The notes under the pieces are model-generated. The model was not told the origin of the DNA, searched no databases, and worked only from the letters and a program-made list of their open reading frames with translations. From positions 7,369 through 71,368 of the forward strand of contig PHEB01000011.1 in assembly GCA_002842735.1 (NCBI GenBank): a DNA stretch of 64,000 nucleotides. The letters run 5' to 3'. Shown piece by piece: positions 1 through 64,000 of this stretch (position 1 is the stretch's first letter; every line of letters starts with the position of its first letter). This DNA comes from Alphaproteobacteria bacterium HGW-Alphaproteobacteria-7. GTDB taxonomy: Bacteria; Pseudomonadota; Alphaproteobacteria; Sphingomonadales; Sphingomonadaceae. Position numbers and translations under genes: made by a program.

Positions 1-1589
1 AGCACCGCCTCCATTACCAGCGCCTTTTCCGCCTCGTCGGTCACGTCCTTGAGCATCCGGTTGAACAGGCCCGGCGTCACCACCTGCCCCAGCGCCAGTT
101 TCTTGCCCATCGTGGCGAGGTAATCGCGCAAAGCTATCAGTTTCTCGCGGCTCGGCGGTTCGTGGACGCGGTAAACCACAGGCGCGGTCTTGGCCTCCAG
201 CGCCTTGGCCGCGGCGACATTGGCGGCGATCATGAAATCCTCAACCACGCGGTGCGCGTCGAGCCGTTCGCGGATCGCGATTTCGGCGATCTGGCCCTTT
301 TCGTTGAGCACCACGCGCCGTTCGGGCAGTTCGAGTTCGAGCGGATCGCGAGCATGGCGCGCGGCGGCCAGCGCTTTCCATGCGTCCCACAGATGCGCGA
401 GATATGCAGGCGGGTTGCCGCTATCAATCGCCTTCTGCGCGTCTTCGTAAGCGATATTGTGCGCAATCCGTATCAGCGCGCGGGTGAAGCGGAAGCTTGT
501 GACCTTGCCTTCGCCGCTGATGTGCAGGTGGCAGACCATCGCCGCGCGGTCTTCGCCTTCTTTCAGTGAACACACGTCGGTCGACAGCAATTCGGGCAGC
601 ATCGGCACCACCCGGTCGGGGAAATAGACCGAGTTGCCGCGTTTTCGTGCCTCGCGGTCAAGCGCGGAACCGGGGCGGACGTAAAAGCTGACATCGGCGA
701 TAGCGACGAGCGCATTGAACCCACCCTGCCCATCCGGTTCGGCCCAGATCGCATCATCATGATCGCGCGCGTCGGCAGGGTCGATGGCGACGATCGGCAG
801 GTGGCGCAGGTCTTCGCGGGCCTTTTCCGACAGTTTGATCTTCGCTGCACGCGGCGCTTCTTCCAGTGCATCATCGGGGAAGACGTTCGGGATGCCGTGC
901 TTGGCAATGGCGATCAGGCTGAAGCTTTTGGGCGCGAGCGGATCGCCCACCACTTCGATCACCTTCACGCCCGCGCGGTCAGAACGGCCAACCCGTTCGG
1001 CGATCACCAACTGGCCTTCCTCGGCCTCACCCAAATCGGCAATCGGCGTCGACTGGCGCACGCGTTTATCGACCGGCGCGAGCCAGGCCTTGCCGGTCTT
1101 GTCCTTCTCGACCACGCCCATCAGCCCCTCGGTGCGCGAGGGCAGCTTTTTCATCGGGTGGGCGATCCAGCCGCGATCCGTTTCCTCGGTTCGGGCGAGG
1201 ATACGGTCGCCGCGCTTGAGTGCCGGCGGGCGCTTCACACCGGGACGCGGGCGCGGTTCGCGGATGGTGAGGCGCGGCGGCTTGCCGGGAGCCTCAGGAT
1301 CCCAATTGTCCGGCTCTGCGATCAATTCGCCGTCGTCTACATCGACGATTTTCAGCGTCGTAACCTTCGGCACCCCGCCCATGCGATGAAAGGCGGATTT
1401 TTTGCCGTCGATCAGCCCGTCCTCGGCCATATCCTTGAGCAGGGCTTTGAGCTTTATCTTCTCCTGCCCCTTCAACCCGAACGCCTTGGCGATCTCGCGC
1501 TTGCCGGCGGGAATGTCGGAGGACTGGATGAAGTCGAGCACTTGTTGCGCGCTCGGCATTCCTTGGGGCAGTTTGGGGGGCTTGGGCAT
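1..1589 (-). CDS. rnr: Ribonuclease R, N-terminal part (runs off window)
   Basis: RNase R is a processive 3'-to-5' exoribonuclease that degrades structured RNA. The window holds the first 529 codons; the C-terminus (rest of RNB, S1 domain) lies beyond base 1. The ATG is at 1589-1587 and the protein begins MPKPPKLPQG. A winged-helix-like N-terminal region and an OB-fold region come first, then the RNB domain. Its metal-binding Asp cluster, IDPADARDHDDAI, is visible at about residue 266, followed by GNSVYFPDRVVPMLPELLS. The start lies one base after the stop of the upstream GxxExxY gene, so the two may be translationally coupled. The family assignment is firm. Confidence 0.95.
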   Translation of the reverse strand, partial: MPKPPKLPQGMPSAQQVLDFIQSSDIPAGKREIAKAFGLKGQEKIKLKALLKDMAEDGLIDGKKSAFHRMGGVPKVTTLKIVDVDDGELIAEPDNWDPEAPGKPPRLTIREPRPRPGVKRPPALKRGDRILARTEETDRGWIAHPMKKLPSRTEGLMGVVEKDKTGKAWLAPVDKRVRQSTPIADLGEAEEGQLVIAERVGRSDRAGVKVIEVVGDPLAPKSFSLIAIAKHGIPNVFPDDALEEAPRAAKIKLSEKAREDLRHLPIVAIDPADARDHDDAIWAEPDGQGGFNALVAIADVSFYVRPGSALDREARKRGNSVYFPDRVVPMLPELLSTDVCSLKEGEDRAAMVCHLHISGEGKVTSFRFTRALIRIAHNIAYEDAQKAIDSGNPPAYLAHLWDAWKALAAARHARDPLELELPERRVVLNEKGQIAEIAIRERLDAHRVVEDFMIAANVAAAKALEAKTAPVVYRVHEPPSREKLIALRDYLATMGKKLALGQVVTPGLFNRMLKDVTDEAEKALVMEAV

Positions 1590-1590
1590 T

Positions 1591-2025
1591 TCAATCCTTC
1601 GGGTTCGCGCCAAGTCGCCAAGTCGCCAAGGGGGCGGTGTTGTTGATCAGGCGCTTGATTCCGTCCTTGAACAGCGGTGTGCCGAAATTGATCACGAAGC
1701 CGAGTGGAAAACCACCCAGCTTGAGATAAGTAAGCGCCTGTTTCGCATGGACGGGTGACGCGCGCTCGACAGACTTGATTTCGATGACGATGCTGCGCTT
1801 GATGAGCAAGTCGATTTTATAGGCTGCAGGCAACACGATCCCATCGAAACACGCATCGACCGGCACCTGCCGGCCAACCACAAGACCATCGCGCTCAAGC
1901 CGGGCGGCCAGCAAAGCCTCATAGGCGCTTTCGAGCAGACCCGGCCCCAGATCGCGATGCAGCCGAAAAGCCGTGTCGACAATCGTACGAGCCAGCGTGT
2001 CCAACTCAGCGTGCGGCTCCTTCAT
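1591..2025 (-). CDS. GxxExxY family protein (PD-(D/E)XK nuclease-like fold)
   Basis: This 144-residue protein has the family-naming motif GLLESAY at residues 29-35. A nuclease-like core follows, with D73 and E83-x-K85 in YKIDLLIK and IEIKS. The family is widespread and its function is unproven; a PD-(D/E)XK fold is established only by similarity. The ATG at 2025 is chosen because the family starts a few residues before LARTIVDTAF; the frame stays open to 2169, but that extension overlaps the neighbouring gene. The gene is bracketed by near-identical 28-bp inverted repeats, one touching the ATG and the other coding for the C-terminal residues LATWRLGANP. This suggests a cassette that inserted just upstream of rnr. 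Confidence 0.85.
   Translation of the reverse strand: MKEPHAELDTLARTIVDTAFRLHRDLGPGLLESAYEALLAARLERDGLVVGRQVPVDACFDGIVLPAAYKIDLLIKRSIVIEIKSVERASPVHAKQALTYLKLGGFPLGFVINFGTPLFKDGIKRLINNTAPLATWRLGANPKD
1603..1630 (+). repeat. Left inverted repeat of the GxxExxY cassette
   Basis: This 28-bp sequence begins GTTCGCGCCAAGTCGCC on the plus strand and matches the minus strand of 2026-2053 at 27 of 28 positions; only the 21st base differs (T against G). It lies inside the 3' end of the GxxExxY coding sequence. Similarity stops at the outer edge of both copies, as expected for element ends. Confidence 0.85.
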
Positions 2026-2053
2026 CTTGGCGCCTTGGCGACTTGGCGCGAAC
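2026..2053 (-). repeat. Right inverted repeat of the GxxExxY cassette
   Basis: This is the partner of 1603-1630, read on the minus strand. It ends directly against the ATG of the GxxExxY gene at 2025, so it occupies the ribosome-binding region. It is built from repeated GCCAAG units (GCGCCAAG, TCGCCAAG, GCGCCAAG). The start lacks a usual purine-rich Shine-Dalgarno, so the repeat itself probably sets the translation level. Confidence 0.85.
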
Positions 2054-2059
2054 AAGAAT

Positions 2060-3442
2060 TCACCGCCCCACCGGCTCGAAGGCACCGCCGGGAACTGCGC
2101 TGGACACAGGCGAGCAAAATTCGCCCGCGCAAGCGGCAACGCCGAAGATCCAGTCATCGCCGCGAACACCGGGAAAAGATTTCCCTGTTATGGCAACAGG
2201 AACATCACACGCGGTTGCGCGCCCTTCTCCGACGCATCCTGAGGGCGGGTTCTCCATTCTCTCGGTGGGTCGATCACCCCAAAACGGTTGGTCGGTCGGT
2301 CGCTTCCACACTTCGTATGCCGTTGCATCATTGACTGGGCTCCAGCTCACATCAGTGTACGTCTTCACCGCCGCATCCATCGTTACCTTGGGCGGCATCG
2401 GCGCGCGGGCGAGCGCGTCCAGTGCCCGCACATTCAGCCGCGTCACCCCGGCGAGGTAGGCAAAGTCCATCTCGTCGATGGTGTCACCGTAAAACACGCC
2501 GTCCTCGGTGCGCAGGTCCTGATGCTGGTGATCAAAATCCTCGACCCCCACGGTGAACCGGATCGCGGGGTAGCCTTTTTGCAGGAACGGCACCTGATCC
2601 CCGCCGCGCCCCATGCGGTCAGTGCGCCAAATCTGGCGAACTTGCAGCCCATCAGGGTGCTTCTCCGCCAGCCCCGCCACCCAGCGCGACAGGTTGCGTC
2701 CCGGCGAGTCATTCTCGCCCCCGAACCGGCTTTGCGCCGCACGCAGATCATCCGTCAGGTCAGCGCGCGGGCCTTCGGAGAACACACGCACCACGCGCGG
2801 CTCGCAATAGCCATCCTTGCCGCAGGAATTGCCGACGATGTCGTTGTTGAGCACGGCCTTGACGGTGAAGCCCTGCGCCTCGGCCCAATCGGCGAGGATG
2901 CGCCCGCCATACAGGCCCTGCTCCTCACCAGAGAGGAGCGCGTAGATGATCGTGGTGGGGTATGACGTGCCGCTGAGCGCCCGCGCCGCTTCGATCACCA
3001 GCGCGGTGCCTGACCCATCGTCATTGGCGCCCGGCGCATCGGAGGTTGCGTCCATCACGTCGGTCACGCGGCTATCGATATGGCCCTGCACGATCACGAC
3101 CTCGTTCGGCCGTTCGCTGCCGCGCTGGATCGCCACCGCATTGCGCACCAGCGTCGGCGAGGGAATGCGACGACCGCTTACTGTCTCACCCACAGGCAAC
3201 ACCTCAAGGCAACCGCCGCACTTTGCGCCAATCCGGCGGAACTCCTCTAGCCCCCAGTTGACCGCCGCGCCGATGCCGCGTTCGGGATCGTCTTGTGCCG
3301 ATAGCGTATGGCGGGTGCCAAAACTGACCAGTTTCTCGACATCGCCGCGCAGGCGATCTTCAGAAACGCTGTCAGCGGGGTGGGTCTGTGCGGCGAGCGG
3401 GCTGGCGGCAAGGGCCGCGAGCAGAAGGGCGCGTTTGATCAT
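2060..3442 (-). CDS. Secreted M28 family zinc aminopeptidase
   Basis: An exported metallopeptidase of 460 residues. The start at 3442 gives a clean signal peptide (MIKRALLLAALAASPLAAQ); an open extension to 3478 would put charged residues in front of it. M28 metal-site residues are visible: H121 in GHIDS, D141 in GANDDGSG, the E173-E174 pair in SGEEQG, a later Asp in NNDIVG and a His in the DHQHQD stretch. After the catalytic domain there is a C-terminal beta-rich segment (about 365-460, TYTDVSWSPVNDATAYEVW) resembling a fibronectin type III module. It probably acts in the periplasm or outside the cell. Its substrate cannot be read from sequence. Confidence 0.9.
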   Translation of the reverse strand: MIKRALLLAALAASPLAAQTHPADSVSEDRLRGDVEKLVSFGTRHTLSAQDDPERGIGAAVNWGLEEFRRIGAKCGGCLEVLPVGETVSGRRIPSPTLVRNAVAIQRGSERPNEVVIVQGHIDSRVTDVMDATSDAPGANDDGSGTALVIEAARALSGTSYPTTIIYALLSGEEQGLYGGRILADWAEAQGFTVKAVLNNDIVGNSCGKDGYCEPRVVRVFSEGPRADLTDDLRAAQSRFGGENDSPGRNLSRWVAGLAEKHPDGLQVRQIWRTDRMGRGGDQVPFLQKGYPAIRFTVGVEDFDHQHQDLRTEDGVFYGDTIDEMDFAYLAGVTRLNVRALDALARAPMPPKVTMDAAVKTYTDVSWSPVNDATAYEVWKRPTDQPFWGDRPTERMENPPSGCVGEGRATACDVPVAITGKSFPGVRGDDWIFGVAACAGEFCSPVSSAVPGGAFEPVGR

Positions 3443-3499
3443 GTGAGGAAGTTTTGCCCGAACTCTCACACAATGCAACCTTGGTGCAACCTTGGTGAG

Positions 3500-3567
3500 T
3501 CCCCGCGAAGGCGGGGATCTCAGGCAGAATTGCTCAGACCATCCGGAGGCCCCCGCCTGCGCGGGGG
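3500..3567. repeat. Paired-hairpin palindromic repeat (intergenic copy)
   Basis: There are two hairpins with tetranucleotide loops: TCCCCGC-GAAG-GCGGGGA at 3500-3517 and CCCCCGC-CTGC-GCGGGGG at 3550-3567, joined by a spacer containing CTCAGGCAG. The architecture and spacing match the two copies inside glyS (55495-55562 and 55825-55892). The element lies between the M28 peptidase start and the DUF805 gene. With this repeat, the 178-bp gap from 3443 to 3620 holds no gene. Confidence 0.85.
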
Positions 3568-3620
3568 TGCACTCAGGATCAGTAAGCGCGCGCGATCAGG
3601 ATGCGTTAGGCAGGTCCGAG

Positions 3621-4151
3621 TCAGCCTGCCTTGCTGGGTAGGGCACCGCAGATGATCACCACCAGATAACCGAGCCAGCTGATCATCCCCAGGGCAGCAC
3701 TGGATAAGGCCGCCTCGTTAAATGCCTCGAGATTGCCGGTCGCCATGATCGCTTGCATCGTGCTGGCCGACGAAATGCTGTTATAGACCGTAAACAGCGT
3801 AGTCGCGACGGGAATCGCTGCAATCGCGATTGGCAATGCTGCATCGCGTAACCGACGCACGAATGTCGCGATGTAAAGGCCAAGTGTGACCAACGAAATG
3901 GCCGCGCCGATCCACGCTTGGGTCGGCAGGCTTTCTGCCATCTGCTGCATCATCGCCGCCTCGTTGATCCCGTCGGACGTCGATTCGAACATGGTTCCGA
4001 TGGAATTGGCAGCAATTATCCCAGAAATAATCACGCTGATGACAACATTGATCACCACCAGAAGCAGCACATAGTACCAAAATGTCGGACGTGTATCACG
4101 ACCATCAAAGTTCGCCAGGTTGGCCAGGCAATAACGAATGGACTCGATCAT
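3621..4151 (-). CDS. DUF805 family membrane protein
   Basis: This 176-residue inner-membrane protein has the DUF805 N-terminal pattern FDGRDTRPTFWYYVL, followed by a strongly hydrophobic helix (VVINVVISVIISGIIAA). Two or three more membrane segments follow, after a polar loop at about 50-80. The function of DUF805 is not established. It lies 12 bp downstream of proS on the same strand and may be co-transcribed. The base composition is slightly more AT-rich than its neighbours. Confidence 0.8.
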   Translation of the reverse strand: MIESIRYCLANLANFDGRDTRPTFWYYVLLLVVINVVISVIISGIIAANSIGTMFESTSDGINEAAMMQQMAESLPTQAWIGAAISLVTLGLYIATFVRRLRDAALPIAIAAIPVATTLFTVYNSISSASTMQAIMATGNLEAFNEAALSSAALGMISWLGYLVVIICGALPSKAG

Positions 4152-4163
4152 CTCTGCACTCCT

Positions 4164-5708
4164 TCAATAGGCGCGGGCGACAATAATTCGTTCAACCGCA
4201 CGGTTCCCGGTGAATATGCACTGCCCAGATGCCTCGGCAGAGGCGCGCGGCACATTGCGAATCGTAAGTTTGTGTATTTTCAATGTTTCGACAATCTTGT
4301 CCAGCGCTGCATCGGTTGGCTTGGCCCATTCAACCTCGACCCAGCCGGGATATTTCCCGCTGTTTTCGAAGTGATCCGCCAGCGCATCCAGCGTGACAAT
4401 ATCGCGTCTGATATTGGCGTCGCGCCGCGTGCGAGCTTCTTCGTAAAGCGCAGTCTGGATTGTTTCGAGCAGCGCGCCTGCCCCCGCCACAAAATCGGCG
4501 TGGGCAGGATAGGAGAAAGCAGGCTTGCCATTCTCCGCGTTCCACAACTGATCGCGGCGCAAAACCGCCAGCTTGCCCTCGGCCATATCGCGCGGGCCGA
4601 CTTCGATGATCACCGGCGCGCCTTTGCGCACCCAGTCCCAGCGCTTGGCGGCGGCCTTGCCCGGTTTCTTGTCGAGTATCACCCGCACCCGCTCACCCAG
4701 CGCGGATTGCCCCGCCAGCGCGGCGCGCACGCCTTCGCAATAGGCGAGCAGTTCGGCATCCTCAGGCGCCTCACGCAGCATCGGGATAATCACGATCTGC
4801 TGCGGTGCAATCGCGGGCGGCACGCGCAAGCCGTCATCATCGCCGTGAGTCATAATCACCCCGCCGATCAGCCTGGTCGAAACGCCCCAGCTGGTGGTGT
4901 GGCAGAACTGCTGGGCACCTTCACGATCCTGAAACTGGATGCCCGCCGCGTGCGCGAAATTGGTGCCGAGATAGTGCGATGTGCCCGCCTGCAACGCCTT
5001 GCCATCCTGCATCATCGCTTCGATCGACCAGGTTTCCACTGCGCCGGGGAAGCGTTCGTTTTCGGGCTTCTCGCCCGCGATCACCGGCAGGGCGAGGTCA
5101 TCCTCGGCACACGCCCGATACATTTCCAGCGCGCGGTGGGTTTCCGCCAGCGCCTCATCACGGTTTTCGTGCGCGGTATGGCCTTCCTGCCAAAGGAATT
5201 CGCTGGTGCGCAGAAACATCCGCGTGCGCATTTCCCAGCGCACCACATTGGCCCATTGGTTGGTAAGCAGCGGCAGATCGCGCCACGACTGGATCCAGCG
5301 TGCCATCGCATCGCCGATGATCGTTTCGGACGTCGGGCGCACCACCAGTGGTTCTTCAAGCTTTGCTGCGGGATCGGGGATCAGGCCGCCCTTGCCATCC
5401 GAAATCAGCCGGTGGTGGGTAACAACCGCCATTTCCTTGGCGAACCCTTCGACGTGCTCAGCCTCACGCGTGAAATTGGCGAGCGGGATGAACAGCGGGA
5501 AGTAGCAGTTCTGCACCCCTGCGGCCTTGATCCGGTCATCCATCAGGCGCTGAATGCGTTCCCAGATGCCATAACCCCACGGCTTGATCACCATGCAGCC
5601 GCGCACACCGGATTCTTCGGCGAGATCAGCGGCGCTGATAACTTCCTGATACCACTTGGCGAAATCATCTTCGCGCTTGATCGTAAGGGCGTGACGGATT
5701 TGGGACAC
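4164..5708 (-). CDS. proS: Prolyl-tRNA synthetase (eukaryote/archaea-like type)
   Basis: Charges tRNA-Pro with proline in the cytosol. At 514 residues it lacks the large insertion domain of the E. coli-type enzyme and ends in the ...RAY terminus of the shorter archaeal/eukaryotic-like class, with the class II motifs VRPTSETI and VVRWEMRTRMFLR. The start is GTG at 5708 (reads M-SQIRHALTIKRE) because the conserved N-terminus begins there and AGGA lies upstream. The frame stays open to 5900, but that stretch runs across the phaR 3' end and has no family similarity. A TTG at 5711 is an alternative start. Confidence 0.93.
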   Translation of the reverse strand: MSQIRHALTIKREDDFAKWYQEVISAADLAEESGVRGCMVIKPWGYGIWERIQRLMDDRIKAAGVQNCYFPLFIPLANFTREAEHVEGFAKEMAVVTHHRLISDGKGGLIPDPAAKLEEPLVVRPTSETIIGDAMARWIQSWRDLPLLTNQWANVVRWEMRTRMFLRTSEFLWQEGHTAHENRDEALAETHRALEMYRACAEDDLALPVIAGEKPENERFPGAVETWSIEAMMQDGKALQAGTSHYLGTNFAHAAGIQFQDREGAQQFCHTTSWGVSTRLIGGVIMTHGDDDGLRVPPAIAPQQIVIIPMLREAPEDAELLAYCEGVRAALAGQSALGERVRVILDKKPGKAAAKRWDWVRKGAPVIIEVGPRDMAEGKLAVLRRDQLWNAENGKPAFSYPAHADFVAGAGALLETIQTALYEEARTRRDANIRRDIVTLDALADHFENSGKYPGWVEVEWAKPTDAALDKIVETLKIHKLTIRNVPRASAEASGQCIFTGNRAVERIIVARAY

Positions 5709-5766
5709 CAACGAATTCCTGACTAAGCTCAAACGGCCAAGCGCCGCAGGCGCGCCGCGCTTCGCG

Positions 5767-6342
5767 TTATTTGCCCAATTCGTCCAGCTTCTTTTGCATC
5801 GCGGCCATCTGTTCGCGCAGCACGGCCAGCTCGTCATTGGCCGGATCAGCCGGGGCTGCGGGCTTGTCTTTCGGTTTGGACGCGCCCGGCAGAAACACAT
5901 TCGCCGCCGCGCGCATCATCGCCATATTGGTTTCATGAATCGCGGTGAAGGGATTGCTCGCCATGCCCTTTTCAAACACTTCGCGGATTTTGGATTGATT
6001 TTCGCGGAAATTGGCCATGCTGGCTTCAAGGTATGATGGCATCATCGCCTGCATCGAATTGCCATACATTCCGATCAGTTGGCGCAGGAAGCTGACGGGG
6101 AGCATCTGTTCGCCATTGGCTTCTTCGTCCATGATGATCTGGGTCAGGATCGAATGGGTGATGTCATCACCGCTCTTGGCGTCAATCACCTGAAATTCGA
6201 TGTTTTCGCGAACCATTTTGGCAAGATCGTCAAGCGTTATGTAGCTGGATGACGAGGTGTTATACAGCCGACGGTTGGCGTATTTCTTGATAATGATGGC
6301 ATCGCCTGCCTCGCCCGATGCTGCTTTTGCTCTGCCAGCCAT
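5767..6342 (-). CDS. phaR: Polyhydroxyalkanoate synthesis repressor PhaR
   Basis: This 191-residue DNA-binding regulator is of the kind that represses phasin genes and senses PHA granules. The PHB/PHA accumulation regulator DNA-binding domain covers about residues 12-75, with the highly conserved KKYANRRLYNT and SYITLDDLA; a PHB-accumulation region follows (FLRQLIGMYG). The C-terminal tail is rich in Ala, Pro and Lys and ends in a short coiled coil (LREQMAAMQKKLDELGK). No PHA synthase lies in the window. The gene stands between alr and proS on the same strand. Confidence 0.93.
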   Translation of the reverse strand: MAGRAKAASGEAGDAIIIKKYANRRLYNTSSSSYITLDDLAKMVRENIEFQVIDAKSGDDITHSILTQIIMDEEANGEQMLPVSFLRQLIGMYGNSMQAMMPSYLEASMANFRENQSKIREVFEKGMASNPFTAIHETNMAMMRAAANVFLPGASKPKDKPAAPADPANDELAVLREQMAAMQKKLDELGK

Positions 6343-6428
6343 GGTGTTTTTCGACCTTGTAAGATGTCTCCGAATTGTCGTCTTAGCACCCGCACAAGCT
6401 GCGGTGCAACATCACCTTGATGAACCGG

Positions 6429-7496
6429 TCAGAACTGGCGCAGGCGCTGGCCGATTGTGGTCAGCATTTCATAAGGCGACAGAGCATTTTGCTGCGCAGC
6501 ATCGGCAATGTCCCACGGCACGCTCAGCCAGTCTCCGGCGGACAAATCGGGGGCTGCGGTAAGGTCGACCACCACCATATCCATTGACACTTTGCCAAGG
6601 ATGGGAAGGAGGCGGCCGTTGTGACTGAACGCATTGCCGGGGCCGCGGCTGCGCAGGAATCCGTCGGCATAGCCCATCGCAACAGTGCCCACCCGCATTG
6701 GTGCAACGGCGGTGAAGGTGGCGTTGTAGCCGACAGTGTCTCCGCTACGCAGCGTCCGGGTTTGCAGAATAGCGGCCTCGACCTGCGCGACCGGTTGGAT
6801 CAATCCGGAAAGCTCCCCGCGCGGCACGCCGCCGTAAAGCGCAAGGCCGGGGCGTGTCAGATCAAGGGCATAGTCCGCGCCAAGCGCGATCCCGGCGCTG
6901 TTGGCGATGCTCAACCGCTGGTGCGGGATGACCGCCGCGACGCTGTGCAAAGCGGAGAGTTGGCGCGGGTTCATCGGGCTTTCTTCATCTGCGCAGGCGA
7001 GGTGGCTCATCAGGATGTCGACCGCAAGTGTCGCAATTCTCTGGTCTTTTGCCTCGTCTGGCGCGATGCCGAGACGGTTGATGCCGGTGTCGATCATCAG
7101 GTGGCAGCGACCGCCCCCGCTGGCGTTCCACAGCGCGGCTTGATCGAGCGAATTGATGACCGGAACCGCGCCGGAATTGCGTGCATAGGCGCACTCAGCC
7201 TCGCTCAAAACACCATGCAAAACAGCGATTTGCGGTGCAGGAACGTGGCGCGCAACGGCCGCCACCTCGCTCCAATGCGCGACAAAAAACGTCTCGCACC
7301 CCGCATCGCGCAGCACCGGAACGCAGGCATCGACGCCCAAGCCATAGCAATCCGCCTTGACCGCAGCCCCGGTTTTAGCGCCGACCGAAAGCGCATCTAA
7401 CGCGCACCAATTGGCAGCAAGCGCCCCCCTATCAACGGTCAAGCGCAGGCTAGACGGGGGCAAGACCGGCCTATCTTTCGGCGCCCCGTCAATCAT
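6429..7496 (-). CDS. alr: Alanine racemase
   Basis: A PLP enzyme that interconverts L- and D-alanine for peptidoglycan. It has 355 residues, a usual length. The PLP lysine is K47 in GAAVKADCYGLG and the second catalytic residue is the Tyr of VGYNATF. The barrel-then-beta-domain order is intact, with the PLP-phosphate region around NSAGIAL. The start ATG overlaps the end of the upstream MFS gene by 8 bp, so the pair is probably translated from one message. Confidence 0.93.
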   Translation of the reverse strand: MIDGAPKDRPVLPPSSLRLTVDRGALAANWCALDALSVGAKTGAAVKADCYGLGVDACVPVLRDAGCETFFVAHWSEVAAVARHVPAPQIAVLHGVLSEAECAYARNSGAVPVINSLDQAALWNASGGGRCHLMIDTGINRLGIAPDEAKDQRIATLAVDILMSHLACADEESPMNPRQLSALHSVAAVIPHQRLSIANSAGIALGADYALDLTRPGLALYGGVPRGELSGLIQPVAQVEAAILQTRTLRSGDTVGYNATFTAVAPMRVGTVAMGYADGFLRSRGPGNAFSHNGRLLPILGKVSMDMVVVDLTAAPDLSAGDWLSVPWDIADAAQQNALSPYEMLTTIGQRLRQF

Positions 7497-9120
7497 CAGC
7501 GAAATCTTTGGGCGGTCCGCCGGGAATCCCCCACCACGCCACCAGCAGCCCGAAAGCGACCACCGCGATCGTGTACCACAGCCCGGCGTAAATATCGCCG
7601 GTGCGGGCCACGATCACGCCTGCGATCAGCGGCAGGAAGCCGCCCAGATAGCCCGCGCCGATGTGGTAAGGAATGGACATTGATGAATAGCGGATGCGCG
7701 GCGGGAACATTTCCGAAAGCAGCGCCGCAACCGACCCATAGGTCAGCGCCGACAACAGGCCGAGCGCCAACAGCACGCCGACGATCCCGATCAGGTTGGC
7801 GGTGGCCGGACGCTGCTTGGCGAAATCAAACCCATATTCTGCCAGCGCCGCATGAATGCCCGCCCGCCGTGCTGCGCCATCGCTGAACCACGCAGGATCA
7901 ATCGCCACCGGGTTGTCGCCTGCGGAAAGCGTCACGGTGTCGCCCGGCGTCAAGGTATAAGGCACGCCCGAGGCCGTCAGCGTTTCCAGCACCTTGCCGC
8001 AATCGGTCTGATCGCGTTGAAACAATTCGGCAAAAGGATCGGTTTGGCACTGCGGCCCGCTGACCACAATCGGCGTGCGCTCCGCCGCGTCGGCCAGCGC
8101 GGGGTTGGCGAGGCTGCCCATCATCCAGAACAGCGGGAACAGCAGCGCCAGCGACGCGACCGCGCCGATCATGATCGGCAGTTTGCGCCCGACCCGGTCA
8201 GACCATTTGCCCACCGCGATATAGAATCCCATCGACATCAGACCCGATACCAGCAGGATCAACTCCACCGTCAGATCATCGACATGCATCGGCCCGCGCA
8301 GAAAACTCATCCCTGAAAAGAACGCGGTGTACCAGATCGTGGTCAGGATGCCGGTGATGCCGAACAGCGCAACGAAGATGCGTTTGCGATTGCCGGGATA
8401 GGTGAAGCTTTCGACAAACGGATTGCCCGCTGTCTCGCCCGCCTCTTTCATCGCCTGAAACACCGGACTTTCCGACAGTTTCAATCGCATCCACAGTGAA
8501 ATCCCCAGCAGGATGATCGACAGCAGGAAGGGCACACGCCAGCCCCATTCCTCGAACGCTTCGGCCGGGATCAGGAACCGGCAGGCCAGCACCACGATGA
8601 TCGACAGCACAAATCCGCCGACCACGCTGGCCTGAATGAAGCTGGTATAAAACCCGCGTTTTTCCGGCGGCGCGTGTTCGGAGACATAGATCGCCGCCCC
8701 GCCATATTCACCGCCCAGTGCCAGCCCCTGAAGGATCCGCAGCAAAATCACGATAATCGGAGCGGCAACGCCGATGGAATCAATTGTCGGGATCAGGCCG
8801 ACCCCGGCGGTGGCAATCCCCATCAGTGTTACCGTGACAAGGAAGGTGTATTTGCGCCCCAACCGATCACCCAGAAACCCGAACAGGATTGCGCCGAGCG
8901 GACGGAAGGCGAAGCCGACGGCGAACGTCGACCACACCAGCAGCAGGCCCAGCGTTTCATTGTCGGTGGCGTAAAACGCATCTTTGAGGATGTAGGCGAG
9001 CGTGCCGTAGATGAAGAAATCATACCATTCAAAGATGGTGCCCGCGCTGGATGCGGCGATCACCAACCGGATTTCCTTCTCGCTCGGCTCGCGATCCGCG
9101 AGCGCCTGCGCTTCAGCCAT
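7489..9120 (-). CDS. MFS transporter, metabolite:H+ symporter type with an extra soluble loop
   Basis: A 12-helix major facilitator of 543 residues. The N-terminus carries the MHS subfamily signature SSAGTIFEWYDFFIYGTLA (about 28-46) and the loop motif GDRLGRKYT. These proteins import organic acids or betaines with protons; the substrate here is not evident. An unusual hydrophilic stretch at about residues 335-425, between predicted membrane helices, contains two cysteines (PQCQ, TDCGK) and reads like a small extracytoplasmic domain. Usual family members are about 430-450 residues, so this loop explains the extra length. Its 3' end overlaps alr. Confidence 0.88.
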   Translation of the reverse strand: MAEAQALADREPSEKEIRLVIAASSAGTIFEWYDFFIYGTLAYILKDAFYATDNETLGLLLVWSTFAVGFAFRPLGAILFGFLGDRLGRKYTFLVTVTLMGIATAGVGLIPTIDSIGVAAPIIVILLRILQGLALGGEYGGAAIYVSEHAPPEKRGFYTSFIQASVVGGFVLSIIVVLACRFLIPAEAFEEWGWRVPFLLSIILLGISLWMRLKLSESPVFQAMKEAGETAGNPFVESFTYPGNRKRIFVALFGITGILTTIWYTAFFSGMSFLRGPMHVDDLTVELILLVSGLMSMGFYIAVGKWSDRVGRKLPIMIGAVASLALLFPLFWMMGSLANPALADAAERTPIVVSGPQCQTDPFAELFQRDQTDCGKVLETLTASGVPYTLTPGDTVTLSAGDNPVAIDPAWFSDGAARRAGIHAALAEYGFDFAKQRPATANLIGIVGVLLALGLLSALTYGSVAALLSEMFPPRIRYSSMSIPYHIGAGYLGGFLPLIAGVIVARTGDIYAGLWYTIAVVAFGLLVAWWGIPGGPPKDFADD

Positions 9121-9171
9121 GTTTCTCTATCCCCTTCGCGCAGCCTTTGTCGCGGCCTTGTTGTTCAATCC

Positions 9172-9612
9172 CTAGCCGCAGGCTGCGCCGCTTGAAAGCG
9201 CCATGCAGGCAGCCTTCCACGGCAACAATAAGGCGCCATGGCGGCCAGTGTGTTCGCGCGCGGGAGCCAGCACAGCCAATCCGGGCCACGGCGGCAAAGG
9301 CCCCTCGCCTGCCAGCCAGCGTTCCAGCGCTTCGGTTGTGGTGGTGATGGAGCCTGCGTCGGTGCCTGCTGCGCTCTCTGCCAGCAGCGCCGCCGATGCC
9401 TGACCAATGGCGCAGGCGCTGATCTGCATCCCGATCCCGGCGATGCACCCATGCTGATCCAGTGCCAATCCGATCGTCACGGCACTGCCGCAGGTGCGCG
9501 ATCTGGCTTCGGCTTGCAATGGCAGAGCAGGGTTGAACGGAAACCGCGCCAACCCGGTCGCCAGACCAAGCAGCGCGGGCGAATATAGCTTCGCCGGGCG
9601 CGTTGTTGCCAT
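9172..9612 (-). CDS. IscU/NifU-like iron-sulfur cluster scaffold protein
   Basis: This 146-residue protein matches the IscU N-terminal-domain fold. The three ligand cysteines are in place: C41 in RTCGSAVT (the CGD-type site, Ser replacing Asp), C67 in SACAIGQAS and C136 in LPWKAAC, the last preceded by the conserved H125. It is more Ala/Leu/Pro-rich than canonical IscU and probably represents a divergent scaffold or Fe-S trafficking protein. It starts five bases after the cvpA stop, in a cvpA-radA cluster on the same strand. Confidence 0.82.
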   Translation of the reverse strand: MATTRPAKLYSPALLGLATGLARFPFNPALPLQAEARSRTCGSAVTIGLALDQHGCIAGIGMQISACAIGQASAALLAESAAGTDAGSITTTTEALERWLAGEGPLPPWPGLAVLAPAREHTGRHGALLLPWKAACMALSSGAACG

Positions 9613-9617
9613 GGCGA

Positions 9618-10163
9618 TCAGCGCGCAGCCTTGGCCGCTGCGGCTTCCTGCGCTTCGGATTCGCGGCGCAATGCATCACGCCGCACCGCAATCATCGGCA
9701 ACAAATCGCGTGAGAACGTATCGGCGGCAGGATAGGTGCGCGCAGTGGTTATCCAGGTGGGTCGCCCCTTGTATCCCCACGAATCGTCAAACCCGATCAC
9801 CAGCAGCGAAAACGCGAAAATCGCGATCAGCACACCTTTGACCGCGCCGAAGCCAAAGCCGAGCACACGATCAATCGGGCCGAGGATCGCGCCATCTGAC
9901 ACGCCGCTTGCCGTTCCGATGATCACCTTCATCGCCGCATAGGGAATCAGCAGCAGCAGCACGAAAGCCAATAGCGAGGTCGCCGGTTCGGCGCTGTAAA
10001 CATTGCGCAGCCCATCGGTCAGTAATGGATGCATGAAGTGGAGCGCGACTGCCGCCATGATCCACGATGCAAGCGACAGCACTTCCTGCACCAATCCGCG
10101 CATGAACCCGCCAACGGCGGCAACGCCAACAATGATCAGGATGATGAGGTCAAAGCCGGTCAT
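9618..10163 (-). CDS. cvpA: CvpA family membrane protein
   Basis: A 181-residue inner-membrane protein with four hydrophobic segments, beginning MTGFDLIILIIVGVAAVGGF. It has the family's GFMRGLVQEVLSLASWI motif and the conserved GAVKGVLIAIFAFSLL near the last helix. CvpA is known from colicin V production and recent envelope-stress work; its mechanism is unresolved. ATG 10163 is preferred over a GTG nine bases upstream. It lies directly downstream of radA (11 bp) and upstream of the IscU-like gene. Confidence 0.88.
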   Translation of the reverse strand: MTGFDLIILIIVGVAAVGGFMRGLVQEVLSLASWIMAAVALHFMHPLLTDGLRNVYSAEPATSLLAFVLLLLIPYAAMKVIIGTASGVSDGAILGPIDRVLGFGFGAVKGVLIAIFAFSLLVIGFDDSWGYKGRPTWITTARTYPAADTFSRDLLPMIAVRRDALRRESEAQEAAAAKAAR

Positions 10164-10174
10164 GGCCAACACGA

Positions 10175-11542
10175 TTATGCGTTACCCATCACCTGGTCAA
10201 CGAGGTTCGCCAATTGTCCCAATCCGCGAAACTCGGCGTCCGGTGCGCCGTTTGCCGCGCCCGCCGGGCCATAGCAGCGCGCAAAGCCCAGTTTGGCCGC
10301 TTCGCGCAGGCGCAGCGGAGCATGGGCGACCGGGCGAATTTCGCCCGCCAACGATACTTCCCCAAACCACGCCGCCTTGTCAGGCAGCGGCCGATCGGCC
10401 AGCGCCGATACCAACGCAGCAGCCACCGCAAGATCAGCCGCCGGATCGGTCAGGCGGTATCCCCCGGCGATGTTCAGATAGACCTCGGCCGAGCTGAAAT
10501 TCAGCCCGCAGCGCGATTCGAGCACCGCGAGCAGCATCGCCATGCGCCCGTTGTCCCACCCCACCACCGCGCGGCGCGGGGTTGCGCCCGATTGCAGCCG
10601 GACGATCAGCGCCTGAATTTCCACCAGCACCGGGCGCGTGCCTTCCAATGCCGGAAATACCGCACTGCCCGCCAGCGGCGCATCACGGCCCGACAGGAAC
10701 AGCAGCGAAGGATTGGCGACCTCCTCCAGCCCTTCATTCGCCATCGCGAACACGCCGATTTCATCGACTGCGCCGAACCGGTTCTTGAGCGCGCGCAGGA
10801 TGCGGTATTGGTGGCTGCGCTCGCCCTCGAAACTCATCACCACGTCGACCATGTGTTCGAGCACGCGCGGCCCCGCAATCGTGCCATCCTTGGTCACATG
10901 GCCGACCAGCACCACCACGCAGCCGGTTTCCTTGGCATAGCGGATCAGTTCGAGCGCGCAGCCGCGCACCTGACTGACCGTTCCCGGCGCGCCTTCGATG
11001 GTGTCGGAATGCATGGTCTGGATCGAATCGATCACCAGCAGCGCGGGCGGATCGCCCTCACCCAGCGTCGTCAGAATATCGCGCACCGATGTTTCCGAAG
11101 CGAGCCGGATCGGCGCATCTGCCACCCCCATGCGCGCCGCGCGCAGGCGCACCTGCCCGGCTGCTTCCTCTCCGCTGACATAAACGACATCATTGCCACC
11201 CCGCGCGATGGTGGCGGCGCATTGCAGCAGCAGGGTCGATTTGCCGATTCCCGGATCGCCGCCGATCAGCACCGCGCTGCCCGGCACCAGCCCGCCGCCC
11301 AGCGCGCGGTCAAATTCCGCCAACCCGGTCGATTTGCGCACCGGAAGCTGCGTCGGCGCATTGAGCGGTTCAAACGCCACCGCCCGCCCCCCGCGCGACA
11401 GGTCATGCTTTTGCGAAAACACCGTGGCCGGAACATCCTCCACCAGCGTATTCCACGCACTGCAATCGGCGCATTGCCCCTGCCAGCGCGGGGAAACCGA
11501 GCCGCACGCCTGACACACAAACCGCTTTTTTGATTTCGCCAT
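10175..11542 (-). CDS. radA: DNA repair protein RadA
   Basis: A RecA-like ATPase that helps branch migration in homologous recombination. It has 455 residues. An N-terminal C4 zinc finger (VCQACG ... CADCSAW) is followed by Walker A GGDPGIGKST, the RadA-specific KNRFG motif (LKNRFGAVDE) and a C-terminal Lon-protease-like domain. The ATG at 11542 places the zinc finger at the usual distance from the N-terminus; the frame open upstream to 11617 shows no similarity. It is transcribed divergently from the patatin gene, with 73 bp between the starts. Confidence 0.96.
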   Translation of the reverse strand: MAKSKKRFVCQACGSVSPRWQGQCADCSAWNTLVEDVPATVFSQKHDLSRGGRAVAFEPLNAPTQLPVRKSTGLAEFDRALGGGLVPGSAVLIGGDPGIGKSTLLLQCAATIARGGNDVVYVSGEEAAGQVRLRAARMGVADAPIRLASETSVRDILTTLGEGDPPALLVIDSIQTMHSDTIEGAPGTVSQVRGCALELIRYAKETGCVVVLVGHVTKDGTIAGPRVLEHMVDVVMSFEGERSHQYRILRALKNRFGAVDEIGVFAMANEGLEEVANPSLLFLSGRDAPLAGSAVFPALEGTRPVLVEIQALIVRLQSGATPRRAVVGWDNGRMAMLLAVLESRCGLNFSSAEVYLNIAGGYRLTDPAADLAVAAALVSALADRPLPDKAAWFGEVSLAGEIRPVAHAPLRLREAAKLGFARCYGPAGAANGAPDAEFRGLGQLANLVDQVMGNA

Positions 11543-11615
11543 GCGCGATTCTGTAACCAGAACAGATAAAGAACGCAATTGCATTGGAGAGTGATTGCAC
11601 GTTAGGAACCCCTTC

Positions 11616-13931
11616 ATGCGCCAAAAAGAACTGCGTCTTGCCCTTGTCTGTTACGGCGGAGTCAGCCTGGCGGTGTATATGCACGGCATCACCAAGGAAG
11701 TGTGGCACCTCGCCCGCGCAAGCCGGGCGTTCCACCACCCGTCTGACGTGACATTGGGCGGGGTGGCGGCGGCCTATCGCGAATTTCTTGAAGCGATCGA
11801 ACGCGATCACGGGCTGAAACTGCGGGTGCTGCCCGATATCCTCACCGGGGCGAGCGCAGGCGGGATCAACGCGGTGTTTCTGGCGCAGGCGATCCATGCC
11901 GGCCACAGCCTTGAACCGCTGACCGACCTGTGGCTCGAATACGCCGATGTCAGCAAGCTGACCGATCCCGATGCCGAACCGATGTGGCGTTATGCCAAGT
12001 TCTGGGCGCAGCCGATTGCCGAATGGTTCCTGCGCAGACCGGGCAACGCGGTGAGCGCCACCGTCTCGCCCGAAACCCGCGCAGAGGTGCGGCGCAAAGT
12101 CTCCCGCTTCGTGCGCGGACGCTGGTTCAGCCCGCCGTTTTCGGGTGAGCGGTTTTCGGGGATGCTTTACGAAGCGCTGGGCAAGATGGCTGAAGACGGC
12201 GATGGCATCCCGCTGCTACCGCCGGGCTATCCGGTTGATCTGGCGGTGACCGTCACCGATTTTCGCGGTCATCCCGAAACCCTGCGGCTCAATTCCCCGC
12301 CGCAGGTTGAGGAAACCGAACACCGCCTGCCAATCTGTTTCCGCGCACGGGTGGGCAATGATCCTGCCATTGGCCTTGCCGACCGGCTCGAGCTGGTGCT
12401 CGCCGCGCGCGCTACGGCGAGCTTTCCGGGAGCATTCCCCCCTCTCACCCTTACCGAGATTGACCACTTGGCCGAAACCGAAGGCCACCACTGGGCCTCG
12501 CGCGGGGCATTTCTGGGGCGGATCATGCCGACCCATGTTGCACGCGGGACGGTTGATGATGTTGCGCTGATTGATGGATCGGTGCTGGTCAACGCGCCCT
12601 TCGGAGCGGCGCTTACCGCGCTGCATGGCCGCCCTGCGCGGCGAGAGATTGACCGGCGGTTCGTCTATCTCGACCCGCGCCCCGATGGCGGCGGGATCGA
12701 TCCCGGTACCCGCACCGCTGAAGTGGGCTTTTTCGGGGCGATTTTCGGTTCGCTGTCCACCATCCCGCGTGAACAGCCAATCCGCGATGATCTGGAACGC
12801 ATCGCCATGCAATCGCGCGATGCGGCGAGGCAAAAGCGGATCGTGATGGATTTGCAGACCGATATCGACCTCGCGGTGGAAAAGCTGTTCGGCTACACCT
12901 TCCTGCTCGACCGGCCGACGCCTAAACGGCTCGCGGGATGGCGGGCCAAGGCGCAGCAGGCCGCAGCCGAGCGCGCCGGATACGCTTTTGGCGCCTATGC
13001 CCTGACCAAGTTTGAAGGCATCCTCGATCAACTCGCGCGGTTGACGCTGAAGGCCTCCGGTCAGGCTCAAGGTGATCCCGCGCCGATCATTCATGCTTTG
13101 CGCGGCGAGTTGGAGGCGCGCGGGCTTGACCGGCTTACCGATGAACACGGCGGCGCAAACGTGGGTGCGATTGCGTTTTTCCGCGCGCATGACACCGGCT
13201 TTCGTATGCGCCGGTTAGAACTGCTGGCGCGCAAACTTTCGCGCGATTGGCCGCTTGATCCCGACATTTCCGACGATGCGCTCGACCGCACGCGTGACCG
13301 GCTTTATGAAATACTCGCGCTCTATTACCGCGCGGATGATGGCGTGCTGCAATCACCGCGGTTTGCGCAACTGGCTGCCAACGCACGGCAAGCCCCCGGG
13401 GCGGTGCTCGATTTCCTCGCTACCGAACGCCTGTTGCCCACGACCGATCTGGCCGCAGAAGAACTGTTGATCGATGCGCTTGAAGATATGCCCAAAAATC
13501 TCAAGCGGCGGATGCTGCTGACCTATCTGGGCTTTCCGTTTTACGATGTCGCCACCCTGCCCCTGTCGCGGCGTGAAGGGCTGGATGAATTCAACCCGGT
13601 CAAGATCGACCGCATCTCGCCCGAAGACGCCCGCAGTATCCGCGAAGGCGGCACCGCGGCGACGTTGCGCGGGATCGAGTTTTATAATTTTGGCGCGTTC
13701 TTCAGCCGCGATTATCGCGAGAATGATTACCTCTGGGGGCGCCTGCACGGGGCCGAACGGATGATTGATCTGGTTGCCTCAACCGTCAGCGGGGGGATGC
13801 CACGCGAAGCCATCGCCGCTGCCAAATGCGCAGTATTCCTCGCCGTGCTGGACGAGGAAGAGGGGTTGGGACGCTGCGGGCGCGGGCTTATCGGGCAGAT
13901 CCGGCTCGAAGTGCGCGAGCGGCTGGGTTAG
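11616..13931 (+). CDS. Patatin-like phospholipase domain protein (TIGR03607-like)
   Basis: This 771-residue protein has a patatin lipase domain in its N-terminal half. The nucleophile is in TGASAGGINA (Ser about residue 81), a Gly-rich oxyanion region lies near the N-terminus (CYGGVSLAVYMHG), and the catalytic Asp is in LIDGSVLVNAPFG at about residue 318. The long C-terminal half (about 380-771) is helical and specific to this group; its role is unknown. It probably hydrolyses acyl lipids in the cytosol or at the membrane, as there is no signal peptide. ATG 11616 follows TTAGGAA and is preferred over a start at 11595. Confidence 0.88.
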   Translation: MRQKELRLALVCYGGVSLAVYMHGITKEVWHLARASRAFHHPSDVTLGGVAAAYREFLEAIERDHGLKLRVLPDILTGASAGGINAVFLAQAIHAGHSLEPLTDLWLEYADVSKLTDPDAEPMWRYAKFWAQPIAEWFLRRPGNAVSATVSPETRAEVRRKVSRFVRGRWFSPPFSGERFSGMLYEALGKMAEDGDGIPLLPPGYPVDLAVTVTDFRGHPETLRLNSPPQVEETEHRLPICFRARVGNDPAIGLADRLELVLAARATASFPGAFPPLTLTEIDHLAETEGHHWASRGAFLGRIMPTHVARGTVDDVALIDGSVLVNAPFGAALTALHGRPARREIDRRFVYLDPRPDGGGIDPGTRTAEVGFFGAIFGSLSTIPREQPIRDDLERIAMQSRDAARQKRIVMDLQTDIDLAVEKLFGYTFLLDRPTPKRLAGWRAKAQQAAAERAGYAFGAYALTKFEGILDQLARLTLKASGQAQGDPAPIIHALRGELEARGLDRLTDEHGGANVGAIAFFRAHDTGFRMRRLELLARKLSRDWPLDPDISDDALDRTRDRLYEILALYYRADDGVLQSPRFAQLAANARQAPGAVLDFLATERLLPTTDLAAEELLIDALEDMPKNLKRRMLLTYLGFPFYDVATLPLSRREGLDEFNPVKIDRISPEDARSIREGGTAATLRGIEFYNFGAFFSRDYRENDYLWGRLHGAERMIDLVASTVSGGMPREAIAAAKCAVFLAVLDEEEGLGRCGRGLIGQIRLEVRERLG

Positions 13932-13943
13932 GGTCAGGGCCTG

Positions 13944-15095
13944 TTAACCCCCGAAGACTTCCTTGAGCTTATCGAGAAACCCGCGGCTTTCAGGGCATTC
14001 ATCACCGGTTTCGGTGGCGCGGAATTCTTCGAGGATTTCTTTCTGGCGGCGTGAAAGCTTGGTCGGGGTTTCCACCGCGATTTCCACTACCAGATCGCCC
14101 CGCCCGCGTCCTTGCAGTACCGGCATCCCCGCGCCGCGAATGCGCAACTGCTTGCCCGACTGAATTCCCGCCGGAATATCGAGCCGATTGGTCGAACCGT
14201 CCAGATCGGGAATCTCGACGCAGCCGCCCAAGGATGCGGTGGTGAAGCTCACTGGAATGCGGGTGACGAGCGTGGTGCCTTCGCGTTCAAACACCGAATG
14301 CTGCGCGACGTGGAGGAAAATATACAGATCGCCAGCAGGCGAACCGCGTTGGCCAGCCTCGCCTTTGCCTGACAGGCGGATGCGGGTGCCGGTATCGACC
14401 CCGGCGGGAACATCGACGGAAAGCGTCTGGGCCTTGTCCACCCGCCCTTCGCCCCGGCAATCGCGGCACGGGTTTTCAATCACGCTGCCGCGCCCGTTGC
14501 AGGTTGGGCACGGACGTTCGATCACGAACAGGCCTTGCTTGGCGCGCACACTGCCGTTGCCGTGGCACAGGTTGCACTGGCGTTCGCTGGTGCCGGGCGT
14601 GGCGCCGCTGCCCTTGCAGGTGTCGCAGCTTTGCGAAACTTCGATTTCGATTTCGGTCGACTTGCCGTGGAACGCCTCTTCAAGCGTGACCTGCATATCA
14701 TAACGCAAGTCTGCGCCGCGCCGGTTCTGCTGTCGCTGCGCCCCGCCGCCGCCGCCAAATGCACTGCCGAAGATCGTTTCGAAGATATCGCCAATATCGG
14801 CAAAATCACCGCGGCCCCCAAAACCACTGGCGCCGCCGAAACCGCCGCCGCCGTTCATCCCTTGGGTAAAAGCCTGATGGCCATAGCGATCATAGGCCGC
14901 GCGCTTTTGCGGGTCTTTGAGGCAATCATAGGCCTCGTTGATCGCCTTGAACTTGGCCTCGCACGCGGTATCGCCCGGATTGCGATCCGGGTGGAACTTC
15001 ATCGCGAGCTTGCGATAGGCGCTTTTCAGCGTCGCGCCATCCGCATCGCGGGCGCATTCGAGCGTCTGGTAATAATCAATCTGGGCGCTGGACAT
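13944..15095 (-). CDS. dnaJ: Molecular chaperone DnaJ
   Basis: An Hsp40 co-chaperone that stimulates DnaK ATPase activity. It has 383 residues. The J domain contains KFHPDRNPGD; a G/F-rich linker (GGGGFGGASGFGG) follows; the zinc domain has four CxxCxGxG repeats (CDTCKGSG, CNLCHGNG, CPTCNGRG, CRDCRGEG). The substrate-binding domains and C-terminus are intact. It lies 91 bp downstream of dnaK on the same strand and is probably read from the dnaK promoter. It converges with the patatin gene, with 12 bp between the stops. Confidence 0.98.
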   Translation of the reverse strand: MSSAQIDYYQTLECARDADGATLKSAYRKLAMKFHPDRNPGDTACEAKFKAINEAYDCLKDPQKRAAYDRYGHQAFTQGMNGGGGFGGASGFGGRGDFADIGDIFETIFGSAFGGGGGAQRQQNRRGADLRYDMQVTLEEAFHGKSTEIEIEVSQSCDTCKGSGATPGTSERQCNLCHGNGSVRAKQGLFVIERPCPTCNGRGSVIENPCRDCRGEGRVDKAQTLSVDVPAGVDTGTRIRLSGKGEAGQRGSPAGDLYIFLHVAQHSVFEREGTTLVTRIPVSFTTASLGGCVEIPDLDGSTNRLDIPAGIQSGKQLRIRGAGMPVLQGRGRGDLVVEIAVETPTKLSRRQKEILEEFRATETGDECPESRGFLDKLKEVFGG

Positions 15096-15186
15096 GGTCT
15101 TGACCTATTCCCCGTGACCACTGCCCGCCGCCGCGCCGGATAGATAATCCGGTCGCAGCGACGGGTCAGCGGGATGCATCGGGGCG

Positions 15187-17109
15187 TTAGCCCTTCTTGT
15201 CTTCATCAACCTCGGAGAATTCGGCGTCGACAACGTCTTCGTCGGCGGCAGCTTCACCCGCTGCTGGCGCGTCGCCATCGGGGCCTGCAGCCTGCTGCTT
15301 TTCGTAGATCTGCTGGCCCATCTTCATCGCCGCTTCGGTCAAGGCTTGCGCCTTGGCGTTGATGTCATCGGCATCGCCGCCTTCAAGTGCGGTTTTGACC
15401 GCGGCAATCGCGGCCTCAACGTCGGACTTGGTGCCAGCGTCGATTGCATCGCCGTGTTCTTCCAGCTGCTTTTCGGTCGCGTGAACAAGGCTGTCGGCCT
15501 GGTTGCGCGCTTCGGCAGCGGCGCGGCGCTTCTTGTCTTCTTCAGCGAACTTTTCCGCGTCCTTGACCATCTGATCAATGTCGTTGTCGGTCAAACCGCC
15601 CGACGCCTGGATCTTGATCGTCTGTTCCTTGCCGGTGCCCTTGTCCTTGGCCGCGACGCTGACAATGCCGTTGGCGTCGATGTCAAAGGTGACTTCGATC
15701 TGCGGCACACCGCGCGGGGCCGGAGGAATGCCGATCAGGTCGAAATTGCCGAGCAGCTTGTTATCCGCCGCCATCTCGCGTTCGCCCTGATAGACCTTGA
15801 TCGTCACCGCGTTCTGATTGTCTTCGGCGGTCGAATAGGTCTGGGTCTTCTTGGTCGGGATGGTGGTGTTGCGATCGATCATGCGGGTGAATACCCCGCC
15901 CAGCGTTTCAATGCCAAGCGAAAGCGGTGTCACGTCGAGCAGCAGCACGTCCTTGACATCGCCCTGCAACACGCCCGCCTGAATGGCAGCGCCCATGGCG
16001 ACGACTTCATCCGGGTTGACGCCGGTGTGCGGTTTGGTGCCGAAGAACTGTTCAACCACTTCGCGCACGCGCGGCATCCGGGTCATCCCGCCGACGAGGA
16101 TTACTTCGTCGATCTGGTCTTTCGAAATGCCAGCATCCGCCAGCGCTTTCTTGCACGGGTCAAGCGTGCGCTGGATCAGCGCGTTGACCATCTTTTCCAG
16201 ATCAGCGCGGGTGATGGTTTCCACCAGATGCAGCGGGGTGGTGCTGCCACCTTCCATGCGTGCGGTGATGAACGGCAAGTTGATTTCGGTCGAAGCGGCG
16301 CTCGACAGTTCAATCTTGGCCTTTTCGGCGGCTTCTTTCAGACGCTGAAGCGCGAGCTTGTCGGTCTTCAGGTCCATGTTTTCCTTCTTCTTGAAGGAAT
16401 CCGCCAGAAACTCGACAATCGCGTTGTCGAAATCTTCGCCGCCAAGGAAAGTGTCGCCGTTGGTCGACTTCACTTCGAACACGCCGTCCCCGATTTCGAG
16501 GATCGAGATATCGAAAGTGCCGCCGCCAAGGTCATAGACCGCGATGGTCTTGCCTTCGTCCTTGTCCATCCCATAGGCGAGCGCGGCTGCGGTCGGTTCG
16601 TTGATGATGCGCAGCACTTCGAGGCCCGCAATCTGCCCGGCATCCTTGGTCGCCTGACGCTGGGCGTCGTTGAAATAGGCCGGCACGGTAATCACCGCCT
16701 GCGTCACGGCTTCGCCAAGATAGCTTTCGGCGGTTTCCTTCATCTTTTGCAGGATGAAAGCGGAAATCTGCGACGGGCTGTAATCTTCGCCGCCCGCGTT
16801 GACCCAGGCATCGCCGTTCTTGCCCTTGGTGATGGTGTAGGGGACCAGCTCCATGTCTTTTTTGGTCAGCGGGTCTTCAAACCGGCGACCGATCAGGCGC
16901 TTGATCGCGAACAGGGTGTTGTCGGGGTTGGTCACCGCCTGACGCTTGGCCGGCTGCCCGATCAGGCGCTGGCCATCCTTGGTGAAGGCGACGATTGACG
17001 GCGTGGTGCGCGCGCCTTCCGAATTTTCAACCACCTTGGGTTTGCCGCCATCCATGACCGCAACGCAGGAATTGGTGGTGCCGAGGTCGATACCGATTAC
17101 TTTACCCAT
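15187..17109 (-). CDS. dnaK: Molecular chaperone DnaK (Hsp70)
   Basis: An ATP-driven chaperone of 640 residues. It starts [18 protein letters not shown] at ATG 17109; a longer open frame to 17313 is not conserved. The ATPase domain motifs ([18 protein letters not shown]) and the linker [12 protein letters not shown] are followed by the substrate domain. The acidic tail ends [13 protein letters not shown], related to the usual EEVD-type end. A sigma-32-like promoter lies about 95-120 bp upstream (17203-17230). A 550-codon open frame on the opposite strand is a shadow of GC-rich codon use. Confidence 0.98.
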
Positions 17110-17202
17110 GTTTACCCCATCCATCTGGACAATTGTTGGACACCGCGCCGATGCGCTTCCCCGGCATGGGCAAAGCGCGTTGGCGGCTCGATTGTGAGCG
17201 CG

Positions 17203-17230
17203 ATATAGGTGCGGTTTCGCTTGGCACAAG
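17203..17230 (-). promoter_or_regulatory. Candidate sigma-32 (RpoH) promoter of dnaK-dnaJ
   Basis: Read on the minus strand, CTTGTGC (17230-17224) and ACCTATAT (17210-17203) are separated by 13 bases. The heat-shock consensus is CTTGAAA, 11-15 bases, CCCCATNT; the -35 keeps CTTG and the -10 matches six of eight. The position upstream of dnaK fits. No CIRCE inverted repeat is present here. Confidence 0.5.
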
Positions 17231-17279
17231 AGACAGGCGGGCCTAGTTTTGCGGCCAATCCACAAGGGAGACAGTTGAA

Positions 17280-17774
17280 GTGACAATGATGAACCGCGCC
17301 GCCTGCACTGCATTTGCGGCGTTTTGCCTGCTGGGATTGGCCGCCTGCAATCAAGGCGATACGGGCGCGCCCACAGACTCCGCGTCCCCGGTTCTGGTCA
17401 AAGGCCTATCAATCACCAACCCCCGGCTGGTGCTGGCCCCGGTTAAAGGCAATCCGGCGGCGGTCTATTTCGATCTTTCCTACGCGGGCGCAGACGGCCT
17501 AACCCTCAACACCGTAACGGTTGAAGGCGCGGGAATGTCGATGATCCACCAGACAGCCGAAAAAGACGGCGCAATGACGATGACGGAAGCCGGGCCGGTT
17601 GCTTTGACTACCGGTGCGCCGGTCAGCTTCGCGCCGGGCGGGCTGCACGTAATGGCGATGCAGCCTTCGGATGCGTGGCAGCCGGGCGGCACCGTGAATG
17701 TCACACTCTCCCTGTCGGATGGCACGACGCAGAGCTTTGCCGCAAACGTGCGCGCTGCCGGGGAAGAACGCTGA
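17280..17774 (+). CDS. PCu(A)C-type periplasmic copper chaperone, lipoprotein
   Basis: A 164-residue exported protein that is expected to bind Cu(I) and help load cytochrome oxidase. Lipobox LAAC lies at about residues 19-22, after a hydrophobic stretch. The PCu(A)C metal motif is present as [16 protein letters not shown] followed by GLHVMAM, giving the His-Met ... His-Met ligand pattern. The start is GTG 17280, nine bases after GGGAG; ATG 17286 is possible but badly spaced. It is divergent from dnaK and followed at once by the HExxH gene. Confidence 0.87.
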
Positions 17775-17779
17775 ACGCT

Positions 17780-18271
17780 TTGGATGCCACTCTGCATATC
17801 TGCCCGGCGGGCGGGGAGCGTTCGCTGTCGCCGGGTGAGATTGCGTTGGCCCGCAGCGTTTTTGGCGATGCGATTGACTACGCACAGGTGCGGATCAAGC
17901 GGCGCAAGTTCTTTCCGTTCCACCCTCGCAAAGTCACAATGGCCCCGCGCGGCCACCTGCATTTTCACCCGGCCGCGCACCATTACTGCGATGATTTCGC
18001 AGCCGCGTCGCTAAGCCTGCAAGCGCATTTCATCCACGAAATGGTGCACGTGTGGCAGACCCAGACACGCGGGGAATGGTATCTGGTGCTGCGCCGCCAC
18101 CCGTGGTGCCGTTATGACTATGCAATCAAGCCGGGCTGGCGGCTGACCCAATACGGGATCGAACAGCAGGCCGAAATCGTCCGCCACGCATTCCTGCTGC
18201 GGCAGGGGGCGAGCGTAACCGGCGCGCCTCCGCTGGCGATTTACGAGGCGATTTTGCCCTTCAATCCCTGA
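17780..18271 (+). CDS. Putative zincin-like protein with HExxH motif (Vgr-related in sphingomonads)
   Basis: This protein of about 163 residues has HEMVHVWQ, an HExxH zinc-protease motif, in its middle, followed by YGIEQQAEIVRHAF, where a Glu could be the third ligand. It has no signal peptide and many His and Arg residues. Similar sphingomonad proteins are labelled 'Vgr-related', but nothing shows a type VI secretion role here. The start is uncertain: TTG 17780 is used because the frame has no ATG near the conserved region; CTG 17771 is the alternative. It begins five bases after the PCu(A)C stop, so the two form an operon. Confidence 0.6.
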   Translation: MDATLHICPAGGERSLSPGEIALARSVFGDAIDYAQVRIKRRKFFPFHPRKVTMAPRGHLHFHPAAHHYCDDFAAASLSLQAHFIHEMVHVWQTQTRGEWYLVLRRHPWCRYDYAIKPGWRLTQYGIEQQAEIVRHAFLLRQGASVTGAPPLAIYEAILPFNP

Positions 18272-18281
18272 CGCAAGCGCC

Positions 18282-18857
18282 CTATTCCGCCGCCTTTGCC
18301 ACCGCCACCATCGCGGCCCGCAGCAGGCGGTCTTTGATCATCCAACCTGACTGCATTTCCTGCACCACGGTGCCGGGTTCGTGATCGGCGCTTGGCACCT
18401 CCAGCATCGCCTGATGCTGGTTCGGATCGAGCGGCAGGCCGACCGCCGCAATGCGGGTGATACCGTGGCTGGCGAACACCTTTTCCAGCTCGCGCTGGGT
18501 CGCCTCGATCCCGGTGACCAGCCCCTTCATGCTGTCATCGGAGCGCAGGCTTTCGGGGATCGCCTGCACCGCGCGCGAAAGGTTGTCCGCCACGCTCAGG
18601 ATATCGCGGGCAAAGCCGGTCGCGGCATAGGCGCGCGCTTCGTCCTTTTCACGCTCCAACCGGCGGCGCACATTGTGGGTTTCCGCCTTGGCGTAGAGCA
18701 CTTCCTGCTTGGCGCTTTCCAGATCGCGTTTGAGCGATTCGAGCGCCTCGGTCAGAGCGTCCGCCTCGGCCTCATCGCCGCCTTCGCGCATTTCCTCGGG
18801 CACGCCCTTCAATTCGTCTTCAGCCGCCTGATCCAGCGGCTTTTCATTCTCGGTCAT
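18282..18857 (-). CDS. grpE: Nucleotide exchange factor GrpE
   Basis: Releases ADP from DnaK during the chaperone cycle. It has 191 residues. An acidic N-terminus leads into a long coiled coil (about 40-100, ESLKRDLESAKQEV ... NVRRRLEREKDEA) and a C-terminal beta domain (IAAVGLPLDPNQHQAM, GWMIKDRLLRAAMVAV). ATG 18857 is preferred because GGAAG lies eight bases upstream; an ATG at 18872 sits against the hrcA stop. It forms an operon with hrcA. Confidence 0.96.
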   Translation of the reverse strand: MTENEKPLDQAAEDELKGVPEEMREGGDEAEADALTEALESLKRDLESAKQEVLYAKAETHNVRRRLEREKDEARAYAATGFARDILSVADNLSRAVQAIPESLRSDDSMKGLVTGIEATQRELEKVFASHGITRIAAVGLPLDPNQHQAMLEVPSADHEPGTVVQEMQSGWMIKDRLLRAAMVAVAKAAE

Positions 18858-18872
18858 GTCGTGTGCTTCCAT

Positions 18873-19916
18873 TCAAGCGATCAGCTTGCCTAATGAACGG
18901 GCGGTCAAATCCACCATGGGGACAACCCGCGCGTAATTCAACCGCGTGGGGCCAATCACCCCCAACACACCGACCACCCGCCCTTCACGATCCCGATAGG
19001 GCGAGGCGATGACGGATGAGCCGGATAATGCGAACAGCCGGTTTTCGGAACCGATGAAAATGCGGGTCGCATCGGCCTCGCGCGCGGAATCGAGCAGGCT
19101 GGCAACCGATTGCTTGTCCTCAAGATCTTCAAGCAGGCGGCGCACGCGTTCAATATCGCCCAGCGCGCTTTCATCGAGCAGGTTGGCCGCGCCGCGCACG
19201 ATCAGCACCGGGCGCGCGGCGGCATCTTCGCTCCACACCGCCAGCCCGCGCTCAACCAGATCGCGGCTGGCGTTATCGAGCTGCGAGCGCCCTGCGTTGA
19301 TTTCCGCGCGCATCGCCTGCGCTGCCTCTGCCAGCGTCCGGCCTGCAAGCCGCGCGGTGATGTAATTGCTTGCCTGATCGAGCGCGCTGGCGCTGATCGC
19401 GCCGCCGATGGTGAGGATGCGGTTTTCAACTCCGCCATCCTCGCCCACCAGTACCGCCAGCGCGCGGCCCTGTCCCAGATCGACCAGATTGAACTGCGCC
19501 AGCCGCTGTTCACGCGGCGCGACCAGCACCATCCCCGCTGCGCCCGACAGGTCTGACAGGATTGCGCTTGCTTGAGCCAGAGCTGCCTCAACCGGCCCCG
19601 CCTCGGCCAAGCGCGCCTCGATCGCGGCTTGTTCCTGCATCGTCGGTTCGGCCACGCGCATCATGCCATCAACGAAGATGCGCAATCCCGCATCAGTCGG
19701 CAGCCGCCCCGCGCTGGTATGCGGCGCGGCGAGCAGGCCTGCGGATTCAAGATCGGCCAGCACCGACCGGATTGATGCTGACGACAGGTTCAGTGTGCCA
19801 TCTGCCGCCAGCGTCTTCGATCCGACCGGCTGCCCGCTGTCGATATATTCCTCCACCACCCGGCGAAAAATTTCGCGGGCGCGGGAGGTCAGTTCGGTGA
19901 CGGGGAGCGAGGTCAT
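18873..19916 (-). CDS. hrcA: Heat-inducible transcription repressor HrcA
   Basis: A repressor of chaperone genes that binds CIRCE, with activity tuned by GroEL. It has 347 residues. An N-terminal winged helix ([28 protein letters not shown]) is followed by a GAF-like core and the HrcA-specific C-terminal motif ([21 protein letters not shown]). The ATG at 19916 matches the family N-terminus; a start at 19952 would add unrelated residues. It overlaps or abuts grpE and is divergent from rph. No CIRCE site is visible upstream of hrcA or dnaK, so its target is probably groESL elsewhere. Confidence 0.95.
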
Positions 19917-19996
19917 GCCTTTATTCTTTAGTCTTTGCGCTTGCGGCGACAAGTGGCCCGCGCCTATTGCGCCGCATCACATCAACGGAGAACCCC

Positions 19997-20710
19997 ATGC
20001 GCCCTTCAGGACGCGCGCCCGACGAAATGCGCGCCATCACCATCGAAACCGGCTTTACCCGCCATGCCGAAGGGTCGGTGCTGATCGGGTTCGGTGATAC
20101 CAAGGTGCTGTGCACCGCCAGCGTCGAACGCGGGGTTCCGCCGTGGATGCGCGGCAAGGGTGAAGGCTGGGTGACGGGCGAATATTCGATGCTGCCGCGC
20201 GCGACCCACACCCGCGGGCAGCGCGAAGCCGCCAAGGGCAAGCAATCGGGCCGCACGCAGGAAATTCAGCGTCTTATCGGTCGTTCTTTACGCGCTGTCG
20301 TAGATTTGCAAAAGCTGGGCGAGCGCCAGATTACCTTGGATTGCGACGTGATCCAGGCCGATGGCGGCACGCGCACGGCGGCGATTTCCGGCGCGTGGAT
20401 TGCGCTGCGGCTGGCGATCAATGGGTTGATGGCGTCGGGCGATATCAAGCATGATCCGATCACTGCGCAGGTGGCCGGGATTTCGTGCGGGATATTCAAG
20501 GGCACCCCGGTGCTTGACCTTGATTATGACGAGGATTCGAACGCCGAAGCCGATGGCAATTTCGTGCTGCTGACAGGCGGCAAGATCGCCGAAGTGCAGG
20601 CCACCGCCGAGGGCGCAACCTATGACGAGGAAGCGCTGCTGCGCCTGCTGCGCCTCGCCCGGATGGGCTGCGACCGGATTTTCGCCGCGCAGTTGGACGC
20701 AGTGAAATGA
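19997..20710 (+). CDS. rph: Ribonuclease PH
   Basis: A phosphate-dependent 3' exoribonuclease that trims tRNA 3' ends and rRNA. It has 237 residues from ATG 19997, which follows ACGGAGAA; an upstream ATG at 19967 lacks conserved residues. Conserved blocks are [52 protein letters not shown] and [16 protein letters not shown]. The last codons overlap the rdgB start (ATGA), so the two genes are co-translated. The rph-rdgB-hemW order is typical of alphaproteobacteria. Confidence 0.97.
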
Positions 20711-21333
20711 CACGCCGCCTCGGCTCAGGCGCCTTGGTGATTGCCACGCATAACGCGGGTAAGCTCAAGGAAATCGGCGCGCTGCTGGAACCTTACGGGG
20801 TGAAATGCCTGTCCGCCGGGTCGCTGGGCCTGCCCGAACCTGCCGAGACTGGCACCACCTTTGTCCAGAACGCCTTGCTGAAAGCCCGCGCCGCGGCGGA
20901 GGCTTCGGGACTGGCGGCATTGGCTGACGACAGCGGGCTGTCTGTGGCCGCGCTCGATGGCCGCCCCGGCGTTTACACCGCCGATTGGGCTGAGCGGCAG
21001 TGGTTCGAGGGCGCTCCGGGCCGCGACTGGTATGTGGCGATGGGCAAGGTCGAAGGTATGCTGGCCGAACGCGGCGCTGACGTTGATCGTTCGGCGGCGT
21101 TCCACTGCGTGTTGGCGCTGGCATGGCCCGATGGAGAATACGCCATATACGAAGGCCGCTGCGACGGCGCGTTGACATGGCCGCCGCGCGGAACGTTGGG
21201 CTTCGGCTATGATCCGGTGTTCGTGCCTGCCGGGCGCAGCCAAACCTTTGCCGAAATCGCACCGGAAGAAAAACACGCGATCAGCCACCGTGCCGATGCT
21301 TTTGCCAAGTTGGTTGCAGAGCAGTTCGGCTAA
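20707..21333 (+). CDS. rdgB: XTP/dITP pyrophosphatase (HAM1/RdgB)
   Basis: Hydrolyses non-canonical purine triphosphates (ITP, dITP, XTP) to monophosphates and so cleans the nucleotide pool. It has 208 residues. Motifs are [12 protein letters not shown] at the N-terminus, [13 protein letters not shown] (catalytic Asp pair) and [10 protein letters not shown] with [16 protein letters not shown] near the end. The start overlaps the rph stop by four bases. Confidence 0.96.
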
Positions 21334-21337
21334 ACGC

Positions 21338-21886
21338 TCAGCGGCGTGAGAGTCGCTCTGCCGGGTCGAGCCGCCTGCCCGCTACGTTGCCAGCCGGCCA
21401 ATAGCGGCACACCAACACTTCATCGCTGCGATTGCGCGCGGTGGCGCATCCCACCTCCTGCGTTTCGGGCCAGATGATCTGGGTATAATGCCCAACATCG
21501 CTCCAGCGCCCGGTGTGCGAAACGTGGGGAAAGGTGCCGGGACGAAAATCGCGCTTTTCGGCCACGAAATAAGAAATCATCTGCCACGGGGAGTAGTGAT
21601 CCCGCGTGCCGCGCCACAGATTTTCGCCCTGCCCGCCGCGCAAGTGATCTGGCGTGTGTTGAAATGTGCGGCGATCGGCAAGGTGCGTCGCCCAATCCCC
21701 GGCATCAAGCGCCAGCGCATTGCTCCAGCGCAGCGGCGCAAGGCCAACCTCCGCGCGCGCGGCGTTATGGGCGGCGAGCCATTCGCGCTCGGCCGCCTGC
21801 GGCGCGCGCTGCTCTTGCGGCATCGCGGGCATAGCTGTCATAAGCAGGGCGAGGCCAATGGCGCGCACGAGATGGGTTCCCTTCAT
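21338..21886 (-). CDS. Secreted CAP-domain (SCP/PR-1-like) protein
   Basis: This 182-residue exported protein has a signal peptide (about 1-24, RAIGLALLMTAMPAMPQ) and one CAP domain. Characteristic positions are the His of LAAHNAARAEVGL, the HTP block, GENLW and VGHYTQIIWPET with VGCATA; together these form the usual His/Glu cavity and CAP signature. CAP proteins occur outside the cell or in the periplasm and have varied, often unknown roles. It lies on the strand opposite to the flanking rdgB and hemW. Confidence 0.9.
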   Translation of the reverse strand: MKGTHLVRAIGLALLMTAMPAMPQEQRAPQAAEREWLAAHNAARAEVGLAPLRWSNALALDAGDWATHLADRRTFQHTPDHLRGGQGENLWRGTRDHYSPWQMISYFVAEKRDFRPGTFPHVSHTGRWSDVGHYTQIIWPETQEVGCATARNRSDEVLVCRYWPAGNVAGRRLDPAERLSRR

Positions 21887-21934
21887 GCAATCATTCTATG
21901 ATCCAACGGTTAATCAGGGCTGAAAATCCCGATC

Positions 21935-23086
21935 ATGGCCCGCGCGCTTTATATTCATTGGCCATTTTGTGCCAAGAAATGCCCCTATTGCGATTTCAAC
22001 TCGCACGTTCGGGCCGGGGTCGATGTCGCGGCGTGGCAGGCGGCGCTGATTGCGGATATGCGCGCCGAGGCGGTGGTGGCAGGCGGAGAGCCGCTGACTT
22101 CGATCTTCTTCGGGGGCGGCACCCCTTCGCTGATGCCGCCTGCACTGGTTGCGGCATTGCTGGCCGAGGCGGAAGCCCTGTGGGGGTTTGCGCCAAACAT
22201 CGAAATCACGCTGGAAGCCAACCCGTCATCGGTCGAAGCAGCCAATTTCGCGGCGTTGGCAAGCGCGGGGATCAACCGCGTGTCGCTCGGCGTGCAATCG
22301 CTGGATGATGCGGAATTGCGGTTTTTGGGGAGGCTACACGGGGCCAAGGAGGCGCTAGCGGCGCTCGAAACGGCGCAAGCCCATTTCAAGCGCGTGAGTT
22401 TTGACCTGATCTACGCCCTGCCCGACCACACGCCCGAATTATGGCATGATCGGTTGACCCGTGCGCTGGCATTGGGCACCGGGCACTTGTCGCTGTATCA
22501 ACTCACCATCGAACCCGGCACCCGCTTTGCCAGCGATGAGCGGCGCGGGCGGCTGATTCCGCTGGATGATGATGCGGCTGCCCAATTATTCGGCATCACC
22601 CAAGACCTGACGCAAGCGGCGGGCCTGCCTGCCTATGAAACGAGCAACCACGCCCGCGCGGGTGAGGAAAGCCGCCACAATCTCGTCTATTGGAGGTATC
22701 AGGATTATGTCGGGATCGGCCCCGGCGCGCATGGACGGCGCGGGGGTCTGGCCACGGTGCGGCACAAGAAGCCCGAGAACTTCCTTTCCGCTGTCGCGCG
22801 CCAAGGCGATGGGATTGGCGAGGCACGGACGCTGTCTGTGCCCGAGCAAGCGACCGAGGCGTTACTGATGGGGCTGCGGCTGACCGAGGGGGTTGACCTT
22901 GCAGCATTGACAGCGCGGTTCGGTCTGCCCCGCGCCGGGTTGATCGAGGGCGCCGCGCTTGCCCGCCTGATCACGCTTGGCCTGATGTGGCAGGATGACG
23001 CGCGCATCGGGGTCGCGCCGCCGGGCCGCGCGCTGCTCGATGCGCTGCTGGCCGAGGTGGTGGCCGATACGCTGGTGGCAGCATGA
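21935..23086 (+). CDS. hemW: Radical SAM heme chaperone HemW
   Basis: A radical SAM protein that binds heme and delivers it to heme enzymes; it was formerly mistaken for coproporphyrinogen oxidase HemN. It has 383 residues. The 4Fe-4S cluster motif is FCAKKCPYCDF at about residue 12, with GGGTPSLMP after it and LEANPSSVE, RVSLGVQSLDD further on. It lacks the longer N-terminus of true HemN. The stop overlaps the xerC ATG by four bases. Confidence 0.93.
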   Translation: MARALYIHWPFCAKKCPYCDFNSHVRAGVDVAAWQAALIADMRAEAVVAGGEPLTSIFFGGGTPSLMPPALVAALLAEAEALWGFAPNIEITLEANPSSVEAANFAALASAGINRVSLGVQSLDDAELRFLGRLHGAKEALAALETAQAHFKRVSFDLIYALPDHTPELWHDRLTRALALGTGHLSLYQLTIEPGTRFASDERRGRLIPLDDDAAAQLFGITQDLTQAAGLPAYETSNHARAGEESRHNLVYWRYQDYVGIGPGAHGRRGGLATVRHKKPENFLSAVARQGDGIGEARTLSVPEQATEALLMGLRLTEGVDLAALTARFGLPRAGLIEGAALARLITLGLMWQDDARIGVAPPGRALLDALLAEVVADTLVAA

Positions 23087-23982
23087 ACGGCGCATCCTTG
23101 ACCGAGCAATGGCGTGCACATCTGACGGACAACCGCCGCCGCTCACCGCATACCGTGCGCGCCTATGTTTCCGCGGCACAAAGGCTGGTGGCCGTCAACG
23201 CGCTGGAAAGCTGGGAGGCAGTTGCCCGCACCGAGGCACACCATCTGCGCACCTTCCTCGCCGCGCGCCGTGCCCAAGGATTGGGCAATGCCAGCGCCGC
23301 GCGCGAACTTTCCGCGCTCAAAGCCTTCATCGCCTTTGCTCGTCAGCAAAGCGGCGATCCCGATCCCGCCCCGCCCCGCCTGCGCGGCCCGCGCCTGAAG
23401 AAGGGCCTGCCGCGCCCGGTAACGCCTGATGAGGCGGTAAACCTTGCCGCGATGGTCGATGGCACCGCGACCTCCGACTGGATCGGCGCGCGCGACCGGG
23501 CGGTGTTGTTGCTGATGTATGGATCGGGCCTGCGCATTGCCGAGGCATTGTCGCTGACAGGGCGCGATGTGCCGCTGGGCGACGTGCTGCAAGTCACCGG
23601 CAAGGGCGGAAAACAGCGCATGGTGCCGGTGCTGCCGATCACCGGCGCGGGCGTGACTGAATATGTCCGCCTGTGCCCGTGGCCGATGTCCGCCAATCAG
23701 CCACTGTTTCGCGGGGCCAAGGGCGGCGCGTTGTCGCCCGGCATGGTGCAGCGCGCGATGGCGCAGGCGCGGCGCGCATTGGGCCTGCCCGATACCGCCA
23801 CGCCCCACGCGCTGCGGCATTCGTTTGCCACGCACCTGCTCAGCGCCGGGGCGGACTTGCGATCGCTTCAGGAATTGCTCGGCCATGCGTCGCTCGGTTC
23901 GACCCAGATTTATACCCGCGTCGATGCTGCCAGCCTGCTGGAAAATTACCGCAATGCCCACCCAAGGGGCGGCAAGGTATAA
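23083..23982 (+). CDS. xerC: Tyrosine recombinase XerC
   Basis: A site-specific recombinase that acts at dif to resolve chromosome dimers. It has 299 residues. The N-terminal SAM-like DNA-binding domain (about 1-95) is followed by the catalytic domain with the Arg of YGSGLRIAEAL, the Lys of VTGKGGKQR, the HALRHSFATHLL block, LLGHASLGSTQIYTRV and the Tyr nucleophile within it. It is translationally coupled to hemW (ATGA overlap). Confidence 0.94.
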   Translation: MNGASLTEQWRAHLTDNRRRSPHTVRAYVSAAQRLVAVNALESWEAVARTEAHHLRTFLAARRAQGLGNASAARELSALKAFIAFARQQSGDPDPAPPRLRGPRLKKGLPRPVTPDEAVNLAAMVDGTATSDWIGARDRAVLLLMYGSGLRIAEALSLTGRDVPLGDVLQVTGKGGKQRMVPVLPITGAGVTEYVRLCPWPMSANQPLFRGAKGGALSPGMVQRAMAQARRALGLPDTATPHALRHSFATHLLSAGADLRSLQELLGHASLGSTQIYTRVDAASLLENYRNAHPRGGKV

Positions 23983-23985
23983 CGC

Positions 23986-24603
23986 CTATTCCTCAGGCTC
24001 GAACGCCTTGACCGGCTTCCACGTCACCACGCGGTAGATGTAATAGGCCACGCCCAGCACCACGATGGCGACGATGACATAGCCCGCAGCTGACTCATAG
24101 CGATGGATCACACCCGCCAGCGCCCGCCCGCCAAGGATCAGTAACCCGTTCCAGATCAGCGAGCCGAGGAAAGTGAACAGCGCAAACCGCCACAGCTTCA
24201 TCTTCGCAAGGCCTGCAGGCAGCGACACGATGGTGCGCAGCAGCGGCGAGAACCGCAGCAGGAACACGATCCAATCGCCATATTTGCGAAAAATATCGCG
24301 CGCCTTGGTGAATTCATCCCATTCGAAAGTCAGCCAGCGGCCCCAGCGATCAATCACCCGCTTCAGCTGATCCTCGCTCCAGCGTGATCCGAGCCAGTAC
24401 CAGAACAGATTGCCCGCCAGTGTGCCCGCCGTGGCGATGATCCACAGCGTGATCCCGTTCATCTTGCCCTGTTCCACCAGCACCCCGGCCGCGCCAAGGA
24501 TCACCTCCGACGGGATCGGCGGGAACACGTTTTCAAGGATCATCAGCACAAAAATGCCGAGATAGCCGCCCTTGTCGAGCAGCCCGAGCAGGAGTTCGGT
24601 CAT
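23986..24603 (-). CDS. DedA family membrane protein
   Basis: This 205-residue polytopic inner-membrane protein of the DedA/VTT superfamily is implicated in lipid (undecaprenyl phosphate or phospholipid) flipping and proton-motive-force maintenance. It has the re-entrant region FPPIPSEVILGAAG and the characteristic RFSPLLRTIVSLPAGLAKM segment. There are four to five hydrophobic helices and a charged C-terminus. It converges on xerC with three bases between stops and follows gshB on the same strand. Confidence 0.92.
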   Translation of the reverse strand: MTELLLGLLDKGGYLGIFVLMILENVFPPIPSEVILGAAGVLVEQGKMNGITLWIIATAGTLAGNLFWYWLGSRWSEDQLKRVIDRWGRWLTFEWDEFTKARDIFRKYGDWIVFLLRFSPLLRTIVSLPAGLAKMKLWRFALFTFLGSLIWNGLLILGGRALAGVIHRYESAAGYVIVAIVVLGVAYYIYRVVTWKPVKAFEPEE

Positions 24604-24613
24604 TATGCCTCTA

Positions 24614-25591
24614 CTATTTGCCGGGGGCTGCGATGCCGCGTTCGGCCAATCGCCGCTCGATCGCGTCCCAGATCATGCCCGCCGTATCGGTCTGGTTGAA
24701 TTTGTCTATCGCCACGATCCCGGTGGGCGATGTGACGTTGATTTCGGTCAGCCATTTTCCGCCGATCACGTCAATCCCGACAAAGGTGAGGCCAAGCCGT
24801 TTGAGATCGAGGCCAAGCGCATCGCAGATTTCCTGTTCGCGCGCCGATAATTCGGTTGGTTGTGCGCTGCCGCCCATGGCGAGATTGGAACGAAACTCCC
24901 CCTCCCCCGGCAGGCGGTTGATTGCACCTGCCACCACACCATCGATCAACACGATGCGTTTATCCCCCTGCGCCACTTCGGGCAGGAAGGGCTGCACCAT
25001 GTGGGGTTCGGGCCAGGTCTGGTTGAACACTTCGAACAGTGCGGAAAGGTTTTCGCCGTTCTCTCCGATGCGGAAAATCGCCTTGCCGCCGTTGCCGTGG
25101 ATCGGCTTGACCACAATCGCACCGTGCTTTGTCATGAAACGCCGCACTTCATCGACCGAGCGCGTCACCAGCGTCGGCGGCATGAATCGGCGGTAATTGA
25201 GCACCATCACCTTTTCGGGCGAATTGCGGACATTGGCCGGATCATTCACGACCAGCGTTTCGTGCGCGATGCGTTCGAGCATATGGGTGGCGGTGATATA
25301 GCCCATGTGGAACGGCGGATCCTGCCGCATCAGCACCACGTCGACATCCTTGCCGAGATCGAGCCTGACCTGCTCACCGCGCGTGAAGTGATCGCCCTCC
25401 ACCCGCTGCACTGTCACCGGAAAGGCGTGGGCGAACAGCCGGTCATCTTCATCCAGCGTCAGACTTTCGACGTGGTATTCGTAAATGGTGTAACCGCGCG
25501 CCTGCGCAGCCAGCATCAGCGCGAACGAGCTATCGCCTGCAATGTTGATCCGGTCGATGGGGTCCATCTGGACGGCAATGCGCAATGTCAT
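24614..25591 (-). CDS. gshB: Glutathione synthase
   Basis: Joins gamma-glutamylcysteine and glycine with ATP to make glutathione. It has 325 residues with the prokaryotic GshB N-terminal domain (IAVQMDPIDRINIAGDSSFAL) and an ATP-grasp domain (VVKPIHGNGGKAIFRI, QPFLPEVAQGDKRIVLIDG, INVTSPTGIVAID). It is 20 bp downstream of yraN and 10 bp upstream of dedA, all minus strand. Confidence 0.96.
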   Translation of the reverse strand: MTLRIAVQMDPIDRINIAGDSSFALMLAAQARGYTIYEYHVESLTLDEDDRLFAHAFPVTVQRVEGDHFTRGEQVRLDLGKDVDVVLMRQDPPFHMGYITATHMLERIAHETLVVNDPANVRNSPEKVMVLNYRRFMPPTLVTRSVDEVRRFMTKHGAIVVKPIHGNGGKAIFRIGENGENLSALFEVFNQTWPEPHMVQPFLPEVAQGDKRIVLIDGVVAGAINRLPGEGEFRSNLAMGGSAQPTELSAREQEICDALGLDLKRLGLTFVGIDVIGGKWLTEINVTSPTGIVAIDKFNQTDTAGMIWDAIERRLAERGIAAPGK

Positions 25592-25611
25592 TCAATCAAC
25601 TCCGATGTGGT

Positions 25612-25989
25612 TTAGCAGAACGGCATCCACGCGTTTTCGATGTGGGTGGGCTGGCGGCCCGGTGCAAGCAGGATCACGTCGATGCGGATATCTTCGCCGT
25701 CGGTAGCGTATTCATGCGCGACGATTTCTGCCGCTTTGGCCACCCGCGCCAGCCGCCGTTCGTCAATCGCGTCAGCCAGTGCAGCGCTGCGCGCGCGCCA
25801 TTTGACTTCGACAAAGGCGACAAGGCCGGGTTTGCGGGCAATCAGATCAATCTCGCCCGCCTTGGTCTTGACCCGCTCGGCGATGATCCGCCAGCCTTGC
25901 TGGGCCAGCCACATCGCCGCCTCAGCCTCACCCTCGCGCCCGCGTTGATCGGCTTCGCGGCGCACATCGGCGTTGCGTTCGCGGGTCAT
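25612..25989 (-). CDS. yraN: YraN family (UPF0102) endonuclease-like protein
   Basis: This 125-residue protein has a predicted restriction-endonuclease-like fold. Conserved residues are E21 in REGEAEAAMWL and the core KAGEIDLIARKPGLVAFVEVKWR, with the PD-(D/E)XK-type Asp and Glu-x-Lys. Its cellular role is not established. It overlaps rsmI by four bases and is in the same run with gshB; rsmI, lpoA and yraN also cluster in E. coli. Confidence 0.92.
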   Translation of the reverse strand: MTRERNADVRREADQRGREGEAEAAMWLAQQGWRIIAERVKTKAGEIDLIARKPGLVAFVEVKWRARSAALADAIDERRLARVAKAAEIVAHEYATDGEDIRIDVILLAPGRQPTHIENAWMPFC

Positions 25990-26843
25990 TCCCCCTTCAA
26001 CTCCAGCGCGCGGGCATAAAGCGCCGCGCGGTCAAGCCCGGTGGCTTTGGCGACGATTCCCGCCGCCTTGCCCGGCCCCGCGTCGGCCAGCGCAGCGCGC
26101 AGTAGCTTGTCGGGATCGGCCACCGGCGCTTCAGCCTCGGCAGGCGGGCCGATCAACAGCACAATCTCACCCTTGGGCGGATGCGCGGCGTAATGATCGG
26201 CGAGGCTGGCGGCACTGGAGCTGCGGCATTCCTCGTGCAGCTTGGTAAGTTCGCGCGCAACCGCCACTTCGCGCTGCGGCCACAATTCGGCAATCGCGCG
26301 CAGCGAACGTTCGATCCGGGGCGCGGTTTCGTAGAATACCAGCGTGGCGGCGATACCGCTGAGCGCTTCGAGTGTTTCACGCCGCGCCTTGTCCTTGACG
26401 GGGAGAAATCCGGCAAACAGGAACCGGTCGCTCGGCAGGCCGGCAATGGACAGGGCTGATACCGCCGCACAGGCCCCCGGAATGCTTATGACGGGAACGC
26501 CCGCCGCGCGTGCCTCTTTCACCAGACGATAACCCGGATCGGAGATTAGCGGCGTCCCCGCATCGCTCACCAGCGCCACCGCTTCATTGCGTGCCAGTTC
26601 GATCACCCGCGCGCGCACTTCAGGCGGGGCGTGATCGTCGAGCCGTTGCAACCGCGCCGAGATACCGAAATGTTTGAGCAGCTTGCCCGTCACGCGCGTA
26701 TCCTCGCACGCGATCATCGCTGCGCCGCGCAGGATGTCGAGCGCACGCAACGTCATGTCGCCTAGATTGCCAATCGGGGTCGCAACGATGTAGAGACCGG
26801 GTTCTGGCGTCCCGGTTGGGATGGATGGAAGCTCTGCGGTCAT
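25986..26843 (-). CDS. rsmI: 16S rRNA (cytidine-1402 2'-O)-methyltransferase RsmI
   Basis: Methylates the ribose of C1402 in the ribosomal decoding centre. It has 285 residues of the tetrapyrrole-methylase fold: YIVATPIGNLGDMTLRAL, CEDTRVTGKLL, VALVSDAGTPLISDPGY and GACAAVSALSIAGLP. ATG 26843 fits the family; an open extension to 26948 overlaps the divergent gene and lacks similarity. Only 41 bp separate it from the divergent LpoA-like start. Confidence 0.96.
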   Translation of the reverse strand: MTAELPSIPTGTPEPGLYIVATPIGNLGDMTLRALDILRGAAMIACEDTRVTGKLLKHFGISARLQRLDDHAPPEVRARVIELARNEAVALVSDAGTPLISDPGYRLVKEARAAGVPVISIPGACAAVSALSIAGLPSDRFLFAGFLPVKDKARRETLEALSGIAATLVFYETAPRIERSLRAIAELWPQREVAVARELTKLHEECRSSSAASLADHYAAHPPKGEIVLLIGPPAEAEAPVADPDKLLRAALADAGPGKAAGIVAKATGLDRAALYARALELKGE

Positions 26844-26884
26844 TATGGCCGGATCAATGGAGCAGCAGCGAGAGGTCGGCAAGG

Positions 26885-28102
26885 ATGAAGCGCATAAATT
26901 TGCCGTTTTGGGCACCCGCACGAGATGGCAGGCTGATGCGCGGCGCACGGCTGTTTACCGGGCGCAATCTTGCGCTGGTAGGCGGCCTGATGCTGGCCGC
27001 CGGGTGTCAGGTGATCCCCAAGTCCGACGTTTCCACTGCGCCGCCGCCCGCGCCGACACCCGAACCTTCGGCGACCGCGCTCCCGACTGATTCGGGCCGC
27101 CACCGCATCGCGCTGTTGGTGCCGATGGACGGCGATACCGCAGCCGTCGGGCAGGCGATCGCCAATGCGACGACGATGGCGCTGCTTGATACCAGTGCGG
27201 ATAATCTGCGGATCACCACCTATGATACCTCCGCCGGAGTGTCGGCTGCGGCGCGCAAGGCGATTGCCGATGGTAACAGGCTGATCCTTGGCCCGCTGAT
27301 GGCCGATGGGGTGCCTGCCGTGCAGGCCGTCGCGCGCCCGGCGGGGGTGCCGGTCATTTCCTTTTCCAACGACACCAGCGTTGCCGGGCCGGACGTGTTC
27401 GTGATCGGCCATGTGCCCGAACAATCGGTTCGCCGCAGCGTGCAATATGCCCGCGCGCGCGGTTCCAACCGCTTTGCCGCGCTGCTGCCCGAAGGCGATT
27501 ACGGCAACCGCGCAGCATCCGCGCTCGACAATGCGTTACGCGATTTCGGCGGCGCGCTGGCGGGGCGGGAGAGCTATGCGCGCGGCAATACCTCGATTGT
27601 CAGCGCAGCCCAGCGCCTGCGCGCAGCGGGCGGGTATGACACCGTTCTGATTGCTGACAGCGCACGGCTTGCCATTCAGGCTACCGATGAATTGCAGCGC
27701 GATGGATCTGCGCGGGCGCGCATTCTCGGCACCGAACTCTGGAGCGGAGAGGCGACGCTGGCCCGCGCCGGATCAATGGATGGCGCGCTGTTCGCCGCCG
27801 TGTCCGACCAGCGCTTCAAACGCTTCGCCGACAGTTACGAAGCGCGCTTTGGGGCGCAGCCATTCCGGGTGGCGACGCTGGGTTACGATGCTGTGCTGCT
27901 GACCTTGCGGGTGGCGCGTGACTGGAAGGTTGGCACGCCCTTCCCCAAGAGCGAATTGTATGACCGCGGCGGCTTTCTGGGCGTTGACGGCGCGTTCCGT
28001 TTTGGCCGCAACGGCGTGATTGAACGCGCGCTCGAAGTGCGCGAAGTGCGCGGCGGTGAGATTATCGCGGTCGATGCTGCGCCAACCGGCTTTACGCGCT
28101 GA
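26885..28102 (+). CDS. LpoA-like penicillin-binding protein activator, lipoprotein
   Basis: This 405-residue lipoprotein has a periplasmic-binding-protein fold (type I). A hydrophobic segment ends in the lipobox LAAGC, followed by a Pro-rich linker (APPPAPTPEPSA) and a substrate-binding-like domain (HRIALLVPMDGDTAAVGQAIANA ... through the C-terminus). In E. coli, LpoA reaches through the peptidoglycan to activate PBP1a, and the divergent rsmI neighbour is conserved. Whether this protein acts on a PBP is inference. ATG 26885 follows GAGAGG; ATG 26936 is an alternative. Confidence 0.85.
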   Translation: MKRINLPFWAPARDGRLMRGARLFTGRNLALVGGLMLAAGCQVIPKSDVSTAPPPAPTPEPSATALPTDSGRHRIALLVPMDGDTAAVGQAIANATTMALLDTSADNLRITTYDTSAGVSAAARKAIADGNRLILGPLMADGVPAVQAVARPAGVPVISFSNDTSVAGPDVFVIGHVPEQSVRRSVQYARARGSNRFAALLPEGDYGNRAASALDNALRDFGGALAGRESYARGNTSIVSAAQRLRAAGGYDTVLIADSARLAIQATDELQRDGSARARILGTELWSGEATLARAGSMDGALFAAVSDQRFKRFADSYEARFGAQPFRVATLGYDAVLLTLRVARDWKVGTPFPKSELYDRGGFLGVDGAFRFGRNGVIERALEVREVRGGEIIAVDAAPTGFTR

Positions 28103-28159
28103 GTAAAACCGGCAAGCGCCGCTTGTGAGGCGCCTGCGCGCAGGCCTATAGCTGCGGCT

Positions 28160-30160
28160 ATGTCCGATACCACCCCAGACGATCTGTTCGCCAATACCCC
28201 CACCTCCAGCGGCGATTACAATGCCTCGGCCATCGAGGTTCTCGAAGGGCTTGAGCCGGTTCGCCGCCGCCCCGGCATGTATATCGGCGGAACCGATGAA
28301 CGCGCGTTCCACCACCTCGCTGCCGAAGTGCTCGACAACGCGATGGACGAGGCTGTGGCAGGCCATGCCACGCGGATCGAGATGCGGCTTGATGAAGGCA
28401 ATCGCCTCTCGGTCGCGGATAACGGGCGCGGCATTCCGGTTGATGAACACCCCAAGTTTCCGGGCAAATCGACGCTGGAAGTGATCATGTCCACGCTCCA
28501 TTCGGGCGGCAAGTTTTCAGGCAAGGCCTATGCCACCAGCGGGGGCCTGCACGGTGTCGGGGTCAGTGTGGTCAATGCGCTTTCGGTGCATGCCCGGGTC
28601 GAAGTAGCGCGCGACAAGCAGCTTTATGCGCAAGAGTTTTCGCGCGGGATCACGCAAGGCGCTTTGCAAAATCTTGGCCCGACCCCCAACCGGCGCGGCA
28701 CCACGGTGACGTTCGTCCCCGACCCGGAAATCTTCGGTGATCGCAAGTTCAACGCCAAGCGATTGTTCAAACTTGCGCGGTCGAAAGCCTACCTGTTCGC
28801 AGGCGTCGAAATCCGCTGGAAATGCGCCGCCAGCCTCGCCAGCGACGATGTTCCGGCCGAAGCCACCTTCAAATTCCCCGGCGGGTTGGCCGATCACTTG
28901 GCCGAACAGGTGGGCGGGCGCGAATGTGTCACCGCGCAGCCCTTTACCGGCAAGCAGGATTTCGCGGAAATCGGCGGCGAGGCGCAAGGCCGGGTCGAAT
29001 GGGCGATTGCCTGGCCGCTTTATTCCGATGGTTCCACCAGTTGGTATTGCAACACCGTGCCCACCCCCGATGGCGGCACCCATGAACAGGGCCTGCGCAC
29101 CGCCCTCACCCGCGGATTGCGCGCCTTTGGCGAGCTGGTTGGCGCAAAGAAGGCAAAAGACATCACCGCCGACGATGTGATGACCGGCGCCGAGGTGATG
29201 CTGAGCGTCTTCATCCGCGACCCGCAATTCCAATCGCAAACCAAAGACCGCCTGACGTCACCCGAAGCAGCGCGCCTTGTCGAAAACGCGGTGCGCGATC
29301 ATTTCGACCACTTCCTCACCGACAATATGGAGCGCGGCAAGGCGTTGCTGGGTGAGGTGATGGAGCGGATGGATGAACGGCTGAAGCGCAAGCAGGAACG
29401 CGAAATCAAGCGCAAGACCGCGACCAATGCCAAAAAACTGCGCCTGCCGGGCAAGCTCACCGATTGCAGCGGCGAAGGTGGGCGTGAGACGGAGTTGTTC
29501 ATCGTTGAAGGCGATTCTGCGGGCGGCAGCGCCAAACAGGCGCGCGACCGCAAATCACAGGCGATCCTGCCGATCCGGGGCAAAATCCTCAACGTCGCAT
29601 CGGCCACCGCTGACAAGATCCGCGCCAATTCCGAAATCGCCGACCTTGCGCTGGCATTGGGCTGCGGCACCCGCAAGGATTGCGACGCCGACCAGCTGCG
29701 CTACGACCGCATCATCATCATGACCGACGCCGACGTTGACGGCGCGCATATCGCCACGCTGCTGATGACGTTCTTCTTTCAGGAAATGCCCGATATCGTC
29801 CGCAAGGGGCATCTCTACCTCGCCCAGCCGCCGCTTTATCGGCTGACCGCGGGCAAAGAGAGCCGCTACGCCCGCGACGATGCACACCGCGCCGAATTGG
29901 AGGCGACCGTGTTCAAGGGCAAAAAGGTTGAAGTGGGGCGCTTCAAAGGCCTTGGCGAAATGAACCCGCAGCAATTGCGCGAAACCACGATGGCCCCCGA
30001 AACGCGCGGGCTGATCCGCATCACGCTGCCGCAGGAGTTTGAACAGCGCGCAGGCGTGGCGCGGTTGGTCGATGAACTGATGGGCCGCAACCCCGAACAC
30101 CGCTTCAACTTCATCCAGAACCGCGCAGGCGAGATTGACCGCGCGTCGATCGATGCCTGA
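28160..30160 (+). CDS. parE: DNA topoisomerase IV subunit B
   Basis: The ATPase subunit that partners ParC in chromosome decatenation. It has 666 residues. The GHKL ATPase has EVLDNAMDEAVAG, ADNGRGIPVDEHP and GGLHGVGVSVVNAL; the transducer follows; the TOPRIM motif is LFIVEGDSAGGSAKQ with MTDADVDGAHI. Its length and the absence of the gyrB-type insertion favour ParE over GyrB. The end overlaps or touches the small membrane protein gene. Confidence 0.96.
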   Translation: MSDTTPDDLFANTPTSSGDYNASAIEVLEGLEPVRRRPGMYIGGTDERAFHHLAAEVLDNAMDEAVAGHATRIEMRLDEGNRLSVADNGRGIPVDEHPKFPGKSTLEVIMSTLHSGGKFSGKAYATSGGLHGVGVSVVNALSVHARVEVARDKQLYAQEFSRGITQGALQNLGPTPNRRGTTVTFVPDPEIFGDRKFNAKRLFKLARSKAYLFAGVEIRWKCAASLASDDVPAEATFKFPGGLADHLAEQVGGRECVTAQPFTGKQDFAEIGGEAQGRVEWAIAWPLYSDGSTSWYCNTVPTPDGGTHEQGLRTALTRGLRAFGELVGAKKAKDITADDVMTGAEVMLSVFIRDPQFQSQTKDRLTSPEAARLVENAVRDHFDHFLTDNMERGKALLGEVMERMDERLKRKQEREIKRKTATNAKKLRLPGKLTDCSGEGGRETELFIVEGDSAGGSAKQARDRKSQAILPIRGKILNVASATADKIRANSEIADLALALGCGTRKDCDADQLRYDRIIIMTDADVDGAHIATLLMTFFFQEMPDIVRKGHLYLAQPPLYRLTAGKESRYARDDAHRAELEATVFKGKKVEVGRFKGLGEMNPQQLRETTMAPETRGLIRITLPQEFEQRAGVARLVDELMGRNPEHRFNFIQNRAGEIDRASIDA

Positions 30161-30194
30161 TCGCAAATATCCCGACCCGCGCGAGGAAGACATC

Positions 30195-30521
30195 ATGGCT
30201 GGCGACCGCCGGGTGTCCCGCCCCGACAGCGCGTTGCCGGATTCGATCATCCCCGATGCATCCTATCGCCCGATCCCGATTGTCTGGTTTGCGGCGGCGT
30301 TTCTCATCCAGATGACGGCGCTGTTCGCGCTGTTTGTGGTGCTGCAAAATCAATCGGGCTGGATCGTGATCGGCCTTGCGGCGCTGATTACCGGGATACT
30401 CGGGATGTGGACGTGGGATCGCGGGATGAAGGATGCGGGCACGGGCTGGAAGGTCGCCACAGTCGCGATGCTGGCGATGCAGCTAGCGTTCGTGTGCCTT
30501 GGTGCCGCCAGCAGGCTGTGA
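30195..30521 (+). CDS. Small membrane protein of unknown function
   Basis: This 108-residue protein has three hydrophobic segments (PIVWFAAAFLIQMTALFALF, WIVIGLAALITGILGMW, VATVAMLAMQLAFVCLG). I do not recognise a family. ATG 30195 is used because GAGGAAG lies five bases upstream; ATG 30153, overlapping the parE stop, would add a polar 14-residue N-terminus and cannot be excluded. It probably shares a transcript with parE. Confidence 0.6.
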   Translation: MAGDRRVSRPDSALPDSIIPDASYRPIPIVWFAAAFLIQMTALFALFVVLQNQSGWIVIGLAALITGILGMWTWDRGMKDAGTGWKVATVAMLAMQLAFVCLGAASRL

Positions 30522-30539
30522 TCGCACCGCGCATTGCGA

Positions 30540-31766
30540 TCACATATGGCCAACCGCTTCGGTGTGAATGTGCAGATGACCTTCCAGCGTGCGGTGGACA
30601 GGGCACTTGTCCGCGATTTCGATGATTTTCGCGCGCTGCTCTGCGGTCAGCTCATCCCCCAAAAGCTCGATCTTGCGATTGAGCGATTGCACGTTGGCGG
30701 CAACCTCATCATCCGAACAGTGGCCGCAATCCTTGGCGTGATCGCGATCATGGGTCAGCGCGATGCGCGCACCTTCAAACGGCCATTGCTTGCGATCGGC
30801 ATACATTTTCATCGTCATTGCGGTGCAGGTGCCCAGTGCAGCCAACAGCAGGTCATACGGCGTTGGCCCAGTATCATTCCCACCCGCACTCGCCGGTTCA
30901 TCCGCGACAAAACGGTGGCGTGAGGTGAAAACTTCGGTGCCGAATTTGCCGTTTCCGGTCTGCACCACCACGCCCGATTCCGGCTTTGGTGACATATCCT
31001 TGTTCGCCAGATAACGCACCGCCCAGGCGGCGATCATTTGCGCCGCGAAATTTGCATCATCATCATTGGTCAGCAGATGATCGGCACCGGCCAGGCTGAC
31101 AAAGCTTTTGGGATGCTTGGCCGCGTCAAACAATTTGCCCGCGTGCTCCACCCCTACAATCGCATCGGTTGGCGAATGCATGATCATCAGCGGGACGCGC
31201 AGCTTGGTCATCTGGTCAAGCAGTTCAACTTCGCGGGTCTTGGTGAGAAACTCCGCGCTCAGCACGAACGAACGCCCGCCGATGGTGACCTTGCCCTCTC
31301 CCACGCGTTCAATCTCTGCCAGATCGCCCTTTATGTTGTGAAGCACATGGGGAACGTCGCTGGGCGCGCCGATGGTTGCCACCGCGGCGACTTTTTCGCG
31401 GCCAAGGAAGCTAGCCGCAGCCAGCACCGCCGCCCCGCCAAGGCTATGGCCAACCAGCAGGATCGGGCAATCGAACTGAGCGATCATATAATCGACCGAT
31501 GCAACCAGATCTTCGACATCACTGGCAAAACCTGCGCTGCCGAAATCACCTTCGCTGGCCCCCAAACCGGTAAAGTCGACGCGCAGCGCAGCGATCCCTT
31601 CACGGGCCAACGCGCGGGTGACGGCAGTCGCCGCCTTGGATTGCTTGGTGCAGGTAAAACAGTGTGCAAACAACGCCGCTCCGCGCACCAGCCCAGTGGG
31701 CAATTCAAGCGCAGCGGCGAGCGTGTGCCCTTTCGCTGTCGTGATCTTGAGGTTCTCGGTCGGCAT
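30540..31766 (-). CDS. Bifunctional alpha/beta hydrolase-OsmC fusion protein
   Basis: The protein has 408 residues. Residues 1 to about 250 form an alpha/beta hydrolase (nucleophile in LLVGHSLGGAAVL, late LAGADHLL His). From about 265 there is an OsmC/Ohr-like domain with a cysteine in LAALGTCTAMTMKMYADRK and another pair in CGHCSDDE. OsmC domains reduce organic hydroperoxides with thiols. The same fusion is known in other Proteobacteria; the hydrolase substrate is unknown. It is divergent from moxR across about 165 bp. Confidence 0.92.
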   Translation of the reverse strand: MPTENLKITTAKGHTLAAALELPTGLVRGAALFAHCFTCTKQSKAATAVTRALAREGIAALRVDFTGLGASEGDFGSAGFASDVEDLVASVDYMIAQFDCPILLVGHSLGGAAVLAAASFLGREKVAAVATIGAPSDVPHVLHNIKGDLAEIERVGEGKVTIGGRSFVLSAEFLTKTREVELLDQMTKLRVPLMIMHSPTDAIVGVEHAGKLFDAAKHPKSFVSLAGADHLLTNDDDANFAAQMIAAWAVRYLANKDMSPKPESGVVVQTGNGKFGTEVFTSRHRFVADEPASAGGNDTGPTPYDLLLAALGTCTAMTMKMYADRKQWPFEGARIALTHDRDHAKDCGHCSDDEVAANVQSLNRKIELLGDELTAEQRAKIIEIADKCPVHRTLEGHLHIHTEAVGHM

Positions 31767-31930
31767 CGGCAGTCTCCTTGCGCGGCAGTCTAACGGGTTA
31801 TTCGCTGAGCCGGCACAAAAGTTTCAACGGGCCTGGCACACGCCCCGCCAATTATTGGGGTTCCGCGGCGTCACCCTTGCACAAGGTGGCTCAGCCACTT
31901 AACGCAAACGGAAAGTGTAAAGGAAAATCC

Positions 31931-32800
31931 ATGACCCAGCAGCCCAATAGCCCGCAACGTTTTGAAGGCACGAAATCCTATATCGCAACCGAAGACCTGA
32001 AGGTCGCGGTGAATGCCGCGGTGATGCTGCGCCGCCCGCTGCTGATCAAGGGTGAACCCGGCACCGGCAAGACCGTGCTGGCGTATGAGATTTCCAAGGC
32101 GCTGAACGCCCCGCTGATCGAATGGAACATCAAATCCAGCACCAAGGCGCAGCAGGGCCTTTATGAATATGATGCGGTCGCCCGCCTGCGTGACGGCCAA
32201 TTGGGCGAAGAACGCGTCCACGACATCCGCAACTACATCAAGAAAGGCAAGCTGTGGGAAGCCTTCACCGCCCCGCAACTGCCGGTGCTGCTGATCGATG
32301 AAATCGACAAGGCTGATATCGAATTTCCGAACGACCTGTTGCAGGAACTCGACCGGATGAGTTTCGACGTTTACGAAACGCAGGAGCGGATCGAGGCGAA
32401 GGAACGCCCGATTGTGGTCATCACCTCGAACAATGAAAAGGAACTGCCCGACGCGTTCCTGCGCCGCTGCTTCTTCCACTACATCAAGTTCCCCGACCGC
32501 GACACGATGCAGGAGATCATCGACGTCCATTTCCCCGGCATCCAGAAGAAGCTGGTGAAAAAGGCGATGGATATCTTTTACGATCTGCGCGACGTGCCGG
32601 GCCTGAAGAAGAAGCCGTCGACCAGCGAATTGCTCGACTGGCTCAAGCTGCTGCTGAACGAGGATATGCCGCTGGAAGTGTTGCAGAACGCCAACCCCAA
32701 CAGCGCGATCCCGCCGCTGCATGGTGCGCTACTCAAGAACGAACAGGACATCATGCTGTTTGAACGCCTCGCGTTTATGGCGCGGCGCAATCCCAGCTAA
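31931..32800 (+). CDS. MoxR family AAA+ ATPase
   Basis: An AAA+ ATPase of 289 residues. Walker A is GEPGTGKT at about residue 35 and Walker B LLIDEIDKAD; sensor and arginine-finger region ITSNNEKELPDAFLRRCFF is intact. MoxR proteins work with VWA-domain partners to mature or load metal cofactors; the CoxE-like VWA gene is at 34457. ATG 31931 follows AAAGGAAAA; a longer open frame to 31778 overlaps the divergent promoter region. The chemoreceptor-like gene lies between the two partners on the other strand. Confidence 0.93.
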   Translation: MTQQPNSPQRFEGTKSYIATEDLKVAVNAAVMLRRPLLIKGEPGTGKTVLAYEISKALNAPLIEWNIKSSTKAQQGLYEYDAVARLRDGQLGEERVHDIRNYIKKGKLWEAFTAPQLPVLLIDEIDKADIEFPNDLLQELDRMSFDVYETQERIEAKERPIVVITSNNEKELPDAFLRRCFFHYIKFPDRDTMQEIIDVHFPGIQKKLVKKAMDIFYDLRDVPGLKKKPSTSELLDWLKLLLNEDMPLEVLQNANPNSAIPPLHGALLKNEQDIMLFERLAFMARRNPS

Positions 32801-32892
32801 GGGTGACTTCTAGGGGTATTTAGGCCCCGTCCAGGTCGCTCTAGACCCCCTCTAGACCCCCGCTAGGCTCTTTTTGAGGGACTTAGGGGCGA

Positions 32893-32908
32893 TGTTTCAC
32901 GTGAAACA
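32893..32908. other. parS: parS site (ParB/Spo0J binding site)
   Basis: TGTTTCACGTGAAACA is a perfect match to the bacterial parS consensus and a 16-bp palindrome; symmetry extends to 20 bp (32891-32910). ParB loads on such sites, which usually cluster near oriC. It sits in the 125-bp gap between moxR and the chemoreceptor-like gene. No parA, parB, gidA or gidB is in this window. The only comparable sequence elsewhere here is the CACGTG core alone. Confidence 0.93.
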
Positions 32909-32925
32909 TCGGCTTTTTGTAGCCA

Positions 32926-34326
32926 TCAATCGAAGCTGTAAGCCAGTTCGACATCACCCCAGCGCCGCCCGCCGATTACCAGCGGGACATAGACGTTGCG
33001 CACCACCACGTAAGTGTTGCCGTCGCCTTCCTGACGATACACCGCCATCATATAGGGCGCAGTGCTGGACTTGGCCTTGCGGTCGATCGCTTCGAGCATC
33101 AGCCGCCCGTTACGGCAATATTTGGTGTCGTGCGCCAGATCGCCGGTTGGCTTGCGTGAACGTTCGGTGAGGTGGGTTGGCAGGTATCCGTTCAGATCGG
33201 TGCAGGCCGCCGCCAAAATGCGCGGGTCGCCCGCCTTGGCGCGGTCGAGGAACGGGCGCCATTCTGCGTGCGCCCAATCGGTCAGCCGGGTGCGGAACAA
33301 TTGCGGGTTGGTGTTCGGCACCGGCACATATTCGGTATCGAACAGCGATCCCGTGTCGAGCGCGCCCGATGCCAGCGCCGCTTCGGTATGGACGGCGACG
33401 GCGCTGGCAAATTCCTGCGCCTGAGCGACCATCGCACTGTCTTCAGGGCTAAGGCCCGCCTGAACGATCCGGTCGAACATTTCGCTGGCGGTGATTTCCA
33501 GCTCTTCCATCTTGCGGTGCGCGCCGTGCAGCCGTTCTTCGTTGCTGCGCGAGGCGGCGTCATAGCTGGTGAGCACGCGCTGCACCTTGTCGACATGGCT
33601 GCTGATCGTGCCTGTTGACCGCGCGATGACATCGTTCTGCTTGTCGACTTCCTCCACCAGAGCGCCGACGTTGGAAAGACTGCTTTCGATCCGTGCGACA
33701 GACGCGCGGGCTTCTCCGCTGGCCTTGGCCCCTGCCTCGATCCGGGTGATCACCACTTCGGCCTCACCGCCCAACGCATCAATCGTCTGGGCGATTTCCT
33801 CGGTCGCCTTGCGGGTATCATTGGCGAGGCTTTTGACCTCGGCCGCCACCACCGCAAAGGTGCGCCCCGCATCGCCTGCACGCATCGCTTCGATGGTGGC
33901 ATTCAATGCAAGAATGTTGGTCGTTTCGGCAATATTGTCGATATCCTGCGCACTGCGGCGCACCTGCTCCATCGCGGCGGAAAAGCTGGTGACGTGCTGG
34001 CCGAGCGTGTCGACCAACTCGATCAGCCCGGCGATCTGGCCGAGTGAGGACTGGATCAGCGCGGTGCCTTCCGACAGGCGCTCAATCGCGCGTTCGGACA
34101 ACAGGCGCGCCTCATCGCTCGCTTCGGCCACCTTCGACTGGTCAGCCTCCAGCGCAAGAACGGTTTCGCGCAGCGCCTCGTGTTCGCTGCGTAACGCCTT
34201 GGACGAAGCAATCACCGCCTCGACCACGCCTGCCACATCGGTGCAACCCACAGTTACCGCCCCGCAACTTTCGGGGATCATGCCGAGAGCATGAGCATTG
34301 GCGGTGTCGATAGCGAATTGTTGCAT
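32926..34326 (-). CDS. Soluble methyl-accepting chemotaxis-like protein
   Basis: This 466-residue protein has no signal peptide or membrane helix. The N-terminal region has two cysteines ([16 protein letters not shown]). A coiled-coil signalling domain spans about 60-290, with the kinase-contact tip around [17 protein letters not shown], then [18 protein letters not shown]. The C-terminal 150 residues ([19 protein letters not shown], ending DVELAYSFD) form an unassigned sensor-like domain. It probably signals to CheA in the cytosol, but no che genes are in the window. A parS site lies 17 bp beyond its stop. Confidence 0.82.
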
Positions 34327-34456
34327 GGCTGCGCGGCCCCTGTTGTGTGTGCGCAGACGTAACCGATGATGGTAAGCGAAGTGTTAAATCGCCGCGCGCA
34401 GGCCGCACAAGAATGGGGACTGGTCAGGTTCGCCGACGCGGGTTAAGCACCCGCCC

Positions 34457-35641
34457 ATGTTTTTCAATTTCACAGACGAGCTTCGGGCCGCCGGCATCGG
34501 CGCCAGTTTCAAAGAGCACCTCACCTTGCTGGAGGCGCTCGACAAGGACGTGATCGACCAGACGCCCGAGGCGTTCTATTACCTCTCCCGCGCCACCTTC
34601 GTGAAGGATGAAGGCCTGCTCGACCGGTTCGATCAGGTGTTCCACAAGGTGTTCAAGGGGATCATGTCCGATTACGGTCAGAACCCGGTCGAAATCCCCG
34701 AAGACTGGCTCAAAGCGGTCGCCGAAAAGTTCCTGACGCCTGAGGAAATGGAAGCGATCAAATCGCTCGGCGACTGGGACGAGATCATGGAGACGCTGAA
34801 AAAGCGGCTCGAAGAACAGGAAAAGCGCCATCAGGGCGGCAACAAATGGGTCGGCACCGGCGGCACCTCGCCGTTCGGCAATTCGGGATACAACCCCGAA
34901 GGCGTGCGGATCGGCGGGGAGAGCAAGCACAAGCGCGCGATCAAGGTGTGGGAAAAGCGCGAGTTCAAGAACCTTGATAACACCAAGGAGCTCGGCACCC
35001 GCAACATCAAGATGGCGCTGCGGCGGCTGAGGCGGTTCGCCCGCGAAGGCGCGCAGGATCAACTTGATATTGATGCCACCATCAAGGGCACGGCCAAGCA
35101 GGGCTGGCTCGACATCCACATGCGCGCCGAACGCCGCAATGCGGTGAAGCTGCTACTGTTCCTCGACGTCGGCGGATCGATGGATCCCTTCATCAAACTG
35201 GTCGAAGAACTGTTCAGCGCTGCCACGGCGGAATTCAAGAACCTTGAATTCTTCTACTTCCACAACTGCCTGTATGAAGGCGTGTGGAAAGACAACAAAC
35301 GCCGCTGGCAGGAACGCACCAAAACCTGGGATGTGCTCCACAAATACGGCCACGATTACAAGATCGTGTTCGTGGGCGATGCGGCGATGAGCCCCTACGA
35401 AGTCAGCCATCCCGGCGGCAGTGTCGAACACATGAACGAGGAAGCGGGCGCATTGTGGTTGCAGCGCGTGGTGAACACCTACCCCGCGACCGTGTGGCTC
35501 AACCCGGTGCCGGAAAAGCAATGGGGCTATTCGCAGTCGACCAAGATGATCAAGCAGTTGGTGGGTGACCGGATGTATCCGCTGACGCTGGATGGGCTGG
35601 ACGACGCCATGCGGGAGCTATCGCGGAAGCACGGGGCTTGA
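34457..35641 (+). CDS. CoxE-like VWA domain protein
   Basis: A 394-residue cytosolic protein. The C-terminal VWA domain begins at about residue 225; its MIDAS motif reads LFLDVGGSMDPF, that is DxGxS rather than DxSxS, as in other CoxE-type proteins. The N-terminal half is charged and helical. VWA proteins of this type act with MoxR ATPases (here at 31931) in cofactor or metal-centre maturation; the client is not evident. Its stop overlaps the start of the following lipoprotein gene. Confidence 0.9.
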   Translation: MFFNFTDELRAAGIGASFKEHLTLLEALDKDVIDQTPEAFYYLSRATFVKDEGLLDRFDQVFHKVFKGIMSDYGQNPVEIPEDWLKAVAEKFLTPEEMEAIKSLGDWDEIMETLKKRLEEQEKRHQGGNKWVGTGGTSPFGNSGYNPEGVRIGGESKHKRAIKVWEKREFKNLDNTKELGTRNIKMALRRLRRFAREGAQDQLDIDATIKGTAKQGWLDIHMRAERRNAVKLLLFLDVGGSMDPFIKLVEELFSAATAEFKNLEFFYFHNCLYEGVWKDNKRRWQERTKTWDVLHKYGHDYKIVFVGDAAMSPYEVSHPGGSVEHMNEEAGALWLQRVVNTYPATVWLNPVPEKQWGYSQSTKMIKQLVGDRMYPLTLDGLDDAMRELSRKHGA

Positions 35642-36087
35642 GGTTCGCCCGCACCTTCCTTGCTGGCGCGGCATTGGCATGTGCATCGTGCACAGGCCCA
35701 CAACCTGATCGCGATGTCAGAATGGCGCCATCAGGTCCGGTGCCTGATGCTGAGCGTAGCGAAGGCGTCCAGTCCACTCTTTACACTGGCCCCGGCCTAG
35801 TCTGCGGGATCGGTTTCGGCATCGAGTTGCACCAAGATGAGCAGATGCGGAAGTTCGACAGAATGATGGATTTTGTGACCTACCATCTGTCAGGTCCGCA
35901 ACGCGGTGCCACCATTTACGAGGGCAATGCCCCGCAAGACGCCGATGCGGTTATCAAGACAGGGCGGCGTTTCCCCTCCGTCATTGCCATCCACCTTGAT
36001 GAGGGTGGTTATGACAAGTCACTTGCTCGACGGGTGCTGACGGGGAGGTCGCTACCAGCGGTGTGTGAGACAAAGCCAACCCAATGA
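35638..36087 (+). CDS. Small lipoprotein of unknown function
   Basis: This 149-residue protein starts at TTG 35638, overlapping the VWA stop as TTGA, with GGAAG nine bases upstream. The signal peptide ends in a lipobox-like ACASC at about residues 15-18. No domain is recognised. Residues around PVPDAERSEGVQS are encoded by TGAGCGTAGCGAAGGCGTCC (35751-35770), which looks like a fragment of the CTGAGC-GTCGAAGG repeats common in sphingomonads. Its stop overlaps the DUF817 ATG, so the three genes form one operon. Confidence 0.6.
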   Translation: MRFARTFLAGAALACASCTGPQPDRDVRMAPSGPVPDAERSEGVQSTLYTGPGLVCGIGFGIELHQDEQMRKFDRMMDFVTYHLSGPQRGATIYEGNAPQDADAVIKTGRRFPSVIAIHLDEGGYDKSLARRVLTGRSLPAVCETKPTQ

Positions 36088-36953
36088 TCTCTGAAGAGGG
36101 GGCGAGAGCTGGCCACACCCGCTTCGAGGCGGTCCTCCTCAAGCTCGAAGCCTTCGACCCCGGCACGGGCTGGCGGCTGTGGCTCTATGAATTCCTGCTG
36201 TTCGGATTCAAACAGGGTTGGGCCTGCCTGTTCGGCGGGTTGCTGCTGGTGCTGCTGCTGGGCACGCATCTGTTCTACTCCGACGCTGGTCCGTTCGGGG
36301 CTCCCCTTCACCGCTACGACTTCCTGACGCTTGCCGCCGTCGCCATTCAGGTCGGGATGCTCGCCTTCCGGCTTGAGACATGGCGCGAGGCGCGAGTGAT
36401 CCTCATCTTCCATATCGTCGGCACCGTGATGGAGCTGTTCAAGACGCAGGCCGGATCATGGACTTACCCTGAGGAAAGCATGCTCCACATCGGTGCCGTG
36501 CCGCTGTTTTCGGGCTTCATGTATGCTGCTGTCGGCAGTTACATCGCGCGAGTGTGGCGGATTTTCGACTTCCGCTTCAGCCGCTATCCGCCCGCTTGCG
36601 TTACGTGGACGCTGGCGGCAGCAGTCTACATCAATTTCTTCACCCATCACTTCACCATCGACATCCGCTGGGGGCTGTTTGCCGCCACGGCGCTGATATT
36701 CTGGCGCACCCGCGTCCACTTCCGCAACTGGCGCGCGCATCGCTGGATGCCGCTGCTGGTCGGCTTTGGCCTCGTTGCGCTGTTCATCTGGTTTGCCGAG
36801 AATATCGCCACCTTCGCCAATGCCTGGAATTATCCGGGCCAGGAAAACGAATGGCGCATGGTCAGCCTGGCCAAATATGGCAGCTGGTATCTGCTGATGC
36901 TGATCAGCTTCGTGCTGGTGGCGGTGGTGCAGCCGGTGCGCACGCCCGACTAG
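36084..36953 (+). CDS. DUF817 family membrane protein
   Basis: This 289-residue protein has about eight hydrophobic segments. Conserved stretches include LYEFLLFGFKQGWACLFGG, RLETWREARVILIFHIVG, ELFKTQAGSWTYPEES and IWFAENIATFANAWNYPGQ. Polar and aromatic residues inside the membrane regions suggest an enzyme or transporter, but no function is established for DUF817. It starts within the stop of the lipoprotein gene and converges with the MFS gene (four-base overlap). Confidence 0.88.
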   Translation: MISEEGARAGHTRFEAVLLKLEAFDPGTGWRLWLYEFLLFGFKQGWACLFGGLLLVLLLGTHLFYSDAGPFGAPLHRYDFLTLAAVAIQVGMLAFRLETWREARVILIFHIVGTVMELFKTQAGSWTYPEESMLHIGAVPLFSGFMYAAVGSYIARVWRIFDFRFSRYPPACVTWTLAAAVYINFFTHHFTIDIRWGLFAATALIFWRTRVHFRNWRAHRWMPLLVGFGLVALFIWFAENIATFANAWNYPGQENEWRMVSLAKYGSWYLLMLISFVLVAVVQPVRTPD

Positions 36954-38242
36954 TCCTTCTGATCCAGCTCCTCGTTCAGCCGCAATCCGCAGCGCCAGAA
37001 GAAATACGCCGGAACCAGCCCCAGAAACGCCGCGCCATACAACACGTAACGCACACTTTCGGTGCCATAGGCTGGCTGAAGCAGGTCGGATAACATTCCG
37101 AAGAACAGCGGCCCCAACCCCAGCCCGATCAGGTTCTGGAAAAACAACAGCGTCGCCGCCGCAATCGCGCGCGCGCGGATTGGCACCAGCCCCTGCGCCG
37201 CCGAATAGGTCGGCCCGTAGTAGAACGAATTGAACATAGTCGGCAAAAACAACAGCACCAGCGCCATCGGCCAGCTTGGCGAATTATAGGCCAACAACGC
37301 CAGCGGCACTGCCAGCGCCATACCAATTGCGGGCGCGCTCAGCACATGGCGGCGATTTTTTGCGCCGAAGCGATCAGCAAGATAGCCGCCGAGCACGGTG
37401 CCAACGATGCCCCCTACCCCGCCGACGATGCCGAACCACAGCCCCACCTCGCCCGGTGTGAGATCATGCGTGCGCTGGAAAAAAATCGTGGTCCACGTGG
37501 TCTTGCCATAAGACAGGAATGACGCCGCCGAACCGGCGAATAACAACAATACGAACGCCCGTGAGCTCATCACCACCCTCAGCGCATCCGTCAACGGCAG
37601 TGCGGCGGGCTGGTTCTGGTTACGCAGAATCATCTGAGCATCACTGCGGCGCGGGTCTTTCAGCACGAACCACACCACCAGCGCCAACGCCACGCCCGGC
37701 AGGCCGACGATCAGGAATGCCTCTCGCCAACCAACGAAATCGGCCAGAATCCCGCCAATCACCATCCCCATCAGCGTGCCGATCGGGATGCCGAGCGAAT
37801 AGAAGGCGAGCGCCGAACTGCGCTTTTCCGGCGGCACGATGTCGCTGATCAACGAATGCGCGGGCGGTGTGCAGCCCGCCTCTCCCACGCCCACACCGAT
37901 GCGCGCGAGCAGCAGTTGCGAAAAGTTCTGCGCCAGCCCGCACAGCGCGGTCATGCCCGACCATATGGCCAGAGAAACCGCGATGACTGCCGGGCGACTG
38001 GTGGATGACCGGTCGGCAAAGCGCGCAATCGGGATGCCGAGCACCGTGTAAAACAGCGCAAAGGCCAACCCGGTCATCAACCCGATCTGGGTGTCGCTAA
38101 GCCCCAGATCGCGGGCGATCGGTTCGGCAAGGATATTGACGATCTGGCGGTCGATGAAGTTGAAAATATAGACGATCAACAGGATCCACAGCGTCACCCT
38201 GACCGATCTGGAACCCGATGCACTCATCGGTGTGGTCGCCAT
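36950..38242 (-). CDS. MFS transporter, Spinster-like
   Basis: A 430-residue, 12-helix major facilitator. The N-terminal region has FIDRQIVNILAEPIARDLGLSDTQ style residues and GVGEAGCTPPAHSLISD, common in the Spns-like and hexuronate-like MFS groups found in sphingomonads. The substrate is unknown. ATG 38242 is preferred over a TTG two codons upstream because AGGG is correctly spaced. It lies 76 bp downstream of the NamZ-like gene on the same strand. Confidence 0.86.
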   Translation of the reverse strand: MATTPMSASGSRSVRVTLWILLIVYIFNFIDRQIVNILAEPIARDLGLSDTQIGLMTGLAFALFYTVLGIPIARFADRSSTSRPAVIAVSLAIWSGMTALCGLAQNFSQLLLARIGVGVGEAGCTPPAHSLISDIVPPEKRSSALAFYSLGIPIGTLMGMVIGGILADFVGWREAFLIVGLPGVALALVVWFVLKDPRRSDAQMILRNQNQPAALPLTDALRVVMSSRAFVLLLFAGSAASFLSYGKTTWTTIFFQRTHDLTPGEVGLWFGIVGGVGGIVGTVLGGYLADRFGAKNRRHVLSAPAIGMALAVPLALLAYNSPSWPMALVLLFLPTMFNSFYYGPTYSAAQGLVPIRARAIAAATLLFFQNLIGLGLGPLFFGMLSDLLQPAYGTESVRYVLYGAAFLGLVPAYFFWRCGLRLNEELDQKD

Positions 38243-38318
38243 TTGCAATCCCTTCCCTCGATGGCAGTCGTGCCGCCATTCTGTTTTGCTGACGGCGTTT
38301 CGGCGCCGTGAGATTTAT

Positions 38319-39521
38319 TCATGCGTAGAGCAGGTGTTCGCGCACTTCGGCGACCCACGCTGCCTCGTCATGGGACGCCATGACGTCAAGATCATCTGGC
38401 TTTGCGGCAGCGTCATCAACCCACTGACGCAGCGAAGGCCCGCCATTGATCACATCGATCGCAAGTCGGTTCAGTTCGTATTCGTAAGGGAAATCGCGCC
38501 ACAGCGGGTAATCCGGATAAAGCCGCCGGATCGCCTTGAACGCCAGCGCCTGCAAGCGCCAGGGCTTGAATGCGTGGTGATCATAAAAGCCAACTTCTGC
38601 ATGGATCATCAGCGCGTTGCAGAGCACACCTGCATGCTTGTGGAAGGTCGGTTCATACCAGCATTCGCGAAGGCCGCAGCCCGCCAGCCAATCTGGCGCG
38701 AGGCGGCGCATTTCCCTCAGCACCGCGCCGGCGTCAACATCGGGCGCGCCGAACAGCACCTCCAGTGGCCGCGTGGTGCCGCGGCCTTCTGACAGCGTGG
38801 TGCCCTCGAGCATCACGGTGCCAGCATAGCAGCGCGCCATGTTGACATTGGCGGCATTGGGCGATGGATTGATCCATAGGCGTGACGTCGGCCAGCCCCA
38901 TCCGTCATCTGCATCGGGACGCCAACCCTCCATCGCCACCACCTTGTAAGCGACGTCGAGCCCGAAATGGGCGATGAACCAATGGCCCATTTCACCCATC
39001 GTCAATCCATGACGCATCGGCATTGGTGCGGCACCGACAAAGCTTTCCTGCCCAGGCACCAGCAGCGTCCCTTCGACCGGGCGCCCGGCCGGGTTGGGGC
39101 GATCGAGCACCCATACTTCCTTGCCTGCCTTGGCGGCTTCTTCCAGCAAATACAGCAGCGTGGTGACGAAGGTGTAGATCCGGCAGCCGAGGTCTTGCAG
39201 GTCGAACAGGAACACATCGGTGCTCGACATCATCTGCCCGGTCGGGCGGCGCACTTCGCCATAAAGCGAGAATATCGGGATGCCGTAACGCGGATCCATC
39301 GCATCCGCGGTTTCGACCATGTTATCCTGTTTGTCGCCTTTCAACCCGTGCTGCGGGCCAAACGCGCTGTTGACGTTCACGCCCACTGCGATCAGCGCAT
39401 CGAGGCTATGCGTAAGATCTGACGTCACACTTGCCGGGTGGGCTACCAGCGCAACGCGGCGGCCCTTGAGCGCCGCCAGCAGTTCGGGATCGGCCAACAG
39501 CCGGTCAATACCTGTCTTCAT
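38319..39521 (-). CDS. NamZ-like (DUF1343) exo-beta-N-acetylmuramidase homologue
   Basis: This 400-residue protein of the DUF1343 family includes NamZ, which releases MurNAc from peptidoglycan fragments. Recognisable blocks are VALVAHPASVTSD, FGPQHGLKGDKQDNM, YGEVRRPTGQMM, VFLFDLQDLGCRIYTFVTTL and VLDRPNPAGRPVEG. It has no signal peptide, so it would act in the cytosol on imported muropeptides, unlike secreted NamZ. Enzyme activity is inferred from the family. It is followed by an MFS gene that might take part in the same pathway. Confidence 0.85.
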   Translation of the reverse strand: MKTGIDRLLADPELLAALKGRRVALVAHPASVTSDLTHSLDALIAVGVNVNSAFGPQHGLKGDKQDNMVETADAMDPRYGIPIFSLYGEVRRPTGQMMSSTDVFLFDLQDLGCRIYTFVTTLLYLLEEAAKAGKEVWVLDRPNPAGRPVEGTLLVPGQESFVGAAPMPMRHGLTMGEMGHWFIAHFGLDVAYKVVAMEGWRPDADDGWGWPTSRLWINPSPNAANVNMARCYAGTVMLEGTTLSEGRGTTRPLEVLFGAPDVDAGAVLREMRRLAPDWLAGCGLRECWYEPTFHKHAGVLCNALMIHAEVGFYDHHAFKPWRLQALAFKAIRRLYPDYPLWRDFPYEYELNRLAIDVINGGPSLRQWVDDAAAKPDDLDVMASHDEAAWVAEVREHLLYA

Positions 39522-39606
39522 GCATCAAGGGGTGGAGCAGCAAAGCGGCAAAGGCAATGGCATTTGCAACGATGAACGGTATCATTGGTCACGCGCCAAC
39601 TGCTCT

Positions 39607-40122
39607 TTAAGGCGCGATGATCAACTTTCGGTTTGCCTCGGAGTGGAACTCGGGCGGGCCGGGCGGGAAAGCGAGCGCCCAATATTGCTTGCCGCCATCA
39701 GCATGTTCGACGACCGCGTTGAGAGCGATTTGCGCAGGGATCGGCAAATCGGCTGCGATCTGTGCACGCAGCACAAGTCCGTTGTCATCATGCGAACATG
39801 CCAGCGTAATTGCATCAACCGGCGCATCGCGCATCCCTTCGCGGAAAGAATCGAAGTCGTAGGCGGCCCAGCGACCCGATGGCGAGAGGTTGAATTCGCG
39901 GTAATATGTCCCGCCCAGCGGCTGCCAGAATATTTCGAAGCAGGTCGTTTGCCACAGATTGTCAGCGCGTTCTGACGCGGCGGGCGGCGGCAACACGATG
40001 GCGGGCACTTGCCCATCGAGCCGGAACTCCGCCTCACAACCATCGGGCGTAGCGGTTATCGAAGCGGTCACCGCACGGATCGGGCCGAGGTCGCAGGTGC
40101 GATGGAGCATGAGCGGGTGCAT
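39607..40122 (-). CDS. DOMON-like domain protein
   Basis: This 171-residue protein resembles proteins labelled 'DOMON-like type 9 carbohydrate-binding module' in sphingomonads ([42 protein letters not shown]). A beta-sandwich is likely. There is no signal peptide. ATG 40122 is used because conserved residues begin at [15 protein letters not shown] 40110 is possible, and an open extension to 40338 overlaps tyrS and is not credible. It is divergent from tyrS with 77 bp between the starts. Its biological role is unknown. Confidence 0.78.
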
Positions 40123-40199
40123 TGCCCAGCTTTGCCGTGTCGGTTCCACCCTCGCAAGCCACTTCCCGTTGCCCCTCCCCCCTGTTAAGCGCCGCGACC

Positions 40200-41429
40200 A
40201 TGAGCAATTACGAATCCGACCTGCTGCGCCTGCTGGACGAACGCGGCTATATTCACCAGATGACCGATGCGACCGGGCTTGATGCGCTGGCCGCAAAACA
40301 GATCGTGCCGGGCTATATCGGTTTTGACGCCACGGCACCGTCTTTGCACATTGGCAGCCTGGTGCAGATCATGATGCTGCGCCGTCTGCAACAGGCCGGG
40401 CACAAGCCGATTGTGCTGATGGGTGGCGGCACGACGCGGATCGGTGATCCTTCGGGGCGTGATGAAAGCCGCAAAATGCTGACCGATGAGGTGATTGAGG
40501 CCAATATCGCCTCGATCTTCACCGTGTTCGACAAATTGCTGACCTTTGGTGACGGGCCGACCGACGCGGTGATGGTCAACAACCATGATTGGCTGGGTCA
40601 GCTGGGCTATATCGAACTGCTTCAGCAGGTCGGCACGCATTTCACCATCAATCGGATGCTGAGTTTCGATTCGGTGCGGCTGCGGTTGGAACGCGAACAG
40701 CCGATGACCTTCCTCGAATTCAATTACATGATCCTGCAAGGCTATGATTTCCGCCACCTGTCGCGTGAAATGGGCGCGCGCTTGCAGATGGGTGGCAGCG
40801 ATCAGTGGGGCAATATCGTCAACGGGATCGAACTCGGCCGGCGCATGGACGGGACGGAACTGTTCGGCCTGACCACCCCGCTGCTGACCACCGCCGACGG
40901 CGCGAAGATGGGCAAGACCGCGGCGGGCGCGGTGTGGCTCAACGAAGATCAGCTTCCGGCCTATGATTTCTGGCAATACTGGCGCAACGTCGATGATCGC
41001 GATGTCGGCCGGTTCCTGCGGCTGTTCACCGATCTGCCGTTGGACGAAATCGCAAGGCTCGAATCGCTTGAAGGTGCGGAGATCAACGCGGCCAAGGCGG
41101 TGCTCGCGAACGAAGTGACGAAGCTGGTGCGCGGCGACGATGCCGCAACCCGGGCCGAAGCAACCGCGCGTGAGACTTTTGCCGGAAGCGGCGCGGGTGA
41201 GGATCTGCCGAGCCTCGCCGTGGGCATCGACGGGATGCGCATTGCCGCGTTGCTGACCGAACTTGGTCTCACCGCCTCAAACGGCGAGGCTAAACGCAAG
41301 CTGGCTGAGGGCGCGGTCAAGCTGGACGGCGAGATAATCACCGATCCGGCATTCCTCGTCCAGCCAGGCGATGGTGAGACGTTGAGGATCAGCCTTGGCA
41401 GGAAACGGCACGCTCTGGTGCATTGCTGA
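40200..41429 (+). CDS. tyrS: Tyrosyl-tRNA synthetase
   Basis: A class I aminoacyl-tRNA synthetase of 409 residues that charges tRNA-Tyr. The HIGH-type motif is PSLHIGSL and the KMSKS-type motif is [24 protein letters not shown] binds tyrosine. A C-terminal S4-like RNA-binding domain ends the protein ([18 protein letters not shown]). ATG 40200 fits the family; a frame open from 40122 lies within the divergent gene. Confidence 0.97.
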
Positions 41430-41494
41430 TACTGACAGGCGGACGTTCTTTACCAATTATCAGCCTTTATGCGGCATCTTTCGCTTCTGGACCC

Positions 41495-41857
41495 ATGCGG
41501 ACGGAAGGATCGCAAAACGTGGCTGGTGGAGCTAATCTCAGTGTTACTGATCTGCGCCGTGCAGCGCGCCACCCGGTCGATTTTCCGGCTATCGTCGAGC
41601 ATTTTGTGCACGGCGATCTGCATTTGCACGTCTGCAATCTTTCTGCGCACGGCTTTATGGTCGATGGTGTCAGGCAGTTGCAGCGCGGCGACCGCATCAT
41701 CATTCGCCTCCCCGTGGTTGGCCGGATCGAAGCCTATGTGATGTGGACGCGTGATGACCGCGCGGGGCTTCAGTTCGAACGGATAATCCGGCTCGATGAT
41801 TTCGTTACGATCATCGATCAGTTGCAACCCAACCCGCGCCTGCGCCGCTCGCGCTGA
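41495..41857 (+). CDS. PilZ domain protein
   Basis: This 120-residue protein is essentially one PilZ domain. The c-di-GMP motifs RxxxR (RRAARHPV, near residue 21) and a (D/N)xSxxG form (NLSAHGFMVDG) are present, so it probably binds cyclic di-GMP. ATG 41495 is used; a frame open from 41423 extends into the tyrS stop region. The partner process (motility, exopolysaccharide) is not shown by context. Confidence 0.82.
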   Translation: MRTEGSQNVAGGANLSVTDLRRAARHPVDFPAIVEHFVHGDLHLHVCNLSAHGFMVDGVRQLQRGDRIIIRLPVVGRIEAYVMWTRDDRAGLQFERIIRLDDFVTIIDQLQPNPRLRRSR

Positions 41858-41935
41858 CACACCTGATAGGTCAGTCTCACCGCTGACAGATTTCATCTGC
41901 TTGGCAGCCGCATATTCGCCTGCCATGGCGCAGAT

Positions 41936-43204
41936 ATGACCGAACCAACCTCACCGCTGCAGATCGGCGATTACCGGCGCTATTGGCTCGCCCGCTTCTT
42001 CGCGGTGTTTGCGACCATGTCGATGGTCGTGTTGCTCGGTTATCAACTCTATGAAACTGCGCGCGCCGACTACGGGATGAGCGTGGCTGAGGCTTCATTC
42101 CAGCTTGGGTTATTGGGCCTCGCGCAGTTCATTCCGTTGTTCTTGCTGACCCCGGTCGCGGGTCTGGCGGCTGATCGGTTTGATCGCCGCCATGTTGCGG
42201 CCTTTGCCAATGGGATCGACGGTTGCGTTGCAGTGCTGTTGGCGGTGATGACCTGGCAGGACGCGCTCAACATCCCGATCCTGTTCGCACTTGCTGCAGC
42301 GCATGGCACGGCGCGGGTGTTCGTCGGCCCTTCGATGAGCGCGATTGCGCCGAATATCGTCCCCCCCCAGATGCTCCCGCGCGCGATCGCACTGTCATCA
42401 ATCGCATGGCAGACCGCTAGCGTCGCCGGGCCTGCGGTAGGCGGGTTGATCTTCGCCCGCGCCGAATGGCTGCCTCACGCGCTGTCTGCGGCAATGCTGA
42501 TGGCGGCGATGGTGTTGATCCTGACCGTCCGCCCGGTTCGCGCCACGCACGAAGGCCCGCCGTTAAAGCCGCTGCGGCAGATCATCGAAGGGTTGGTTTA
42601 TGTGTGGCGCGAACGGTTTTTGCTGGGGTGCATCACGCTTGATCTGTTCGCAGTGCTGCTGGCTGGCGCAACCGCGCTGCTACCTGTGTTCGCGCGCGAC
42701 ATCCTGTTTGTCGGGCCGGAAGGGTTGGGCCTGATGCGCGCCGCCCCTGCACTGGGCGCGGCAAGCGTTGCGCTGTGGCTGTCGTTCCGGCCATTGGAGC
42801 GCGAAGTGGGCATCAAGATGCTGTGGGCAGTAGCTGCGTTCGGCGCGGCCACTATTGCTTTTGCCTTTTCCCGCAACTTCATCCTGTCGCTGGCAATCCT
42901 TGCGGTGATGGGTGCTGTCGACATGGTATCGGTGTTCATCCGGTCTTCGCTGGTGCAATTGTTCACACCCGATGACCGGCGCGGGCGGGTTTCGGCGATT
43001 TCGGGCCTTGCGATTTCTGCCTCCAACGAATTGGGTGAAATGCAATCGGGCGTCGCCGCTGCGATCCTCGGCGCGACCGGAGCGGTTGTATTCGGCGGTG
43101 CAGGTGCGATACTCGTGACATTGGTATGGGCGTGGTATTTCCCCGAACTGCGCCGCGCGCGCAGTTTTGAACCTGCTGCGCTCAAGAGAGAGGTAACGAC
43201 ATGA
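41936..43204 (+). CDS. MFS transporter, EntS-like
   Basis: A 422-residue major facilitator of the enterobactin-exporter-like group ([20 protein letters not shown] at the N-terminus, [15 protein letters not shown] in the 2-3 loop, [33 protein letters not shown]). The exported compound is unknown; no siderophore genes are nearby. Its stop TGA overlaps the cysK ATG, so the two are co-translated. Confidence 0.87.
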
Positions 43205-44121
43205 AAGCTGACAGCATCCTTGCGACCATTGGCGCGACCCCGCATATCCGCATGGCGCGGCTGTTCCCCGATCACGAAGTGTGGATAAAATCCGAAAGGT
43301 CGAACCCCGGCGGTTCGATCAAGGATCGCATCGCGCTGGCGATGGTTGAAGATGCCGAAGCACGCGGCGCGCTGCGACCCGGCGGCACGATTGTGGAGCC
43401 CACCAGCGGCAACACCGGTATCGGCCTTGCGATGGTGGCCGCGGTCAAGGGTTACAGGCTGGTGCTGGTAATGCCCGAATCGATGTCGATCGAACGGCGG
43501 CGATTGATGCTCGCTTACGGAGCAAGCTTTGACCTCACCCCGCGTGAAAAGGGCATGAAAGGCGCGATTGAGCGGGCGCAGGAACTGGTCGATCAGACCG
43601 ACGGCGCATGGATGCCAAGCCAGTTCGATAATAGCGCCAACCCCGCAATCCACGCCAGCACCACCGCGCGCGAAATCCTCGCTGATTTCGCCGATGCTCC
43701 GATTGATGTGATGATCACCGGCGTTGGCACCGGTGGCCACCTGACGGGCTGCGCCGAAGAGCTGAAAAAGCACTGGGCCGGGTTCAAGGCTTACGGGGTT
43801 GAGCCGGAACTGTCTCCGGTCATCAACGGCGGACAGCCCGGCCCTCACCCGATCCAGGGCATCGGCGCGGGCTTCATTCCGGGCAATCTCCACACCGCTG
43901 CAATTGATGGCGCAATTCAGGTCGGCGCTGAAGAGTCAAAGGAAATGGCCCGCCGTGCTGCTCGCGAAGAAGGGATGCTGGTAGGGATTTCATCGGGCGC
44001 GACGCTGGCGGCGATTGCGAAGAAGCTGGGTGAGCTGCCTGCGGGTGCCCGCGTGCTAGGCTTCAACTATGATACCGGAGAGCGGTATCTCTCGGTGCCC
44101 GATTTTCTGCCGGTTGAATAA
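43201..44121 (+). CDS. cysK: Cysteine synthase A
   Basis: A PLP enzyme that makes cysteine from O-acetylserine and sulfide. It has 306 residues. The PLP lysine is in [13 protein letters not shown] (about residue 41), the substrate loop is [14 protein letters not shown] and the phosphate-binding region is [10 protein letters not shown]. The C-terminus ([17 protein letters not shown]) is intact. ATG 43201 overlaps the stop of the preceding MFS gene. A perfect 8-bp-stem hairpin (44146-44166) lies 25 bp beyond the stop. Confidence 0.95.
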
Positions 44122-44145
44122 GTCTCTTTAACCGAGTCGCGCTAT

Positions 44146-44166
44146 CCCGGCAGATGAACTGCCGGG
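44146..44166. other. Perfect hairpin downstream of cysK
   Basis: CCCGGCAG-ATGAA-CTGCCGGG forms an 8-bp stem with a 5-base loop between cysK and the small FlbD-like gene. There is no U-run after it on either strand, so it is not a simple intrinsic terminator. It could stabilise the cysK mRNA end or act as a leader structure for the next gene. Confidence 0.5.
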
Positions 44167-44195
44167 AATCGCTCCAGCGGCTCGGGAGACTTCAC

Positions 44196-44435
44196 ATGAA
44201 ATTCGTTCTGCTGGAATCACCTGGCGGCAATTATCTTATCGTGGCGCAAAACATCGCGTGGCTGCGCACAGGCGAGAACGGCCAGACCAATGTCGGGATG
44301 GTGGGCGGCAGCCCGCTGCTGGTGACAGGCACGATTGAAGAAGTCGCCGCCAAAATCGAGGCGGCTGATCAGTCGCCGGGGCGCACCTGCGTCTGCGCCA
44401 GAATTATGCCCAGGCCGACAGAAAGCCCTCGATGA
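44196..44435 (+). CDS. Small FlbD-like protein
   Basis: This 79-residue protein starts MKFVLLESPGGNYLIVAQ. The first 60 residues align by pattern with FlbD-family proteins: hydrophobic strand, LIVAQNIAWLRTG, TNVGMVGGSPLLVTGTIEEVAAKIEA, where FlbD has ...LTTGKK.IVV.E...EVI.KV. This is a visual match only. The C-terminal residues (from about 60) run convergently into the end of the M20 peptidase gene by 32 bp. No flagellar genes are in the window. ATG 44196 gives the best fit. Confidence 0.6.
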   Translation: MKFVLLESPGGNYLIVAQNIAWLRTGENGQTNVGMVGGSPLLVTGTIEEVAAKIEAADQSPGRTCVCARIMPRPTESPR

Positions 44436-45642
44436 ACCGTTCGCGCCCGGTTTTAAGATATTCATCAACGCTATGCGTCCGCCCGCCACCAGCCCCGGTA
44501 CCGATGGTCAGCGCGGGGATGCCAAGGCTCATGGGAATATTGGCATCGGTGGACGACGCATCGAGGCGGGGCGTAAACCCGGCCGCCTGTGAGGCAGCGA
44601 TGGCATCGCGCACCAGTGGGTGATCGACAGCGGTCGATCCCGCAGGTCGATCACCAATCAATTGCGGGGTAAGGGTAACGACGCCAGCATTGACCGATCG
44701 CGCCGCATTCTCGCCCGCTACTGCCGCTTCGGCTGCGGCCAGCATTGCCTGTTCAAGCTGAGCCAGTGCCGCCGGATCGCTTGACCGCATGTCGACTTCA
44801 AGCAGGATTTCATCGGGGATCGTATTGACTGACGTGCCGCCGCTGACGACGCTCGCCGCATAGGTCGTCTTGGGGTCGGATGGCACGTCGATCGCGTAAA
44901 GACCGCTGACGGTTTCGGCCATCGCGGCCATCGGGTTGACGATTCCGAACGCGCCATAACTGTGCCCGCCCGGCCCTTTGAAAGCCAAGCGGTAGCGGCG
45001 TGAGCCCACCGCAGCGTTGACCACACGTCCGGCATCGGCATTGTCGATCGACAGGAAACCGGCGATGCGGCCCGCATATTCGCTCTTTGTAAACAGATAG
45101 CGCACCCCGCGCAGATCGCCCGGCCCTTCTTCACCCACGGTGGCCACGAACAGGATCGGATGGCGGGTCGCGACACCCTCTGCCTCCAGCAAGCGCACCC
45201 ATGCGAGGATCGAGGCAAGGCCAAGGCTGTCGTCACCAATGCCGGGAGCCATCAAGCGATCACCTTCGCGTGTCACCTTGATCGGGGTGCCTTCGGGAAA
45301 GACCGTGTCGAGATGGGCAGAGACAACGAACACGGGGCCATTTGCGGTTCCGGGCCGCAGCGCGAGCACATTGCCTTCAGCATCGATGGTCACATCATCC
45401 AGCCCGGCATCGCGCAGCATTGCGGCGAACAATTCCGCACGCACTTGCTCCTTGAACGGCGGAGCGGGGGTTTCGGTGATGCGGATCAGGTCTGCAATCA
45501 CCTGATCATACTGGCTATCCAGATAGGAATGCAGTGGAGTCGGCAATTGCGCGTTCGGTGCAACCTCGGCGGTAGCTGAACCTACCGGCAGCATTATTGC
45601 CAGCGCCAGAACCGCCGCCTGCGTCATCATCCGCTTCATCAT
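44404..45642 (-). CDS. Secreted M20/M25/M40 family metallopeptidase
   Basis: An exported zinc peptidase or amidohydrolase of 412 residues. A signal peptide ends at VGSATAE (about residue 26). Metal-site motifs are VSAHLDTVFP, GIGDDSLGLA and VGEEGPGDL, followed by the dimerisation domain (GPGGHSYGAFG) and a return to the catalytic domain. The substrate is unknown. The start overlaps the stop of the upstream hydrolase gene by four bases. Confidence 0.9.
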   Translation of the reverse strand: MMKRMMTQAAVLALAIMLPVGSATAEVAPNAQLPTPLHSYLDSQYDQVIADLIRITETPAPPFKEQVRAELFAAMLRDAGLDDVTIDAEGNVLALRPGTANGPVFVVSAHLDTVFPEGTPIKVTREGDRLMAPGIGDDSLGLASILAWVRLLEAEGVATRHPILFVATVGEEGPGDLRGVRYLFTKSEYAGRIAGFLSIDNADAGRVVNAAVGSRRYRLAFKGPGGHSYGAFGIVNPMAAMAETVSGLYAIDVPSDPKTTYAASVVSGGTSVNTIPDEILLEVDMRSSDPAALAQLEQAMLAAAEAAVAGENAARSVNAGVVTLTPQLIGDRPAGSTAVDHPLVRDAIAASQAAGFTPRLDASSTDANIPMSLGIPALTIGTGAGGGRTHSVDEYLKTGRERFIEGFLSAWA

Positions 45643-46514
45643 CGTTGCTCATCCCTCTTTGCCCGTGCAGCGATACGCTGCGCCGCAGCCTTGGCCATAC
45701 CAGCATTGCTGTGGCCGATGCCGCGCACGGTTTCCAGACTCCAGCCCAGCGTCGTCCCCATTGCTACCGCCGTTTGCTGCGCTTTCGCAAAGAACATCTG
45801 CCCGCGTGCATAGCGGTGCGGGCCTTGACGGTTGGCCTGCGGCGTCTTGCGCAGGTCTGTATCATCGGGATCAGTATCGGCAGTGCCTAGCAGCACAGTA
45901 AGCGGTTTTCCCAGCGCGGCCTTCAAGGAAGCCTCGTCAATCGGAGTTGCCGCAAGGCCATAGGGGAACGCGGTGCCGAAATCGGGCATGGTGTACCAGC
46001 CGGAATTGGCTGCAATGGCCTGTTCGATTCGCGCATCGGGCACGAACAGGACATAGCGGTGGACGAATTGCGCGCCCGCTGAATGGCCATAGATCGTGTA
46101 ACGCGGCACCTGCGTTCCGAACCGTTGTCGCACCTCGTCGAACAGCGGCTCGATTGCGGAAAATGACCACATTGCGCGTGGCCGCGGCGAGCCATCCGTG
46201 TTGGCAAAATAACCGGTGTTATACCCGCGCGAACCGGGGAAATCGGCACGGGAAAACTCGGGCACCACCGCGATAAATCCGTGCTGACGGGCCAGCGCGG
46301 CCCATTCATCGCGGTAGCGGTCGGCATCGCGGTTCACGCCGTGCATCACGAACACCACTGGCGTATCGGCCGCGACCCGGTCTGGCAGCTGGTACCACAC
46401 CGGTAAGTCTGGCCCTTTCCAGCCGGAAAACACATAACGGCCACTTGTCTGTGCGTTAGTTGGTTCAACCTGCCCCGCGATTGCTGGCCGCGCCCCGGAA
46501 AAAGCCAGCGCCAT
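45639..46514 (-). CDS. Secreted-type alpha/beta hydrolase (PHB depolymerase-like); 5' end possibly frameshifted
   Basis: An esterase-like protein with the nucleophile elbow YGHSAGAQF, an HG oxyanion motif (VFVMHGVNRD) and a late GIGHSN His. From ATG 46514 it has 291 residues, beginning MALAFSGARPAIAG, a signal peptide with no positively charged N-region. A well-spaced AGGAG (46560-46556) and TTG (46549) in another frame read MTIRQLFQIW. Removing a one-base shift would join the two into a complete signal peptide. The gene overlaps the M20 peptidase start. Confidence 0.75.
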   Translation of the reverse strand: MALAFSGARPAIAGQVEPTNAQTSGRYVFSGWKGPDLPVWYQLPDRVAADTPVVFVMHGVNRDADRYRDEWAALARQHGFIAVVPEFSRADFPGSRGYNTGYFANTDGSPRPRAMWSFSAIEPLFDEVRQRFGTQVPRYTIYGHSAGAQFVHRYVLFVPDARIEQAIAANSGWYTMPDFGTAFPYGLAATPIDEASLKAALGKPLTVLLGTADTDPDDTDLRKTPQANRQGPHRYARGQMFFAKAQQTAVAMGTTLGWSLETVRGIGHSNAGMAKAAAQRIAARAKRDEQR

Positions 46515-46618
46515 AACCACCAGATCTGAAACAATTGCCGAATAGTCAAAGCCCGCTCCTCACCACAGCAAGATAGGCTCCCGCCAACTGAACGCGAACC
46601 CACGCGCGACACACAAAG

Positions 46619-46648
46619 CGGGCCGCCCTGTAGAAACAAAGCGGCCCG
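46619..46648 (-). terminator. Probable terminator of the acyl-CoA dehydrogenase gene
   Basis: The inverted repeat CGGGCCGC / GCGGCCCG (46648-46641 and 46626-46619 on the minus strand) has a 14-base loop and is followed by CTTTGTGTG on the minus strand. It lies 60 bp past the stop at 46709. The U-rich tail is weak, so function as an intrinsic terminator is only probable. Confidence 0.5.
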
Positions 46649-46708
46649 AATGCGTCTGATGTCAATTATCCATGCGCAACCTAAGGGCGCAGTTGTGTGC
46701 AAGCGTGC

Positions 46709-48514
46709 CTAAGCTGTGGTGGCGAAAGCCTCCGCCGGAAGCTTCATCATGTATTCGCTGCCCGCCTCCAGCTTGCGCCGCAACGCGCCCGCATCGGGCA
46801 GGAAACGTTCGGCATAATAGTTCGCCGACACCAGCTTGGCTTCGTAGAACGCATGGTCTGAAGGTTTATCAGCGAGCTTGCCCAGCGCCACCTTGGCCAT
46901 CTTCAGCCAGAAGAAGCCGAGGGTCACGATCCCCATGATGTGCATATAGTGATGCGCGCCTGCGCCAAGGTGATTGGGGTTGGCCATCGCGTTCTGCATG
47001 AACCACATGGTTGCCGCCTTCTGTTCGCCCAGCGCCTTTTCAAGCCGTTCGGCATTGTCTTTCAACTCGGCAACCTGCTTGCCCGCAGCGATTTCCTCGT
47101 CGATCATGGCGAAGAACAGCTGGATCGCCTTGCCGCCCCCGGCAGCCAGTTTGCGGCCGCACAGATCCATCGCCTGCACGCCGTTGGCGCCTTCGTAGAT
47201 CATCGCGATACGGCTATCGCGCACGAACTGTTCCATGCCCCATTCGCGCACATAGCCGTGTCCGCCGAAAACCTGCTGCATGTTGGTGGCGATGTCATAG
47301 CCCTTGTCCGTGCCGTAGCCCTTGATCACCGGGGTCATCAGCCCGATCAGCAGATCGGCGGTTTCACGCGCTTCTGCGGACTGTGCTTTGTGGGTCAGAT
47401 CGACCTGCAACGCCCCCCATAGGCACAGCGCCCGCATGCTTTCGGTAAACACCTTGGCGTCCATCAACATGCGGCGCACGTCAGGGTGGACAAAGATCGG
47501 ATCGGCCTTGGCATCGGGCTCGGCCGGGCCGGTCAGCGCACGGCCCTGACGGCGATCAAGCGCGTAGGTCACAGCATTCTGATAGGCGACTTCGGCCTGG
47601 GCATAACCCTGAATGCCAACGCCAAGCCGCGCGGCGTTCATCATGATGAACATCGCGGCCAGACCCTTGTTTTCCTCACCCACCATGTAGCCGGTCGCGC
47701 CGTCATAGTTGAGCAGGCAGGTGGCGTTGCCGTGGATGCCCATCTTCTTTTCGATCGAACCGCAGGTCACGCCGTTACGCGCGCCCGGCTCGCCATTTTC
47801 GTCGAGAATGAACTTGGGCACGATGAACAGCGAAATGCCCTTGGTGCTGTCGGGTGCGCCGGGGGTCTTGGCCAGCACCAGATGGATGATGTTGCTGGTA
47901 AGATCATGCTCGCCTGCCGAGATGAAAATCTTGGTGCCGGTGATCGCATAAGAGCCATCACCATTGGGCACCGCCTTGGTGCGGATCATGCCCAGATCGG
48001 TGCCGCAATGCGGTTCCGTCAGGTTCATGGTGCCCGACCATTCGCCCGAAATCATCTTGGGCAGATAGGCTGCCTTCTGTTCGTCCGATCCCTTCGCAGT
48101 GATTGCCGAAATCGCCCCCGCAGTCAGGCCCGGATACATCGCAAAGGCCTGATTGGCGGTGCCGGAATATTCCTCCAGCACAAAACCGAGCGTATGCGGC
48201 AGGCCCTGCCCGCCGAATTCCTCAGGCTGCGCCAGCGTGCCCCAACCGCTTTCGACATAGGCCTGATAGGCTTCCTTGAAGCCCGGAGGGGTGGTGACGC
48301 TGCCATCTTCGTGCCGGGTGCAACCATGTTCATCGCCCGCCTGATTGACCGGCGCGAGCACCTCGGCACAGAATTTTCCTGCCTCGTTTATCACCGTGTC
48401 GATCATGTCCGGGGTGGCATTTTCAAAGCCGGGCAGATTGCCGTAGCTCGCCAGATCGAGCACTTCGTTGACGACGAAACGCGTGTCGCGGGTCGGGGCG
48501 GTATAGGTCGGCAT
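46709..48514 (-). CDS. Acyl-CoA dehydrogenase, long (DmdC/FadE-like) form
   Basis: An FAD flavoprotein of 601 residues that introduces a 2,3 double bond into an acyl-CoA. The N-terminal (YGNLPGFENATPDMI), middle (MNLTEPHCGTDLG, KIFISAGEHDLT) and C-terminal domains are present, plus the extra C-terminal extension of the 3-methylmercaptopropionyl-CoA dehydrogenase-like group. The conserved GGHGYVREWGMEQFVRDSRI holds the region of the catalytic base. ATG 48514 is used. A MerR-type regulator is 57 bp upstream on the same strand, as in fatty-acid or branched-chain degradation units. Confidence 0.92.
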   Translation of the reverse strand: MPTYTAPTRDTRFVVNEVLDLASYGNLPGFENATPDMIDTVINEAGKFCAEVLAPVNQAGDEHGCTRHEDGSVTTPPGFKEAYQAYVESGWGTLAQPEEFGGQGLPHTLGFVLEEYSGTANQAFAMYPGLTAGAISAITAKGSDEQKAAYLPKMISGEWSGTMNLTEPHCGTDLGMIRTKAVPNGDGSYAITGTKIFISAGEHDLTSNIIHLVLAKTPGAPDSTKGISLFIVPKFILDENGEPGARNGVTCGSIEKKMGIHGNATCLLNYDGATGYMVGEENKGLAAMFIMMNAARLGVGIQGYAQAEVAYQNAVTYALDRRQGRALTGPAEPDAKADPIFVHPDVRRMLMDAKVFTESMRALCLWGALQVDLTHKAQSAEARETADLLIGLMTPVIKGYGTDKGYDIATNMQQVFGGHGYVREWGMEQFVRDSRIAMIYEGANGVQAMDLCGRKLAAGGGKAIQLFFAMIDEEIAAGKQVAELKDNAERLEKALGEQKAATMWFMQNAMANPNHLGAGAHHYMHIMGIVTLGFFWLKMAKVALGKLADKPSDHAFYEAKLVSANYYAERFLPDAGALRRKLEAGSEYMMKLPAEAFATTA

Positions 48515-48571
48515 CACTTAATCCCTTTGGTGAGCATCGTGGTTAGTGAAGGTTTAACCCGTCTGATCGGA

Positions 48572-49045
48572 TCAGCGCGGGTCGAGCTTTTCAATCTCTG
48601 CGACAAAATCGGTGAGTTCGTTGATCGAAGAATCGATATCGTCGCGTTGCGCCTTGAGCTTGGCGATGTGCGTGCGGCATTTCTCGATCGTGACGCGGCG
48701 CTGTTCAACGCGGCCATCATCGAGATCGTAGAGATCAATCATCTCGCGGATTTCGTGCAGGCTGAAGCCGACATTTTTGGCGCGCATGATCCACGCCAGA
48801 CGCGCACGGTCACGTTTCGAATAGACGCGGGTAAGACCGACTCGGGCGGGGTTGATCAACCCTTCGTCTTCATAAAACCGCAGCGCGCGCGCGGTGCAGC
48901 CGAATTCGGATGTGAGATCCGATATCATGAACTGTTCGCGGGCGTGCTTGTCGGGCCGGTCAAGATGGGCGCCGTTACGGCGCGGCTCATGGCCGGTGTC
49001 CGTTTCCGAGTTCGCGGCGGGGTTCTGAGCAGGTGCAGTAGCCAT
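48572..49045 (-). CDS. MerR family transcriptional regulator (LiuR/PsrA-type context)
   Basis: This 157-residue regulator has the MerR helix-turn-helix (FMISDLTSEFGCTARALRFYEDEGLINPARV), then RVYSKRDRARLAWI and a C-terminal dimer helix. The N-terminal ~45 residues are low-complexity. ATG 49045 is used; a frame open to 49126 overlaps hisI. The position upstream of the acyl-CoA dehydrogenase gene suggests control of acyl-CoA catabolism. Confidence 0.87.
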   Translation of the reverse strand: MATAPAQNPAANSETDTGHEPRRNGAHLDRPDKHAREQFMISDLTSEFGCTARALRFYEDEGLINPARVGLTRVYSKRDRARLAWIMRAKNVGFSLHEIREMIDLYDLDDGRVEQRRVTIEKCRTHIAKLKAQRDDIDSSINELTDFVAEIEKLDPR

Positions 49046-49076
49046 GGCCGCTTCATACCTTCCCTTTACGTGAGCG

Positions 49077-49484
49077 TCAAGTCTTGACCTTAACGAGAAC
49101 GGGCCCGCCGGCGCCGGTTTCCACACGTCGATAAAAGCAGCTTTGCTGTCCTGTATGGCAGGTCGGCCCCGCAGGGCGCGCGCGGATCACCAACGCATCC
49201 TGATCGCAGTCGACCAATACTTCTTCGACTTCGAGAACATTCCCCGAAGTCTCACCCTTCATCCACAAACGCCCGCGTGATCGCGACCAGAAATGCACGC
49301 GCCCGGTGGCAAGCGTCGCATCGAGTGCCTCACGGTTCATATGCGCCACAACCAGCACCATCGACGTTCCATGATCGACCACCACTGCGGTCAGCAATCC
49401 GAGGGCATCGAATTTGGGCGCGAAAGTGGTGCCGCTCTCACGATCATCAGTTGTTAAAAGGGTGTCGGTCAAATCAGGCTCCAT
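49077..49484 (-). CDS. hisI: Phosphoribosyl-AMP cyclohydrolase
   Basis: Opens the purine ring of phosphoribosyl-AMP in histidine synthesis. It has 135 residues. Key motifs are [38 protein letters not shown] and the Zn-binding cysteines in PTCHTG and QSCFYR. It is the separate HisI form, without a fused HisE. ATG 49484 fits; a start three codons upstream is open. The nearest other histidine genes are outside the window. Confidence 0.94.
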
Positions 49485-49639
49485 GCGAACCAATGTTGCG
49501 TGAAGAAAGGCGTTCGATACCGTTCATAAGGGCCGCATCACTCCCTAGCGATGATTGTTGCACGTTCACAACAGGCGCACGTAAAAAAATCGCCAGATCA
49601 AGGTTTCTCCTTCCGCATTGCCTGTCACAATGAAACAAC

Positions 49640-49871
49640 GGCGCTGGATCTCTACGGAGGTTCTCAACCGAATAGCGGTGCCGTCCGGTGCCACGTTTGG
49701 GGGTGGTCGGGCCGCAAACTGGCAACGGGGTGCCAGTGCGACCGATTGAACGTAAGGGACAGGATCCTGTCGGCCAACTTAGGGGGTGGCCGATAAAGCC
49801 CGGAAGGGTGGATCCACACCGTTTCGTCACGTGGCGCCCGAGGCTTACAAAGCCTCGGGCGTTATGTTTTT
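49640..49871 (+). ncRNA. Unassigned structured RNA candidate between hisI and comF
   Basis: The 397-bp gap 49485-49881 has no credible gene. It contains, in order, GGTT-CTC-AACC (49659-49669), a two-stage hairpin (GGTCG 49705-49709 with CGACC 49739-49743, inner CTGGCA/TGCCAG), a 7-bp stem with a G-rich loop (TCGGCCA 49770-49776 / TGGCCGA 49787-49793) and a perfect 10-bp-stem terminator. A possible promoter is TTGCAC-18-TAAAAA near 49558-49587. The 5' end is approximate. I do not recognise 6S, tmRNA, RNase P or SRP RNA in it. Confidence 0.55.
49835..49871 (+). terminator. Strong intrinsic terminator of the RNA candidate
   Basis: A perfect 10-bp stem, CGCCCGAGGC / GCCTCGGGCG, with loop TTACAAA (49835-49861), is followed by TTATGTTTTT. 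The U-rich tail is on the plus strand only, so it ends a plus-strand transcript. No plus-strand protein gene lies upstream, so it belongs to the structured RNA. Confidence 0.85.
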
Positions 49872-49881
49872 ATGGCAGGCG

Positions 49882-50568
49882 CTATCGATTGGTCAGGCGT
49901 TTGTCAGTATCAACCCGCGCAAAGCAGGCCACCGCAATGCTGGCTGGACGGGTTTGCACGATCGCAGCGATACAGGCGCGGCTGGTCGCTCCGCTGGTAA
50001 AGACATCGTCGATCAGGATCACATCCCGTCCCGCCATAAGGTCTGCCCTCGCTGCGTTTAATACGATCGCGCCTGCCAAGGCCCTATCGCGCGCCTCTCG
50101 GCCCAGCCCGCCCAAACTCGGCGTGCGCTTACGGCGGATAAGCCCATCGACACAGGGATCACCCTTTCCCAGCGAAGCCAGTTCGTTGGCCAGCAATGCT
50201 GCCTGATTGAACCCGCGGTGCCATAATCGCCAGCGATGCAGCGGAACTGGCACCAGCAGCGGCGGGCTGTCGGTTGCGGGCAGGCGCGCTGCGATCATGC
50301 TGGCAAGCAAACGGGACAGCGCAATCCGCCCACCATGTTTGTAAGCCAGCACCAGCTTGCGCGAGGTGTCGTTGTATAGCGTTACCGCGTAAATCGGTGT
50401 GCTGCCTGCCTCTTGTGCCCCTGCCGCCGGGATATCGAGCGAGGCCCAGCATTCACCGCACAGCCCGTGCTGATCGGCAAGCGCGACACCGCACGCAGGG
50501 CAGCGCGGCGGATAGATCATATCCACCACGGGACGAATACCTTGGGCTAGCTGAGCGACCACTGCCAT
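49882..50568 (-). CDS. comF: ComF family protein (phosphoribosyltransferase fold)
   Basis: This 228-residue protein has an N-terminal zinc finger (RCPACGVAL, LCGECW) and a type I phosphoribosyltransferase domain with the PRPP loop VILIDDVFTSGAT. In competent bacteria ComF helps DNA uptake and handling; other roles are possible. It is divergent from the methyltransferase gene and its stop lies 10 bp after the end of the RNA terminator. Confidence 0.92.
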   Translation of the reverse strand: MAVVAQLAQGIRPVVDMIYPPRCPACGVALADQHGLCGECWASLDIPAAGAQEAGSTPIYAVTLYNDTSRKLVLAYKHGGRIALSRLLASMIAARLPATDSPPLLVPVPLHRWRLWHRGFNQAALLANELASLGKGDPCVDGLIRRKRTPSLGGLGREARDRALAGAIVLNAARADLMAGRDVILIDDVFTSGATSRACIAAIVQTRPASIAVACFARVDTDKRLTNR

Positions 50569-50621
50569 CTACGCAACTGTCGCATGGCTTGCGCTATACT
50601 GGCAAGCGCGGCAGGGCGCTG

Positions 50622-51392
50622 ATGATGAGCCTGAGCCAAGTCCCCACCATCTTTTCGGAACGCCGCCGCGTGGCACGCGTCCTTCGCTCCGCCAATCGCC
50701 GCGTGCATCGGGGTGACGCGGCCAGCTTTCTGCTCGATGATATTGCCGATGACATGATCGAACGTCTGGGCTTCGTCCGGCACAAGCCCAAGAGCGCATT
50801 GGTGATCGGCACCGGCGGCCGTACGCTTGTGGATTATCTGAAGTGCGGCGATGCCGCGCTGACTTTCGGCGCTACCGCCGATCCGGCGCAGCCGTTGCCC
50901 GCAAGCGGCTATGATTTTATCGCCGTTATCGGTCAGCTTGATGCGATCAATGACCTGCCCGGTGCCCTTATTCACTTGCGCAACGCGTTAACCCCCGGCG
51001 GGTTGGTGATCGCCAGTTTTATCGGCGGCCAAAGCTTGCGCGCCCTGCGTACTGCGATGCTCGCTGCTGAGCCTGATCGTCCTGCTGCGCGCATTCATCC
51101 GATGGTCGATGCCCGCGCCGCGCCGCAATTGCTCCAGCGCGCAGGTTGGAAAGACCCGGTGGTTGATACCCACATGCTGACCGTGCGCTATTCCAGTCTC
51201 GACCGACTGGTTGCAGACCTGCGCGATCAGGGGCTCGGCAATGCGCTGGCACGCCCCGGCCCGCCGCTTGGCAAAGCCGCCTTGGCCCGCGCCCGCGCCG
51301 CTTTCGCTGAACGGGCCGATTCCGATGGCAAAACCGCAGAAACCTTCGAGATCGTCACCCTGACCGGGCGGCGTTCCCTCGCCGGAACCTAA
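50622..51392 (+). CDS. SAM-dependent methyltransferase (BioC/NDUFAF5-like)
   Basis: This 256-residue class I methyltransferase has the SAM-binding strand SALVIGTGGRT (about 58-68), an acidic position in the following loop and LRNALTPGGLVIASFIGG as motif post-I. The sequence around HRGDAASFLLDDIADDMIERL and the C-terminal region resemble BioC or the complex I factor NDUFAF5. The substrate is not certain. ATG 50622 and ATG 50625 are both possible. The frame open from 50274 overlaps comF. Confidence 0.8.
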   Translation: MMSLSQVPTIFSERRRVARVLRSANRRVHRGDAASFLLDDIADDMIERLGFVRHKPKSALVIGTGGRTLVDYLKCGDAALTFGATADPAQPLPASGYDFIAVIGQLDAINDLPGALIHLRNALTPGGLVIASFIGGQSLRALRTAMLAAEPDRPAARIHPMVDARAAPQLLQRAGWKDPVVDTHMLTVRYSSLDRLVADLRDQGLGNALARPGPPLGKAALARARAAFAERADSDGKTAETFEIVTLTGRRSLAGT

Positions 51393-54061
51393 CCCCGCGC
51401 GAGCGCGGCCTGTGCCGCTGCCAATCGCGCAATCGGCACCCGGTATGGTGAGGCGCTGACATAATCGAGCCCGACCTTTTCGCAGAACGCAATGCTCGCC
51501 GGATCGCCGCCGTGTTCGCCGCAAATGCCCAGCTTGATTCCCGGCCGCGTCGCCCTGCCCCGCTGCGCCGCCAGTTCGACCAACTGGCCGACGCCCTCAA
51601 TATCAAGGCTGACGAAGGGATCGCGCGGGAAAATGCCCTTGTCGACATAGGTGCTGAGGAACTTTGCCGCATCATCGCGCGACACGCCCAGCGTCGTCTG
51701 CGTCAAATCATTGGTGCCGAAACTGAAGAACGCACCCTCCTCGGCAATCTCTCCCGCCATCAACGCCGCGCGCGGCAGTTCGATCATTGTCCCGACAAGA
51801 TATTCGACCCGCGTACCGACTTCGGCGAACACCGCTTCGGCCACCCGGTCGATCAACGCGCGCAGGATCGCCAATTCGCGCTTGGTCGCGACCAGCGGGA
51901 TCATGATTTCGGGCAGCGGCGCCTCACCGCTTGCCATCTTCACCGCGCATACGGCTTCGAAAATCGCGCGCGCCTGCATTTCGTAGATTTCGGGATAGGT
52001 GATCCCGAGGCGGCAGCCACGATGGCCCAGCATCGGGTTGAATTCGTGCAGCTCACCCGCCCGGCGCTTGAGATGATCGACCCCCAGCCCGGTCGCGTCG
52101 GCCAGTTCGGCGAAATCTTCATCCGCGTGGGGGAGGAATTCGTGCAACGGCGGATCAAGCAAGCGGATGGTGCACGGCAGCCCCGCCATCACCTCAAAGA
52201 TCGAAGTAAAATCAGCGCGCTGTTCAGGCAGTAGCTGATCCAGCGCGCGGCGGCGGCCCTCCTCGTCATCGGCAAGGATCATCTGGCGCACCAGGCTGAT
52301 CCGGGACGCTTCAAAGAACATATGTTCCGTGCGGCACAGCCCGATACCCTCCGCACCGAATTGCCGCGCCATCCGGCAATCTTCTGGCGTTTCGGCATTG
52401 GTGCGCACCCGCATCCGCCGCAATTCATCGGCCCACACCATCAACGTGCCGAAATCGCCCACCAGTTCCGGCTCAACCGTGGGCACGATGCCGAGCATGA
52501 CCTGCCCGGTTGCACCATCGAGCGTGATCGCATCACCTTCCGCCAGTTCGTGTTGCCCGATCCGCAGCGTGCGGGCCGCGCGGTCAATCGACACCGCGCC
52601 TGCGCCCGACACGCAAGGGCGCCCCATTCCGCGCGCGACCACCGCCGCGTGGCTCGTCATCCCTCCGCGTGCGGTGAGGATACCCTGTGCGGCGTGCATC
52701 CCGTGAATATCCTCGGGCGAGGTTTCAACGCGCACGAGAATCACCTTCTCCCCGCGCCCGGCCCATTGTTCAGCCGTATCGGCATCAAGCACGATCTTGC
52801 CCGCCGCCGCGCCCGGCGACGCGGGAAGCCCGGTGGTCAGCACATGGCGTTCGGCCTTGGGATCGAGTGTCGGGTGGAGCAATTGGTCGAGCGCCATGGG
52901 ATCGACCCGCCGCACCGCCTCACGCGTGTCGATCAGGCCTTCTGCCACCATATCGACCGCCATCTTGAGCGCCGCCTTGGCGGTGCGCTTTCCCGAACGG
53001 GTTTGCAGCATCCACAAGGTGCCGCGTTCTACGGTAAATTCGATGTCCTGCATATCCTTGTAATGCAGTTCGAGCAGATCGAACACGCGGGCCAGCTCGG
53101 CATAGGCATCGGGCAGAGCCTCTTCCATGCTCAGCGGCTTGGCCCCGGCGGCTTCGCGTGCGGATTTGGTGAGGTATTGCGGGGTGCGGATGCCCGCGAC
53201 CACATCCTCGCCCTGTGCGTTGATCAGGTATTCGCCGTAATAGGCACGCTCCCCCGTGGCCGGGTCGCGGGTAAAGGCGACCCCGGTGGCGCTGGTGTCG
53301 CCCATATTGCCGAACACCATCGCCTGCACATTGACCGCAGTGCCCCAATCGGCGGGAATGTCATTCAATCGGCGGTAAACCTTGGCGCGGTCGCTATCCC
53401 AGCTATCGAACACTGCGCGGATCGCGCCCCACAGCTGTTCGTGGACATCCTGCGGGAACGGGCGGCCCAACTCCTGTTCGACAATCCCTTTGAATTCGCT
53501 GACCAGCGCCTGCCAGTCTTCAGAGGTCATCTCGGTATCGTTGTAAAAACCGTTGTTTTCCTTGACGATCTCCAGCGCCTCTTCAAACAATCCGTGATCG
53601 AGGCCGAGCACGACGTCGGAATACATCTGGATAAACCGGCGATAGGAATCCCACGCGAAGCGGGCGTCCCCCGATGATGCCGCCAGCCCTTCGACGGTTG
53701 CATCATTGAGGCCGAGATTGAGCACGGTGTCCATCATCCCCGGCATCGAAACCCGCGCGCCTGACCGCACCGACACAAGCAGCGGATCACCCGCATCACC
53801 GAAATTCTTGCCCACACTCGCCTCAACATGGGTCAGCGCGGCGGCGACGGTGGTTCGCAATTCGTCCGAGAAATCCGCGCCATCTTGCAGATAACGCACA
53901 CATTCTTCGGTGGTAATGGTGAAGCCCGGCGGTACTGGTAGGCCGATACTGGCCATTTCAGCAAGGTTTGCGCCCTTGCCTCCGGTGATGGTTTTATCCT
54001 TCTGGCGCGGGTCGGAATGGTCGGCTTTGCCCCCAAAAACATAGACCGTCTTCAATGTCAT
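51389..54061 (-). CDS. ppdK: Pyruvate, phosphate dikinase
   Basis: Interconverts pyruvate, ATP and phosphate with phosphoenolpyruvate, AMP and PPi. It has 890 residues, a usual length, in the order nucleotide-binding domain (GGKGANLAEMASIGLPVPPGFT), phosphohistidine domain (GGMTSHAAVVARGMGRPCV, catalytic His) and PEP/pyruvate barrel (ending GVSRDDAAKFLSTYV, GICGEHGGDPASI). ATG 54061 matches the family; the frame open to 54331 overlaps glyS. It is 43 bp downstream of glyS on the same strand. Confidence 0.97.
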   Translation of the reverse strand: MTLKTVYVFGGKADHSDPRQKDKTITGGKGANLAEMASIGLPVPPGFTITTEECVRYLQDGADFSDELRTTVAAALTHVEASVGKNFGDAGDPLLVSVRSGARVSMPGMMDTVLNLGLNDATVEGLAASSGDARFAWDSYRRFIQMYSDVVLGLDHGLFEEALEIVKENNGFYNDTEMTSEDWQALVSEFKGIVEQELGRPFPQDVHEQLWGAIRAVFDSWDSDRAKVYRRLNDIPADWGTAVNVQAMVFGNMGDTSATGVAFTRDPATGERAYYGEYLINAQGEDVVAGIRTPQYLTKSAREAAGAKPLSMEEALPDAYAELARVFDLLELHYKDMQDIEFTVERGTLWMLQTRSGKRTAKAALKMAVDMVAEGLIDTREAVRRVDPMALDQLLHPTLDPKAERHVLTTGLPASPGAAAGKIVLDADTAEQWAGRGEKVILVRVETSPEDIHGMHAAQGILTARGGMTSHAAVVARGMGRPCVSGAGAVSIDRAARTLRIGQHELAEGDAITLDGATGQVMLGIVPTVEPELVGDFGTLMVWADELRRMRVRTNAETPEDCRMARQFGAEGIGLCRTEHMFFEASRISLVRQMILADDEEGRRRALDQLLPEQRADFTSIFEVMAGLPCTIRLLDPPLHEFLPHADEDFAELADATGLGVDHLKRRAGELHEFNPMLGHRGCRLGITYPEIYEMQARAIFEAVCAVKMASGEAPLPEIMIPLVATKRELAILRALIDRVAEAVFAEVGTRVEYLVGTMIELPRAALMAGEIAEEGAFFSFGTNDLTQTTLGVSRDDAAKFLSTYVDKGIFPRDPFVSLDIEGVGQLVELAAQRGRATRPGIKLGICGEHGGDPASIAFCEKVGLDYVSASPYRVPIARLAAAQAALARG

Positions 54062-54104
54062 GGCAGTTCCCGAGCAGTTGGTTAATTGGGAGCGATAGGG
54101 AAAA

Positions 54105-56753
54105 TCATCCCTCGATCCGGCTGAAATCCGCGACCCGGTGCACCGCATCGCGAAACCGCGCGAGCAGCGCCAGCCGCGCGGTGCGTTTGTCCGCTTCGTC
54201 GGCGTTGACAATAACCTCTTCGAAGAAGCGGTCGATGGGCGCGCGCAAGGTCGCAAGCGCCGCCATCGCATCGGCGAAGCGCTCTGCCTCCACAGCCTCG
54301 GCCGCGCGAGGGGCAGCAGCGGCAAGCGCATCGATCAGCGCCTGTTCGGCGGGTTCGGGGGTGTAGGATAGCGCCGCGCCCTCCCCGATCCGGGGAGGTG
54401 GCAGCGGCGCAGCCGCTGACGGTGGGGATTTGCCCCCAATGCCGGCGCTTGCGGCAGAGTCCCCTCCACCACCCTGCGGGCGGTCCCCCTCCCCGTCCCG
54501 GGGAGGATAGTTTTCCTTCTTCAAGATATTGGCCGCACGCTTGTAACCCGCGAGCAGGTTCGCACCATCCTCGGTCGTGACAAAGGCCTGCAGCGCTTCA
54601 GCCAAGACTACCACCCTAGATACATCATCCTGCAAACGAACATTGGGGAAATAGAAGAATTTCCTGGTTAGATGACGTTGCGATGGCTCCAAGCCAGGCA
54701 ATTCTATCTTTATCTTTCTGTTGTCGATGCGAACCCCTTTCGGCAGGAGCGCATCGATGAGGTCAGGTCTGATACCTTCGCGGCGAGAACGTTCGCGTAA
54801 TCGTTCAAAAACGTATTCGTTCACAGCATTTACGACATCGACAAAGCCAACAAACTCAAACCTTACGCCGCCAGTCTTACGGATTTGATCGGGGCACCAC
54901 ATAGGGCTACCGGCTTCATCTAATAACGCGGAAAGTAATGGGGGCTTATCTCGCAACGCCCAAATTTCCAATGATCTCGAAAGGTAGGCTGGACCATTCA
55001 CAAGAACGGACGGAGAAAGCAACTCACTGAGAAAGCCCCCGTCCAGAGGGTCTGATGCGAGAGATGGATGTCGATCAACCAGCCCGAGCGCGTGCAACCT
55101 GTAGTCTTCAGAAATGAGTTCTCTGAACGATGTTGTGACTTTCGCCGATAAAATTAATTCAATAATTGCGAGCGCCGCCCTGCGCAGTGCGAACGGATCC
55201 TTTGACCCTGTAGGCCTCTCGTCGATCGCAAAGAATCCAACCAACGTATCCAACTTATCCGCCAACGACACAGCCACCGTCACCGGCGCGGTCGGGACGT
55301 CATCGCCCTGCCCGACCGGCTTGTAGTGATCGCGGATCGCTGCGGCGACTTCCTGCGGCAGGCCTTCCTTGGCGGCGTAATATCCGCCCATAAGGCCCTG
55401 CAATTCTGGGAATTCGCCGACCATTTCGGTGACCAGATCGGCCTTGCACAGCCGCGCGGCCTGTTCGGCCATGTTGGCCAATTCATTCTTCGTCATGCCA
55501 GCGGAAGCTGGCATCTCGGGCGTCCGTGCGCTTCTGCCTGAGACCCCAGCTTGCGCTGGGGTGACGATGTCGGATTCAACCAGCCACCGCGCCAGCTTGG
55601 CAACGCGATCAACCTTGTCGGCGACCGTGCCCAGCTTCTCGTGAAAGGTGATCCGCGACAGCCCCTTGGCGTGCTCGGCGAGCGTTTTTTTCTGATCCTG
55701 CTCCCAGAAAAACCTTGCGTCAGATAGCCTTGCAGCCAGCACCTTGCGATTGCCATCAACCACCACTGCCGGGTCAATCGCATCAATATTGGCGGTGCAG
55801 ATGAAGGCGTTCGCCAAAATGTGAGTCCCCGCGCAGGCGGGGACCTCAGTCGATTGTGCGCCACTGCCTGAGGCTCCCGCCTGCGCGGGAGCTCGCGTAG
55901 CGACAAAATACTTCTGGTTCACCCGCGCGGTGAGCTGGATGACTTCGGGCGGCACATCCAGGAACGCCTCGTCAAAGCGCCCAAGCAGCGGCACCGGCCA
56001 TTCGGTCAGCCCGGCGTTCTCGATCACCAGCCCTTCGTCCGCCACCAACGTCAGGCCCGCGTCCGCCGCAGCCTGCGCCGCGCCGTTGCGGATAATCGCG
56101 GCGCGTTCTTCGTGGTCGACGATGACATGGCAGGCGCGCAGTTTCTCGGCATAATCGTCCGCGTTGCCGATGGTGATCAGGCCTTCATGGTGGAAACGAT
56201 GCCCCGCAGTTTCACGCCCACTGGCGATGCCACCGACCTCGCACGGCACCACTTCGCCATCGAGCAATGCGACAATGCCCGAAAGCGGCCGCACCCAGCG
56301 CAGGCTCTCAGTCGCAATCGACGCTGCGCCCCAGCGCATCGACTTGGGCCAGCTGAAGTCGCGGATGATCGCGGGGATCGCTGCGGCCAGCACGTCTGCC
56401 ATCGCCCGGCCCGGTTGCTCGATCACCGCGAAGTAAGTCATCCGGCCTTTGATGTCGCGCAGTTCAAGTGCGGCACGTTCAACACCGGCCTTGCGGCAGA
56501 AGCCATCAATCGCGGCATCGGGCGCGCCTTCAGGCGGGCCTTTGGCTTCCTCGCTCACCGCTTCGGTCGCCAGCGGCAATCCGCGCACGATCAGCGCAAG
56601 GCGGCGCGGGGTTGACCAGATGGTAAGTTCACCCACCGCAACGCCCGCCGCGTCCAGTTCACGCCGGAACAGCTTTTCCAGTTCCGCACGCGCACCCGCC
56701 TGCATCCGGGCCGGGATTTCCTCACAGCGCAGTTCGAGCAGGAAGTCGCTCAC
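54105..56753 (-). CDS. glyS: Glycyl-tRNA synthetase beta subunit, unusually long
   Basis: The beta subunit of the alpha2-beta2 glycyl-tRNA synthetase. It starts at GTG 56753 inside the glyQ stop (GTGA). The length is 882 residues, against about 690-770 usually. Canonical blocks [23 protein letters not shown], the catalytic-core regions and the C-terminal [24 protein letters not shown] are intact. The excess is three palindromic elements read in frame (54380-54506, 55495-55562, 55825-55892) and an AT-richer segment at about residues 530-720 (about 54590-55160), with no likeness to the usual GlyS region. No internal stop is present. Confidence 0.92.
54380..54506. repeat. Palindrome-bounded element inside glyS
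   Basis: The 127-bp segment is bounded by CCTCCCCG-ATC-CGGGGAGG (54380-54398) and CCTCCCCG-TCC-CGGGGAGG (54488-54506). An internal hairpin CAGCGGC-GCA-GCCGCTG lies at 54402-54418. It is translated in frame into a Gly/Pro/Ala-rich stretch (PPRDGEGD ... PPPRIGEG) between conserved glyS blocks. This differs from the two-hairpin family of the other two copies. Confidence 0.8.
55495..55562. repeat. Paired-hairpin palindromic repeat inside glyS (copy 2)
   Basis: Two hairpins, ATGCCAGC-GGAA-GCTGGCAT (55495-55514) and ACCCCAGC-TTGC-GCTGGGGT (55543-55562), each have an 8-bp stem and a four-base loop. They are separated by a spacer with CTGCCTGAG near its end. The element is translated in frame as [11 protein letters not shown] ... 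MPASAG. Same architecture as 3500-3567 and 55825-55892. Confidence 0.87.
55825..55892. repeat. Paired-hairpin palindromic repeat inside glyS (copy 1)
   Basis: GTCCCCGC-GCAG-GCGGGGAC (55825-55844) and GCTCCCGC-CTGC-GCGGGAGC (55873-55892) are joined by an inner pair CCTCAG (55844-55849) / CTGAGG (55868-55873). The frame across it reads [11 protein letters not shown] ... VPACAG. The same PAQAG...PAxAG peptide pattern appears in copy 2, as expected if one element type inserted twice in the same frame. Confidence 0.9.
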
Positions 56754-57688
56754 AACACCCACCCCGGATATTTCGCTTCCCATTCGGGCGTCATCTTTTG
56801 CGCATAGGCCTCACACGAAGACCGCGCCAGATCGCGCACCCGTCCCATGTAGCTGGCGCGTTCCTGCACCGAAATCACGCCGCGCGCCTGCAACAGGTTG
56901 AACACATGGCTTGCCTCAACCGCCTGTTCATAGGCCGCAATCGGAACACCTGCGGAAAGCGCATTGCGGCATTCAGCCTCGGCTTTGGTAAACAGGTCGA
57001 ACAATGCGACTGTATCCGCCACCTCGAAGTTCCACTTCGACATCTGGCGCTCGTTCTCAAGGAACACCTCACCGTAAGAAACCCCGGCGGCGTTGAACGC
57101 CAGATCATAGACGTTGTCGACGCCCTGAATATACATCGCGAGCCGCTCCAACCCGTAGGTAAGCTCGCCCGCCACCGGCTTGCAATCGAACCCGCCCATC
57201 TGTTGGAAATAGGTGAACTGCGTCACCTCCATCCCGTCACACCAGACCTCCCAGCCCAGCCCCCATGCGCCAAGCGTGGGCGATTCCCAGTCATCCTCGA
57301 CAAAGCGGATATCGTGCGCGAGCGGGTCGATACCGATGGCGCTGAGGCTTTTGAGATAGAGCTCCTGAATGTCCGGCGGCGAAGGCTTCAGGATCACCTG
57401 ATACTGGTAATAATGCTGCAACCGGTTGGGATTTTCGCCATAACGCCCGTCGGTCGGGCGGCGGCACGGCTGCACGAAGGCGGCGTTCCACGGTTCCGGC
57501 CCCAGCGCGCGCAGGGTGGTCGCGGTGTGAAACGTGCCCGCCCCCATGCGCATGTCATAGGGTTGCAGGATCACACAGCCCTGCGCGCTCCAGAAGTCAT
57601 GGAGGTTCAGGATCATGTCCTGAAACGAACGAGCCGGATCGCGGGCCGGCAGGCCTTGGGCGGGCGTAAAAGAAGGGACGGCGTTCAT
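56750..57688 (-). CDS. glyQ: Glycyl-tRNA synthetase alpha subunit
   Basis: The catalytic alpha subunit, which binds glycine and ATP. It has 312 residues with [20 protein letters not shown] near residue 20, then [39 protein letters not shown] and [15 protein letters not shown] 57688 is used; ATG 57616 is a possible shorter start, since most homologues begin close to SFQDMIL. The stop overlaps the glyS GTG by four bases. Confidence 0.96.
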
Positions 57689-57832
57689 GGCGGCTCGCCA
57701 TGGCCGAACGCCCCCTAACCGTCAATGGTGCGATGCAGCAAGTGGTGGGACATGACATGGACAATGCCAAATGGCTTGCCGGATTGTCTTTGGCTGGCAA
57801 TAATCATTCATACGAGCTGATTGTCCACCGCG

Positions 57833-57864
57833 CTTGCCTTTTGGGTCATCGGCACAAAGGCAAG
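57833..57864. other. Inverted repeat between glyQ and the first TraB gene
   Basis: CTTGCCTTT (57833-57841) and AAAGGCAAG (57856-57864) are perfect 9-bp inverted repeats with a 14-base spacer. They stand in the 240-bp divergent gap 57689-57928, which otherwise has no recognised feature. The repeat could be an operator or a hairpin in the glyQ leader. Confidence 0.5.
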
Positions 57865-57928
57865 TCCTTACCCGTTTCTCAGACTGATTAAATCGCTGTA
57901 ATTTTATGCCTTGATGAAAGGAAACCCT

Positions 57929-58843
57929 GTGAAACTTGCCTCTCTCCTCGCCCTCACCGCTGCCCCTCTCGCACTGTTTGCAGGCGGCCCCGCGCTCGCT
58001 GATGACCACGCGGCGATCGAAGCTGCCGCGCCCGCAGCTATCGGTAACGGCCCGGCGATGTGGAAGGTCGCTGATGAAGACACCACGATTTACCTGTTCG
58101 GCACCGTCCACGTGCTTCCCGAAGGGATCGACTGGTACGATACCACCATCGCCGATGCGCTGACCGGATCGGATATGATCGTCACCGAAATCCCTATGGA
58201 TCCGGGCAGTGAGGCGCAATTGCAGCAACTGACCTTAACTACGGGTGTGCTGCCGATGGGCACCACGCTACGCTCTCTACTAACCCCCGAACAGACGACC
58301 GTCTACGAAGCCGCTTTGGCCAAGGTCGGCGTGCCACCGGCGGCCTTTGATCCGTTCAAGCCGTGGTTGGCGGGCCTGACACTGTCACTGCTTCCACTGA
58401 TGCAGCAAGGCTATGCACCGGACAGCGGGGTGGAAAAAGTCTTGCTCGGAAAGGCGGGTGACAAGCCGCAGGGTGCGCTGGAAACCGCTGAATTTCAGCT
58501 CGGCATCTTTAACTCCATGCCGCAGGATGCGCAGATCACCTTCATGATGGAAGCCGCCGACGGCATCGACGAAGTCAAGCCGATGCTTGACCGGATGGTC
58601 GCCAAATGGGCTGAGGGCGATGCCGATGAGCTCGCCGCGATCATGAACGAAGGGATGACCGATCCGGCAATCGCCGAGGCGTTGCTCTATACCCGTAACG
58701 CGAATTGGGCGGAGTGGGTGGACACGCGGCTCGATGAACCGGGCACGGTGTTCATCGCGGTTGGCGCAGGCCACCTTGCCGGGGCCAGGAGTGTGCAGGA
58801 TTACCTTGCTGAAAAAGGTATTGCTGTGACGCGCGTCAAGTAA
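57929..58843 (+). CDS. TraB/GumN family protein, secreted (paralogue 1)
   Basis: This 304-residue exported protein starts at GTG 57929, five to seven bases after AAAGGAAA; this gives the signal peptide M-KLASLLALTAAPLALFAGGPALA. An ATG at 57914 is possible but would add three charged or polar residues. The TraB/GumN domain has YLFGTVHVLPEG (GxxH motif) at about residue 50 and FIAVGAGHLAGARSVQDYL near the end. The family has a predicted metal-dependent erythromycin-esterase/TIKI-like fold; its role is unproven. The next gene is a paralogue. Confidence 0.86.
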   Translation: MKLASLLALTAAPLALFAGGPALADDHAAIEAAAPAAIGNGPAMWKVADEDTTIYLFGTVHVLPEGIDWYDTTIADALTGSDMIVTEIPMDPGSEAQLQQLTLTTGVLPMGTTLRSLLTPEQTTVYEAALAKVGVPPAAFDPFKPWLAGLTLSLLPLMQQGYAPDSGVEKVLLGKAGDKPQGALETAEFQLGIFNSMPQDAQITFMMEAADGIDEVKPMLDRMVAKWAEGDADELAAIMNEGMTDPAIAEALLYTRNANWAEWVDTRLDEPGTVFIAVGAGHLAGARSVQDYLAEKGIAVTRVK

Positions 58844-58862
58844 CCGGAATAACGGAATAGCA

Positions 58863-59786
58863 ATGAACTTGACCGGGGCCAGCATGGTGCAGCTTGTGCG
58901 AAGCAGCTTCACAACGATGCTGGCCCCGATCCTGTTGATTTGCCTCGTCGGTTGCAGTGATGCCCCCGGTGATGAGGCAGACGGCCCGCCGCCCAACCCG
59001 CTTCTGTATGAAATCACCAGCGCCGATGGCACGGTGGAGGGGTGGATGCTCGGCACCATCCATGCCCTGCCCGATGGCACCAAATGGCGTACGCCAGCGA
59101 TTACCTCTGCCATAAACGAGGCCGATTTCTTGCTGGTAGAGATTGCCGCGCTGGATAATCGCGCAGCGCTGGCCGAGACATTTGCCGCGTTGGGCACCAC
59201 GCCGGGTATGCCGCCAATTGCCGATCGTGTTCCTACCACCCTTGCCCCCGCGCTGGCAGATATGCTCGATCGTGGCGGATTGGATAGCGGCAGTTTTGCA
59301 TCGACAGAAACCTGGGCTGCGGCGCTGACGCTGGCACAACTTAGCGCGGAAGGCGATCCGGCCAACGGCGTTGACCGCGCGCTAATCGGCGAATTTTCCG
59401 GTCGTCCGGTGCGCGAGTTGGAAGGCGCGCGGGCGCAACTGGCAATTTTCGACCGCCTGCCCGAGACCGATCAGCGTGACTTGCTGACCGCTGTGATAAC
59501 GCAGGCCAGCGACGCGAAAGCACAGGCGGGAAAGCTGCGCCTCGCCTGGCTTACGGGTGATGTCGCCGCGCTTGAGGAGGCGACCCGCAAAGGCATCCTT
59601 GCCGATCCCGAACTGCGTGAGGCCTTGCTGGTGCAGCGCAACCGCGCATGGGCCGAGGCGATTATCCCGCTGCTCGAAGATGAGCCGCGCCCTCTGATTG
59701 CGGTTGGTGCGGCACATCTGGTGGGGGTCGAAGGGCTGGCAAGCCTGCTGCAAGCGGCAGGCTACCGCGTCCGGCGGCTGCCCTAA
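58863..59786 (+). CDS. TraB/GumN family lipoprotein (paralogue 2)
   Basis: This 307-residue protein has a signal peptide with lipobox LVGC (about residues 28-31), so it is a lipoprotein. The TraB/GumN domain has WMLGTIHALPDG and LIAVGAAHLVGVEGLASLL. It follows paralogue 1 by 19 bp on the same strand. The two are clearly homologous but divergent, so the duplication is not recent. They differ in membrane anchoring. Confidence 0.86.
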   Translation: MNLTGASMVQLVRSSFTTMLAPILLICLVGCSDAPGDEADGPPPNPLLYEITSADGTVEGWMLGTIHALPDGTKWRTPAITSAINEADFLLVEIAALDNRAALAETFAALGTTPGMPPIADRVPTTLAPALADMLDRGGLDSGSFASTETWAAALTLAQLSAEGDPANGVDRALIGEFSGRPVRELEGARAQLAIFDRLPETDQRDLLTAVITQASDAKAQAGKLRLAWLTGDVAALEEATRKGILADPELREALLVQRNRAWAEAIIPLLEDEPRPLIAVGAAHLVGVEGLASLLQAAGYRVRRLP

Positions 59787-59900
59787 ACAGGTTGCCATTC
59801 GCGGCACTTGCCTCTAAGGGCCCGCGCTTCGGCGCTCCGGTCATCCCTGGAGGCGGTGCGCGCGATAGTCTTTATTCACACGCATTCGAAAGGCACTATT

Positions 59901-60533
59901 ATGAGCGACGCTCTGAACCTGCCGGCTGAAGCGCGCGAACGGGCTGGCAAGGGAGCCTCCCGTGCAATTCGCCGCGAAGGTCGGACTCCTGCCGTGATTT
60001 ACGGCGGCAAGGAAGAACCCACCATGATCCACGTTGAGGAAAAGGAACTGGTCAAGCAATTGATGACCGGTCACTTCATGAACTCGGTCGTCAATCTTGA
60101 GATCGGTGGCAAGACCGTTCGCACATTGCCCAAGGATGTGGCGTTCCACCCCGTGACAGACCGTCCGCTCCACGTCGATTTCCTGCGCCTTACCGGCGAC
60201 AGCAAGGTCGAAGTGCAGGTGCCGGTGGTATTCGTCAACGAAGATGCCTCGCCAGGCCTGAAGAAGGGCGGCGTGCTCAACGTTGTCCGTCACGAGCTTG
60301 ATCTGCTGTGTCCCAACGCCAACATCCCTGAAGAAATTCAGATCGACGTTACCGGCAAGGACGTTGGCGATGCGATCCATATCAGCGAAGTCGCCCTGCC
60401 CAAGGGCGTGACCAGCGTGATCACCGATCGCGATTTCACCATCGCCACACTGGTCGCCCCGTCCGCGCTCAAGCGCAGTGAAGGCGCCGCGTCGTCCGAC
60501 GACGCTGCTGTCGAGGAAGCTACCGAAGAATAA
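59901..60533 (+). CDS. rplY: 50S ribosomal protein L25/general stress protein Ctc
   Basis: Binds 5S rRNA. It has 210 residues, the long (CTC) form with an N-terminal L25 domain ([22 protein letters not shown]) and a C-terminal beta domain ([30 protein letters not shown]). ATG 59901 is used; a frame from 59808 lacks similarity. An intrinsic terminator at 60560 follows. pth is the usual downstream neighbour. Confidence 0.96.
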
Positions 60534-60559
60534 CCTAACACAGCCACCAACGGCTGATG

Positions 60560-60596
60560 AACGCCGGGCTTCGCAAGAAGTCCGGCGTTTCGTTTT
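60560..60596 (+). terminator. Intrinsic terminator of rplY
   Basis: AACGCCGG (60560-60567) pairs with CCGGCGTT (60582-60589), with loop GCTTCGCAAGAAGT, followed by TCGTTTT. It lies 27 bp after the rplY stop and before pth. Confidence 0.8.
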
Positions 60597-60622
60597 GGGT
60601 GCGGTATCGTTAGAGGGTCATC

Positions 60623-61195
60623 ATGCAAATCTGGGCAGGCCTTGGAAACCCCGGACCGCGCTACGCGCTCCACCGTCACAATGTTGGCTTTATGGCGGTG
60701 GACGTCATTGCCCACATGCGCGGATTTGGCCCGGTGCAGAGCAAGTTTCAGGGCTGGGTGCAGGAAGGCCGGATCGGCGGCTCCAAGGTACTGCTGCTTA
60801 AACCCGCCACCTTCATGAATGAAAGCGGGCGCTGTGTCGGAGAGGCGCTGCGGTTCTACAAACTAGGCACCGATGCCTTGACCGTCTTCCATGATGAGCT
60901 TGATCTTGCCCCGTTCAAGGTAAAGGTGAAACAAGGCGGCGGCACGGCGGGGCACAATGGCCTGCGATCGATTGACCAGCATTGCGGGGCAAGTTTCCGC
61001 CGCGTGCGGCTCGGCATCGGCCATCCGGGGCACAAGGATCGCGTGACCGGCCATGTGCTCGGCAATTTCGCCAAGACCGAAGAAGATGACCTCGCCGCGA
61101 TGCTCGGCGCCATCGCGGCTGAGGCGGAATGGCTCGCCAAGGGAGATGACGCGCGCTTCATGAACGATGTTGCGTTAAGAATGCAAGATAGCTGA
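60623..61195 (+). CDS. pth: Peptidyl-tRNA hydrolase
   Basis: Cleaves peptidyl-tRNA released by stalled ribosomes. It has 190 residues. Catalytic His is in RYALHRHNVGFM, with FMNESGRCVGEAL, HDELDLAPFKVKVKQGGGTAGHNGLRSI and VRLGIGHPG. The short gap to rplY is broken by a terminator, so pth may have its own promoter or depend on read-through. Confidence 0.97.
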   Translation: MQIWAGLGNPGPRYALHRHNVGFMAVDVIAHMRGFGPVQSKFQGWVQEGRIGGSKVLLLKPATFMNESGRCVGEALRFYKLGTDALTVFHDELDLAPFKVKVKQGGGTAGHNGLRSIDQHCGASFRRVRLGIGHPGHKDRVTGHVLGNFAKTEEDDLAAMLGAIAAEAEWLAKGDDARFMNDVALRMQDS

Positions 61196-61200
61196 CGCCC

Positions 61201-61707
61201 ATGCGCCGCGTGCTGATCATCGGCCCGTGCGGTTCCGGTAAAAGCACCCTCGCCCGCGAACTGGCACCGTTGCTAGGCCTGCCGCTGATTCACATGGATC
61301 AACTCGGATGGCAGGCTGGCTGGGTCGAGACGCAGAAGGCCGAATTGCACGCCCGGCTCGCCGAAGCCGTCGCGCAGGATGAGTGGTTGATCGAGGGCAA
61401 CTACGGCAGCACGCTCCTGCCCCGGCTCGAACGGGCGGACACGGTGATATATCTCGATTTCCCGATCACCCTGTGCCTGTGGCGGCTGATCCGGCGGATC
61501 GTGACGCACCGCGGGCAAGCGCGGCCTGATATGCCCGCAGGCTGTCCCGAACGCTTTGACTTCGCGTTTTTCTGGTATGTGATGAACTGGAACCGCGGCC
61601 CGCGCCCGCGCACAGAGGCCGCCATCGCGCCATGGGCAGGCAAGATCATCCGGCTTGAAACCCCAAGCGCGCTTGCACTCTGGCGCGAACACAATAACCT
61701 TGCGTGA
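61201..61707 (+). CDS. P-loop kinase-like protein (FlaR/topology-modulation type)
   Basis: This 168-residue adenylate-kinase-like P-loop protein has Walker A LIIGPCGSGKSTLAREL at residues 5-20 and a conserved GNYGSTLLPRLERADTVIYLDFP. Similar proteins are named 'DNA topology modulation protein FlaR-related' or AAA family ATPase; the substrate is unknown. It begins five bases after pth and is likely co-transcribed with it. Confidence 0.78.
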   Translation: MRRVLIIGPCGSGKSTLARELAPLLGLPLIHMDQLGWQAGWVETQKAELHARLAEAVAQDEWLIEGNYGSTLLPRLERADTVIYLDFPITLCLWRLIRRIVTHRGQARPDMPAGCPERFDFAFFWYVMNWNRGPRPRTEAAIAPWAGKIIRLETPSALALWREHNNLA

Positions 61708-61737
61708 TCCTGTTTCCGGTCACGAAGGAACCTGCCC

Positions 61738-62742
61738 ATGCCCCGTATCAATCGCCGTTCGCTGATCGCCGCCGCTGCCGCTACCGGCGCGCTGGCCGCA
61801 GCACCGCGCGCCAGTGCTGCTGCCGAACCCGTTTATCGGCCTGATGCGGACTATGCAGGGAAAAGCGTGCTCATCACGGGCTGCTCATCCGGCTTTGGGC
61901 GGCTGACGGCAGAACTGCTCGCGCGTCAGGGTGCGCGGGTGTTTGCCACGATGCGCGGCCTGCCCCGGCGTGAAGCGGAACAGCTACGCATCCTTGCACT
62001 GAACGAGCGTCTCGATCTGCACGTCATCGAAATCGACGTGATGTCTGACGATCAGATCGCTGACGGTGTGGCCGAGGCCGAGATGATCAATGGCGGGCCG
62101 ATTGATGTGCTGGTCAATAATGCGGGCATCGGCATCACCTCTCCGGTCGAAGTGCAGGACATGGAAGCCACCCGGTTGATGTTTGAAACCAACGTGTTCG
62201 GCGCGCATCGCATGGCGCGCGCGGTGCTGCCGGGGATGCGCAAAAAAGGCGCGGGCCAGATCATCCAGATTTCCAGCCAATTGGGCCGTGTAATCGCGCC
62301 CTATTCCGGGCATTATTCGGCCACCAAATTCGCATTGGAGGCGATGAGCGAACAGCTGGCCTATGAACTGGTGCCGCACAATATCGACGTCAGCATCATC
62401 CAGCCCGGCGGCTATCCCACCAAAATCTGGGTTAACCGCAACGGCTATTCCGGCGCGTTGAAGGAACGGGCGCAAGAACGCCATACTGATGGATATCCGC
62501 AGCTTGTCGCGCGCATGGGGCAGGAAGATGGATCGGGCCGCGGCGCTGATCCGATGGATGTGGCGCGCGCGATTGCCGGGCTGATCGCACAGCGCCCCGG
62601 CACCCGCCCGCTGCGCCTGCCGGTGGCTCTGGGCAACAAACCGCAAGTGCCAATCAACGAAGTCGCGGCGCGGGTGCAGACCGACTGGCTCGGCGGATCG
62701 CCGCTGGTCGGCCCGCTGGTGCGCAGCGTGCATGAGCGGTGA
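61738..62742 (+). CDS. Short-chain dehydrogenase/reductase with a Tat-type signal
   Basis: This 334-residue SDR begins with a twin-arginine signal (PRINRRSLIAAAAATGALAA, cleavage around ASA-AA), so it is probably exported folded with its NAD(P). The Rossmann motif is ITGCSSGFG, then VNNAGIGI and the catalytic YSGHYSATKFALE (Tyr-x3-Lys). Most SDRs are cytosolic, so the Tat signal is notable. The substrate is unknown. Confidence 0.87.
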   Translation: MPRINRRSLIAAAAATGALAAAPRASAAAEPVYRPDADYAGKSVLITGCSSGFGRLTAELLARQGARVFATMRGLPRREAEQLRILALNERLDLHVIEIDVMSDDQIADGVAEAEMINGGPIDVLVNNAGIGITSPVEVQDMEATRLMFETNVFGAHRMARAVLPGMRKKGAGQIIQISSQLGRVIAPYSGHYSATKFALEAMSEQLAYELVPHNIDVSIIQPGGYPTKIWVNRNGYSGALKERAQERHTDGYPQLVARMGQEDGSGRGADPMDVARAIAGLIAQRPGTRPLRLPVALGNKPQVPINEVAARVQTDWLGGSPLVGPLVRSVHER

Positions 62743-62808
62743 TGCCCTAGCCATTAGTGAGCGCGCTCGCTAAAGGCCGCGTTTTCCAGCTAGACAAGAG
62801 AACACATC

Positions 62809-63909
62809 ATGGGTTTCCGTTGCGGGATTGTCGGCCTGCCCAATGTCGGCAAGTCGACCTTGTTCAATGCACTCACCGAAACGCAGGCGGCGCAGGCAGC
62901 CAATTATCCGTTCTGCACAATCGAGCCGAACGTGGGGCAGGTCGCCGTGCCGGATGAACGGCTGCAAAAGATCGTCGCCATCAGCAAGAGCGCCAAGATC
63001 ATCGAAACCCAGTTGGGCTTTGTCGATATCGCCGGGCTGGTGAAAGGCGCGAGCAAGGGCGAAGGGCTAGGCAACCAATTCCTCGGCAATATCCGCGAGG
63101 TTGACGCGATTGTCCACGTGCTCCGGTGCTTTGAGGATGACGATATCCAGCACGTCGCCAACAAGGTCGATCCGATTGCCGATGCCGAGGTAGTCGAAAC
63201 CGAGTTGATGCTTTCGGATCTGGAGAGTCTTGAGAAACGCGTCCCCGCAGCAGCCAAGCGCGGCGCGGCGGGTGACAAGGAAGCCAAAGCGATGGCGAGC
63301 GTTCTCGGGCAAGCGCTCGAATTGCTGCGCGAAGGCAAGCCGGCCCGCCTGACCGTTCCCGGCGATGACGAGGAAGCGCGGCTGTTTGCGCAGGCGCAGT
63401 TGCTGACCGCGAAACCCGTGCTCTATGTGTGCAACGTGGCCGAAGAAGACGCGGCGACTGGCAATGAATTGACAGCCAAGGTGTTCGCCAAGGCCGCAGC
63501 CGAGGGTGCCGAAGCGGTGATCGTCTCTGCCGCCATCGAAGCCGATCTGGTGACCATGCCAATCGAAGACCGGGGCGAATTCCTCGAAGCGCTTGGCCTT
63601 TCCGAAAGCGGCCTAGCCCGCGTGATCCGCGCCGGATACAAGCTGCTCGGCCTCAAAACCTTCTTCACCGTCGGCCCCAAGGAAGCGCGCGCATGGACGT
63701 TTCATGACGGCGCGAAGGCCCCGCAGGCGGCGGGCGAGATCCACACCGATTTCGAACGCGGGTTCATCCGTGCCGAAACGATTGCCTATGACGATTACAT
63801 CACGCTGGGCGGCGAAGCGGGCGCGAAAGAAGCGGGCAAGCTGCGGCAGGAAGGCAAGGAATATGTCGTGCAGGATGGCGACATCTTGCTGTTCAAGTTC
63901 AACGTCTAA
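62809..63909 (+). CDS. ychF: Redox-regulated ATPase YchF
   Basis: A universally conserved Obg-family P-loop ATPase of 366 residues. G1 is GLPNVGKSTLFNALTE, with FCTIEPNVG, VDIAGLVKGASKGEGLGNQFL and the specificity motif VCNVAEED (NxxE rather than NKxD, as expected for ATP preference). The C-terminal TGS domain ends DGDILLFKFNV. Confidence 0.97.
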   Translation: MGFRCGIVGLPNVGKSTLFNALTETQAAQAANYPFCTIEPNVGQVAVPDERLQKIVAISKSAKIIETQLGFVDIAGLVKGASKGEGLGNQFLGNIREVDAIVHVLRCFEDDDIQHVANKVDPIADAEVVETELMLSDLESLEKRVPAAAKRGAAGDKEAKAMASVLGQALELLREGKPARLTVPGDDEEARLFAQAQLLTAKPVLYVCNVAEEDAATGNELTAKVFAKAAAEGAEAVIVSAAIEADLVTMPIEDRGEFLEALGLSESGLARVIRAGYKLLGLKTFFTVGPKEARAWTFHDGAKAPQAAGEIHTDFERGFIRAETIAYDDYITLGGEAGAKEAGKLRQEGKEYVVQDGDILLFKFNV

Positions 63910-63968
63910 ACCGCCGCATCAATCCTGCCGTCTCGCAATTGTCGCACGCTGCATATAGGAAGCCCGTT

Positions 63969-64000
63969 ATGCGCCATATCCTGATCCTGTTCGCCATCCT
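63969..64000 (+). CDS. Start of a further gene (runs off window)
   Basis: ATG 63969 follows AGGAAG with six bases spacing and begins MRHILILFAI, which looks like the start of a signal peptide or membrane segment. Only ten codons are visible, so the product cannot be named. Confidence 0.5.
   Translation, partial: MRHILILFAI

Follow-up and report, generated by a model that had tools for sequence, protein, structure and literature searches.

Unrelated palindromic repeats fill the same loops of glycyl-tRNA synthetase in related Sphingomonadaceae

How does an essential synthetase gene come to carry palindromic repeats in its reading frame, and does a frame that two such repeats have in common mean that their peptide is selected? 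The question is raised by glyS in the window, the whole stretch of 64,000 nucleotides of Alphaproteobacteria bacterium HGW-Alphaproteobacteria-7 that was analysed. This gene (54105..56783, minus strand) encodes the 892-aa beta subunit of glycine--tRNA ligase and is overlapped by the adjoining glyQ, encoding the alpha subunit (56750..57688, minus strand). The single uninterrupted glyS ORF scored 651.7 bits with TIGR00211 (cut-off 300) and was the sole place in the genome matching that model. No dimeric GlyRS (TIGR00389) was found in this genome using a search that gave matches in 14/14 control genomes, 7 of them over the cut-off. A disrupted glyS accompanied by a second GlyRS was thus ruled out, the ORF being intact and no other place being found for either model. 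The sequence-only reading of the locus, palindromes translated within an essential synthetase gene in a free-living member of the Alphaproteobacteria, was borne out on these points, with that gene intact; the host belongs to the same genus as E. sanguineus.

Two inserts in glyS are head-to-head dimers of a REP-type repeat, both on the minus strand. The dimer at site 1 (55817..55898; aa ~296-322, 26-aa peptide) is of a GYGM-tagged subtype and the dimer at site 2 (55487..55568; aa ~406-432, 25-aa peptide) of a CGTC-tagged subtype, with covariance model E-values of 1.1e-18 and 5.3e-17, respectively. The paired hairpins at 55825-55892 and 55495-55562 were confirmed, including their stems of 8 bp, loops of 4 nt and related spacers, as were the glyS-frame peptides PAQAG...PASAG and PAQAG...PACAG. 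Both dimers are 71% identical over 62 nt, gapless. Following comparison with 200 dinucleotide shuffles, their folding gave z-scores of -4.84 and -5.08, with 0/200 shuffles as stable. Across six genome copies, 96.9% of cells were paired in the two-hairpin structure and 8 of the 16 pairs had changed on both sides. As a known RNA family the repeat was rejected, just two miRNA models matching far under their gathering scores.

The third REP dimer of the window is located at 3493..3576 (plus strand; C20:10861-10944, E 5.3e-16), with best coding scores of 11 for the left and -9 for the right flank. Site 3 of glyS carries a third, different palindromic repeat in frame (54376..54508, minus strand; aa ~759-803; peptide parts of 15 and 10 letters), for which 28 matches were counted in the genome on both strands. 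The sequence-only reading was silent on both of these and on the low-GC stretch of glyS described below.

The family was compared with the CGTC REPs, of which family CGTC-1 is described, in the available sections of the source paper, as head-to-head dimers with an 8-bp stem, a 4-nt loop and a conserved spacer, mostly outside genes (Di Nocera et al. 2013, PMC3733652). The same sections give no linked transposase, list intragenic copies including those in tRNA synthetases of E. litoralis and S. alaskensis, equate RPE-6 with CGTC-1 REPs and argue that intragenic inserts are possibly neutral, as in linkers or loops. Stem (16 pairs in two helices), loop, head-to-head arrangement, many mostly non-genic copies and some copies in synthetases are alike in our family. 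The unpaired terminal CGTC tag is present at 55487-55568 (CGTC ... GACG), while 55817-55898 and many others carry GYGM. Complementary A-T residues in both the first and the second stem position, a further trait of CGTC-1, were found, among the four glyS arms, just in the second arm of 55487-55568, and vary among copies. Tails are mostly CTC here and mostly CCA in CGTC-1 as far as those sections of PMC3733652 go; since the paper says most and not all, the family was filed as REP-type, close to CGTC-1, and not as proven CGTC-1. Apart from recB, where the REPs of two Xanthomonas species differ but sit at roughly one position, the available sections mention no sites common to unrelated repeats, and glyS may already be listed in that paper (PMC3733652).

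Among the Y1 transposases of this genome, none linked to the repeat was found. The sole full match is an IS200 TnpA (152.5 bits, cut-off 55), which scored 37.9 with REP_Tyr_transpos (cut-off 80); no REP-like hairpin was present in the 9.5 kb around its gene, and a partial Y1 match was located at C27:4322. Mobilisation by a RAYT was rejected, the full Y1 gene being IS200. In the REPIN/RAYT system of Bertels and Rainey, paired REPs are said to form one long hairpin; the present dimers are likewise paired REPs, but no RAYT gene flanked by the repeat was found.

The parallel drawn in the sequence-only reading was with the Rickettsia palindromic elements (RPE; Ogata et al. 2000, 2002), described in the available parts of PMC10969869 and PMC2229807 as palindromes that have entered conserved genes without breaking the frame, the genes seeming to be functional. 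It holds for in-frame insertion into genes that are probably functional, judged from intact frames, family scores and fold. In contrast to RPE, which those parts give as 105-146 or about 150 bp with a conserved peptide of their own, the present element measures about 75 bp (25 aa), is used in three frames and resides in a free-living genus, where coding copies are a minority.

For the genome-wide census, a covariance model was built from six copies; 150 of 1904 first-look candidates were scored and 149 passed. In the 2.66-Mb genome, the at least 149 hits correspond to at least 78 distinct places, both-strand hits having been merged by hand. By inspection, 70 of the 78 are full dimers, singletons being under-counted because the search model was a dimer model. 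Two subtypes were visible, one CGTC-tagged and one GYGM-tagged with GC-richer stems. From flank codon usage and protein family, 16 of the 78 places found, in 14 genes, were chosen by hand as in-frame coding, with a weak right flank score in two (IleS aa 355-384 and Fmt). Hosts over their NCBIfam cut-off were GlyS (twice), IleS (twice), PdhB, UvrA, RsmE, MutS, EgtB and Fmt. Those under the equivalog cut-off, and named less surely, were a carboxyltransferase subunit, a biotin carboxylase subunit, QueE, a NirA/sulfite-reductase-like protein, an RlmI-like methyltransferase and MtaB (356.3 versus 357.05). One further copy splits rlmN, with the N-terminal half in one frame, the C-terminal half in another and the copy between them; this out-of-frame copy fits insertion that is blind to frame.

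Coding copies are depleted: 15/77 places were called in-frame coding by an automatic classifier, compared with 733/1315 random positions away from elements, a rough control in that 56% of random positions are called in-frame coding. First-arm frames in the 16 coding copies were a0 (PAxAG) in 6, a1 (SPRRRG) in 1 and a2 (SPRxGGD/HPSESWD) in 9. When 55 non-coding full dimers were read both ways, these frames were open in 35/110, 54/110 and 74/110 cases, so that 3.4, 5.3 and 7.3 coding copies would be expected from openness, a weak departure (Monte Carlo p=0.046). The PAxAG frame in common thus largely follows from which frames are open. It had been taken as a sign of selection for an open frame or of an ancestral coding use, with a genome-wide scan named as the check that could speak against this; as the scan gave no coding excess and no single preferred frame, it goes largely against the selection reading. 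With coding copies depleted and three frames used, the common frame is no evidence of peptide selection, and single-frame selection was rejected, given the frame counts and the depletion in genes.

GlyS was then compared across Sphingomonadaceae. The genus sample comprised 100 genomes, including the present one, drawn evenly, 98 of them with a GlyS match; 90 loci were taken, 85 with a complete ORF and 5 set aside, G071 and seven fragmentary matches not being included. A family search gave a GlyS match in 148/149 genomes; the 29 new loci chosen from these were the best scoring and no even sample. Named genomes, scanned in addition, gave 80 loci. Complete were 107/109 of the family and named loci and, following removal of 12 duplicates, the total came to 180 non-identical GlyS proteins. 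The GlyS of E. sanguineus DSM 11032 (L224) is a duplicate of L107, in which site 2 is filled.

Long insertions in these proteins fall at three sites, barring the hypervariable stretch, the natural loop of site 3 and single cases near aa 9, 184 and 198. A filled site 1, flanked by the strands at aa 296 and 321, was counted in 17/180 (genus 9/85); a recognised repeat occupies site 2 (aa ~406-432) in 78/180 (genus 26/85) and site 3 (aa ~759-803) in 35/180 (genus 16/85). At least one of the three sites carries a repeat in 91/180 proteins and none does in 89/180. Besides REP, the coding repeats were labelled EPVEG, DPGSR, GEGDR, GEGPGVG, LAGGAGGG, GRGLGEG, RLERSR and GTGRGT, using regular expressions devised for this analysis. 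Site 2 takes eight peptide labels (GTGRGT and GEGDR counted as one) and, by their stems, at least four unrelated hairpin types, as grouped by reading of folded examples: REP, a CCGTTCG...CGAACGG group (EPVEG, RLERSR), a DPGSR group and a G-rich CCTCCCC...GGGGAGG group. EPVEG, DPGSR, GEGDR and the like are also palindromic and coding in GlyS, but their hairpin sequences differ from REP and they are alike in behaviour alone. All 13 inserts that were folded formed strong hairpins (z -2.66 to -10.5). Three non-REP types were confirmed as repeated within their genomes; with both strands counted, EPVEG was matched 26 times in G075 and 65 times in the genome of the window, and LAGGAGGG 25 times in G040, 88 times in G096 and never in the genome of the window. 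The close relative G007 carries a different repeat at site 2, none at site 1 and the same kind at site 3.

A similar situation was met in IleS, for which 30 loci were taken, the best scoring of 100 genomes including the present one. Its loop at aa 521-548, filled by a REP in the genome of the window, carries a CGTC REP in 4 of the 30, G-rich repeats in 3, an EPVEG-type in 1 and an LDTNG-type in 1, and is short or holds non-repeat residues in the other 21. At the second insert (aa ~355-384), other long insertions were found among the 30 loci just in G015 and G094, both repeat-like. One IleS loop behaves like the three GlyS loops, each being occupied, from one related species to another, by palindromic repeats that are unrelated. 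REPs inside genes were already known; what seems to be new is that essential synthetases have landing sites for several kinds of repeat, and no literature on synthetase loops common to different repeats was found in a search in which subscription journals were mostly outside coverage.

The filled GlyS was modelled with AlphaFold2 from an alignment of 58 sequences (mean pLDDT 81, pTM 0.74). All three inserts were predicted as coil, with pLDDT<50 at 302-318, 412-419 and 765-786. In the model, site 1 lies between strands E291-296 and E321-330, site 2 in coil between helices H386-402 and H431-444, and site 3 in coil 756-809 between helices. The model matched E. coli GlyRS beta (7yse_C) with a TMt of 0.85, a TMq of 0.62 and 28% identity. 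By sequence, the E. coli equivalent of site 1 is in a turn near residues 289-298 and that of site 2 between 378 and 384.

At site 2, loop length could be parsed in 162/180 GlyS and not in the other 18. The distribution is bimodal, with 31-41 aa in 84 proteins, 55-92 aa in 78 and none between. Whatever the repeat type, 77/78 long loops have L-A/V-x as their last residues, directly ahead of the following helix, compared with 2/84 short ones; of these two, L269 keeps part of a G-rich repeat, a clear remnant, and L244 is possibly a remnant. Two filled alleles are composite. In the close relative G093, site 1 is occupied by a REP whose frame is that of the genome of the window; at site 2, the left junction VESDIVTP of that genome's CGTC repeat leads into a GYGM REP read in a different frame; in L247, VESDIVTP is followed by a DPGSR-type arm. 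These chimeras look like replacement in place.

Changes at site 2 were mapped on a FastTree tree of this one protein (541 core columns, weak nodes not collapsed). Presence required 53 changes, versus a mean of 58.9 and a minimum of 49 in 300 shuffles, and repeat type 72 (shuffle mean 74.7, minimum 67); among the 79 filled alleles, type required 40 (mean 42.1; 51/500 shuffles as low). With respect to the GlyS tree, site 2 is occupied almost at random, with little phylogenetic signal.

Between sites 2 and 3, glyS contains a hypervariable stretch that is not a palindromic repeat (54639..55142, minus strand; aa ~548-715), with a GC content of 0.494 versus 0.636 and 0.669 on its flanks. In the comparison of relatives, its hypervariable part is aa ~548-655. 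Such a stretch of at least 50 aa is present in 113/180 GlyS, these 113 forming 88 clusters, and a known repeat motif was found in it in 1/180. GC was below that upstream in 93/94 stretches of at least 60 aa. Among the best 25 of 100 genus pairs (core identity at least 0.88, variable parts left out), 21 had 0.15-0.30 identity in the stretch and the remaining four 0.90 or identical stretches. Examples are a pair with 0.967 identity in the core and 0.25 in the stretch, and the GlyS of the window versus G007, with 0.937 and 0.19, respectively (0.835 when all 713 core columns, the variable ones too, are counted). For G016 versus G042, the stretch is 94% identical and the cores 77%. As a known domain it was rejected, no Pfam match being found with 7 sequences from 6 genomes, and as phage-derived likewise, the stretch of the window being without phage match. 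IleS has a stretch of similar look at aa ~276-335.

We regard it as probable that the inserts are mobile palindromes of a selfish kind. Disordered surface loops would tolerate them and would have turned into recurrent landing sites. REP-type head-to-head dimers, one CGTC-tagged and one with a related tag, would have multiplied in the genome and landed in glyS; such repeats are most likely non-autonomous selfish DNA. Insertion would be blind and followed by purifying selection, by which most gene-hitting copies would be lost and those in tolerant loops left, the survivors in essential genes being copies with an open frame in a disordered surface loop. Because surviving copies leave the frame open and sit in such a loop, filled GlyS would keep its fold and make 25-30 extra residues as a passenger loop. 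Once the site-2 loop was open, new repeats would have replaced old ones in place, as the common right junction, the bimodal loop length and the two chimeric alleles suggest. Mobility, translation, neutrality and replacement in place are, in this scheme, what we infer from the patterns described. More tentatively, loop 2 of GlyS, and an IleS loop, may be a standing landing site in Sphingomonadaceae, in which one ancient opened allele, marked by LADLAEQ, would have unrelated palindromes replacing one another in frame faster than species diverge.

The closest competitor concerns how site 2 came to be so scattered. Horizontal exchange of short glyS segments, carrying filled or empty alleles, could produce the same distribution without repeated insertion, and agrees with the near-random occupancy, the common filled junction and the G016/G042 pair. 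Allele exchange between species could also look like the replacement in place that the two chimeras and the common junction suggest. However, the linked differences span, by eye, few codons around the loop, and type still changes 40 times among the 79 filled alleles, so exchange as the source of the scatter is possible yet rather doubtful. Targeted insertion, specific for a sequence or structure and not filtered by tolerance, we hold to be unlikely. The codon of the junction leucine does point that way: it is TTG in 31/77 filled alleles of several repeat types, TTG making up 11.6% of Leu codons in these genes. For comparison, four further leucines conserved among the filled proteins are encoded by TTG in 2/78, 0/78, 1/75 and 11/69. 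Because the long hypervariable stretch takes almost no repeats, moreover, tolerance may not be the whole story. Against this, different repeat types would require the same target, and unfilled relatives differ at the junction, mostly reading GDPDLAEQ-like instead of LADLAEQ, so that no common insertion target is visible at site 2.

Two further readings give the insert a function. Were the mRNA hairpin itself to matter in glyS and ileS, slowing ribosomes between domains or tuning stability, any palindrome would suffice, and the strong hairpins of all 13 folded inserts despite their different sequence types, together with the position of sites 2 and 3 between helices, would be accounted for. But mobile palindromes are hairpins anyway, 89/180 GlyS proteins have all three sites free of repeats, and the IleS loop, judged by repeat content, is short or non-repeat in 21/30; such a role is quite unlikely. 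Least probable of all, with very little chance in our estimation, is that selection acts on the PAxAG peptide or on an open frame and so maintains the element as a module of coding sequence. Frame a0 is indeed used 6 times versus 3.4 expected, all six a0 copies are 82-nt model hits with PAxAG-like ends on both sides, and the frame is kept by six site-1 REPs of the genus set and by that of G093. Yet coding copies are depleted, 10/16 use other frames, unrelated peptides occupy the same GlyS sites, and site 2 of G093 is taken by the other REP subtype, with its arm 1 read in a different frame. Tolerated selfish palindromes thus remain our preferred reading.

So far, coding palindromes have been treated as a Rickettsia speciality and as stray REPs. 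The 180 GlyS proteins form a dense natural series in which one loop is empty or filled by many repeat types, and whether intragenic palindromes are neutral passengers, mRNA devices or protein novelties thereby becomes directly testable. The same goes for the way in which CGTC-type REPs move, no transposase being known for them. For annotators and structural biologists it carries a warning, in that much of the length difference of GlyS in Sphingomonadaceae is repeat DNA.

The low-GC stretch of glyS that encodes GlyS residues ~548-715 (window 54639-55142, minus strand) was compared with its counterparts in relatives and proved hypervariable. Between many species hardly any kinship was detected, despite cores more than 90% identical, and the stretch was sometimes common to distant species (e.g., the related genomes G016 and G042). 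Upon clustering, the 113 stretches of at least 50 residues found among 180 GlyS proteins fell into 88 clusters. No Pfam match was obtained with seven sequences from six genomes, and no phage match with the sequence of the source genome. A hypervariable stretch resembling that of GlyS was observed in IleS of the same genus (residues ~276-335; loci L304-L333), where the source genome and its close relative G007 differ.

Besides REPs, at least two more palindromic families are abundant in the source genome, including the third in-frame repeat of glyS (window 54376-54508). Counting both strands, 28 matches were found for the type labeled GEGDR and 65 for that labeled EPVEG. The full-length Y1 transposase match of this genome (L103:4402-4887) was identified as an IS200 TnpA; the surrounding 9.5 kb contained no REP-like hairpin.

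One REP dimer (L054:3001-3084, corresponding to 11130-11213 of contig C37 in the source genome) apparently splits rlmN, the C-terminal half lying in another frame than the N-terminal half, and this frame change may be a sequencing error. Many of the 14 genes carrying in-frame REPs in the source genome have roles in tRNA, rRNA or DNA repair, namely those encoding GlyS, IleS, Fmt, RsmE, QueE, MtaB, an RlmI-like protein, UvrA and MutS. DNA repair and RNA genes are likewise remarked upon as REP hosts elsewhere by Di Nocera 2013 (PMC3733652).
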